DNA of 36,472 nucleotides from a virus. Under the pieces are notes generated by a model. It was not told where the DNA came from. It worked only from the letters and a program-made list of their open reading frames with translations, and did no database searches. The stretch is taken from positions 1-36,472 of the IMG/VR virus record IMGVR_UViG_3300033571_008179. One strand, 5' to 3'. Shown here piece after piece: positions 1 to 36,472 of the stretch; position 1 is the stretch's first letter; every line of letters begins with the position of its first letter. The position numbers and the translations under genes were made by a program.

Positions 1-622
1 GCTACTTTTGGAATTGTTGCTTATGGCAAATTACAAAGACACACGAGCCGTCAGGCAAAGCAAAGTCATAATTGTAAAGCGTGGTCAGATATTGACCAGC
101 ATCTTAGAGCTTTCCAACAAGCTTCAAGTCTCGCGCAAGATAATCACAAGTAGGCTGGAAATTTTGGAGCAACTTGGAACAATTACGCTAAAAAGGGACA
201 GCCTTGGAACGATCATAACTATTGAGAATTTTTCAAAATATCAGGACATGGAAAGCGAGTCAGGGACAACGAAGGCACAACCAAGGAACAACGAAGGGAA
301 CAACGAAGGAACAACGAAGGGTACACGTATTGAAGAAGGGAAAGAAGTTAAAGAAATTAAAGAAGGGGAAGAAGGCTTTTCCCCTGTTGATAACTTTTTA
401 GATTTCTACTGCAACGAAATGCAAAAGGTTTATGGAAAGGCCCCCAGGATAACAAGCCATCTAAGGCGTGTTGCAGGGGAGATACTTGATGAGATCGGCT
501 TAGATCGTTCCATCGCATTGGCGGGCCAATTCTGCGCTTCTAATAGGGATTATTACGTCAAGAGAGCACATAGCCTGGACGTGATGTTAAAGGATTTAGC
601 CATCATTGACATGTTTGTTTAA
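1..622 (+). CDS. Replication initiator-like winged-helix protein, 3' part
   Basis: Continuation of the gene that starts at 36297; base 1 is the third base of a codon. The first ~110 residues of the full protein look like a winged helix-turn-helix domain (LSNKLQVSRKIITSRLEILE, then a beta wing). A low-complexity linker rich in T, N, G, E and K follows, and then a C-terminal helical domain (NFLDFYCNEMQKVYGKAP onward). This matches phage lambda-O and DnaD-like initiators: an origin-binding N-terminus, a flexible linker and a loader-interacting C-terminus. The linker is encoded by five 11-bp repeats, so the origin probably lies inside the gene. No helicase or polymerase is visible elsewhere, so host enzymes would be needed. 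An ATG at 8 is an internal methionine, not the start. Confidence 0.75.
   Translation, partial: LLLELLLMANYKDTRAVRQSKVIIVKRGQILTSILELSNKLQVSRKIITSRLEILEQLGTITLKRDSLGTIITIENFSKYQDMESESGTTKAQPRNNEGNNEGTTKGTRIEEGKEVKEIKEGEEGFSPVDNFLDFYCNEMQKVYGKAPRITSHLRRVAGEILDEIGLDRSIALAGQFCASNRDYYVKRAHSLDVMLKDLAIIDMFV
265..320 (+). repeat. Five 11-bp iterons inside the replication gene (candidate origin)
   Basis: Units at 265-275, 276-286, 287-297, 299-309 and 310-320 follow the consensus AACAACGAAGG. Three are identical and two differ at one or two bases. One extra G (298) separates units 3 and 4. The 11-bp period is not a multiple of three, so each copy is read in a different frame and encodes different residues. 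Conservation is therefore at DNA level, as expected for initiator-binding iterons. In lambda the origin iterons likewise lie inside gene O. Confidence 0.75.
329..378 (+). other. Purine/A-rich tract next to the iterons (possible unwinding region)
   Basis: Immediately downstream of the iterons the + strand is almost pure A and G for about 50 bases (from TATTGAAGAAGGG to GGAAGAAGG). Lambdoid origins have an asymmetric A-rich region beside their iterons where strands open first. The resemblance is positional and compositional only; the tract also encodes an E/K-rich linker. Confidence 0.4.
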
Positions 623-642
623 CTTTTAAGCAAGGAGATTTT

Positions 643-861
643 ATGTTTAGATCTGAAAATCGCAGGCCACAGTTTACATCAAGGATTGACCCGCCAGTGT
701 ACGGGCACATTTGTCCTCATTGTCAAAAACGCTATGGAAATAGGCAGGAATATATTACTATAGTTAGATGCAATACTTGTCCAGCTTTTAAAGATTCTAT
801 GACAATCTACCATGTTAATTATGGTTATAAAAAGCGAAGGTCAAGAGCTAAAGGATTTTAA
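643..861 (+). CDS. Small zinc-ribbon protein A
   Basis: A 72-residue protein with AAGGAG upstream of its ATG. The centre has CPHC (about residues 25-28) and, about 18 residues on, CNTC, a four-cysteine zinc-ribbon arrangement. The tail is basic (YKKRRSRAKGF). It is paralogous to the next gene: both share YGxICPHCxKRYG, a spacer, then RCxxCPA. The two genes overlap by one base (TAATG) and follow the replication gene, so all three are probably co-transcribed early genes. Function unknown; a nucleic-acid- or protein-binding role is inferred from the zinc ribbon. Confidence 0.75.
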   Translation: MFRSENRRPQFTSRIDPPVYGHICPHCQKRYGNRQEYITIVRCNTCPAFKDSMTIYHVNYGYKKRRSRAKGF

Positions 862-1163
862 TGGGTGGCAAGCGTGGTGAGGATGCCGGATTATACCGTG
901 ATTGGTATGCAGAGCCTTTCTATGTCTTCAGAGAAAATGACCCAATTGCCTATGGATTTATCTGCCCACATTGTTGTAAAAGATACGGAGAACCTAAGCC
1001 CTACATTGACGTGGAAAGGTGCCAAGATTGCCCTGCCTACTATCCTGGCATGGAAATAAGCTGGGACATTAATAAAGCCACACGTGAGAAGCTAAAACAG
1101 CTTGGGTATTTTAAAGGCCCGCCTCGGGGTGGAAGAAAAAAAGCTGTACCTATTCAGACTTAA
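861..1163 (+). CDS. Small zinc-ribbon protein B (paralogue of A)
   Basis: A 100-residue protein starting in the TAATG overlap with its upstream paralogue. It has FICPHCCKRYG and, after a spacer, RCQDCPAYY, giving the same CxxC...CxxC zinc ribbon, plus extra N- and C-terminal segments and a basic end (PPRGGRKKAVPIQT). Its 3' end overlaps the 3' end of the leftward metallopeptidase gene by 14 bases, so two transcripts converge here and no terminator hairpin is visible between them. Function not recognised; local duplication is the most likely origin. Confidence 0.75.
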   Translation: MGGKRGEDAGLYRDWYAEPFYVFRENDPIAYGFICPHCCKRYGEPKPYIDVERCQDCPAYYPGMEISWDINKATREKLKQLGYFKGPPRGGRKKAVPIQT

Positions 1164-1488
1164 TTATTGGAAGTAATGCGTGTTCAAGTGCAATCACGAT
1201 TTGCTCCTCTCGGGCCATCGTCAATCCCTCTCCGCAGCCTGATAAACTGAATATCGCGTGACAGCACTCATGTAGGAGGACGCTAGGCCAGTCACATCCT
1301 TTCTGCAGATAAATCGTCTTATCGTCATAGTTCCAAGCCCCGTAAAGCTCCTCACCATTGTCTTCTAGATATGGGATGATTCTCACTTTAACCTTGTGGC
1401 CAAGGATGGTGACAACTCTGGGCGGTCTTTTGCGGTTGAATATTGATTTATGCTTTGAAGAGTTGGCCACGAAATACCCCCTCGCCAT
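1150..1488 (-). CDS. Putative HExxH zinc metallopeptidase
   Basis: Up to 112 residues. LLHECCHAIF near residues 71-80 contains HExxH, the zinc-binding and catalytic signature of gluzincin-like peptidases; ImmA/IrrE-like and SprT-like phage proteins use the same motif. The upstream half is beta-rich (HKVKVRIIPY, KTIYLQKG), as in these minimal peptidase domains. Start choice is open: the ATG at 1488 has no clear ribosome site and overlaps the upstream gene by 41 bases. A GTG at 1470 has GAGGGGG about six bases before it and gives 106 residues. It is probably co-transcribed with the phosphoesterase gene. Substrate unknown. Confidence 0.65.
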   Translation of the reverse strand: MARGYFVANSSKHKSIFNRKRPPRVVTILGHKVKVRIIPYLEDNGEELYGAWNYDDKTIYLQKGCDWPSVLLHECCHAIFSLSGCGEGLTMAREEQIVIALEHALLPIIKSE

Positions 1489-2185
1489 TATTTACCAAGA
1501 TTGGCTCAAAGTATCCTTTGCCTTTTATAAAAGTTATGACACCGATTGCTTGCTGCCAAGTATTTGGTGCCGGAATGTGTGCCGTTTTGTAAGCATCAGA
1601 GCCATGTCCCAGACTTACCGACCAGACTTTGCCATCAGCCGCATAAGAGAACCTGTGGCTATGCCCCTGAACAATTTTCATCGATTTGTATCTGTCTAAA
1701 TTATTTACAGCTACGTGCTTATCAAAGTATGTGCCGTGTATAATGTTTACATCATGGATTTTGCAGCTATCCCATTCATGGTACTTATGCCAGTAGAATT
1801 TAATCTTGCCCCGTGATCTTTCTTTAAACTTAAGCATCTCAGGAATAGGCTTTACAAGCTCATGGATAGCTCTGCAATTTCTTGCGATATATCTGCCAGC
1901 GCGTTCGCAATGATTTCCTTCTAGCTGATGAAATACGCTGCCAGGTGACATTGCCGCTTGCCATTCGTCTAATACTAAATTATAGGCAGCTATGTCTTTC
2001 ATTATGCAATCTTGGCTATCTGCAGAATTTAGGTAAGTAGATATGGTTGAGAAATCCATAGCATCGCCGAGCTGGGCTACATATTTAGGCTTGATTGTTC
2101 TAATGAGTTGAGTAACTAATCTGATGAATTTTTTGTCATGCTTATCGCAATGCAAATCCGGAATACAAAGGGCAGTCTCAATCAT
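1448..2185 (-). CDS. Calcineurin-like metallophosphoesterase
   Basis: This 245-residue protein shows the full set of dimetal phosphoesterase motifs: PDLH (D10, H12), GDAMD (D41), GNH (N91, H92), a single His in IIHGTY (H149), and GHSH (H174, H176). The family cleaves phosphomono- or phosphodiesters with two metal ions; members in phages may act on nucleotides or DNA ends, but the substrate cannot be read from sequence. A TATAAT lies at 2197-2202 on the minus strand, too close to the start to leave a normal leader, so it may be fortuitous. The gene is transcribed against the replication genes. Confidence 0.85.
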   Translation of the reverse strand: MIETALCIPDLHCDKHDKKFIRLVTQLIRTIKPKYVAQLGDAMDFSTISTYLNSADSQDCIMKDIAAYNLVLDEWQAAMSPGSVFHQLEGNHCERAGRYIARNCRAIHELVKPIPEMLKFKERSRGKIKFYWHKYHEWDSCKIHDVNIIHGTYFDKHVAVNNLDRYKSMKIVQGHSHRFSYAADGKVWSVSLGHGSDAYKTAHIPAPNTWQQAIGVITFIKGKGYFEPILVNNGEGVFRGQLFKA

Positions 2186-2235
2186 CGGGCTACCTCATTA
2201 TAATGGTTGCTTTATTTTAGCACAGGTATTTACTA

Positions 2236-2904
2236 ATGAAAAAAATTAAGGAAAAAAGAATTTTTGCAACCGACCATATCGGGAATAGATTTGGAAAGTT
2301 GGTAATTAAATCAGTATTTTATGAAAAAAATAATCACAATAAAAATGAGGCTTTTGCAGTCGTCGATTGCGATTGTGGAATTCAGACAATTAAAAGATTT
2401 AACCAAATTAGTACAGGAAAGACGAAATCGTGCGGATGTTATCGTAGAGAATTAAAGCCCCAATTGACACATGGTTTGAGTAAATCTCGCACTTATCGAA
2501 TTTGGCGTCATATGATTAATCGATGCCACCTAAAAAGCCATCCGCGCTATAAAGAATGGGGAGGCCGTGGAATTACCGTTTGTGATTCTTGGCGCTATTC
2601 ATTTGAGAATTTTTATGCTGACATGGGCGAAGCAGTTGGCAATTTATCTATTGATCGAATTGATAATGACAAAGGCTATTACAAAGAAAATTGCAGATGG
2701 GCAACTATTGAGCAACAAGCTCAAAACAAAAGGCGACATGAAAATTGGGGTATTTATAAACGAAAAGATTATAATATTAGGTTTCAAATTAACAAAATTA
2801 AATATGTATATAAAAACTTTGAAACTTATAAAGAAGCTATAGAATTTAGAGATAGAAAATATGCCGAATTGATTTTAGAACTAGAAAAATTTGGTATAAT
2901 ATAA
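2236..2904 (+). CDS. HNH homing-type endonuclease with AP2-like C-terminus
   Basis: A 222-residue protein of a type common as a free-standing mobile gene in phages. It has an N-terminal zinc-like pair (CDCG at 45-48, SCGC at 65-68), the segment YRIWRHMINRC, then WGGRGITVCDSW, SIDRID and NCRWAT, which form the HNH nuclease core. The C-terminal ~45 residues (YNIRFQINKIKYVYKNF onward) resemble an AP2-type DNA-binding domain. It is visibly more AT-rich and lysine/asparagine-rich than its neighbours, which fits recent insertion. HNH enzymes next to terminase genes help cos cleavage in HK97-like phages; this one looks more like a homing enzyme, but a packaging role cannot be excluded. Confidence 0.85.
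   Translation: MKKIKEKRIFATDHIGNRFGKLVIKSVFYEKNNHNKNEAFAVVDCDCGIQTIKRFNQISTGKTKSCGCYRRELKPQLTHGLSKSRTYRIWRHMINRCHLKSHPRYKEWGGRGITVCDSWRYSFENFYADMGEAVGNLSIDRIDNDKGYYKENCRWATIEQQAQNKRRHENWGIYKRKDYNIRFQINKIKYVYKNFETYKEAIEFRDRKYAELILELEKFGII
2892..2900 (+). promoter_or_regulatory. Candidate extended -10 promoter before the small terminase gene
   Basis: TGGTATAAT is an exact TGn plus TATAAT extended -10 element located at the very end of the HNH gene, about 60 bases before the small terminase start. No good -35 box is seen, which extended -10 promoters can lack. The 11-mer TTTGGTATAAT occurs again at 17735-17745. Confidence 0.4.
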
Positions 2905-2937
2905 ATATAAATAGCTGCCTGTGGTGGCAACTCGGAT

Positions 2938-2948
2938 GGCCTGAGGCC
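2938..2948. repeat. GC-rich 11-bp palindrome upstream of terminase
   Basis: GGCCT-G-AGGCC has perfect 5-bp arms around one base. It sits in the only non-coding stretch (2905-2962) beside the terminase genes, where cos or pac sites often lie, and is much more GC-rich than the HNH gene just upstream. Its role is not known. Confidence 0.3.
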
Positions 2949-2962
2949 TGGGAGTGATTTTT

Positions 2963-3427
2963 GTGGAAAACGCCAAGGAAGGCGATAAGAGCAAAGGTGG
3001 ACGACCTCAGCGGCAAATCGACTGGGAGCAAGTCAATAAACTCTGCTTAATTCAATGTACTCAGCAAGAAATCGCTGACATTTTAAGATGTCATGTACAA
3101 ACTTTAGAATCCGCTGCACAGCGCGATCATTCTATTAGTTTTACAGAGTACTATAAAATACATTGTGCACAAGGCAAAGCAAGCCTAAGACGCCAGATGT
3201 TTAAGTCTGCAATGAAGGGCAACCCTGCGATGCAGATTTGGTTATCTAAGAATTACTTGGGTATGAAAGAAAATTGGAACTTGCCCGATAATATTGCACC
3301 GATTATGCTCGCTTATAAACCCACTAATCAGGAATTGCCGCCAGAGAATGATTCTCAGGTGATCGATATTCCTGCGCAGGAAAGGATGCACGATGCCACT
3401 AAAGAAGGGGAAGAAAGCGATCAGTGA
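2963..3427 (+). CDS. Terminase small subunit-like DNA-binding protein
   Basis: I start this at GTG 2963 (154 residues), because GGGAG lies about eight bases upstream; the GTG at 2954 overlaps that ribosome site. The protein has a helix-turn-helix (CTQQEIADILRCHVQTLESA) followed by SLRRQMFKSAMKGNPAMQIW, a pattern typical of small terminases: recognition of viral DNA, then a helical oligomerisation part and a conserved WLSKNYLGM segment. The acidic C-terminus would contact the large subunit. The order (HNH, this gene, methyltransferase, large terminase) supports the call. The 3' end overlaps the next small gene by 35 bases. Confidence 0.75.
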   Translation: MENAKEGDKSKGGRPQRQIDWEQVNKLCLIQCTQQEIADILRCHVQTLESAAQRDHSISFTEYYKIHCAQGKASLRRQMFKSAMKGNPAMQIWLSKNYLGMKENWNLPDNIAPIMLAYKPTNQELPPENDSQVIDIPAQERMHDATKEGEESDQ

Positions 3428-3539
3428 GAATATCCGCAAGCTAAAGAAAGAAGGCTATGATGCGCCAGGTCAGGCTGTAGCAATCGCACTGGAAAAAGCC
3501 GGAAAATCTAAACCAAAAAAGAAAGGTGCCAAAAAATGA
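3393..3539 (+). CDS. Conserved lysine-rich phage microprotein (48 aa)
   Basis: This short gene begins MPLKKGKKAISENIRKLKKE and continues PGQAVAIALEKAGKSK, ending in a polylysine tail. I recognise this as a small phage protein of widespread form (MPLKKG, then SENI.KL, then QAVAIAL.KAGKS). GGAAAGGA precedes its ATG. It overlaps the terminase gene upstream and joins the next gene through ATGA. The strong positive charge suggests nucleic-acid or capsid association, but no function is established to my knowledge. Confidence 0.8.
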   Translation: MPLKKGKKAISENIRKLKKEGYDAPGQAVAIALEKAGKSKPKKKGAKK

Positions 3540-3718
3540 CTTATCTAAAACTTTTATTTGAACTTGTAACAATGCCATTTGTCCTAGTCATTGGCTCAGT
3601 TGTTTATCCTCTGCTTTACTGTGCAGATAAATGGGTTGCCTTTCTTGATCTTTGCTTTGCAGAGCCAGTTAAGACTGTGCCAGTAAAGAAAAAGACTAAA
3701 GTTAAAAAGGTAAAGTAA
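3536..3718 (+). CDS. Small membrane protein with basic tail
   Basis: Sixty residues starting in an ATGA overlap with the microprotein upstream. Residues ~5-30 form a long hydrophobic stretch (LLFELVTMPFVLVIGSVVYP), followed by a second partly hydrophobic segment and a very basic tail (VPVKKKTKVKKVK). One or two membrane spans with a cytoplasmic charged tail would be compatible with a holin-like protein. Its position beside terminase genes is unusual for a holin, so this is only a possibility. Confidence 0.6.
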   Translation: MTYLKLLFELVTMPFVLVIGSVVYPLLYCADKWVAFLDLCFAEPVKTVPVKKKTKVKKVK

Positions 3719-3945
3719 TGGAAAGCCTGGCCTTGATAGTTGTGGCGATGATTCTTTGCATTGTCTTCTTTGCTGCATTCTCTGGCTTTGTTGTCGGAGA
3801 TAATGTGGAAAGCAATGCACTAATCATTGTTATTGGTGGGTTGCCAGCTATCGGGGCTGCTTATTTAATTGGTAACTGGGCAATCTTTCTTCTTTGGATT
3901 GCTAGTTATGTCTTAGGCTTTATTGTTGGCAGGATTTTGCAGTGA
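3718..3945 (+). CDS. Small polytopic membrane protein
   Basis: Seventy-five residues, starting in a TAATG overlap with the preceding membrane protein gene. Hydrophobic stretches at about 4-27, 35-50 and 53-72 suggest two or three membrane spans with very short loops and little charge. The pairing with the preceding membrane gene suggests joint expression and possibly joint action, such as membrane permeabilisation. No family recognised. Confidence 0.6.
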   Translation: MESLALIVVAMILCIVFFAAFSGFVVGDNVESNALIIVIGGLPAIGAAYLIGNWAIFLLWIASYVLGFIVGRILQ

Positions 3946-3951
3946 GGGATT

Positions 3952-5148
3952 ATGCAGCATCAATTAGCTTATGAGCGTGTCAATATCGCATCACTTAAGT
4001 TTGATCCACGCAATGCTAGAAAGCATGATGACCGTAACATTAAAGCAATCATGGACTCTCTTAGCAAATTTGGTCAACAAAAGGCCATTGTAGTTGGTGA
4101 AGATAACATCGTCATCGCTGGCAATGGTACTCTAGAAGCAGCGAAGCGATTGGGATGGGATACCATTGATGTCAGACGCTCTGGCCTCAAGTCAGACGAA
4201 GCTACTGCCTATGCTATTGCAGATAATCGCTCCGCAGAGCTTGCCGAATGGGATGACTCTGTGCTCGGCGACATATTGTCAGAGCTTAAAGAATCTGGTT
4301 GGGAGCTTGATGATCTTGGCTTTAATGATGATGATTTAGAGAAATATATAAAGCAAGAAGGCACAGAAGGCTTGACAGATGAGGATGACGTGCCAGAAGT
4401 TGCTCAAAATGAATTTGGCGTTAAGCGTGGAGACATTTGGCAGCTTGGTAATCATCGGGTGATGTGTGGTGATAGCACGGATAAGGCTACAGTTGAGAAG
4501 CTGATGAACGGTAAAAATGCTGATATGGTTTTTACTGATCCTCCTTATGGGATGAATCTAGATTGTGATTTTTCAGATATGCCTTCCGCAAAAGGAACAA
4601 CAAGTAAAAAATATAAAAATGTTATTGGAGACCATGAAGATTTTTCTCCAAGTTTAATTACAACAATATTTGAAAATTTTTCTTATGCGCGTGAAATATT
4701 CTTATGGGGTGCCGATTACTATGCAGACATTTTGCCAGACAGAAATAACGGATCTTGGGTAGTATGGGACAAGAGATCTGACGGCGGAATGGACAAGTTA
4801 TTTGGAAGTAGCTTTGAGCTGTGTTGGAGCCGAACTAAACACAAGAGAGATCTGGCAAGGATTGTTTGGGCTGGTTATTTTGGCATGGGTGCGGATGATA
4901 CTAAAACCAGGGTGCATCCAACACAAAAGCCAGCAAAGCTCGCACAGTGGTTCTTTGAAAGGTGGGGAAAAGATAACGATGTTATTGTGGATCTATTTCT
5001 CGGCTCCGGATCCACTCTCATTGCCTGCGAAAAAACAGGCCGCAAATGCTACGGCATGGAATTAGATGAGCATTATTGCAGCGTCATCATCAAACGCTGG
5101 CAAGACTTCACAGGCAAGAAAGCAGAGCGAATAGTTGAGGGAGCATGA
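3952..5148 (+). CDS. ParB-like domain / DNA methyltransferase fusion
   Basis: A 398-residue fusion. Residues ~8-130 are a ParB/sulfiredoxin-like domain (FDPRNARKHDDRNI, then IVIAGNGTLEAAKRLGW, then AYAIADNRSAELAEWD). Residues ~155-398 are an amino-methyltransferase: DPPYG at 196-200 (motif IV, catalytic) comes before FLGSGS at 349-354 (motif I, S-adenosylmethionine binding), with HPTQKP between. This circular order is that of beta-class N6-adenine or N4-cytosine methyltransferases. Such fusions are frequent in phages and probably protect viral DNA from host restriction or mark packaging sites. No partner restriction gene is seen. It overlaps the large terminase gene by ATGA. Confidence 0.9.
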   Translation: MQHQLAYERVNIASLKFDPRNARKHDDRNIKAIMDSLSKFGQQKAIVVGEDNIVIAGNGTLEAAKRLGWDTIDVRRSGLKSDEATAYAIADNRSAELAEWDDSVLGDILSELKESGWELDDLGFNDDDLEKYIKQEGTEGLTDEDDVPEVAQNEFGVKRGDIWQLGNHRVMCGDSTDKATVEKLMNGKNADMVFTDPPYGMNLDCDFSDMPSAKGTTSKKYKNVIGDHEDFSPSLITTIFENFSYAREIFLWGADYYADILPDRNNGSWVVWDKRSDGGMDKLFGSSFELCWSRTKHKRDLARIVWAGYFGMGADDTKTRVHPTQKPAKLAQWFFERWGKDNDVIVDLFLGSGSTLIACEKTGRKCYGMELDEHYCSVIIKRWQDFTGKKAERIVEGA

Positions 5149-6500
5149 TCGGCTCAACCCCAACACTCACAGAATTTAACCCAACAATCATACCATTCCA
5201 GAAGCAAGTGATTGATGATATTGCTGGATATGACTACAGCAAAGGTACACATGAAGTGCTTTTGTCTGGATCGGTCGGAAGTGCGAAGAGCATTTTAATG
5301 GCTCACATCATTATCAGGCATTGCTTAGAGAACAATCGTGCAAGGTTTCTCATTGGCCGTAGAGCTTTGCCGGATCTTAAAGATACTCTTTATCTAAAAA
5401 TACTTGAGCACTTGGAAGGTATTGACCAAAGATATTACAGAGTGTGGCATAATATCGGTAAGATTTGGTTTGTTAATGGCAGTGAGATAATTAGCAAATC
5501 TTGGGCAGATAAACGCTACAGCAAGCTACGCTCTCTGGAATTATCCGGCGCAGCGATTGAGGAACTAACGGAGAATCATGGCGACGATGAGCAAGCATAT
5601 CATGAAATCAAAATGCGTGTGGGACGTTTACCGCATATCCGCTGCCCTCTTATTATTGCTGCCACTAACCCTGATTCACCTGGCCATTGGGCTTATAGAT
5701 ATTTCATTTCACCTAATGCTAATGGCGAAAAACATTCTACACGTCATGTCTATTATAGTCGCACAGAAGATAACCCATTTTTGCCAACCCAATACATCAA
5801 CCAACTCAAAGCCGACCTTGACCCCAAGAGGGCCAGAAGGATGCTTTACGGGGAATGGATTGAAATACAAGATGAAGTCATCTACTACCAATACGATTCG
5901 TCATCTCAGGCTGATAAAACCATCTGGAGACCAAGGCCCGAGACTCCCATCCTAATCAGCTTTGACTTTAACATCGGAGATGGAAAGCCATTGTCTGCTT
6001 TGGCTTTGGCTTATGAAGATGGCTGCTTTCATGCCTTCGATGAGGTCATCATTGACGGTGCTCGCACTGATGAGGCCATGAAGGAATTTTTTGACCGTGG
6101 GATCATTGTGCCAGGTAAACAGTATGAGATTTATGGCGATGCATCAGGCAAAGCTAGACATACCTCAAGTAAGCGAAGTGACTACGAAATAATCAAAGAG
6201 GCTCTTGATCGGGCTGGCATCAGTTACAAATACTGTGTTCCGCTATCAAATCCAGCGATTAGAACCCGTCATAATACTATCAACGCATATTGCAAAAATG
6301 AGCGTGGAGAGGTTAGACTATTTATCCACAACTGCCCGACATTAGATCAAGGCTTAAGGCTGACGGCATTTAAAAAAGGTGCTAATCTTATTGAAGATGA
6401 CTCAAAAAGATATCAGCACGTTACGACAGCCTTGGGCTATTGCATGGTCAGGAAACTTGCTGACCAAGATCGTGGCGGAACACGCTCAATAATATTGTAA
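5145..6500 (+). CDS. terL: Terminase large subunit
   Basis: The DNA-packaging motor, 451 residues. The ATPase part has Walker A SGSVGSAKS (41-49), a Walker B-like GAAIEE ending in the catalytic carboxylates (135-140), and motif III IAATNP (171-176). The C-terminal RNase H-like nuclease carries acidic residues in SFDFNIG (D274), FDEVII (E300) and YGDASG (D332), in the expected order. It starts in an ATGA overlap with the methyltransferase gene and is followed by the portal gene. Sequence alone does not show whether packaging is cos or headful. Confidence 0.95.
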   Translation: MIGSTPTLTEFNPTIIPFQKQVIDDIAGYDYSKGTHEVLLSGSVGSAKSILMAHIIIRHCLENNRARFLIGRRALPDLKDTLYLKILEHLEGIDQRYYRVWHNIGKIWFVNGSEIISKSWADKRYSKLRSLELSGAAIEELTENHGDDEQAYHEIKMRVGRLPHIRCPLIIAATNPDSPGHWAYRYFISPNANGEKHSTRHVYYSRTEDNPFLPTQYINQLKADLDPKRARRMLYGEWIEIQDEVIYYQYDSSSQADKTIWRPRPETPILISFDFNIGDGKPLSALALAYEDGCFHAFDEVIIDGARTDEAMKEFFDRGIIVPGKQYEIYGDASGKARHTSSKRSDYEIIKEALDRAGISYKYCVPLSNPAIRTRHNTINAYCKNERGEVRLFIHNCPTLDQGLRLTAFKKGANLIEDDSKRYQHVTTALGYCMVRKLADQDRGGTRSIIL

Positions 6501-6509
6501 GGAGCTAAG

Positions 6510-7934
6510 ATGATTGACCCGAAGCTAGTCAAAAAAGTAGTACAAGCCCAATCAGATGTCATGCAAGTCAATTATAAAATGCTTGATATCCTTGAGGGTA
6601 ATCTTGAGCCTTACATCGTTAAAAATCTTGAGCGTTTATTGTCACCAAGAGTGCTGCGCTACGCCATGGAGCGCATTGTGCCGATCAATATCATTCCAAG
6701 GTACGTTGATAAGCTGTCAAATATCTACCAAACTGGCGTTATCAGAGAAATATCTGATGGCAATGAAGCTGATGCTGAGCTTCTTTCTTGGTACGAAAAA
6801 CAGACCAATGCCAACATGATTATGCACCAATCGAATAGGCTCTACAATGCTTGCCGCTCCGCATTGATTCATCCTTACATCACAGAAGATGGGCCAAAGA
6901 TTAGAGTAATACCAAATGACCGCTTTGCTATTTTCTCAGATGATCTAGTCGATCCAACAAAGCCAACCATGGTTATCCTGCTTGCTGGCCGTGATGCTCA
7001 AAAGCGTGAGATTTATTGGGTCTATACCGATACAGAATTTGCAGTAGTTAAGAGTGATGAGACCGTTGATTATGCTGCAATGGAAGAGATGGGCTTGGCT
7101 GATGGCATAAATCCATATGGTGTGCTGCCATTTATTTATGTAAATCAAAGCAGTTTAAAGCTAGTGCCTGTGCCTGACTTGGACTCAATTAGACTAGCTG
7201 AATATGTACCTGCAGCTTTGACTGATTTAAACCTGGCCGCTTTGTTCTCTAGCTTCTCAATTACTTACATCAAAAATGGTGAGGTTGCTGACCCAACATA
7301 TGCGCCTAATGCTCTTTGGTTTTTAAAGTCTGATGACCCTGAAAAGGATGTTGAGATTGGAACTCTCAAGCCAGAAGTTGACTATCAAGAGGTGCTCAAC
7401 CTGATTCAGTCAGAGCTTTCTTTGTGGCTTGGCTCTAAGGGAATTAAGACAGGATCAGTAGGACAATTAGCACCGGAGCAAGCAGCATCTGGTATTGCTA
7501 AGATCATTGATGAGGCTGATACCTATGACGTGCGCCAGGCTCAAACAGTTTCCTACGCAAAAGCAGAGCATGAAATGTGGGACATGATCTTGCACAAAAT
7601 GCACCCAATCTGGGTTAGCCAGGGATTAGTAGAAAATCGAACAATCTTCTCAAGCACTGCAGAAGTTGTGGCTCGCTTCTCAGTTATCCCAGTAGGCACA
7701 CAGCGTATGCAATTGATCCAAGAGGCTCGTGATGAGTATGCTGCAGGGTTTACTACTCGCAGCCGAGCTATTCAAATGCTCAATCCTCAAATGACTTATG
7801 CTCAGATTGAGGCTTTAGAGCGTGAAATTGATGAAGAGCGTGGCATTGATCTTGAGGCTAGAGAAGGTGAGACTGGCCCTGTAGAAACTCAAGAGGATCA
7901 AAATGGCGACGAAATGGCAGAAGATCAAGATTGA
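6510..7934 (+). CDS. Portal protein
   Basis: A 474-residue protein directly after the large terminase gene, with AAGGAGC before the ATG. The pattern is that of SPP1 gp6-like portal proteins: a helical N-terminus, NIIPRYVDKLSNIYQTGV, a beta-rich wing domain around residues 120-230 (IRVIPNDRFAIFSDD), a helical stem/clip, and an acidic C-terminal tail. Portals form the dodecameric vertex through which DNA enters and the tail attaches. Length is normal for the family. Confidence 0.9.
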   Translation: MIDPKLVKKVVQAQSDVMQVNYKMLDILEGNLEPYIVKNLERLLSPRVLRYAMERIVPINIIPRYVDKLSNIYQTGVIREISDGNEADAELLSWYEKQTNANMIMHQSNRLYNACRSALIHPYITEDGPKIRVIPNDRFAIFSDDLVDPTKPTMVILLAGRDAQKREIYWVYTDTEFAVVKSDETVDYAAMEEMGLADGINPYGVLPFIYVNQSSLKLVPVPDLDSIRLAEYVPAALTDLNLAALFSSFSITYIKNGEVADPTYAPNALWFLKSDDPEKDVEIGTLKPEVDYQEVLNLIQSELSLWLGSKGIKTGSVGQLAPEQAASGIAKIIDEADTYDVRQAQTVSYAKAEHEMWDMILHKMHPIWVSQGLVENRTIFSSTAEVVARFSVIPVGTQRMQLIQEARDEYAAGFTTRSRAIQMLNPQMTYAQIEALEREIDEERGIDLEAREGETGPVETQEDQNGDEMAEDQD

Positions 7935-8346
7935 TTTATCAGGTTACGGTCTCAACTCTGACCAAAAAGATGAGGTGGCTGACCTTATCATTGAGAGAAT
8001 CGTAAACCGTACAACTAAAGGCAGAGATAAAGACGGCGAAAAATTCCCAGGTTACTCGAAGTCATACAAAGAGAGCCTTGATTTTAAAGTGGCTGGTAAA
8101 AAAGGTAGGCCAGTTGATCTGCAGTTATCTGGAGATATGCTCGCAGCCTTGGATGTTTTAAATAAAACAAGCCGCAGTGTCACTATTGGCTTTGAACCAG
8201 GTAGTGAGGAAAACGCCAAAGCTGATGGTAATATCCGGGGGACATATGGAAAGCCCACGCCAGATCCAAAGAAAGCTAGAGATTTTTTAGGAATCAGTGA
8301 AACTGAACTTTCTAATATCATTAAATTTGTAAAGGCTCAGGAATGA
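7903..8346 (+). CDS. Virion morphogenesis protein, gpG/gp10-like (copy 1)
   Basis: A 147-residue protein whose ATG overlaps the portal 3' end by 32 bases and follows GAGG. The features YSKSYKE, VDLQLSGDMLAAL, then R.FLGIS near the C-terminus match the Mu gpG / HK97 gp10-like family of small head-tail joining or morphogenesis proteins. The next gene has the same layout (LTLTGQMLDSI, FLRIS), so the two look like diverged tandem copies. The place between portal and scaffold is earlier than usual for a tail-completion protein and may indicate a head-assembly role. Confidence 0.65.
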   Translation: MATKWQKIKIDLSGYGLNSDQKDEVADLIIERIVNRTTKGRDKDGEKFPGYSKSYKESLDFKVAGKKGRPVDLQLSGDMLAALDVLNKTSRSVTIGFEPGSEENAKADGNIRGTYGKPTPDPKKARDFLGISETELSNIIKFVKAQE

Positions 8347-8846
8347 GTAGCCAACGTCAATTTGCCAATATCATAAAAAAGCTAGAGAAATCGGTAGAGC
8401 AATCGATCAGCAAGGCTGCATTAAAAGAGGTTGGTGTTTTTGCCCGTGACTTAATCGTTAAGCGCACAAGGCTTGGGTACGGTGTTAAAAAAGACTTTGA
8501 GGCCAAGTCAAGACTGGCTAAGTTAAGCCCAAATTATATCAAAAAGCGCAAAATGTTTGCTGGCTTATCATCTAATACTAGCCCAAGCAGATCAAACTTA
8601 ACTCTTACAGGCCAGATGCTTGATAGTATTATCTCCGAAACGAAAGACAGGACAATCATTATCAAGCCCACAGGTAGACGTGATGACGGCAAATTAAACG
8701 CCGATATAGCCAGATATGCGGAAGAGGGTGGACGCAATAGGCCAAAAAGGATTTTCCTTAGAATTTCTCAACTAGAATTTAAACAGATTGTGAGATTTTA
8801 TAGAAAAACCTTTGGGGATTTGCTAAGAAAGAGGAAAGTGATATAA
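8343..8846 (+). CDS. Virion morphogenesis protein, gp10-like (copy 2)
   Basis: A 167-residue basic protein starting in an ATGA overlap with copy 1. It has LSPNYIKKRK, NLTLTGQMLDSI, DIARYAEEGG and RIFLRISQLE, all characteristic of HK97 gp10-like head-tail joining proteins. The similarity to the preceding gene is in motif order rather than identity. The gene ends just before a candidate promoter and the scaffold gene. Confidence 0.65.
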   Translation: MSSQRQFANIIKKLEKSVEQSISKAALKEVGVFARDLIVKRTRLGYGVKKDFEAKSRLAKLSPNYIKKRKMFAGLSSNTSPSRSNLTLTGQMLDSIISETKDRTIIIKPTGRRDDGKLNADIARYAEEGGRNRPKRIFLRISQLEFKQIVRFYRKTFGDLLRKRKVI

Positions 8847-8847
8847 T
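8839..8847 (+). promoter_or_regulatory. Candidate extended -10 promoter before scaffold and capsid genes
   Basis: TGATATAAT (TGn plus TATAAT) spans the stop codon of copy 2 of the gp10-like pair. TTGCTA at 8820-8825 is a possible -35 at 16-base spacing (four of six matches). It could boost transcription of scaffold and major capsid genes, the most abundant products, up to the terminator at 10381. Confidence 0.45.
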
Positions 8848-8878
8848 TTTAACAAGTTTTAACCAAGGATGGTGACAA

Positions 8879-9475
8879 ATGACCGATCAGAAAGCTCCTG
8901 TGGAGCAATCTGGTGAGCCTGTGGCGCAACCAGAGAATCAAGAAACTAAGTCAACAATCGCTTACGAAACACACCGAAAGCTCTTGGACGAAAAAAAGAA
9001 ACTGCAAGCACAGCTTGAGACTTTTTTGGCCAAGGAAAAAGAGCGTGAAGAAACTGACGCAAGGAAGCGTGGTGACTATGAAGCTCTGCTTAAGGCTCGT
9101 GAGGAGGAACTTGCAAGGGAACGTGCTCAGAGACAGGAGTTAGATGAGCGCATTACCCGTGGCATGAAGTTGACTTCAGTGATCGAAGCTCTGGGAGGCC
9201 AGGTTGACCAAAAATGGTTTAAGCTGATTGATACTGATGAAGTAGCAATCAACCCAGAAACTGGAGAGATTGACAAAATGACCGTTGCTAGAGTGGCTGA
9301 GTCACTCAAGAAGCAATGGCCAGAAATGGTGCAGAGAGTTACCAAGTTTCCAGCACAAGCTCCCCAAGGCTTGAATGGTGGACCCGGTAAAATCACTGAA
9401 TCAGAATGGAAGACTCTCAAAAATTCTGCCGAAATGAACAAGTGGAGGCGGGATCAGATAATCTGGGGTCAATAA
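8879..9475 (+). CDS. Head scaffold protein
   Basis: A 198-residue, highly charged protein immediately before the major capsid gene. It has a short disordered N-terminus, a long coiled-coil stretch (about residues 30-95, rich in K, E, Q, R and L, such as LLDEKKKLQAQLETFLAKEK), and a smaller C-terminal part ending in basic and aromatic residues (NKWRRDQIIWGQ). This is the usual form of siphovirus scaffolds, which guide capsid assembly through a basic C-terminal segment and then leave or are degraded. No protease gene is seen nearby. Called by shape and position. Confidence 0.8.
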   Translation: MTDQKAPVEQSGEPVAQPENQETKSTIAYETHRKLLDEKKKLQAQLETFLAKEKEREETDARKRGDYEALLKAREEELARERAQRQELDERITRGMKLTSVIEALGGQVDQKWFKLIDTDEVAINPETGEIDKMTVARVAESLKKQWPEMVQRVTKFPAQAPQGLNGGPGKITESEWKTLKNSAEMNKWRRDQIIWGQ

Positions 9476-9508
9476 ATTTAACTAAGCCAAACTTTCAAGG
9501 AGTGAAAA

Positions 9509-10366
9509 ATGGCAAGTACAAATCTAACCGATATCGCAGCACAGGTGCAGAAATACTGGTCTCCAGTAGCTACCAAACAACTACGCGAAAGCCTCTTGCT
9601 TGGAAGCATTGTAAACAAGGATTACTCTGGTGAAATCCGCAAAGGCGGCGACCAAGTTCGCGTTTACTCTGTTGCAGCACCTACAGCTACTACAAAAACA
9701 GTTGGCGCAGTAGACAGCAACACATTTGCTCCATCTGCAATCTCTACAAGCTATGTTGACGTAAAAGCTGACAAGCACGTCACCGCTGCTTTTGAATTTG
9801 CTGACGAAGTTGAGCTGATGTCTTTGATCGACCGTGAAAACCCTGAAGTTATGTCTTCTTTGGTTTTCTCTGTTGAAAAAGCTGTTAATGCTGCTTTGTA
9901 TGCTGCTTTGGTTCCATCCGCTGCGGCTCCAGATCACCAAATTGTTAAGGCTTCGATGGATGCTTCTGCACTTCTTGAAGTCCGCAAACTAGGTGCTACA
10001 GCTAAATGGGATCAAGCGAAGGGCTGGTATGGTCTTCTCGATCCAAAATACTACAGTGATGTCCTAGCCGCTCAGACGCTTGTTAGCTCTGATTTTGGTG
10101 CTGCTGATACTCCTGTAATCGGTGGACGTGTTGGACTACGCCGCTATGGTATGCAACTAGCTGAAGATAACAGCTTGGCTGAAGGCACTGCATATTTCCT
10201 ACATCCAGATGCACTCTTGATGGTCATGGCAAAAGAAATGGCTGTTAAGCTATCTGATTTGCATCCAGTTGGTAAGCATGGCATCTTGATGTCTGTTGAC
10301 CTTATTTTCGGTGTTGCTCTTGGCATCGAAGGTGCGAAAAAATGTATTAAGGTTACAACTGCTTAA
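9509..10366 (+). CDS. Major capsid protein
   Basis: A 285-residue protein with a strong AAGGAG ribosome site, located after the scaffold gene and before a strong terminator. Features fit an HK97-fold shell protein: an N-terminal helix (IAAQVQKYWSPVATKQLRES), an E-loop-like region with KGGDQVRVYSV, a central helix (DRENPEVMSSLVFSVEKAVN) and late strands (GGRVGLRRYGMQLAED). Codon use is smooth and the product lacks cysteine-rich or low-complexity parts, typical of abundant capsid proteins. It lacks the N-terminal delta domain of HK97, consistent with a separate scaffold. Confidence 0.9.
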   Translation: MASTNLTDIAAQVQKYWSPVATKQLRESLLLGSIVNKDYSGEIRKGGDQVRVYSVAAPTATTKTVGAVDSNTFAPSAISTSYVDVKADKHVTAAFEFADEVELMSLIDRENPEVMSSLVFSVEKAVNAALYAALVPSAAAPDHQIVKASMDASALLEVRKLGATAKWDQAKGWYGLLDPKYYSDVLAAQTLVSSDFGAADTPVIGGRVGLRRYGMQLAEDNSLAEGTAYFLHPDALLMVMAKEMAVKLSDLHPVGKHGILMSVDLIFGVALGIEGAKKCIKVTTA

Positions 10367-10380
10367 TTTAAGCTAAATCT

Positions 10381-10411
10381 GGGGTGGGGCTTCGGCCCTG
10401 CCCCATTTTGT
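10381..10411 (+). terminator. Rho-independent terminator after the major capsid gene
   Basis: GGGGTGGGGC, a TTCG tetraloop, and GCCCTGCCCC form a 10-bp stem with two G-U pairs, followed by ATTTTGT. The very stable stem and UUCG loop suggest strong or partial termination, separating high capsid expression from downstream genes. Confidence 0.85.
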
Positions 10412-10420
10412 CAGGATTGT

Positions 10421-10657
10421 ATGATTGCGTTTGATTCACTAAATCCTTACGACACAATGGGCTATGTTATTGGCCGTGATCCAGGTGACTTGGTGCAAAA
10501 GCTAAGAGAAATCAGGACGCCAATTAAAATCCATTTCATTGTGGCACAAGGTTCAAATCATGTTGCCTACTTTACAGGCGATTTAAAAGCTAAAAAGGTT
10601 GAGTCCGATGTCAACACTGCCAAAGTCAATACAAGATCGCGAGTACGAAAAATTTGA
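10421..10657 (+). CDS. Small protein following the capsid gene, function unknown
   Basis: A 78-residue protein with AGGA before its ATG. It begins MIAFDSLNPYDTMGYVIG and contains an alternating strand/helix pattern (LREIRTPIKIHFIVAQG) with a basic C-terminus. No family recognised. It overlaps the next gene out of frame by 50 bases, which suggests translational coupling. Position between the capsid and fibre-like genes suggests a virion role. Confidence 0.6.
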   Translation: MIAFDSLNPYDTMGYVIGRDPGDLVQKLREIRTPIKIHFIVAQGSNHVAYFTGDLKAKKVESDVNTAKVNTRSRVRKI

Positions 10658-11006
10658 TCTGAATGACGCTGGCGAAGTAGTTGTCAGGACTACACTTAGC
10701 GGAGAAGTATCAGGCGAATTTAGTCCAAGCGGTCTAAGAATAGCTGGTAGGGTGACGGAAGTTGTGCTGTCAGACACATCTTGGACAGCATTGCCGCCAG
10801 TACCATTGGCAAATCGCAACGCTTTAAATATTCAAAACTACTCAGGTACTCAAATAAAAATAAATTACGACCCATCAATTACTGGATATATTGGCGTAAT
10901 TGTAGATGATCAATCTCAACGCAACATGGACGTAAAGGATAGCATTTTGGTTTTTGCCAAGGCAGAACTAGGAAATCCTGTTGTCATTGTTGAGGAGCTT
11001 AGCTAA
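10608..11006 (+). CDS. Small virion-associated protein (beta-rich)
   Basis: I start at ATG 10608 (132 residues), which has AAGG at good spacing; an in-frame TTG at 10599 is a weaker choice. The protein starts MSTLPKSIQDREYEKF, an opening I have seen in small phage proteins encoded beside fibre-like genes, and is mostly beta strands (TALPPVPLANRNALNIQNYSG, then KINYDPSITGYIGVIV). It may be an adaptor or capsid decoration protein; evidence is context and pattern only. Confidence 0.65.
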   Translation: MSTLPKSIQDREYEKFDLNDAGEVVVRTTLSGEVSGEFSPSGLRIAGRVTEVVLSDTSWTALPPVPLANRNALNIQNYSGTQIKINYDPSITGYIGVIVDDQSQRNMDVKDSILVFAKAELGNPVVIVEELS

Positions 11007-11176
11007 TGGCTTTCGTTATCCCAGTAGCAGCCGGAAGTGATTGGCATTGTGGCTGGAGTACGATACCATTAAACACCACAGTTAAGATCATACAATATCG
11101 CCAGAGTGTTACCTTTGGCACATTAGAAATTGAAGGAACAATGCTCTTAGAGGGCACTTTGATCCTTGAGCCTTAG
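11006..11176 (+). CDS. Conserved short beta protein (56 aa)
   Basis: This short gene starts in a TAATG overlap with its upstream neighbour and encodes MAFVIPVAAGSDWHCGWSTI and onward, ending VTFGTLEIEGTMLLEGTLIL then EP. The tail repeats an (E)xEGTxxLEG pattern, suggesting a small beta-solenoid-like strand stack. Similar short proteins with an EIEGT repeat occur between adaptor and fibre genes in phages. Good frame, coupling and lack of gap support it as real. Confidence 0.75.
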   Translation: MAFVIPVAAGSDWHCGWSTIPLNTTVKIIQYRQSVTFGTLEIEGTMLLEGTLILEP

Positions 11177-11184
11177 AGGTTAAG

Positions 11185-12081
11185 ATGTCTGACAGCAAAA
11201 TCAGATTTAATGGCATCCAAGAGCCAGAAACGCCAGCGGCCAACCGAGTCTATCTCTGGTACGACGAAGATGACCAAATCTTTAAGATCAAGCGTGATAA
11301 TGGTGTAGCAGAGCCTCTAGTTGGCGGAACTATCGTTGCAAACACTGAGAAGCTTTTGTGTGTTGTGCGCAATCAAACTGGCGCAACACTACCTAAGAAG
11401 ACTGTTGTATACATCTCAGGAGCAAGTGGTAACAGGCCGCTAGTAGATAAAGCACAAGCAAACTCTGAAAGCACTAGCTCAAAAGTCTTTGGGATATTGC
11501 AGCAAGATATATTGCACAACGGAACAGGTTATTGCGTAGTAGAGGGTCAGCTTCAAAATGTTGATACTTCTATGTTTACTGAAGGCCAGCTTTTATGGCT
11601 TTCACCAACTGTAGCAGGTGAGTTGACTACAACAAAACCAAGCGCACCTAACCACATGGTATTTTGTGGCTATGTTGTCAGATCACATCCAACTGAAGGT
11701 ATAGTAGAAGTAAAAATTCAAAATGGTTTTGAGCTTCAAGAGCTTCACAATGTTGCAATCAATGGCGTGACAGATGGACAAGCGCTTGTCTATGAAGCAT
11801 CTACGCAGCTTTGGAAGAATCAAACTATATCAATTCCACCTAGCAATATTTACACAGTGGAATATTTTACTCTTGATGCTCTGAATGTCTCATCTTCAAG
11901 CATTACATTATCTCATACACCAACTGATGCATCGGCTGTAACTATGGACGTTATAAGCGGAAGTGCACAGATTTACGGTGAAGACTACTTTGTCAGTGCG
12001 AACGTGGTAAGTTGGGATGCTACTCCGCTTTATGGTATACTTGACGTGGGTGATAAATTAAGAATCACTTACACACGTTAA
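11185..12081 (+). CDS. Fibre-like structural protein, candidate capsid fibre (short)
   Basis: A 298-residue protein. The N-terminus (RFNGIQEPETPAANRVYLWY) resembles fibre attachment segments. The middle (about 55-185) is a beta module with EGQLLWLSPTVAGELTTTKP, also found in the tail-fibre gene at 24169. The last ~80 residues (VEYFTLDALN, GSAQIYGEDYFVSA, DVGDKLRITY) match the end of the next gene. Lying between capsid and neck genes, well before the tail, it is a candidate head fibre or decoration protein. GAGGT precedes the ATG. Confidence 0.65.
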   Translation: MSDSKIRFNGIQEPETPAANRVYLWYDEDDQIFKIKRDNGVAEPLVGGTIVANTEKLLCVVRNQTGATLPKKTVVYISGASGNRPLVDKAQANSESTSSKVFGILQQDILHNGTGYCVVEGQLQNVDTSMFTEGQLLWLSPTVAGELTTTKPSAPNHMVFCGYVVRSHPTEGIVEVKIQNGFELQELHNVAINGVTDGQALVYEASTQLWKNQTISIPPSNIYTVEYFTLDALNVSSSSITLSHTPTDASAVTMDVISGSAQIYGEDYFVSANVVSWDATPLYGILDVGDKLRITYTR

Positions 12082-12097
12082 AATTTAAGGAGTAACC

Positions 12098-14287
12098 ATG
12101 GCACTCGTCAAAGGTAAGTTTGTCGATAAAGACATACCTATTCAGAGTAATAATGATCCTGTAGATCCAAAAGATTTAGCAAGAAAAAGTTATGTAGATG
12201 ACAAAGCTGCTGCTGAAGCTGCCGCTGCATCTGCCGATAAACTTCCGCTTTCTGGCGGAACAATGACCGGCATTCTTGATATGGATTCTATTTCCATTAT
12301 CAATCTTGCTGATCCTATTAATCCAGGTGACGCTGCACACAAGCAATATGTAGATGATGGCGTTAGTGCTGCCAATCTTTACACCGACACAAAAATCGGT
12401 GATCTTGAGGGCAATCCTGACGTTGCAAGTTACGTCGGCGCATTGTCTAACGCAGTTTTTGGAGCTAAAGGACAGCCCAATGGATTTGCAGAGCTTGATG
12501 AGAACGGCAAAGTTCCATCTGCACAACTTCCAGGATATGTAGACGACGTTGAAGAATATGCTGACTTGGCATCTTTTCCAGAAGAGGGCATGGCTGGAAA
12601 GCTATATGTAGCGCAAGATACCAATAAGGTTTATCGCTGGAGCGGCACTGTCTACATCGAAATTGCTGGAAGCCCAGGATCTACTGATGCTGTGCCAGAA
12701 GGTGCTATAAATCTTTACTTTACAGATGAAAGAGCACAAGCCGCTTTGGCAACTGATCTTGCTGCTAAACAAGATAGCCTTGGCACAGGTACGACTAGCC
12801 AATTTCTCCGTGGAGATTTGACTTGGCAAGAAGTAGCTACATCTTTAGGCATTGCTCAGACAAAGATCGTTAGCAAAGGTGGCGATGACGTTACTGGAGA
12901 CGGTACTCTGTCTAAGCCTTTCGCCACTATCGCTGCTGCCATGGCATCTATAACTGATGCTGCACCTACTAAACGCTATGCAATTAAAGTTGAGGCCGGA
13001 GCCTATACAGAAGGTGCATTAACTTTAAAGCCAAACGTCTTTGTTATCGGTGATTTGAAAGAAGCTGTAAGGGTAACGGCTACCTCTGTAGCTATGGACC
13101 CAAGCTTCAATCAGCCTTCAAGTTTCGATAACCGATCTGGCATGGCACGCATCATATTAAATGGTGCTTGTAACTTTGACTGGTTGGCTGTCAACTCACC
13201 TGCTGGAAAGCTTTACTTTACTGAAGTTAGCTTTGGTAGCGCAGTAACCATGAATGGCGGCACTAATGCCATTGCTCAAGCGCAATTCGATGCCTGTCAA
13301 ATCTTCGGAACATTGACTATCAGCGGCATCAATGTTGGCGTATTTAAAGACAACATATGTCACGGAAACGTAAATATTAACCAGCATCCTAATGGTGGCA
13401 TGGCCACGATTTTCAACGTTGATGGAGGTAAGATTGTCCAGACTTTGACACTGACAAGTGCTGTAGATGATTTCAATCGTAGATGCTCTGCTTTCTTGAA
13501 GTCTTGCTATGTTGAAAATCTTGTTGTAGATGGAGTTGTATCTTACGCTGATTGTGACTTGGTTTCTCAAGGAAAATCAAGCACTGTACGGCAAAATGGT
13601 GGACAGCTAATAGCTTTGACACCAAGGATCAATCACGATCTTGAAACCCAAATGCTTAAGCCTCTCAACAACAACGCACACAATAGCGGTGATTGGGGTA
13701 AGCAATGGTTTTTCAACTTTGCATACGTTCATGCTTCGGCAGGTACTGACTGCTACTTGATGTCTGCAATGGAGAACTACGATCCTGCTGGTGACACATC
13801 TGGTAAAAGCGTTTGGATCTTGCCAGATGGATACGGACTGCAAGCAGACGTAAACGGTGGCGACATTCAACTGGAGACCGCTCCAACAAGCGGCACAGGC
13901 ATTCGCGGTAAGGTCAAGATTAATGCCCGCGAATTAGACATGAGTGCCAAGCAGATTAAAGATCTTGCTGACGGTACTGATCCACAAGATGCTGTTACCA
14001 AGGCACAACTTGATGCTGCTGTTGGTGGCGGAGGATTGAGCGGCAAGAAAGAGACATTCACACTATCGGCTGGCGATATCGCTAATGCTTACGTTGACTG
14101 CGCTCACTTGGCTGCTGCAGATACCATGCTTGTAATGTCTGGCGGTGTAGTCCACATTGAAGGTGAAAGCTACACATTGTCTGAGGTTGGTGGAGTTACC
14201 AGAATTACATTTATCGGTGATTTGGTAGATCCAAGCCCAAGCAAGCTAGAAGAAGGCGACAAAGTACACGTACAATATCTTAAATAA
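12098..14287 (+). CDS. Fibre/spike-like structural protein, candidate capsid fibre (long)
   Basis: A 729-residue protein. The N-terminal third has the repeated fibre pattern DPVDPKDLARKSYVDDKAA, LPLSGGTMTGILDM, DPINPGDAAHKQYVDDG, as in long tail fibres. Around 280-510 is a region of short strands with many N, G and V (parallel beta-helix-like, as in spikes that bind or cut glycans). A further DPQDAVTKAQLDAAVGGGG linker leads to a C-terminal ~80-residue domain shared with the gene upstream (ETFTLSAGDI, GGVVHIEGESYTLS, EEGDKVHVQY). It may bind host surface sugars. No catalytic residues can be assigned by eye. Confidence 0.7.
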   Translation: MALVKGKFVDKDIPIQSNNDPVDPKDLARKSYVDDKAAAEAAAASADKLPLSGGTMTGILDMDSISIINLADPINPGDAAHKQYVDDGVSAANLYTDTKIGDLEGNPDVASYVGALSNAVFGAKGQPNGFAELDENGKVPSAQLPGYVDDVEEYADLASFPEEGMAGKLYVAQDTNKVYRWSGTVYIEIAGSPGSTDAVPEGAINLYFTDERAQAALATDLAAKQDSLGTGTTSQFLRGDLTWQEVATSLGIAQTKIVSKGGDDVTGDGTLSKPFATIAAAMASITDAAPTKRYAIKVEAGAYTEGALTLKPNVFVIGDLKEAVRVTATSVAMDPSFNQPSSFDNRSGMARIILNGACNFDWLAVNSPAGKLYFTEVSFGSAVTMNGGTNAIAQAQFDACQIFGTLTISGINVGVFKDNICHGNVNINQHPNGGMATIFNVDGGKIVQTLTLTSAVDDFNRRCSAFLKSCYVENLVVDGVVSYADCDLVSQGKSSTVRQNGGQLIALTPRINHDLETQMLKPLNNNAHNSGDWGKQWFFNFAYVHASAGTDCYLMSAMENYDPAGDTSGKSVWILPDGYGLQADVNGGDIQLETAPTSGTGIRGKVKINARELDMSAKQIKDLADGTDPQDAVTKAQLDAAVGGGGLSGKKETFTLSAGDIANAYVDCAHLAAADTMLVMSGGVVHIEGESYTLSEVGGVTRITFIGDLVDPSPSKLEEGDKVHVQYLK

Positions 14288-14297
14288 GGAGGCAAAT

Positions 14298-14372
14298 ATG
14301 CCAGCACCAAAGCCAATGCCTAAAGAAGAAAAACAAATTCCACCAAGAGAGATGCCGCCGTTAGAGCCATAA
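14298..14372 (+). CDS. Proline-rich peptide (24 aa)
   Basis: A short ORF with a full AAGGAGG ribosome site seven bases before ATG encodes MPAPKPMPKEEKQIPPREMP then PLEP. It sits between the long fibre gene and a terminator-like hairpin. Strong initiation signals in an otherwise tight operon argue for expression. A proline-rich linker or assembly peptide is conceivable; function unknown. Confidence 0.55.
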   Translation: MPAPKPMPKEEKQIPPREMPPLEP

Positions 14373-14380
14373 CTTAACAA

Positions 14381-14406
14381 GGTGGGGGCTGAAATATGCC
14401 CCCGCC
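14381..14406 (+). terminator. Terminator-like hairpin after the fibre-like genes
   Basis: GGTGGGGGC and GCCCCCGCC form a 9-bp stem (one G-U) around an 8-base loop, followed by AATTTAC. The U tract is short, so it may be a weak terminator or an RNA-processing or stability hairpin between the fibre-like and neck genes. Confidence 0.6.
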
Positions 14407-14427
14407 AATTTACACACCGAGGATAAA

Positions 14428-15243
14428 ATGACTGTCAGCCTAATCACTCAGAGAGTAATTTATGAAACAACTGATATCTCTGTTGCAGTAGGTGATTATA
14501 GGGTGGGTGCTTATGCACTTAATTATGCAGAGCCAAATAAAATCTATATAGCTGCAAATTGCCCGTTTAATAATATTTGGATGGAATTATCTACCGTAGC
14601 TACAGGTGACGCCGTATTACCAATAATCGAAGTCTGGTTCAATGGTAGTTGGTATGATGTTGTGGATATTATCGATCAAACTGAAGGAATGACCAAATCA
14701 GGCCGCATTAGTTGGTCTTTGCATATTGATGGCGGTTGGAATAGTGAGCAAGAAAGTAAAACCGTAGGGCTTTCAAGCTTTCAAATCTATAACCGTTACT
14801 GGCTAAGAATCGGCTGGCCTAGCCCATTTACTGCAGGGGTTGCCTATATTGGCCAAAAATTCAGTGATGACACAGTGCTTTCAAGCATATATCCTGACCT
14901 AATGCAGCCACAGATATTATCAGGATTTAAAGCGGCCAAAACCAATTGGAATGAACAGCATTTCATGGCTTCTGAGGCTATCATTAAAGATCTTAGAAAG
15001 CGCAATTTTGCTGTGGATCGTGGGCAGATAATGGATTGGTCAGTATTTGAAGATGCCGCTTGTCACAAGGTTGCTGAAATCGTTTACCAAGCCTTTGGTA
15101 CTCCATACCGTGAGCACGTTGCAGAGGCAAAAAGACGCTATCAAGAAGAGATGGCCAGCCGGATATATGCCATTGATGTGAACCAAAATGGCCACGTTGA
15201 AGTAGGCGAAATCACTAGAAAATCAGGATTTATGACAAGATGA
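14428..15243 (+). CDS. Neck/connector structural protein with EF-hand-like loop
   Basis: A 271-residue protein at the start of the neck and tail module. The N-terminal ~150 residues are a beta-sandwich-like region (ANCPFNNIWMELSTVATGD); the C-terminal ~110 are helical (EQHFMASEAIIKDLRKRNF). Near the end, DVNQNGHVEVGE (about 250-261) fits the 12-residue EF-hand calcium loop (D, N, N, G, hydrophobic, final E). It overlaps the tail terminator gene by ATGA, so a head-tail connector role is likely. Calcium binding is an inference from one loop; no paired loop is seen. Confidence 0.6.
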   Translation: MTVSLITQRVIYETTDISVAVGDYRVGAYALNYAEPNKIYIAANCPFNNIWMELSTVATGDAVLPIIEVWFNGSWYDVVDIIDQTEGMTKSGRISWSLHIDGGWNSEQESKTVGLSSFQIYNRYWLRIGWPSPFTAGVAYIGQKFSDDTVLSSIYPDLMQPQILSGFKAAKTNWNEQHFMASEAIIKDLRKRNFAVDRGQIMDWSVFEDAACHKVAEIVYQAFGTPYREHVAEAKRRYQEEMASRIYAIDVNQNGHVEVGEITRKSGFMTR

Positions 15244-15692
15244 CAACAAAGATTGCAGATATTTATGACAGCATTGTAACAAAGCTAGAGACTCTCCTGC
15301 CAAGCTTTCAACGTGTACCAAATCCCTACGCTCTTGATGAGAATACGGCCATATTGCTGCGCAAGGCTTTTGGCCTAGCCATTGGCCCAGGTACAAACAC
15401 AGAGAGATATGTTGGCTGCATTGCAACATGGGAACGTGACTACACTATTGGTCTGGTCACTCAGGTGGTAAACACCGAAAATGACACCACTGGTAGGGCC
15501 ATGGTCGAAAAAGATATCATTGACGCACATCGGGAAATTTTATTAGGATTTGAGACAGATTCAACACTAGACGGGCAATGTATTAAGGCTGTTATCACGG
15601 ATGATACAGGCATCAATTATATCCAAGGGGCAGAGTCCAAGTATCTTGCCCTAGAGATAACGTTAAGGGTAGAATATCAAGAGCCAATTTAA
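15240..15692 (+). CDS. Tail terminator/completion protein-like
   Basis: A 150-residue alpha/beta protein starting in an ATGA overlap with the connector gene and lying directly before the tail tube gene. It opens with a helix (IADIYDSIVTKLETLLP), continues with strands (TERYVGCIATWERDYTIGLV), a helix (KDIIDAHREILLGF) and a final strand (LALEITLRVEYQ), as in lambda gpU-like tail terminators, which cap the tail tube and bind the head. Called by gene order and secondary-structure pattern. Confidence 0.65.
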   Translation: MTTKIADIYDSIVTKLETLLPSFQRVPNPYALDENTAILLRKAFGLAIGPGTNTERYVGCIATWERDYTIGLVTQVVNTENDTTGRAMVEKDIIDAHREILLGFETDSTLDGQCIKAVITDDTGINYIQGAESKYLALEITLRVEYQEPI

Positions 15693-15712
15693 ACCATTTT
15701 TCACTGTTTAAA
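15688..15712. repeat. Inverted repeat at the 5' side of the tail tube gene
   Basis: TTTAAAC (15688-15694) and GTTTAAA (15706-15712) are perfect 7-bp arms around 11 bases. The left arm covers the upstream stop codon and the right arm touches the AAGGAG ribosome site of the tail tube gene. A weak hairpin could modulate initiation or protect the mRNA 5' of this abundant product. Confidence 0.4.
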
Positions 15713-15722
15713 GGAGCCAAGG

Positions 15723-17213
15723 ATGGCGTCGATTCAAACAAGAAATAGCGTTTTAGCTATTAAAAAAGAAACTTCGGAAGGTTCGCCAGCGAAGCCATCC
15801 GCTGCCACTGACTACGTTGCTTTGCAAGATGACTTCACCATGGAAGGCGGCTTTAACCTGCTAGAAAATGCAGAGCTAAAGGCTTCTATTGGTACTGCAA
15901 AAGCAATCATTGGTGCAGAAGCTCCTACAGCTTCTTTGTCTCACTACCTAAGAGCAAGCGGTGTAGAAGGTCAAGAGCCTAACTATGCTCTTTTGCTTGA
16001 GGCTTCTTTAGGCGCAAAAGCTGTTGCTGCAGTTGAGTATGACACCATTGCAGGATCTACAACGGAAGCCCTCAAAGTTGGTGCAGGTGAAGGCGCACAA
16101 TTTGAGCGTGGCCAGGCTGTTTTAATTAAAGACGCAACTAATGGTTACCGGATCAGAGCAATTGACTCTGTATCTGGCGACGATCTAGTTATGGGCTTTG
16201 TAACTCCTGTGGCTACTCCTGCCGGAACAGATCTAGGCAAATGCGTACTTTATAAACCAGCAAACGATAGCCATCCCACACTGACACTCTGGCATTACCT
16301 TGGACAAGGCGGAGCACTGCAAGCCATGGCAGGAAGCCGTGTAACAAGTGCAAGCTTTGATATCACAGCCGGAGAGCTTATCAATGCAAGCTACAGCCTT
16401 GAAGGTGTTGGCTATTACTTTGACCCTATGGAAGTAGAAGCTGGCGCAGATAAAATTGATTTTGATATTGGCGCAGGACCACTGACTGCAACTTTGCAAC
16501 AAAAGCTATATAAGACACCACTAGAGCTTGCTGAGGCTGTTGCCCAAGCTATGACGGCTGCGGCTGCTGAAGATATTGCTTGCGTCTATTCATCGGCTAA
16601 CGGCAAGTTCACAGTGTCAAAAGCGGCTGGAACTTTGGACATTAACTGGGCGACTGGCGTTGATTCTGCCGGAGCAACTTTGGGATTCACGGCTGATGAC
16701 ACAGGTGCCTTGAGCTATGAGTCTGATGAGGCTGTTGATTTCAGCTCTCCTCAAACTCCTGCTTTTGACAATGCTGACCCGCTAGCTGCCAAAGACAATG
16801 AAGTCATGCTTGGACTAGGTTCAGAGTTTGCTTGCTTCAAAGCATCTACTGTGAACATGACAATTGACACGCCAAAAGCTGATATTCCTTCGGTATGTGC
16901 TGCCTCTGGCGTTCAAGGCTCTATCATCAACGCTAGGACTGTTACAATCTCTGTATCAGCCTTGCTTGAAAAATATGACGCCAAGCAGTTTGAGCGTTTC
17001 CGTCAAAATACTGACGTTAAGTTCCAGTACAGCTTCGGACAAAAAAGCGGTGGAAACTGGGCGCCTGGTAAGGCAGGATGTCTATATGTACCAACCGCAA
17101 CGATTTCAGCTTTCTCAGTTAGTGATGCCGATGGATTGGCTCAGCTTGACCTTGAGTTGCAAGCATTTGTAAACTCAGACGGCGATGGGGAAGTCTACGT
17201 TGCCTTTGTCTAA
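15723..17213 (+). CDS. Major tail tube protein with inserted domain
   Basis: A 496-residue protein after the tail terminator gene and before the chaperones, the usual place of the tail tube gene. The tube parts are at both ends: an N-terminal DYVALQDDFTMEGGFNLLEN region with FDITAGELINASYSLEGVGY, and a C-terminal VTISVSALLEKYDAKQFERF with VPTATISAFSVSDADG. Residues ~240-335 are an extra domain (LYKTPLELAEAVAQAM, GKFTVSKAAGTLDINW, LGFTADDTGALSYESDE) that also appears in the distal tail protein at 20156. It is longer than a simple tube protein because of such additions, which may decorate the tail surface. Confidence 0.8.
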   Translation: MASIQTRNSVLAIKKETSEGSPAKPSAATDYVALQDDFTMEGGFNLLENAELKASIGTAKAIIGAEAPTASLSHYLRASGVEGQEPNYALLLEASLGAKAVAAVEYDTIAGSTTEALKVGAGEGAQFERGQAVLIKDATNGYRIRAIDSVSGDDLVMGFVTPVATPAGTDLGKCVLYKPANDSHPTLTLWHYLGQGGALQAMAGSRVTSASFDITAGELINASYSLEGVGYYFDPMEVEAGADKIDFDIGAGPLTATLQQKLYKTPLELAEAVAQAMTAAAAEDIACVYSSANGKFTVSKAAGTLDINWATGVDSAGATLGFTADDTGALSYESDEAVDFSSPQTPAFDNADPLAAKDNEVMLGLGSEFACFKASTVNMTIDTPKADIPSVCAASGVQGSIINARTVTISVSALLEKYDAKQFERFRQNTDVKFQYSFGQKSGGNWAPGKAGCLYVPTATISAFSVSDADGLAQLDLELQAFVNSDGDGEVYVAFV

Positions 17214-17222
17214 GAGGTAACA

Positions 17223-17576
17223 ATGAAGACAATTAAGATTGTGCCAACGGTGTGCAAGGGAGATAACGCAACTTGGGAGGGGAGCGTTACTCTCCGCTTG
17301 CCTACGTTTGATGAGAAATTTGATTACATTGAACGTCTGCAAGTTACTGTTAGTGAAGACGGCACAGTAGAAGGCAATCAGGTTCAAAAGCTAAAATCAG
17401 TAAGAGAAATGGTAAAGATTTCAAAAGATCATTACCAAGAGGTTAATCTTAAAAGAAAAAAAACTGGTGAAGATGTTAAATCATTTGAAGAAATGCAATA
17501 CATTGAAGAATTGCATGGCACAATGGTTGAAATCGCTGGAATGTTGCTGAATGGATTTAAGGTGGGAAACGGCTAA
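17223..17576 (+). CDS. Tail assembly chaperone, upstream frame (G-like)
   Basis: A 117-residue protein between the tail tube and tape measure genes. It starts with a beta strand pair (VTLRLPTFDEKFDYIERLQV) and ends in a helical part (YIEELHGTMVEIAGMLLNGF). Two codons before its stop is GGGAAAC in the correct phase for a -1 slip, giving a longer fusion with the next frame. In lambda the corresponding G and GT proteins chaperone tape measure assembly and are absent from the virion. Confidence 0.85.
   Translation: MKTIKIVPTVCKGDNATWEGSVTLRLPTFDEKFDYIERLQVTVSEDGTVEGNQVQKLKSVREMVKISKDHYQEVNLKRKKTGEDVKSFEEMQYIEELHGTMVEIAGMLLNGFKVGNG
17564..17570 (+). promoter_or_regulatory. -1 programmed frameshift site GGGAAAC
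   Basis: In the zero frame the codons are G GGA AAC, an exact X XXY YYZ heptamer one base away from lambda's GGGAAAG. A -1 slip leads into an open frame (CGG CTA AAG GCT) that joins the downstream ORF with no stop, while the zero frame ends six bases later (TAA 17574-17576). A possible stimulatory stem is AGGCT 17577-17581 with AGCCT 17602-17606; an alternative is GAGCCT 17601-17606 with AGGCTC 17614-17619. Confidence 0.88.
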
Positions 17577-17806
17577 AGGCTGCCATTAGGATGCAAGCAA
17601 GAGCCTGTTTCAAAGGCTCAAGCTTGTCAAATGAAGCAGCCCCTTTCGTCGCTGAATACATCCAGAGAAAAAGATTAGCCAAGCTAGGTTACACATCAAA
17701 TATCTGTGACATGGATGCGCTTAAAGCTGAGATTTTTGGTATAATCGATGTAGAAATGGACAAGTGCCAGGCTGAAGACATGAGGTCAAAACATGGCAGA
17801 AAATGA
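17570..17806 (+). CDS. Tail assembly chaperone, frameshift extension (T-like)
   Basis: Expressed as the C-terminal 78 residues of a 194-residue fusion after the -1 slip at 17564-17570. The region is helical with a basic middle (PFVAEYIQRKRLAKLGYTSN) and an acidic end. An ATG at 17591 exists but has no need to be used; AGG at 17588 gives it only a poor ribosome site. The T region in other phages binds the tape measure protein. It overlaps the tape measure start by 14 bases. Confidence 0.82.
   Translation, partial: RLKAAIRMQARACFKGSSLSNEAAPFVAEYIQRKRLAKLGYTSNICDMDALKAEIFGIIDVEMDKCQAEDMRSKHGRK
17737..17745 (+). promoter_or_regulatory. Candidate extended -10 element before the tape measure gene
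   Basis: TGGTATAAT within the T-like frame repeats the element upstream of the small terminase gene (shared 11-mer TTTGGTATAAT). It lies about 50 bases before the tape measure start. It is inside coding sequence and may be chance. Confidence 0.25.
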
Positions 17807-20159
17807 AGTAACTATCCAGATCAATCTTGATGCCAAGGATGCCCAAGCCGCCATTGAATTATTTGGTAAAGAAAGCGCCAAGGTTCTAAAAAATACTGAA
17901 GATCAATCCTCTAGCTTTTTTGATTCTTTCAAAGGCAATGCTCTAAAACTTTCAGGAGCTTTCATAGCTGTTACTGGCGGATTTTCTGCCATCAGCAAAG
18001 GTATAACTGAAGCTGTAGAAGATGCAAAGCTTACCCGTCAAATAGAATCAAGTCTTCTGTCTGTTGGTGACGCTAGTGATGTAGCTGTGCAAGGTGTGCT
18101 TGACTTTGCCGATGCTATAAAAGACTCAACTGGAATCAGTGATGACTTGGTAAAACAGACTTTTATCACTGCCCAAGCTTTCGGTGTCAGCACAGATAAA
18201 GCCAAAGAATTAACTGCGGCTGCAATTGATCTTGCCGCTGCTACTGGCCAAGATGTAGAGACTGCCGTTAGGCTTTTGGGTGGCACTTTAGATGGAAGCG
18301 TCGGCAAGCTTGGTAATTATGGCCAAGAGTTTAGAAATCTTACCAAGGAACAGCTTGAAGCTGGCGCAGCTATTGATTTGGTTAATAGCAAGTTCGGCGG
18401 TGCTGCGGCTAGAGAGCTTGATACATTTCAAGGCGGAGTTAGTCAGCTTACAAACTCATGGAATGATTTGCTCAAAGCTCTTGGTAAAATTGTAACCGAA
18501 AGTGATTTTGTATTAGTTGCAATTAATGGATTAGCAAAATCCATAAAAATTATAACTGGATTTATAGAAGATTTTAATGAAGAGAGCGACGGCACTCAAA
18601 ACGTTGGGGCTGGGATACTTGGAACAAGTGCAGCATATGCTCAGGCCGCTGAAAATGCCAAGTTTCTTAGGCAAGAAGCCCAGTTATTTAATGAGATAAA
18701 CATAGGGGATCAATCAAGGCAAATATCTAGTGGATTTGCTGGCATCGTAGAACAAGCTCAAGGTGCTACTAAAGCCACATCAAACTTTCTTGAGCGTCTA
18801 AACTCTATTCCTCAATCTGAGGCACCAAAGGCCATTGGTCTTACTGGCAAAGCTTTAGAAGATGCAAAGAAAAAAGCAGAAGAAACGGCAAAAGCATTTG
18901 CCGCATTCCAAGCTTCTATTACTCAAGAGCGCGGAACTGCCCAAGAGAAAATAGTTCAAAAAGCCACAGAAGATCTTAAAAAGCTGGCTGACTTTGAAAA
19001 AAAATTTGGCAAAGAGAATGCTGCAGAAATCCAAAGATTAAAGGTTGAGATTAGCAAAAGCACAAATGAGCAACTTTTAAAGCTTGAACAAGAGGCAAGC
19101 CAGAAAGAATATGAAGAAAAATTCAATGCTGCCAAAAAGCTTAACGATGATCTCAGAGAGCTAGAAAAACAAAGGCTGGCAGACTTCCAAGCTGGATTTG
19201 CAAACCCAGTACAAAGCACACTAGGAAAGCTATTTTCTTCAGAGCAAATATCTTTTGAAGACGCCGCTGGATCTATTGCTGGTGGTCTTAATCAAGCTCT
19301 TCAAGGCCAGCAAGGTGCCAAGCAATTAACTACTCAATTAGCTGGCGCAGCCGCTGATGCATTCCTACCTGGTATCGGTGGTGCTGTTACGCAAATCACA
19401 AGCCTTCTAGCCCAAGGCCCAGACGAAGTTAAAAAGGTTATTACTGAGTTTGTTAAATATGTGCCTGAGTTTATCGTGGCAATAGCTGACGCAATCCCTG
19501 CTGTAGTTGAGGCTCTTATTGATGCCTTATTATTTAAAGGCGGCCTTGAGCGTATTATTGGGGCTTTACTAAGAGCAATCCCAAGAGTGGCATTGGCTTT
19601 GGCTGAGACCACGATTAACGCAATCACAGAAGGCGCAGGAGCAATAGGTACTGCCATTGGTACATTCTTCTCTGATGCTCTGGATTCTATATTTGAACCA
19701 ATCCAAGGCTTATTTGAGCCGTTAACAGACGCATTAATAACTGTAAGGGATGCAGTTTGGCAACTTTATGAGCCTATTTTTGATTTGATTGATGCTCTAG
19801 CCGTTGGTGGAAGTGGTGGTGGAAGGGGATTGATTGCTGAGACATTTGACCGCTGGTTCAGCAAAGGTGGTATCGTTTATGCGCAAAATGGATACTTTGA
19901 GCCAAGAGGTACAGATACCGTGCCAGCAATGCTGACGCCAGGTGAGCTTGTGGTGCCAAGAGATATGGTTGGTGAGCTTGGTGCTTTCTTGATGCGTCAA
20001 AATTCTGGCACTGCTGGAAGTGACTCCGCTATGCTTGCGTCTATTTTGTCCACAGTACAATCACCAATAGTTGTGAGGACTGAAGCAAAGGTGAATCAAC
20101 AGGCTTTTGCTGATATAATACTGCAGCTTAACAGACAAAATGCGAGACTTTCAGCATGA
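17793..20159 (+). CDS. Tape measure protein
   Basis: A 788-residue protein and the expected next gene after the chaperones. It contains an alanine-rich helical N-terminal region (VQGVLDFADAIKDSTGISDD, LTAAAIDLAAATGQDVETAV) of the kind seen in siphovirus tape measures, a coiled-coil stretch (about 355-470), strongly hydrophobic helices (about 555-625, FIVAIADAIPAVVEALIDAL), and a C-terminal FEPRGTDTVPAMLTPGELVV motif common at tape measure ends. At roughly 0.15 nm per residue the tail would be near 120 nm (estimate from family knowledge). No lytic or peptidase motif seen. Confidence 0.92.
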   Translation: MAENEVTIQINLDAKDAQAAIELFGKESAKVLKNTEDQSSSFFDSFKGNALKLSGAFIAVTGGFSAISKGITEAVEDAKLTRQIESSLLSVGDASDVAVQGVLDFADAIKDSTGISDDLVKQTFITAQAFGVSTDKAKELTAAAIDLAAATGQDVETAVRLLGGTLDGSVGKLGNYGQEFRNLTKEQLEAGAAIDLVNSKFGGAAARELDTFQGGVSQLTNSWNDLLKALGKIVTESDFVLVAINGLAKSIKIITGFIEDFNEESDGTQNVGAGILGTSAAYAQAAENAKFLRQEAQLFNEINIGDQSRQISSGFAGIVEQAQGATKATSNFLERLNSIPQSEAPKAIGLTGKALEDAKKKAEETAKAFAAFQASITQERGTAQEKIVQKATEDLKKLADFEKKFGKENAAEIQRLKVEISKSTNEQLLKLEQEASQKEYEEKFNAAKKLNDDLRELEKQRLADFQAGFANPVQSTLGKLFSSEQISFEDAAGSIAGGLNQALQGQQGAKQLTTQLAGAAADAFLPGIGGAVTQITSLLAQGPDEVKKVITEFVKYVPEFIVAIADAIPAVVEALIDALLFKGGLERIIGALLRAIPRVALALAETTINAITEGAGAIGTAIGTFFSDALDSIFEPIQGLFEPLTDALITVRDAVWQLYEPIFDLIDALAVGGSGGGRGLIAETFDRWFSKGGIVYAQNGYFEPRGTDTVPAMLTPGELVVPRDMVGELGAFLMRQNSGTAGSDSAMLASILSTVQSPIVVRTEAKVNQQAFADIILQLNRQNARLSA

Positions 20160-21229
20160 GCACAAGCAAGATAAATGCAAGATTTGCCTACAATAATTAT
20201 ATTGATGCGGCCACGTTCCAGACGACAGCTTCTAAGGCTGGATACCCTAACACCAATCTACTTTCAGGCATTCGCAGTAAACTGTGGAAGCCGCAGAACC
20301 TGTTTGAGGTTCACGAAAAAAACTGCAAGGTTTATATTAATGGGACGGCGTACACGATCCCGCAAGGATCATACACTGCGGCGGCCTTGATTACTGCTTT
20401 CAATGCTATCTCTGGCATTGGAGCAACCTTGTCACAAGGCGACACAGGTTTTTCTATTAGCTTTGCCACAAGTAAAACACTCAACTTAAGCAATCAAACC
20501 AATGCGGCTTGGGAGCTTTTAGGGTTTTTATCTCAGGCTGATAAGACAGGGCTTTCTATTGCTGCAGATGAATATAGAGCAAACTCAGGAGCATGGCTGA
20601 AAGTTGACCTTGGGATTCCCCAATTGGTTGACTTTGCGGCATTGCTAACAACTTATGGCGATGCTTTCCTATCCAATACTGCAACTATAAGGCTGCAAGG
20701 AAATAACTTAGATCTCTGGACTGAATCATTGCCTGTAGATTTAGAGTTAGATGTATCTGATGAGGGTGCTTTCTTTGCAGGAGAAGTGGGCCAGCCATGC
20801 AGGTTTTGGCGTCTTTTGATTGAAGATAAAACTAATGACGATATGCAGATTGCTGTAGCCTACATTGGCTCTTCAGTTATTTGTACTAATACAAACGTGG
20901 CCACAGGATTTACACGAAGCAGAGAAGATACTAGCGTAAAATTGGTGTCTGAAAATGGGACATTCTATATTGACCGAAGGCCAAAAGTTTTAAGCCTTAG
21001 CTCAATATCTGTGCAGCTTTTAAGAGCCAATGAGTTGCTAGAAATGGAACAGCTTTTTTATGATCTTGGAATAGAAAAACCATTTTTCCTCTGCATAGAT
21101 CCAAAGAAGCAAGTTAGCACAAAGCTATCACAAATGACTCACTATGTATCAGCCACAAATCCCTTGCAGCTTCAGCACGTCCTGCGTGATTATTACAATC
21201 TCTCTATTGAACTGAGGGAGGTTATATGA
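20156..21229 (+). CDS. Distal tail protein with discoidin-like region
   Basis: A 357-residue protein starting in an ATGA overlap after the tape measure. Residues ~1-60 and 145-225 look like a carbohydrate-binding beta sandwich (AGYPNTNLLSGIRSKLWKPQ; SGAWLKVDLGIPQLVDFAAL; FWRLLIEDKTNDDMQIAVAY), interrupted by a ~90-residue module (GTAYTIPQGSYTAAALITAF to LLGFLSQADKTGLS) also present in the tail tube protein. The C-terminal ~130 residues (SSISVQLLRANELLEMEQLF, YDLGIEKPFFLCIDPKK) match siphovirus distal tail proteins. Its place is where Dit-like proteins, which start the tail tip, are encoded. Confidence 0.7.
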   Translation: MSTSKINARFAYNNYIDAATFQTTASKAGYPNTNLLSGIRSKLWKPQNLFEVHEKNCKVYINGTAYTIPQGSYTAAALITAFNAISGIGATLSQGDTGFSISFATSKTLNLSNQTNAAWELLGFLSQADKTGLSIAADEYRANSGAWLKVDLGIPQLVDFAALLTTYGDAFLSNTATIRLQGNNLDLWTESLPVDLELDVSDEGAFFAGEVGQPCRFWRLLIEDKTNDDMQIAVAYIGSSVICTNTNVATGFTRSREDTSVKLVSENGTFYIDRRPKVLSLSSISVQLLRANELLEMEQLFYDLGIEKPFFLCIDPKKQVSTKLSQMTHYVSATNPLQLQHVLRDYYNLSIELREVI

Positions 21230-21690
21230 GCATCTTTAATTATCCAAGCGTGACATATTTCAACATAGCAAACTCATCTGTTAATGAGCTTGGAAGCTAC
21301 CAAGTTATTGAAGCTTGTGATCTTGAGCTTGCTCATCTTAGGGTCTATCACAAAAATGCAGATCCATTTAACTATGAGATGCGGCTTTTAGTGTGTCAGG
21401 AATTAGACAAAGAGCCAGTGGCTGTTAGCAACTGGGAAACATTTAGCAATGAAACTATAGGCCAGGATGCGGCTAATTGGCTTGGTGATCTTACCTTCAC
21501 ATTTCCAAACTATAAACTAAGGCCAAGCATTGCTTATACAATTAAATTAGAACTAACAAACTACTCACGCATTGGTGACTCAAAATATTTGAGCGTCTGG
21601 CTTGATTGGGGCTTTGGAAAATCTTGGATTGCGCCAGTGGGTGCTGATGATTCTGGCGGGGCTAGGATTGCTCTTGGGGTAAGAAAATGA
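21226..21690 (+). CDS. Tail tip accessory protein, unknown
   Basis: A 154-residue protein coupled by ATGA on both sides. It is predicted mainly beta (LELAHLRVYHKNADPFNYEM, LRPSIAYTIKLELTNYSRIG, YLSVWLDWGFGKSWI), suggesting a jelly-roll-like fold. Conserved-looking tryptophans and the tail-tip context point to a structural or sugar-binding function. No family recognised. Confidence 0.6.
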   Translation: MSIFNYPSVTYFNIANSSVNELGSYQVIEACDLELAHLRVYHKNADPFNYEMRLLVCQELDKEPVAVSNWETFSNETIGQDAANWLGDLTFTFPNYKLRPSIAYTIKLELTNYSRIGDSKYLSVWLDWGFGKSWIAPVGADDSGGARIALGVRK

Positions 21691-24167
21691 CATTTCAAGA
21701 GAAGTCGAAAGATCAAGCATCTGAAAGGTTTTTTCTTGTCAAATTTACACCAAGAAGATATTTGGGACTTGGATCATTTGTGGCCCCGCAATCATATCTA
21801 TTTAGTGCTCCTGAAAATCTTAATATTAATTCTATAGTTATTAATGGAAATAATATTTCAATCTCATCATATCAATACAATGATAATGAGTTGTTAATAG
21901 AATCACCAACCATTAACGCCACGGCCATGGTTGATGGGCAATATTATGTAATTAAGACAATTGGTACTACAGATTACACACTTTATGGAGCCGCTTCCAA
22001 TACTGTGGGGCTTGAGTTTAAGGCCAATTTACAGACGGCTACACCAACAGGCTCTGGCACTGTTTATCAAGATCTTTCAAAAGATTACAACGTATGCTGC
22101 TTAGACCACGATATTTTCGTTACTGGCACAAAGCAAAGAGCAACAAACGGTATTGCTGGGATACCTGACGCAATCTGGGAGCCTTTAATTTTAAACTACC
22201 CAGGCTTCAGTCAATCAATGCGCAATATCGCAGAAGGTGTATTCAGTCTCAGCGGATCAGAACTTGAGCTTATTTGTACAGATAGATGGGCGCAAAGCCT
22301 AGTGGGTAAGCCTGAAGAAATCACAGGCCAATATGAAAGCCTTAGCAATTGCCCGATATTTGTCTGGGCTTGTATAGATTCAGCCCAATATAATCGCAAA
22401 ATTTTTGATGGCGAAATCGTTTCATTTTCATATCGATATGGCAGAGTAAGCCTTCAAATTATAGATACCTTCCAAAAGCTTGGCAATACAGCTTCATTTG
22501 GAACTAGAGCGCAATCAGAAATATTCAATGGAAATAAATTTTATAACGTTACGGCAAAGCCAGAGCCATCAAATGAAAATAAAAAGATACCGATTACACT
22601 TGGCAAATCTTCTCCATTTTCAATAGCTAGAGGATATAAGCACATCGATGCTTTTGGAAATGTTAATTTAAATTTATATTATCTTGATTCTGGTCAGGAT
22701 GCTATTTTAATAAGCGAATCAGACCAAACAGAAACAAGAACATGGATGGCTGGTAGAATGGTATCGCCATTTGTAAAGTTAATTCAATTTGGCGGTATGT
22801 ATCCTGGAAGTCAGACACTTGCTGTAAATTTAAAAAAGAATGTCACAGGCACTAGAGTATTTGATGACGGCTCTGCAAATGATGGAAAATCAGAGCCAGT
22901 TACTAGGCAGGTTTATAATACAATACTTTTTGTAAGGCTAAACAATATAGCCAACTTCACAGGAGAAATTGGTGACATAATTCCTGGATCATTTTTTAAT
23001 CAAGGATTTAGCATAGGTGGATATTTTCCATTTGAAAATTGTATTGGAGCAACAATTTGCGGCTATGGAGAAAATCTAGTTCAAGATTATAATTTGGCCA
23101 TAAATTTGATGTTTGTTAATGGTGTTAATTTTGTCAAAAGCTCTCCAGTGCCAGATCAAACTGTTATACCTAATCTTAATTTAATAGATAATGTATTTCC
23201 AAGCATGAGTGTATGGATAGAAGGCGACGACAATGCCGAATATGATTTCGATGAGGTTGCTTTGCCAGGTTATCCACTTGCAGCATCGATAAAGATAATT
23301 GATAAGTTTAATTTTACAACTAGGCACGTCCCATATAGTTCAATTTTGGGATTTGTTCCTTATTCTCAGGGTGGTGAGCAAGTTTGGAGTCTTATGTTTC
23401 AGATGCCTTCAAGCTCTAAAATCAATATCTCACAGTCAAAAGTTAAATGTAGATTTAGCCCCGCGCAGCCATTAAGTCATGCAGATGCTTTAAAATTTGT
23501 TGTTAAATCTGCCGGAATGGCTGTTAATGATGCCAGCTTTGCCCAAGCTGAAACTGATTTAGCTGCCAATGTTAGCATGACAATACCAAGCACAGGCGGA
23601 GATTTTCCGACCTATTTGGAAGTTGCTCAGTCTATTACAAGATCAACCCTTGGCATTTTGAGGGTCAACAATGCTAGGGAAGTTGAGTATGAGATCATTA
23701 AAAACCCAGAATCAATGGCCATCGATGGGGTCAGAGACAGCATAAATATGCTTGAAGATCAGACCGATGCCAGGGTTGATTATCAGGATCTTGTTAGCCA
23801 AGTTAAATTTGAAAATCCTCAGCTTAAAAACATTGCCGCTCTTAGCAATTCTGGCCCTAATGCCGTAATAGATTTTCCAATAGTTAAGCAAGTTCATAGG
23901 GTTGATAAGATTAAGACAATTCAGCACGTTTTAGAAAATATTGCTCCCAGAAAGGATGCAATTGCTGGATATTTCTCAAACCCGACTGTAGAATATAACC
24001 TATCAACAGCAAGTGAAGATTTAGCCTCTTCTATTGGCGATGTTATAGAATTAAATAACACTGCCGTGGCGGGTAAAGATCAGACTACTAAGGGTGTAAT
24101 TGTAAGCCTGGATCAATCAGGATCGACCACAAGGGTCAAAATAAATGAGATAAGGGGAGTGGATTAA
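21687..24167 (+). CDS. Tail hub / tip structural protein
   Basis: An 826-residue protein at the tail-tip position between the distal tail genes and fibres. The N-terminus (RRYLGLGSFVAPQSYLFSAP) is followed by an inserted small module at ~80-127 (GQYYVIKTIGTTDYTLYGAA, then SNTVGLEF, ending GSGTV) that I recognise as a recurrent add-on in phage structural proteins. The main part has hub-like beta segments (FSLSGSELELICTDRWAQSL, FDGEIVSFSYRYGRVSLQII), and the C-terminal ~250 residues (AREVEYEIIKNPESMAIDGV, LASSIGDVIELNNTA) resemble baseplate hub proteins. No peptidase or glycosidase site could be identified. Confidence 0.7.
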   Translation: MTFQEKSKDQASERFFLVKFTPRRYLGLGSFVAPQSYLFSAPENLNINSIVINGNNISISSYQYNDNELLIESPTINATAMVDGQYYVIKTIGTTDYTLYGAASNTVGLEFKANLQTATPTGSGTVYQDLSKDYNVCCLDHDIFVTGTKQRATNGIAGIPDAIWEPLILNYPGFSQSMRNIAEGVFSLSGSELELICTDRWAQSLVGKPEEITGQYESLSNCPIFVWACIDSAQYNRKIFDGEIVSFSYRYGRVSLQIIDTFQKLGNTASFGTRAQSEIFNGNKFYNVTAKPEPSNENKKIPITLGKSSPFSIARGYKHIDAFGNVNLNLYYLDSGQDAILISESDQTETRTWMAGRMVSPFVKLIQFGGMYPGSQTLAVNLKKNVTGTRVFDDGSANDGKSEPVTRQVYNTILFVRLNNIANFTGEIGDIIPGSFFNQGFSIGGYFPFENCIGATICGYGENLVQDYNLAINLMFVNGVNFVKSSPVPDQTVIPNLNLIDNVFPSMSVWIEGDDNAEYDFDEVALPGYPLAASIKIIDKFNFTTRHVPYSSILGFVPYSQGGEQVWSLMFQMPSSSKINISQSKVKCRFSPAQPLSHADALKFVVKSAGMAVNDASFAQAETDLAANVSMTIPSTGGDFPTYLEVAQSITRSTLGILRVNNAREVEYEIIKNPESMAIDGVRDSINMLEDQTDARVDYQDLVSQVKFENPQLKNIAALSNSGPNAVIDFPIVKQVHRVDKIKTIQHVLENIAPRKDAIAGYFSNPTVEYNLSTASEDLASSIGDVIELNNTAVAGKDQTTKGVIVSLDQSGSTTRVKINEIRGVD

Positions 24168-24168
24168 A

Positions 24169-26841
24169 ATGCCTACAGTAAAAAAGCTAGGGTTTGCAAA
24201 CGGTACAGTAGTAACAGAGCCGCTTGATTTATCCCTTGAAATGAAGACAAAGCAGCTTGAATACTTTGTCAATGATGCTGCCTATGATGCTTTATATGAT
24301 GTTGTGGAAGGCTCAATCTACTTAAACACTACCCTAAAAGCCCCAAGAATGTATGTAGGAGGTGCATGGCGCACAGGGATTATGCAGCAAGATCCTACTG
24401 ATGCTACAAAAACTGTAAATTTTGATTTAACTGGTTGCTCCACTGGCGCAGATAACGTGCTTGATTTTAACAGCACCGCTGACCGTACCTACACATTCCC
24501 TGATGCAAATGGAACTATTGTTTTAACGATAGGTGCTCAAGAGCTTCAAGATAAGACGATTAAAAACGGCTTTCTTGATGGCACAAAGATCCGCAATGGC
24601 GCACTTGATGTTGAGTCTGCTGGCGGATTAAAAATAGCAGAAAATATTGGCCCCCATGTACTGCAGTTAGGTGGCGCATCAGCGGCTGTAACTATACCAG
24701 GAAGCCTATTTGTAGAAGGAACTGCAACATATATAAACAGCCAAAGCCTTGAGGTTGAGGATAAAAACATAATAATCAACAAAGGCGGCTCAGATATTAG
24801 CTCTGAGGGTGCTGGATTTACCGTTGATAGAGATGGAACTGATGGGTCTTTAATATATAAAAACACAGCTCCAAATAAATTTGCTGCAGGTCCACTAGGA
24901 TCTGAGAAAAACCTAGCCGCTATTGATGATATCTCTGTTACAAATCTTTCTGGAATTTTGCCACCTTCAAAAGGCGGAACTGGAGTATCAAATAATGATG
25001 CCGCAACTATAACCAGGTCCGGAGATCACGCTGTAACTTTGACAACTACAGGGCCAACCAATGTGACATTGCCCACCACTGGAACTTTGGCGACTACAGA
25101 TCAAATAATAGGCTCAGGAGTTGGTGGGCCAGCGGTGTCTGATGTTGGTGCCATTGCTGTTTGGGACAATACAATTGGAACTAAGCTAAACAATTCTTTG
25201 GTAACCATAGACGTTTCAACCGTAAAGGCAGGAGCTTTTGAAACAATCAGCGGAAAATTTGCAGGTAGCACACTAAGCACCACTGCATCTAATCCTGATT
25301 TATTAATTTTCCCTGCCGCAACTGGAAGGATATTGCTTAAAAGGGAGGTTGTCTCTGAGTCGGCTAGAGGATATGCATTAAATAATATTGATAACACTCT
25401 CAAAGCAGATCTTTTGCCAGGTACTTTGACAGCCAACAGACAAGCAACATTGCCAGACGCATCTGGAGAAGTTGTGCTTACTACAGCACAGCAAAATCTG
25501 TCAGCTAAAACACTTGTGGAGCCTATAGTTGACAACTTCCAAGCATTTAACCATGAGGCAACTCCTACACAAGCTACTGCTGGAACTATCAGAGTTTTTG
25601 CTAAGAGTGATAACAAACTCTACACAATCGACAGCGCGGGGGTTGAAAGTCAAATTGGAAGCGGTGGCACTACCGACAGAGTAACGCAAGCAAGCCACGG
25701 ATTTGATGAGGGAGATGTTCTATATTTAAATGGTTCTACATATACAAAAGCTATTGCCACATCAGCGGCTGCGGCTGAGGTTGTAGGTGTTGTAAGCAAA
25801 GTTGTAGATATAAATACATTTGAGCTGACGCTATCAGGAGAAGTTACAGGATTAACAGGATTGACTGCCGGAGAAGTTTATTTCTTGTCGGCAGATACTG
25901 CTGGCCTTCTTACGGCTACAGAGCCAACAGTTATCGGCCAAGTTTCTGTGCCTGTCGGCGTGGCTTCTAGTGCCACAACATTGTATGTAGCACCTAAACG
26001 TGGCTCTATTGTCGGCGGTGTAAACGCTAGGACAGAAGTAGCTTTAACTTCAGGCGCAGTTACAAACGTTCAAAACGTAGCTGGAATGACAGCCGGAGAA
26101 CTTGCAGGTTGGGTATTTATCAGCTCATCTCCAGCTAGAAGGTTTTATGTATCTGCCAAGTTTGCATTAAGTGGCGCAGGTGGTGATTACAACCTAAGCT
26201 ATCAGACGACAGGTGACACACCTCCCGTTGGTTTTTTAGTAGATATCACAACTACAGGCATGATTCGTGTGACATTGCCAGCAAGCTCAGGCAGCACAAG
26301 CGTCATCAATTATGCTCTCAATGCCCCTGCTATTGGCGCAAGTTTTCCTCTATCTGTAGATGCTGGAATCATAGTTTCTGGAACACTACCAGCAGCAAGG
26401 TTGCCAGACGCTACATACACTGTGATTGGCGCAAATAAGAAAAATAGAGTTCAAAAGAAATTATTATCTGCGTCACCTTTAGCTGTTAGTGGTGGAACTG
26501 TATCTGTAAGTGAATTTACATTTAATAATCTTGTTATTGGAAGAAACTATAGATTATTAGCACATTGTTTTATGACGTGTTATGTTAATTCAACAGGAGC
26601 AACTTTAATAGCCACACATAATGCGTCTGAAATTTTAAGGCTTCATTTTGATCCTGGATCAACGGCAGTAAATAGATCTGTGGCAATGAGTGCTGAAAAT
26701 ATTTTTACAGCAGCAGCGTCTACGATTACATTTTCTTTTTCAAATACAAGCGGCGCAAACGGTTCTCAAATATCGGGCGGATTGTCTTGGTCTATTCTTG
26801 AAGAATTAAATGACCAAAATTTAGTTACAGATTTTACATAA
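24169..26841 (+). CDS. Tail fibre protein 1
   Basis: An 890-residue fibre. It has an N-terminal attachment-like region (LEYFVNDAAYDALYDVVEGS), repeated TGTLATT / SGEVVLTT fibre motifs, SLEVEDKNIIINKGG (a common fibre shaft motif), GILPPSKGGTGVSNN, and a ~100-residue module (DEGDVLYLNGSTYTKAIATS; AGEVYFLSADTAGLLTATEP) related to one in the short head-region fibre. The last ~130 residues, beginning LLSASPLAVSGGTVSVSEF, form a different receptor-binding-like beta domain. The C-terminus (LVTDFT) differs from the RIA ending of the next two fibres although a fossil-like copy of that ending lies just past its stop. Confidence 0.8.
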   Translation: MPTVKKLGFANGTVVTEPLDLSLEMKTKQLEYFVNDAAYDALYDVVEGSIYLNTTLKAPRMYVGGAWRTGIMQQDPTDATKTVNFDLTGCSTGADNVLDFNSTADRTYTFPDANGTIVLTIGAQELQDKTIKNGFLDGTKIRNGALDVESAGGLKIAENIGPHVLQLGGASAAVTIPGSLFVEGTATYINSQSLEVEDKNIIINKGGSDISSEGAGFTVDRDGTDGSLIYKNTAPNKFAAGPLGSEKNLAAIDDISVTNLSGILPPSKGGTGVSNNDAATITRSGDHAVTLTTTGPTNVTLPTTGTLATTDQIIGSGVGGPAVSDVGAIAVWDNTIGTKLNNSLVTIDVSTVKAGAFETISGKFAGSTLSTTASNPDLLIFPAATGRILLKREVVSESARGYALNNIDNTLKADLLPGTLTANRQATLPDASGEVVLTTAQQNLSAKTLVEPIVDNFQAFNHEATPTQATAGTIRVFAKSDNKLYTIDSAGVESQIGSGGTTDRVTQASHGFDEGDVLYLNGSTYTKAIATSAAAAEVVGVVSKVVDINTFELTLSGEVTGLTGLTAGEVYFLSADTAGLLTATEPTVIGQVSVPVGVASSATTLYVAPKRGSIVGGVNARTEVALTSGAVTNVQNVAGMTAGELAGWVFISSSPARRFYVSAKFALSGAGGDYNLSYQTTGDTPPVGFLVDITTTGMIRVTLPASSGSTSVINYALNAPAIGASFPLSVDAGIIVSGTLPAARLPDATYTVIGANKKNRVQKKLLSASPLAVSGGTVSVSEFTFNNLVIGRNYRLLAHCFMTCYVNSTGATLIATHNASEILRLHFDPGSTAVNRSVAMSAENIFTAAASTITFSFSNTSGANGSQISGGLSWSILEELNDQNLVTDFT

Positions 26842-26867
26842 TAAGAATCGCCTAACAAGGAGCGCAT

Positions 26868-28217
26868 ATGTCATCATCAGCATTTACCCCAACAACTACA
26901 CAAGTGACTACTGAGGTGCCTGTTAATGTGCCGGTGGTTACTAAGGATAAATTGTTCACACCGATAATTGGAATTTCTGGGACATTTTCTAGCCAAAAGG
27001 GCGAATATCAAAGAGCCGGAAATAGAATGAACGCAAGGGTTCAACTAAGCTTTGCAACAGTTTCGGCTATCAATAGTCCTTACACATTGACTTTGCCAGA
27101 TTCTCTTACATATGACGGATCTAATATACCAATATCAGATGAGCCCATTGTTGGGACTTTTAGCCTTTGGGATGCAAGCGCAAGTTATATTGAGTTTATG
27201 GGCACTGTTCATGTAAACAGCTCAAATAGTTTAAAATTTAAGGCTCACGGGCAAACGGCATTTAACAACTCAAGCACTCCAGTCACTATTGCCGCCAATG
27301 ATATTCTTGAAATTCAATTTTCGATACCCATCGCCGAATGGGCAGGCTCCGGCACCACAACTCTAGCAGACAGAGCGTTGGAGGAGTATTTATCAACTAG
27401 CAGTTTTAGCTCATTAACAATAAACAGAGGGCCAAACGGATCTACATTGCCAACTACCACCCCGTCTGGAACTTTTGAAAGCATTTCTTTTGGGCCAAAT
27501 CCTTGGAACACAACTTGGCTGCCAACTGATATTGTGTCTATTGAAGTTGATCCATTTGGAACTGGTAGGTGGACATCAATATCTGGATCGATTGAAGTAG
27601 TTTCACTTACGGTTCAAGAGGCATCTCTAACGTATGCAGGTCTTGGATTTTATTTTGATGGAACAAATTGGATACTTTTAAGAGGAAAATATAGAAATCC
27701 AAACAGTACAAATGGAACATGGATCTCAACAAGTGCTGGACTTAGATACAGAATTAAAAAAGTATCTTCCGGTGCCCAAGTAGGCTACCCAATCTCAACA
27801 AAGAATATCGTAGGCGCAACAGATGGTGTGGCTCCGGTTACTGGGATGTTGGGGGAGGTTGTTAGATCACAAGGCAGCACATCATTATCTGCAGCTACTG
27901 GTACAGTAAATGTCACAAGCATACAGATTGGCGCAGGAACTTGGATTTTGTCGGGATTTATAGGGTCAACACTTGGAGCCGATTCTATAACGTCTATGAT
28001 TGTAAGCGATGCAAGTGGAATCGGTAACACATTGACCGGAATTACAAATGGACATGATGTTGGTCTTGCTGCTCAAAGCACAACAGGCAAGGTTGGATCT
28101 ACTCCACTGCTTGCATATTACACAAGTTCACCTAGAACAATATTTCTTAATTTTTTCAGACTTAATTCTGTAACGGCAACAGTAGGATTTCATTTGTCTG
28201 CCACAAGAATCGCCTAA
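26868..28217 (+). CDS. Tail fibre protein 2
   Basis: A 449-residue protein with AAGGAGC before ATG. The first half has two beta domains (GISGTFSSQKGEYQRAGNRM, and LTLPDSLTYDGSNIP); the middle contains GFYFDGTNWILLRGKYRNPN; the last ~120 residues (QGSTSLSAATGTVNVTSIQI to LSATRIA) resemble a C1q/TNF-like trimeric tip. The ending ATRIA is echoed by AVRIA in the next gene. Probably a host-recognition protein that assembles with the fibres before and after it. Confidence 0.7.
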   Translation: MSSSAFTPTTTQVTTEVPVNVPVVTKDKLFTPIIGISGTFSSQKGEYQRAGNRMNARVQLSFATVSAINSPYTLTLPDSLTYDGSNIPISDEPIVGTFSLWDASASYIEFMGTVHVNSSNSLKFKAHGQTAFNNSSTPVTIAANDILEIQFSIPIAEWAGSGTTTLADRALEEYLSTSSFSSLTINRGPNGSTLPTTTPSGTFESISFGPNPWNTTWLPTDIVSIEVDPFGTGRWTSISGSIEVVSLTVQEASLTYAGLGFYFDGTNWILLRGKYRNPNSTNGTWISTSAGLRYRIKKVSSGAQVGYPISTKNIVGATDGVAPVTGMLGEVVRSQGSTSLSAATGTVNVTSIQIGAGTWILSGFIGSTLGADSITSMIVSDASGIGNTLTGITNGHDVGLAAQSTTGKVGSTPLLAYYTSSPRTIFLNFFRLNSVTATVGFHLSATRIA

Positions 28218-28226
28218 GGAGCAAAC

Positions 28227-28682
28227 ATGACACAGAAAGCATTATTACAATCGGCGGGGGATGGGACAGCGGTTCCGGCTGGGTATGTGGGGGAGCGATT
28301 AACATCTGCCAATTTATTCATAGCTGGCCCAACTATTACGGACGGAGTTACCGCAGAAATAGGCACCGGAACATCAAGGTTGACTCTTAATTCTGGAGTT
28401 TATTTGTTGGCATTTGGTGGCGATGGAAACGCAAGTGATGGCACCACTAGGTTTCAAGTTAATATAAATGCAGTCTCCGGTTCCATTGACGAAAGTGTTG
28501 CTTTAAATGGTGGAGATTCTTTCTTTTTTGCAGATTCAGCTTTTTCAAATGTTTTGGGATTCCAAGCGTTATTTTATGTAAGAATTGCAACATCAGCAAC
28601 AATAAGAGTTAGAGGTACAGCAAATGGTGGAAGCGTTGCATCCTCAAGACTTACGCAATTATCGGCTGTAAGAATCGCATGA
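28227..28682 (+). CDS. Tail fibre tip protein 3 (C1q/TNF-like)
   Basis: A 151-residue protein made almost wholly of one trimeric-tip-like domain (SRLTLNSGVYLLAFGGDGNA, VALNGGDSFFFADSAFSNVL, ATSATIRVRGTANGG, LTQLSAVRIA). It starts ten bases after fibre 2 and overlaps the lipoprotein gene by ATGA. It may be a separate adhesin or a domain that co-assembles with fibre 2, whose C-terminus has the same form. Domain duplication between the two is likely. Confidence 0.65.
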   Translation: MTQKALLQSAGDGTAVPAGYVGERLTSANLFIAGPTITDGVTAEIGTGTSRLTLNSGVYLLAFGGDGNASDGTTRFQVNINAVSGSIDESVALNGGDSFFFADSAFSNVLGFQALFYVRIATSATIRVRGTANGGSVASSRLTQLSAVRIA

Positions 28683-29542
28683 TAAAAATACTATTTATAA
28701 TTTTAGCCATCAGCTCATGCCAAAAGCGTGAGCCTAAAAAGCCTCAGCAAGTAAATGAAGCTGTAGCGGCTAAGGCAGAATTATATAAGAGACTACACAC
28801 CGGATGGGCGCATCAGGGTGGCTGTGATTCTTTGGGATTTACTTCTCTTTGCAAGATATCAGGCGGATGCTCCGAAGCCGATATCTACAAAGCTGAAGGT
28901 GATCCAGGCCGCTGGTATCGCAACGAATCGCATCAGTGTTATGATCTAGGCCAATCAAAGTCTGATATTTCTAAGGATATGTTTATCATGCTTTGGCCTT
29001 ATTTGTACTTGAAAGTCGACAAGCCAGCACTGCGCAGGATTTGGGATTACGGCCAAGCTAATGGTTGGGTCATGGGCAGAGGCCCACTGTCACGCACCTA
29101 TATGGTGCCAGCACTTACTCTTGTGCTTCAAGAAATGATTTTAAGGTTATCTGTACTTCCAGAATCAGCACCAAGCCAAGATAAGAAAGCTGGCTATGAG
29201 AAGCATTTAGACATGATTGCTATCTATACTAGGGGTCTGATGCGTGGCGGAATATCTGATGCTGATTATGAGCTTCTTAGGATTTACCAAAACGAAAGCC
29301 CTAACAATGCTTTAGTCAAAGCCCTTTACCACAAATACAAAGACGGCAATCAAGATGAGACTATAGCCATTCTATTAGATGAAAAACTATTCCCATCTGA
29401 CAGATTACCCACTGCAAAAGATCGCTGTGAAGAGTACCTGTGGCAACGTGATCCTGGTTCAGACTGGCAGCCTTGTGATTCTAATAAGATACATGACGGC
29501 GTAGATTTTTTATTTGCTGCGTTTGTTGCTGGACAAATTTAG
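28679..29542 (+). CDS. Predicted lipoprotein, function unknown
   Basis: A 287-residue protein with a short bacterial lipoprotein signal: MIKILFIILAISSC with the lipidated Cys at 14, followed by a charged spacer. The mature part is rich in cysteines (GGCDS, SLCKISGGC, HQCYD, DRCEEY, QPCDS), suggesting a disulfide-bonded periplasmic domain, and helical with aromatic motifs (FIMLWPYLYLKVDKPALRRI, WVMGRGPLSRTY). This helical-repeat look could fit an alpha-toroid enzyme, but no catalytic site is certain. Candidates include superinfection exclusion, cell-wall degradation or outer-membrane disruption. Its place after the fibres is a common one for host-interaction or lysis genes. Confidence 0.6.
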   Translation: MIKILFIILAISSCQKREPKKPQQVNEAVAAKAELYKRLHTGWAHQGGCDSLGFTSLCKISGGCSEADIYKAEGDPGRWYRNESHQCYDLGQSKSDISKDMFIMLWPYLYLKVDKPALRRIWDYGQANGWVMGRGPLSRTYMVPALTLVLQEMILRLSVLPESAPSQDKKAGYEKHLDMIAIYTRGLMRGGISDADYELLRIYQNESPNNALVKALYHKYKDGNQDETIAILLDEKLFPSDRLPTAKDRCEEYLWQRDPGSDWQPCDSNKIHDGVDFLFAAFVAGQI

Positions 29543-29558
29543 TGCTAAAATTATAAGC

Positions 29559-29768
29559 ATGAAGCAACTGCATGAAAATATAAATCACCTGATGCTAGTG
29601 CTGGTTATCGGCATTGTTAGCCTTGGTGTATCGTTTATTGGTGATATGTCAAAAAACCTGCAAAGCATGGCCGGAACGATACAAGAGTTGAGCACAAAGC
29701 TAGGCCAGATTAATGAAGTGATGAAAGATCATGAGCTTAGAATAAGAGATATAGAGAAGAAAAAATAG
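29559..29768 (+). CDS. Single-span membrane protein with coiled-coil tail
   Basis: I start at ATG 29559 (69 residues); a TTG at 29514 would sit inside the lipoprotein gene. A hydrophobic segment at about 10-28 (LMLVLVIGIVSLGVSFIG) precedes a coiled-coil-like tail (MAGTIQELSTKLGQINEVMK onward) ending in KKK. The form fits an inner-membrane spanin-like or holin-accessory protein. Following a lipoprotein gene, the pair could be considered for an inner and outer lysis partner, but the lipoprotein is far larger than usual outer spanins. Confidence 0.55.
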   Translation: MKQLHENINHLMLVLVIGIVSLGVSFIGDMSKNLQSMAGTIQELSTKLGQINEVMKDHELRIRDIEKKK

Positions 29769-29776
29769 GAGGACGC

Positions 29777-30103
29777 ATGGCAAAGGCAAAAGAATTAAAA
29801 GAAGTATTATCATTTCTCTGTGCTTTGGCTAACACAATCGGAGAAGTTACTGAAGACGGTAAGGTTAGCAAGTCAGAAGCCTTGGCATTGTTGCCACTTC
29901 TTTACAAAGTACCTTCTGCCATTGACGGGATTGGTGAGATCCCGGAAGAGGTGGCTGATTTGTCACAAGAAGACATTGAAGAGTTAGCGCAAATGGTTAA
30001 AGATGAGCTAGATATCCCCCAAGATAAGATTGAGGACGCCATTGAAGATGGCATTGATCTTTGCTTGAGGTTATACGCTCTGGCGCAAAAACTAAGGGCT
30101 TAA
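29777..30103 (+). CDS. Small acidic helical protein, last late gene
   Basis: A 108-residue protein with a perfect AGGAGG. It is helical and acidic (EIPEEVADLSQEDIEELAQM, LDIPQDKIEDAIEDGIDLCL). Similar short phage proteins sit near the ends of late regions. It has no signal or membrane segment. A terminator starts 19 bases downstream. Function unknown. Confidence 0.6.
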   Translation: MAKAKELKEVLSFLCALANTIGEVTEDGKVSKSEALALLPLLYKVPSAIDGIGEIPEEVADLSQEDIEELAQMVKDELDIPQDKIEDAIEDGIDLCLRLYALAQKLRA

Positions 30104-30121
30104 AATGTCCTGACGCCAGGT

Positions 30122-30151
30122 ACGGGGGAGCGACAACCGCCCCCCGTTTTT
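30122..30151 (+). terminator. Rho-independent terminator at the end of the late region
   Basis: ACGGGGG (30122-30128) pairs with CCCCCGT (30141-30147); inner GCG/CGC pairs extend the stem past one bulged A. TTTTTG follows directly. It closes the long rightward fibre and lipoprotein operon. Confidence 0.85.
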
Positions 30152-30164
30152 GTTTGAGGTAATA

Positions 30165-30509
30165 ATGAAAGAAGCAGAACTTTTAAGCTTTGCCCTGAAT
30201 TGTTTAAAGCAGTCTGGCCTGGTCTATTGGAGAGTGCCTAATGGACCTGTTATGCACTCAATTAATGGCAAAATGATACGCAAATGCAGCCCAGTTAAAG
30301 GTTTTCCAGATTTAGCCGGAGTGCTGCCGAATGGAAAATTCTTTGCAATAGAGCTTAAAACAGACAAGGGAAGGCTCTCACCTGAGCAAATAGAATGGAT
30401 CACAAAACTCAATCACAGCGGAGCCATTGCTGTGGTGCTTAGATCAAAAGATGAGATCAGGGAATTTGTGGCAAGTGCCTCAAAAATGAAAGGCCCACCG
30501 AGAGACTGA
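30165..30509 (+). CDS. VRR-NUC domain nuclease
   Basis: I start at ATG 30165 (114 residues), preceded by GAGG; a TTG at 30150 would overlap the terminator. The protein is a minimal VRR-NUC domain of the PD-(D/E)xK superfamily: GFPDLAGVL (D49), FAIELKTDKG (E63, K65) and SPEQIEWI (Q75). Stand-alone phage copies are structure-selective DNA nucleases, probably working in recombination or junction processing along with ERF and SSB. It lies just downstream of a terminator, so it needs read-through or its own promoter; none is obvious. Confidence 0.85.
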   Translation: MKEAELLSFALNCLKQSGLVYWRVPNGPVMHSINGKMIRKCSPVKGFPDLAGVLPNGKFFAIELKTDKGRLSPEQIEWITKLNHSGAIAVVLRSKDEIREFVASASKMKGPPRD

Positions 30510-30552
30510 AAGTGAGCCTTCCATGAGGAGCGCATCACTTTGATTATATCAT

Positions 30553-30583
30553 AAACAAAAGGCCCAGCATAAATGCCAAGCCT
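30553..30583 (-). terminator. Terminator of the leftward operon
   Basis: Read on the minus strand, AGGCTTGGCA, a TTTA loop and TGCTGGGCCT form a 10-bp RNA stem (three G-U pairs), followed by TTTTGTTT. It lies about 290 bases beyond the last leftward gene and beyond the start of the rightward LysR-type gene, so leftward transcripts should cross that gene before ending. Confidence 0.65.
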
Positions 30584-30614
30584 CTCAGTTAAACCTTTGA
30601 ACGGAGTATTCAAT

Positions 30615-30668
30615 ATGAACAATTTATTATATCATGTGATCTATGATTTTACGAGGCTTAGATATTGA
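30615..30668 (+). CDS. Short upstream ORF overlapping the LysR-type gene start (17 aa)
   Basis: ATG 30615 has GGAG eight bases before it, better than anything before the LysR-type start. It encodes MNNLLYHVIYDFTRLRY and stops at 30666-30668, inside the next gene in another frame. It could couple translation to the LysR-type gene or act as a leader. Real expression is uncertain. Confidence 0.35.
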   Translation: MNNLLYHVIYDFTRLRY

Positions 30669-30990
30669 TGATTTGTTGATCCTGTCTTTGTTGATTGATG
30701 AGATTCAAGTTACAGAGATTGGTCACAAATTAAACCTAACACAGCCAGCCATCACGCAAAGGCTAGGCAAGATGCGAAGGCTTCTAGGCTTTGCTATAAC
30801 GATTAGAATCGGGAGATCTGTGAGGCTAACAAGCCACGGCCTACCTGTGGCAATGGCGGCTAGGGAAGCCTTAATAATCCTCTTGCGATCTCTTCCAGAT
30901 GGCTTCAGCGATTGGCGGCGCAATGTGCTTGTCCATTACATTTTGAGCAAGCGTGGCGATAGGTGTGCAAACGAAAGTTATGACTCCTAG
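30643..30990 (+). CDS. LysR-type HTH protein without effector domain
   Basis: A 115-residue protein. Residues 1-65 align well with the DNA-binding domain of LysR-type regulators: LRGLDIDDLLILSLLIDEIQ, then the helix-turn-helix VTEIGHKLNLTQPAITQRLG, then a wing region. LysR-type regulators normally have a ~200-residue effector domain; here only a short tail remains. That tail (about the last 40 residues) is encoded opposite the 3' end of the leftward gene at 30871-31656. The family is a regulator of transcription; in this phage it could control the early/late switch, but targets are unknown. Confidence 0.7.
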   Translation: MILRGLDIDDLLILSLLIDEIQVTEIGHKLNLTQPAITQRLGKMRRLLGFAITIRIGRSVRLTSHGLPVAMAAREALIILLRSLPDGFSDWRRNVLVHYILSKRGDRCANESYDS

Positions 30991-31656
30991 CCCGTAACTT
31001 CCAGCAATACAAGCCCCGTCAACAAGCCAAAATGCGACAACGCCAGCAACCCCGTGGTGCTCCCACCACCAGCCCCAAATCAAATGCCCTGCAAAGTGAT
31101 CTTTATAGTCTTTCAAATCATATAGACCGGGCCGAAAAACCACAGGGATACCGTGATTTAAGATGTAGATATCGTGAAATCGAAAGTATTGACAAAGCAT
31201 ATCCCCAATTGCTTCATGTATCCTTTGATGCACACTATCAAGCCATTCATTCATTGGCGGGTGATCCCCGATCTCATCAATTCCAAGCAAATGCTTTGTC
31301 AAAGCAAATCGGTAAAATTGTTCGTACTCATAGCCAATATCATCGGCAAGAGAGTTGTGGCCCTCATAACTTAAAACCAGTACAGCCCTGCCGATTACAT
31401 TATCAAGTGTCTCTTCTATCAATGTTGCTCTGTCAAAGTCAGTGCCAGCCAGTTTCTTTTTGATTTCTTGGTTAAGTTTATCAATATTTACTTCGGATTT
31501 TTTTTGCCGATAGGCTTCAAATACATCTGATTTTAGATAGCCATATCTGCGGGCTACCTTGTAATCTTCTTTTCGTGGCTCTTCATTTTCTGCCATCAAA
31601 GACGTGGACACACAAAACGCAATAACTCCCAGGATCAACCAGTGTATTAATCGCAT
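30871..31656 (-). CDS. Secreted/periplasmic protein, function unknown
   Basis: A 261-residue protein with an N-terminal signal sequence (RLIHWLILGVIAFCVSTSLM, then AEN as likely cleavage site). The mature part is helical with many aromatic and histidine residues (FRFHDIYILNHGIPVVF, HFAGHLIWGWWWEHHGV), then a hydrophobic glycine-rich segment (VAFWLVDGACIAGSYGLGVI) that might enter a membrane. No family recognised. As the last gene of the leftward operon it may be a host-envelope effector such as superinfection exclusion. Its 3' end overlaps the LysR-type gene tail to tail by 120 bases. Confidence 0.65.
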   Translation of the reverse strand: MRLIHWLILGVIAFCVSTSLMAENEEPRKEDYKVARRYGYLKSDVFEAYRQKKSEVNIDKLNQEIKKKLAGTDFDRATLIEETLDNVIGRAVLVLSYEGHNSLADDIGYEYEQFYRFALTKHLLGIDEIGDHPPMNEWLDSVHQRIHEAIGDMLCQYFRFHDIYILNHGIPVVFRPGLYDLKDYKDHFAGHLIWGWWWEHHGVAGVVAFWLVDGACIAGSYGLGVITFVCTPIATLAQNVMDKHIAPPIAEAIWKRSQEDY

Positions 31657-31850
31657 GGTTTACCTTTCCTCATTTTTTCAATGAGTTCAGTTAATTTTGT
31701 GGTGTCTCCAGTACGTCTGGCATCTTCTATGGCAATGGCGCAGGATTTGATTTGGTCTGATTCTTTGTCTTTGGCGAGGTCAATAAGAAGTTTGGCAAGT
31801 TGAACTAGGGCATTTATTATTGTGGGCAAATATAAAAGCCATGCGGGCAT
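31647..31850 (-). CDS. Small membrane-associated protein
   Basis: I start at ATG 31850 (67 residues), with GAGGTG upstream; an upstream in-frame ATG at 31886 lacks a site. It has an N-terminal hydrophobic helix (MPAWLLYLPTIINALVQLAK) and a charged helical tail (KLTELIEKMRKGKPCD). It overlaps the secreted protein gene by ten bases, so the two are translated together and may work together at the envelope. A holin-like or pinholin-like role is possible but unsupported. Confidence 0.6.
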   Translation of the reverse strand: MPAWLLYLPTIINALVQLAKLLIDLAKDKESDQIKSCAIAIEDARRTGDTTKLTELIEKMRKGKPCD

Positions 31851-31874
31851 ATAACACCTCAGCGTTATTTCCCA

Positions 31875-31883
31875 ATTATAGCA
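31875..31883 (-). promoter_or_regulatory. Candidate extended -10 promoter for the last two leftward genes
   Basis: On the minus strand TGCTATAAT is an exact extended -10, about 25 bases before the start of the small membrane protein gene, in the intergenic gap after 31901. It could drive the membrane/secreted pair separately from the rest of the operon. Confidence 0.5.
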
Positions 31884-31900
31884 CAAATATTAAGCAGACG

Positions 31901-32110
31901 TTAGATCAGCTCAATATTTCTTTCACGCAAAAGCTCCCAGAGTTTTTCTCTGCAGCTATCGGCGTCCACTTGTTTGGGATCTCCAAACTTTGTGTACTCC
32001 CTCAGCCACAAATCAAAATCATAAATAGCGCAGTGAAGCTCTGATGTCTGGCAATGCATTTTGTAATCCTCATTATCATCGGGTAAATCAAAACGTAAGT
32101 ATGCTCTCAT
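31901..32110 (-). CDS. Conserved small phage protein (WLR motif)
   Basis: A 69-residue acidic protein: a beta-strand opening MRAYLRFDLPDDNEDYKMHC, then IYDFDLWLREYTKFGD and a helical end REKLWELLRERNIELI. I recognise this pattern (FDLP, then D.WLR, then EKL.ELL) from small early phage proteins of unknown role. It overlaps its upstream neighbour by ATGA. Confidence 0.7.
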   Translation of the reverse strand: MRAYLRFDLPDDNEDYKMHCQTSELHCAIYDFDLWLREYTKFGDPKQVDADSCREKLWELLRERNIELI

Positions 32111-32310
32111 CCGATCTCCTCCAATCGTGTGATGGCTTGTTTCAATTCTTGATGTGCTTGAGTAAATGGGAAGGGCAGAGAGGTATTATCAGTAGGCACT
32201 GACTCTAGGGCTTGCTTGCTGGCTTTTAAGACTTCAACGATTGCGGCCCAATGTTTTTCAATGTACCAGGTGCTCCGTGGGTGTTCGATGCTTAATTCCT
32301 TTATAATCAT
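32107..32310 (-). CDS. Small helical early protein
   Basis: A 67-residue protein with a strong GGAGG before the ATG and an ATGA overlap to the next gene. Helical throughout (WYIEKHWAAIVEVLKASKQA; HQELKQAITRLEEIG). No family recognised. The 69-base gap upstream (32311-32379) is very AT-rich and contains TATAAT and TATTAT on the minus strand, so an internal promoter is possible there. Confidence 0.6.
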   Translation of the reverse strand: MIIKELSIEHPRSTWYIEKHWAAIVEVLKASKQALESVPTDNTSLPFPFTQAHQELKQAITRLEEIG

Positions 32311-32379
32311 TTGGCCTCCTGATTATAGGTAGGACAATTACATCAGTCATAATATCATGCCTTTATTAAAATATTAATA

Positions 32380-32661
32380 TTAATATAATTCTTTTAATTC
32401 TTCTAAAACTGCATGCAATGGTCTGTTTTTATCTATAATTTCAGTAGATTTGTTCCATTTAAATAAACCATCTTCATACGGAACGGAAATATATTTTGGT
32501 TTATATGGTAACATTTTAAACTCTGTATTTATTCCTTGGAAGTATTCTTCTGCTTCTCCGGTAGCCATATATCTTGTGTTGTCTTCTATCCATTCTCCTG
32601 TCTCTGGATGTTTGTAAGTCCAAAGCCACGCCTCACATATAAATTTTATTTTTTCAGTCAT
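32380..32661 (-). CDS. Small early protein, unknown
   Basis: A 93-residue protein. It opens with a beta region (IKFICEAWLWTYKHPETGEW) and closes with a helix (RPLHAVLEELKELY). It is more AT-rich than neighbours such as SSB. The start overlaps the 42-residue membrane gene by eight bases. Function unknown. Confidence 0.6.
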   Translation of the reverse strand: MTEKIKFICEAWLWTYKHPETGEWIEDNTRYMATGEAEEYFQGINTEFKMLPYKPKYISVPYEDGLFKWNKSTEIIDKNRPLHAVLEELKELY

Positions 32662-32782
32662 TTTTTTTCCATTTTTTAATTATATACTGAATTAATTCAG
32701 AAATTATCGTGGCAATCACAGCGCCAATAATTCCAAAACTAATCGCAATAAAAATGGCTAACAAATTAATACCTAAATTCAT
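32654..32782 (-). CDS. 42-aa single-span membrane microprotein
   Basis: It starts in an ATGA overlap with the gene upstream and has GAGG before its ATG. The sequence MNLGINLLAIFIAISFGIIG, then AVIATIISELIQ and a basic end IKKWKKND, gives one clear membrane span with positive charge at the C-terminus. It fills a gap that would otherwise be non-coding and is joined by overlap at both ends, which supports it strongly. Function unknown. Confidence 0.75.
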   Translation of the reverse strand: MNLGINLLAIFIAISFGIIGAVIATIISELIQYIIKKWKKND

Positions 32783-33132
32783 TCATCAACCTCAACTTCA
32801 ATTTCATGCCATCCTGATAATTTGGCTGGATGAATTAAATATTCTTTACTAACAGCAGCTTCATCTCCAAGAACATATTTACCAGGCGTAGGTGATTCGT
32901 ATATTGGCCTATACAACTTCACCTTTTTGGTCTGCTTCGGCGGCGTCCATTCTTCCCAACAATCCTCAAAATCATAAAATGAATTTGGACGGACATCATA
33001 CATTAATCCATACCATCTATCACCCGCTTTATATATTGGCTCAAACCAAGCACTATTTTCCCATTCTAAAATACTAAATTTGCGCCCATCACCCCTAGTT
33101 TTGTTTCCCATTAGTTCTTTCAGTGTTGCCAT
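32779..33132 (-). CDS. Early protein with aromatic-rich beta domain, unknown
   Basis: I start at ATG 33132 (117 residues), immediately after the upstream stop with GGAT nearby; an ATG at 33147 would overlap that gene. Aromatic residues are frequent (ILEWENSAWFEPIYKAGDRW, then YDFEDCWEEWTPP). The middle (KKVKLYRPIYESPTPGKYVL) looks beta. Such proteins can be small inhibitors, but nothing specific can be assigned. Confidence 0.6.
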   Translation of the reverse strand: MATLKELMGNKTRGDGRKFSILEWENSAWFEPIYKAGDRWYGLMYDVRPNSFYDFEDCWEEWTPPKQTKKVKLYRPIYESPTPGKYVLGDEAAVSKEYLIHPAKLSGWHEIEVEVDE

Positions 33133-33134
33133 TT

Positions 33135-33320
33135 TTAATCCAAACATTCTAATTGATCTAGGATGTGGCCAAGCGGGATCTCACTAATCATGTCACGTTT
33201 GATCTCATCAGCCATTGGGTGATTTTCGACAAATAAAAAATATTCTAAGGCTGCGCTGTGAAGGCTGTCATATAGTTCTAGCTTGGTGGCGATTTTTTTT
33301 AGCTCATCAACTGTAAACAT
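33135..33320 (-). CDS. Small acidic helical early protein
   Basis: A 61-residue helical protein (MFTVDELKKIATKLELYDSL; HSAALEYFLFVENHP; HILDQLECLD) with AGGAT upstream. It sits one base after the zinc-ribbon gene's end. Function unknown. Confidence 0.6.
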   Translation of the reverse strand: MFTVDELKKIATKLELYDSLHSAALEYFLFVENHPMADEIKRDMISEIPLGHILDQLECLD

Positions 33321-33322
33321 TT

Positions 33323-33481
33323 TTAATCCTCATAATATTGGTCATGTGTAAGCCAGCCCATATAGCCGCATGATGTGCAGTAATAGCCTGGCCCTTGGCC
33401 CGATACAAGCAAAAGCCCATAACAAGCAGGGCATCTGCCAAGATCGGGCGGGGTCTTTTTCTTTGTCTCTTTATTTTCCAT
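33323..33481 (-). CDS. 52-aa zinc-ribbon protein
   Basis: It fills the gap between SSB and the next small gene. A basic N-terminus (MENKETKKKTPPDLG) leads to RCPACYGLLL, then YYCTSCGYMG: CPxC...CTxC, a compact four-cysteine zinc ribbon of about 22 residues, and an acidic end. Its location after SSB suggests a role with single-stranded DNA or transcription, by context only. Confidence 0.75.
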   Translation of the reverse strand: MENKETKKKTPPDLGRCPACYGLLLVSGQGPGYYCTSCGYMGWLTHDQYYED

Positions 33482-33486
33482 AGTCA

Positions 33487-33906
33487 TCAAAATGGTACGT
33501 TGTCTTCTGCAAAGCCATCAACCGAAACTGGGGCATTTGCTGCGGGTATGTCAAACTCTGGCACTTCCAAGTTTTGTAATTTGGTTGGATGGCAAATCCA
33601 GACAAAATCACTAACCATGAGGCTGACATTTGCGGCTGGTACCCCATCTTGCTTTCTTGCATAGGCATCTACATCAAGCCTTCCCGTGACATAAACGATA
33701 TCCCCTTTGTTGGTTTTGTTAGCCATGATTTCGCCAGTCTTTCCAAAAGCCCTGCATTTAACCCAGATAGTTTTTCTGCGGTCTCCATAGCCTGTTGATA
33801 CGGCTAGGCTTAACTCATACCATTGTTTTGATCCATCTTTGCTGGTTCTAAGCTCTGCAGCCCTGCCAGCGTGTCCCATAAATGTACATTGATTTAGATG
33901 CGGCAT
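33487..33906 (-). CDS. ssb: Single-stranded DNA-binding protein
   Basis: A 139-residue OB-fold SSB: an N-terminal strand NQCTFMGHAGRAAELR, WYELSLAVSTG, a TIWVKCRAFGKTGEIMANKT core, and GDIVYVTGRLDVDAY. The tail ends DGFAEDNVPF, an acidic tip with terminal PF as in bacterial SSBs, which recruits repair and replication partners. It belongs with the ERF annealing protein and Gp157-like gene upstream in one recombination block. Confidence 0.9.
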   Translation of the reverse strand: MPHLNQCTFMGHAGRAAELRTSKDGSKQWYELSLAVSTGYGDRRKTIWVKCRAFGKTGEIMANKTNKGDIVYVTGRLDVDAYARKQDGVPAANVSLMVSDFVWICHPTKLQNLEVPEFDIPAANAPVSVDGFAEDNVPF

Positions 33907-33908
33907 AA

Positions 33909-34094
33909 TTATCTCTCCTCAAATTTATCGAATATTGTCATCAAACCTAACACAATTAATCCAAACGCAAGTATTGCAAAGTCACGGATAGCATCTGCTT
34001 TGCTGCTACGGCCAACATTATTAAAATCGCTATGACATAAGCCACCGATGCTAGGGTCCACTCTGCCATTGTGTCTTTTAGATTGTCCATCCAT
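33909..34094 (-). CDS. 61-aa overlapping ORF with C-terminal membrane span (frame B)
   Basis: The N-terminal half (MDGQSKRHNGRVDPSIGGLC) looks like a shadow of frame A. The C-terminal half (AIRDFAILAFGLIVLGLMTI then FDKFEER) looks like a real membrane protein and ends just before SSB with GAGGAGAG, which serves as the SSB ribosome site. Frame B is in the -1 register to frame A, so the tail could be reached by a slip, by an unusual start, or by the ATG at 34094. I see no classic slippery heptamer. Confidence 0.4.
   Translation of the reverse strand: MDGQSKRHNGRVDPSIGGLCHSDFNNVGRSSKADAIRDFAILAFGLIVLGLMTIFDKFEER
33956..34090 (-). CDS. 44-aa membrane microprotein (frame A)
   Basis: ATG 34090 opens MDNLKDTMAEWTLASVAYVI, then AILIMLAVAAKQML, and ends VTLQYLRLD. 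This is a clear membrane span with a charged N-terminus. It shares a ribosome site (GGGGAT) with a second ATG at 34094 in another frame. The hydrophobic design in this frame, against a strange polar sequence in the other, suggests this is the real product for this part of the region. Confidence 0.6.
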   Translation of the reverse strand: MDNLKDTMAEWTLASVAYVIAILIMLAVAAKQMLSVTLQYLRLD

Positions 34095-34095
34095 C

Positions 34096-34266
34096 TTATC
34101 CCCTAATCTTCAAAACAATATCGTGCGGTGACTCAATCACATCTAGCTTATTATCAATCAGAATCAAACAAGCCCCGCCCGTTGTGCTTTCAGTAATCGC
34201 AATGATCTTGTCAACGTTCAAGATGACCTTTGGACCCTCAACACTTTCAAGCTCCACAAATCTCAT
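34096..34266 (-). CDS. 56-aa FlbD-like small beta protein
   Basis: It starts in an ATGA overlap with the ERF gene, encoding MRFVELESVEGPKVILNVDK, IIAITESTTGGACLILIDN and a C-terminal IESPHDIVLKIRG. The strand pattern (V.LN.D.I.AI, then LI.NK.DV.ES) resembles the FlbD-like small-beta family seen in flagellar and phage genes. Function in phages unknown. Tight coupling on both sides supports expression. Confidence 0.75.
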   Translation of the reverse strand: MRFVELESVEGPKVILNVDKIIAITESTTGGACLILIDNKLDVIESPHDIVLKIRG

Positions 34267-34952
34267 TTGTCCTCCGGCTCTTTGTCTGGGGTGTCTGGAT
34301 TAATAACGGAATACTCAGCCTCTACTGTGCCAGTCAATGCGGGCTTGCCTTCCATGCGTTTGATAAGCTCATTCATCATGCCTGGGTTGCCTTTTTTCTC
34401 TAAGAAAGCCAGCAAGAATTTCAAATGGTTTTTGTTTGATTTATCGAACGTAGCAGGAGCGGCAGTGTTGGGTGGAGGCGTAGCTTTCGACGTATCCACA
34501 GAGCTTTTATCCACGTTATCTTTAGTATTGGCGTGAGAACTAAAGCCCATAGATTTTGGCGCACTCGCAGCATTTCCGTCATCGTCATCTCCAGAGCCTA
34601 ATCCGGCCATTGATTGAATTGAATACCTTTTAACATAAGTCAGACAGCTTCCAGATGCTTGCGGTGTTGATTGTACTGGCGTCAAGCCAAACAAGCCTTT
34701 TATCCATTGACCTGACTCATGCATGATTAAGGTAGTGCAGTTAATTACTGGCCCGTCATTACCTGGAACTTGTACCAAGCTCAACCCATTTTCTGCAAAC
34801 GGCTCTCTGATTTCATCAATTACTGATGCAAGATCGGCGTATTTGCTTTTGAAATGTGGGTTGATGTTGTCTTTTTTTGCGTGGCGCATCTTGGCTTGGG
34901 CTTTACTTAAAGCCTTCGCAAGCTCGCCAATTTGGTCACTCATTTGTAACAT
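34263..34952 (-). CDS. erf: ERF-family single-strand annealing protein
   Basis: I start at ATG 34952 (229 residues), which has GGAGGA upstream; an ATG at 34997 lacks this. The motifs NPHFKSKYADL (31-41) with EIREPFAENGLSL, then SCLTYVKRYSIQSMAGL (102-118) and GDDDDG (121-126), are those of P22 Erf-like recombinases, which anneal complementary strands and can circularise or recombine phage DNA. A low-complexity linker (STKATPPPN-like) precedes a C-terminal helical part. Neighbours SSB and Gp157 support this. Confidence 0.92.
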   Translation of the reverse strand: MLQMSDQIGELAKALSKAQAKMRHAKKDNINPHFKSKYADLASVIDEIREPFAENGLSLVQVPGNDGPVINCTTLIMHESGQWIKGLFGLTPVQSTPQASGSCLTYVKRYSIQSMAGLGSGDDDDGNAASAPKSMGFSSHANTKDNVDKSSVDTSKATPPPNTAAPATFDKSNKNHLKFLLAFLEKKGNPGMMNELIKRMEGKPALTGTVEAEYSVINPDTPDKEPEDK

Positions 34953-35454
34953 ATTGTTCCTCCGTTTTGTTAAGAATGCGTAATCGATGCTTATCAACTA
35001 GCCTAGCAAAGTTCAATTTTTTTCCACTTAAAAGCGCACTTTTTACGTCATCAACCTTTAATTCCCAGATAATCTTTGGCTCACGGTAGCTTTCAGGGAT
35101 GCTAAACTTTAGCTCTTCTGGGATCATCCAATCGGTGTGATACGTCCTACAGGCTGCGGCCTTGATCTCAGGCATATCTTGATCTAAGCCAAGGATATGT
35201 TTTGTGGCCTCAATAGAACGCATTGGCTGGCCTTTTAATAGCCGAACCCCCAATCCCTGTAATTTCTGAAGTCGGTGCTCCCAAAGCTCTGCGCTTTGAC
35301 GATATTCTTGCGCACGTGATTCATACCTTGCAGCAAGTAGCTTGCAACGATCAATAAGAGCAACAAGATTGTCAGCCTTGTCACAAGGGTCTTCAATGCC
35401 ATCAAAATACTCCTCCAAATCCAGTTCGGTTAAAAGGCTTTCGTTTATTTCCAT
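34936..35454 (-). CDS. Siphovirus Gp157-like protein
   Basis: A 172-residue protein with the family's form: an acidic N-terminus, a coiled coil (DNLVALIDRCKLLAARYESR, AELWEHRLQKLQGLG), then ATKHILGLDQ and a C-terminal beta/alpha part (ELKVDDVKSALLSGKKLNFA). The Gp157 family, first noted in Streptococcus thermophilus phages, usually sits next to ERF and SSB genes and probably helps recombination, though its mechanism is not settled. The C-terminus is coupled to ERF by a 17-base overlap, the N-terminus to the RHH gene by TAATG. Confidence 0.8.
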   Translation of the reverse strand: MEINESLLTELDLEEYFDGIEDPCDKADNLVALIDRCKLLAARYESRAQEYRQSAELWEHRLQKLQGLGVRLLKGQPMRSIEATKHILGLDQDMPEIKAAACRTYHTDWMIPEELKFSIPESYREPKIIWELKVDDVKSALLSGKKLNFARLVDKHRLRILNKTEEQYVTNE

Positions 35455-35612
35455 TAGAGCTTAATCCCTTGCTTTCTAAAAAAATCCCTTAAAGCAATCC
35501 GCATGATGCTTGTCAGGGTCATCTTGTGCTCTTGGCACCAGGCCACAATCTTTTTTTTCTCATCCCTAGGTACGATGATATTGATCCGGTTATAATCAGT
35601 GAGTGGGGTCAT
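35454..35612 (-). CDS. Ribbon-helix-helix regulator (52 aa)
   Basis: First gene of the leftward operon, with AGGAAA before its ATG. MTPLTDYNRINIIVPRDEKK gives a strand with alternating residues (RINIIVP), followed by two helices (KKIVAWCQEHKMTL, TSIMRIALRDFFRKQG): the Arc/CopG/MetJ-type fold. Such proteins bind operator palindromes as dimers and often repress their own operon. A 13-bp palindrome lies 35 bases upstream and may be its site. Confidence 0.8.
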   Translation of the reverse strand: MTPLTDYNRINIIVPRDEKKKIVAWCQEHKMTLTSIMRIALRDFFRKQGIKL

Positions 35613-35646
35613 TGGTTTCCTTTCTTTGACAATTGGGGGTGTGCAT

Positions 35647-35659
35647 TCATGTCACATGA
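35647..35659. promoter_or_regulatory. Perfect 13-bp palindrome, candidate operator
   Basis: TCATGT-C-ACATGA has 6-bp arms around one base. It covers the endolysin ATG (35649) and lies upstream of the RHH gene start (35612), in the divergent region. Binding here could control both directions. No clear promoter boxes are seen beside it, only TTGACA at 35625-35630 on the + strand without a good -10. Confidence 0.45.
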
Positions 35660-36119
35660 CGTAAAAAAAATCAACCGTAACTATCAAGATCTAGCTCCCT
35701 TTTTTTCCCATAGATTGCAAATGGCTATCCAAGAAGCCCAAGATCAAGGCCTATCTATCGATTTCTTTGAGGGCTATAGAAGCCCAGAGCGTCAGGATTA
35801 TCTGTTTGAGCAAGGCCGCAGCCGTGAGGGTAAAATCATAACCAAAGCCAGAGCCTTCCAAAGCTGGCATCAATACGGCGTGGCGGCTGATTTGTGCTTT
35901 AAAATCGACGGCAAGTGGGCCTGGTCTAAGACTGACCCATGGGACAAGGTGCATGAGATCATGGATGACTTTGGTTTTGAGATGCTTTCCTGGGAAAAGG
36001 CTCACATCCAAATTACGGCTGGCATGAGTATCAGCAAGGCCGAAAAAATAGTCAAAGATCATGGCCTAATGGTTTTGTGGTCGATTATTGAGTCTGATAG
36101 GACGGGGCCAAAAAACTGA
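35649..36119 (+). CDS. M15-family endolysin (peptidoglycan peptidase)
   Basis: I start at ATG 35649 (156 residues), which has GGGGGTG upstream; an ATG at 35526 would run through the RHH gene on the other strand. The zinc site of the VanY/M15 peptidases is complete: FFEGYRSPERQ, then SWHQYGVAAD (H74, D81) and SWEKAHIQI (E116, H119). Such enzymes cut peptide stems of peptidoglycan and serve as endolysins, as in T5. No signal peptide, so a holin is needed; none is adjacent. It is placed away from the late genes, next to the replication gene. Confidence 0.9.
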   Translation: MSHDVKKINRNYQDLAPFFSHRLQMAIQEAQDQGLSIDFFEGYRSPERQDYLFEQGRSREGKIITKARAFQSWHQYGVAADLCFKIDGKWAWSKTDPWDKVHEIMDDFGFEMLSWEKAHIQITAGMSISKAEKIVKDHGLMVLWSIIESDRTGPKN

Positions 36120-36136
36120 CTTTTGCAGTTGAATTT

Positions 36137-36159
36137 CTAAATTGTCCGAGTAAATTTAG
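36137..36159. repeat. Inverted repeat upstream of the replication gene
   Basis: CTAAATT (36137-36143) and AATTTAG (36153-36159) are perfect 7-bp arms around nine bases (GTCCGAGTA). It may be an operator or part of a promoter region. There is no gene in 36120-36296 apart from this, the hairpin at 36181 and the repeat at 36215. Confidence 0.4.
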
Positions 36160-36171
36160 CCAAAGCACATC

Positions 36172-36211
36172 AAATAAAAAGCCCCGTGAAGGGTAGCAAC
36201 TTCAGCGGGGC
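36172..36211 (-). terminator. Terminator hairpin, oriented for leftward transcripts
   Basis: Arms GCCCCGTGAAG and CTTCAGCGGGGC form an 11-bp stem with one bulged C and an 8-base loop. On the minus strand the stem is followed by TTTTTATTT, a full intrinsic terminator; on the + strand there is no U tract. It would stop leftward transcripts coming around from the phosphoesterase/peptidase genes (2185-1150) through the replication gene, and may slow the rightward endolysin transcript. Confidence 0.7.
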
Positions 36212-36214
36212 ACT

Positions 36215-36240
36215 TCCTGTACGTTCAAGCGGCAACAGGA
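36215..36240. repeat. Short inverted repeat before the replication gene
   Basis: TCCTGT (36215-36220) and ACAGGA (36235-36240) are 6-bp arms 14 bases apart, about one and a half helix turns, a spacing compatible with a dimeric regulator. It lies about 60 bases before the replication gene start. Confidence 0.3.
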
Positions 36241-36296
36241 TTAAAGATAAAATACATCGACCAGCCGCATCGGTGCAAGCGAAAAGGATAATTCGC

Positions 36297-36472
36297 ATGG
36301 CTCGGTTTACTAACGGATGGGTAAAGATACACCGCAAATTGTTATCGCCAGAATGGAGTCAATGCTTGGACGTTGTTGCCAAGGGGCTACTTTTGGAATT
36401 GTTGCTTATGGCAAATTACAAAGACACACGAGCCGTCAGGCAAAGCAAAGTCATAATTGTAAAGCGTGGTCA
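36297..36472 (+). CDS. Replication initiator-like winged-helix protein, 5' part (continues at base 1)
   Basis: This is the true start of the gene whose remainder is at 1-622. The ATG at 36297 follows an AAGGAT ribosome site, and the frame runs without a stop into the 87-bp end repeat, in phase with the ORF at the window start. The whole protein would be about 236 residues. Residues 1-32, unique to this end, read MARFTNGWVKIHRKLLSPEW and onward, the usual opening of phage O/DnaD-type replication proteins, which recruit the host replication machinery to the origin. Assignment rests on fold-like pattern and on the iterons inside the gene, not on a clear catalytic motif. Confidence 0.8.
   Translation, partial: MARFTNGWVKIHRKLLSPEWSQCLDVVAKGLLLELLLMANYKDTRAVRQSKVIIVKRG
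36386..36472. repeat. 87-bp terminal overlap identical to bases 1-87
   Basis: Every base of 36386-36472 equals 1-87. Since it joins the two halves of one reading frame, it is best read as the overlap of a circular assembly rather than a biological end repeat. Confidence 0.95.

Follow-up and report, generated by a model that had tools for sequence, protein, structure and literature searches.

Initiator gene and terminal repeat

The window, by which we mean the whole 36,472-bp stretch analysed (IMG/VR virus record IMGVR_UViG_3300033571_008179), carries a direct terminal repeat in which bases 1–87 are identical to bases 36386–36472, indicating that the phage genome is circular or permuted, with a circularised length of 36,385 bp. 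Because bases 1–87 recur at the far end, the frame running on from base 2 represents the 3′ portion of an initiator gene (1–622, plus strand, residues 31–236). The circularised reading frame starts at ATG 36297, crosses the junction and stops at 620–622, giving a protein of 236 amino acids. Its 5′ part (36297–36472, plus strand), which continues at position 1, encodes the N-terminal half of the wHTH domain, and the N-terminus given by ATG 36297, MARFTNGWVKIHRK, aligns with the start of relatives. Neither the terminal repeat nor this true start was in an earlier note made on this DNA.

Only the N-terminal part of the initiator matched a known family, phrog_2514 ‘DnaD-like helicase loader’ (E 2e-17). 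An AlphaFold model of the relative L029, which has the same numbering and is confident in the DNA-binding region (about 94–97 pLDDT), places the recognition helix at residues 75–88 and the wing at residues 91–104. The corresponding codons in the window lie on the plus strand at 134–175 and 182–223, with Arg75 encoded at 134–136 and Lys76 at 137–139. The C-terminal domain (residues 155–236; 374–619, plus strand) is helical (AF2 pLDDT 91) and is common only to the window protein and its nearest orthologues, to which the window initiator is 41–46% identical. No PHROG, phage-protein or PDB-fold match was found for this domain, nor a recognisable helicase-loading relative; it is presumed to be the replisome-recruiting part of the protein. 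Directly 3′ of the initiator gene (643–1163) are two adjacent small Cys-rich proteins of similar sequence with a CPHCxKRYG-like motif, which are probably zinc-binding paralogues.

An 11-bp iteron array inside the coding sequence

The linker of this winged-helix initiator gene contains five 11-bp iterons on the plus strand: GACAACGAAGG (265–275), CACAACCAAGG (276–286) and three copies of AACAACGAAGG (287–297, 299–309 and 310–320). A spacer G at 298 separates the third from the fourth, so that the unit spacings are 11, 11, 12 and 11. Tandem Repeats Finder (TRF) reported period 11, 5.3 copies and a score of 88, in agreement with the earlier description of five head-to-tail units with one single-base spacer. 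Also borne out was the claim that the units are coded in shifting frames inside the initiator gene: the copies start in codon frames 2, 1, 0, 0 and 2, all three frames being used, and because they are read in different frames the peptide is not repeated (TTKA-QPR-NNEG-NNEG-TTKG for iterons 1–5). The observed 9-mer repetition of the linker was matched in 0 of 20,000 synonymous-codon shuffles and in 74 of 20,000 permutations of its own synonymous codons. As the iteron unit contains no T, no stop codon can occur in any frame through it, and a DNA array of any spacing can therefore run through the coding sequence.

A purine/A-rich, strand-asymmetric tract follows the array at 325–378 (plus strand), as had been noted, with a 9-bp AAAGAAGTT-type periodicity (TRF period 9). 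This tract is 80% purine, a content matched by only 0.12% of the genome’s 54-bp windows, and 65% AT; its instability is only moderate (13th percentile), and it is a candidate unwinding element. An A-rich strand-asymmetric tract follows the arrays across the initiator family, where the mean composition 10–49 bp after the array is 72–78% AT, 51–60% A and 4–9% C. Cumulative GC skew of the circularised genome gave no support: its raw minimum, at 147, is rotation-dependent and uninformative as an origin marker, and third-position GC skew showed no sign change anywhere in the genome. GC skew was rejected as an origin marker, since it follows gene direction.

Arrays are conserved across the initiator family

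The terminase led to viral relatives within the same phage lineage. Three of these keep the initiator (L029, L016 and L014), and each carries an array at the same place built from another unit, all of them 12 bp (AAACGGACTTAC, CAACAGACCGTA and GATACAGCACAC, respectively); that of L014 is perfect, with 7.7 identical copies. Protein relatives were then gathered from viral contigs and bacterial genomes, blind to repeats, and loci already in hand were added, resulting in a family set of 113 clusters (<80% identity), two of which (L023 and L024) first entered via a search with the window iteron. The window shares the traits of this wHTH initiator family, namely a homologous N-terminal winged helix with an array of 10–13-bp spacing directly after it.

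The earlier note had named homologues without repeats at this place, together with a skew minimum elsewhere, as evidence against its reading; when we looked, 100 of 110 testable relatives had an array directly after the winged helix (a significant chain at 11/12-bp spacing, judged by codon-order shuffles), and 91 of 110 were significant at p ≤ 0.05 in synonymous shuffles. Spacings were 11 bp in 320 cases and 12 bp in 140, and all three frames were used in 88 of the 100 arrays. The first spacing is usually 12 bp (65 of 100 arrays) and later ones 11 bp. Within the linker, autocorrelation peaks at lag 11 with a value of 0.52, whereas the sequence on either side of it in the same genes gives 0.27; the further peaks at 22/23 and 34 are harmonics, and the flanks show nothing of the kind. 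Overall, a score of at least 8 was reached by 88 of 113 initiator genes versus 0 of 263 neighbouring control ORFs. Arrays start about 320–390 bp into the gene, and the repeat sequences vary from phage to phage. Of the phages with names, PVL, A118 and the Bacillus phage 000TH010 have good scores and Orisa03 is borderline; phages A403, SL25 and Vibrio 1.167 have double units of 22–23 bp. In the literature covered, mainly outside subscription journals, no paper describing in-gene arrays of 11-bp units for these initiators came up.

In many relatives (for example, L023, L034, L051 and L146) the wing codons hold an extra iteron that matches the gene’s own array, with a score of 7.95 for the own motif versus 4.36 for the motifs of other genes. 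The DNA coding for the DNA-contacting wing is thus probably a binding site in its own right. No extra copy was present in the wing codons of the window (score 4.2).

Residue 76 co-varies with the iteron sequence

With overall similarity removed, column 76 had the strongest partial correlation with iteron similarity among 100 columns (r 0.33, 87 genes; columns average 0.01, s.d. 0.08). It again ranked first of 99 columns in 42 independent close pairs (p 0.001, uncorrected); these pairwise co-variation tests handle phylogeny only approximately. Iteron position 0 is G in 16 of 16 Lys76 genes, including the window, versus 5 of 29 Gln76 genes, which mostly have A. The window, with Lys76 and G at position 0, agrees with the family association. 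Wing columns 91–97 and 102 also co-vary with the iterons, but because the wing codons frequently include a further copy of the gene’s own iteron, columns 86–98 were set aside as confounded; residue 76 lies outside that stretch.

Only three of the 113 clusters combine Arg75 with Lys76, namely the window, L023 and L024. All of them carry GRACAACGAAG; L023 and L024 are overall 25–30% identical to the window protein. As both entered via the window-iteron search, their match is consistent with a residue-to-base code and is not independent proof of it. Gp49 of Listeria phage A118, outside the 113 set, combines DRK with GGACAACGAAA. Besides L023 and L024/L028, the search with the window iteron pattern returned few initiator genes, among them the weaker family matches L203 (KK) and L206 (KW), and the Arg-Lys class thus rests on very few cases. 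These statistics point to a contact at residue 76, and co-variation with the recognition helix suggests that the protein probably reads its array.

Predicting residue 76 from DNA patterns

We ran three DNA-pattern searches on 2.9 million viral contigs. GGCAAAC was picked as typical of Lys76 genes, its expectation not having been recorded before the search. The predictions that triples of AACCAACA would indicate Gln76 and pairs of GTGAACAAC Ser76 were recorded beforehand, and both patterns were slightly lengthened when run. Loci fell inside the initiator family in 34 of 35 cases for GGCAAAC, 92 of 102 for AACCAACA and 66 of 66 for GTGAACAAC.

Residues were counted in new clusters, not within 80% of training genes. 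Lys76 was found in 19 of 19 new clusters from the GGCAAAC search (background, 18 of 113), Gln76 in 51 of 59 from the AACCAACA search (background, 39 of 113) and Ser76 in 30 of 43 from the GTGAACAAC search (background, 18 of 113). Mean identity within the Gln class was 0.32, and between the Gln and Lys classes 0.35; as the Gln class is not more alike internally than it is to the Lys class, shared descent alone is insufficient to account for the association between residue and base. Together with frame use, codon shuffles and the family-wide 11-bp spacing, this co-variation with the recognition helix strongly supports the earlier claim that selection acts on the DNA rather than on the peptide.

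Comparison with known systems

The earlier label ‘lambda-O-like’ holds as an analogy. In lambda ori, iterons lie in the initiator gene, are bound by the N-terminal half of the protein and are followed by a 40–49-bp A-T-rich strand-asymmetric segment (PMC4488673), a trait that the window has at 325–378. The label does not extend to kinship: lambda O belongs to another protein family, and no Phage_rep_O Pfam match to the window protein was found up to E 0.1. The lambda iterons are four, spaced, 19 bp long and bound by dimers (PMC3985674), whereas those of the window are five contiguous 11-bp units. Lambda also has a separate loader, P, whereas no lambda-P partner was found in the window, where the small genes that follow rep gave no match to a loader family and some small ORFs are unassigned.

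A second parallel is the RepA_N protein of pSK41, whose own rep gene contains the four boxes that it binds and from which the central linker can be deleted; in a pPR9/pUSA03 chimera, the RepA_N domain had given way, along with the origin, to an N-terminal domain of phage type, and the replicon remained functional (PMC5703833). The two systems share a winged-helix N-terminal domain, mid-gene boxes, a linker and a separate replisome C-terminal domain. They differ in having four Rep boxes versus five contiguous 11-bp units, and the C-terminal domain of the window protein has no DnaD-like fold match. The window protein gave no RepA_N Pfam match, and a fold search with the L029 model returned generic winged helices, with pSK41-type Rep structures among the weak matches (4pql, 4pt7 and 5kbj). 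By analogy, the window system most likely works like lambda ori or pSK41 RepA_N, while the family searches placed it in neither group.

The DnaD-like loaders (phrog_2514 and phrog_186; A118 gp49 and Staphylococcus phage PVL orf46) have a homologous winged helix, and in A118 and PVL the gene has an 11/12-bp array where the window has its own. Some of these relatives have a DnaB_2/DnaD or Phg_2220_C C-terminal domain, whereas that of the window is of neither type; the DnaD/DnaB_2 domain occurs in only part of the initiator family and so is not required for membership. The Rep protein of lactococcal phage TP901-1 also has repeats inside the rep coding sequence. Unlike those of the window, they have period 15, a multiple of three; this protein was unmatched as a relative, and its 11-bp chain score is 3.

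A candidate origin probably read by the product of its own gene

We propose that the array is very probably the initiator-binding part of the phage replication origin, located within the gene for its cognate initiator. As judged from sequence comparison, the array is under DNA-level constraint, its spacing and place are conserved family-wide, and iterons and recognition helix co-vary. In our proposed mechanism, the N-terminal winged helix, with its recognition helix starting from Arg75-Lys76, would bind each 11-bp unit, with one protomer per unit and hence one per helical turn. As the head-to-tail units repeat roughly once per helical turn, the monomers would line up along one face of the DNA, and the filament-like nucleoprotein complex so formed would open the adjacent purine-rich tract. 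The C-terminal domain would then bring in the host replicative helicase, activating the origin, and the linker peptide would largely be a by-product of the DNA array. An in-gene origin fits both the anatomy of the locus and precedent.

The array could instead be an operator that limits the initiator’s own transcription or translation, with the true origin elsewhere. Initiators often autoregulate, and co-variation shows that the protein probably reads the array and not why; we nevertheless consider this reading unlikely, since the arrays lie well within the gene and not at the promoter, the A-rich asymmetric tract comes after them and their anatomy matches proven in-gene origins. An array could also serve as operator and origin both. 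Neutral replication slippage in an unconstrained hydrophilic linker is a still less probable source of the repeats. Perfect arrays such as that of L014 are a sign of recent expansion, and in the nearest orthologues, with period 12, peptide and DNA repetition are inseparable. However, slippage within coding DNA should favour steps that are multiples of three, whereas 11 bp is the prevailing spacing over 100 divergent clusters. Slippage would also predict neither the link to residue 76 nor the match of wing copies to each gene’s own array, and the prospective DNA-to-residue tests already contradict it. Least credible is selection on the linker peptide as an Asn/Thr/Gln/Lys-rich tether, with DNA repeats following from codon bias: linker composition is similar across the family, but the synonymous shuffles described above, in the window and in relatives alike, and the absence of a repeated peptide in copies read in different frames speak against it.

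Initiator genes that contain an origin are known from a small number of model systems. We think it probable that the majority of wHTH (DnaD-like) initiators of phages, in many bacterial phyla, have their origin in their own gene as one-turn (11-bp) iterons running through all three frames, and that residue and base are linked by a simple code located at the recognition helix’s first turn. The initiator and its origin would then diversify together as one self-contained, swappable cassette whose specificity is readable from sequence. In this large family of phage initiators, about nine members in ten have in-gene arrays, with a fixed 11-bp spacing overriding the reading frame and a testable recognition code. 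Origins and the specificity of initiators could thereby be predicted from sequence alone, and with them the compatibility of co-resident phages or phage-plasmids. The arrays also form a natural data set for studying how a protein co-evolves with its binding site when one stretch of DNA encodes both.

Replacement of the initiator gene and other gene content

The nearest genome relatives, L005 and L006, are about 90% identical to the window over much of the shared sequence and have no initiator gene. In place of the initiator and array (window 36110–642), both have an unrelated gene for an HNH endonuclease plus about 570 bp of non-coding DNA (L005:5386–6437 and L006:192–1243). No repeats were found in this non-coding DNA, and no Rfam match in the replacement region or in the window. 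Neither contig, each of which may be incomplete, has an initiator relative elsewhere, and none was found in several related contigs, most of them fragments. As initiator and array are jointly absent, the lineage can apparently replicate another way, which counts against the origin reading, with the proviso that these contigs may be incomplete.

No helicase gene was noticed among the window’s translations, inspected by eye, which would suit dependence on a host helicase. Putative genes for a single-stranded DNA-binding protein and a single-strand-annealing (ERF-like) protein, their translations likewise judged by eye, lie on the minus strand at 33487–35454. Just before the terminase, a DNA methyltransferase and an N-terminal ParB-like domain are joined in one ORF, at 3952–5148 (matches to phrog_620 and phrog_498).
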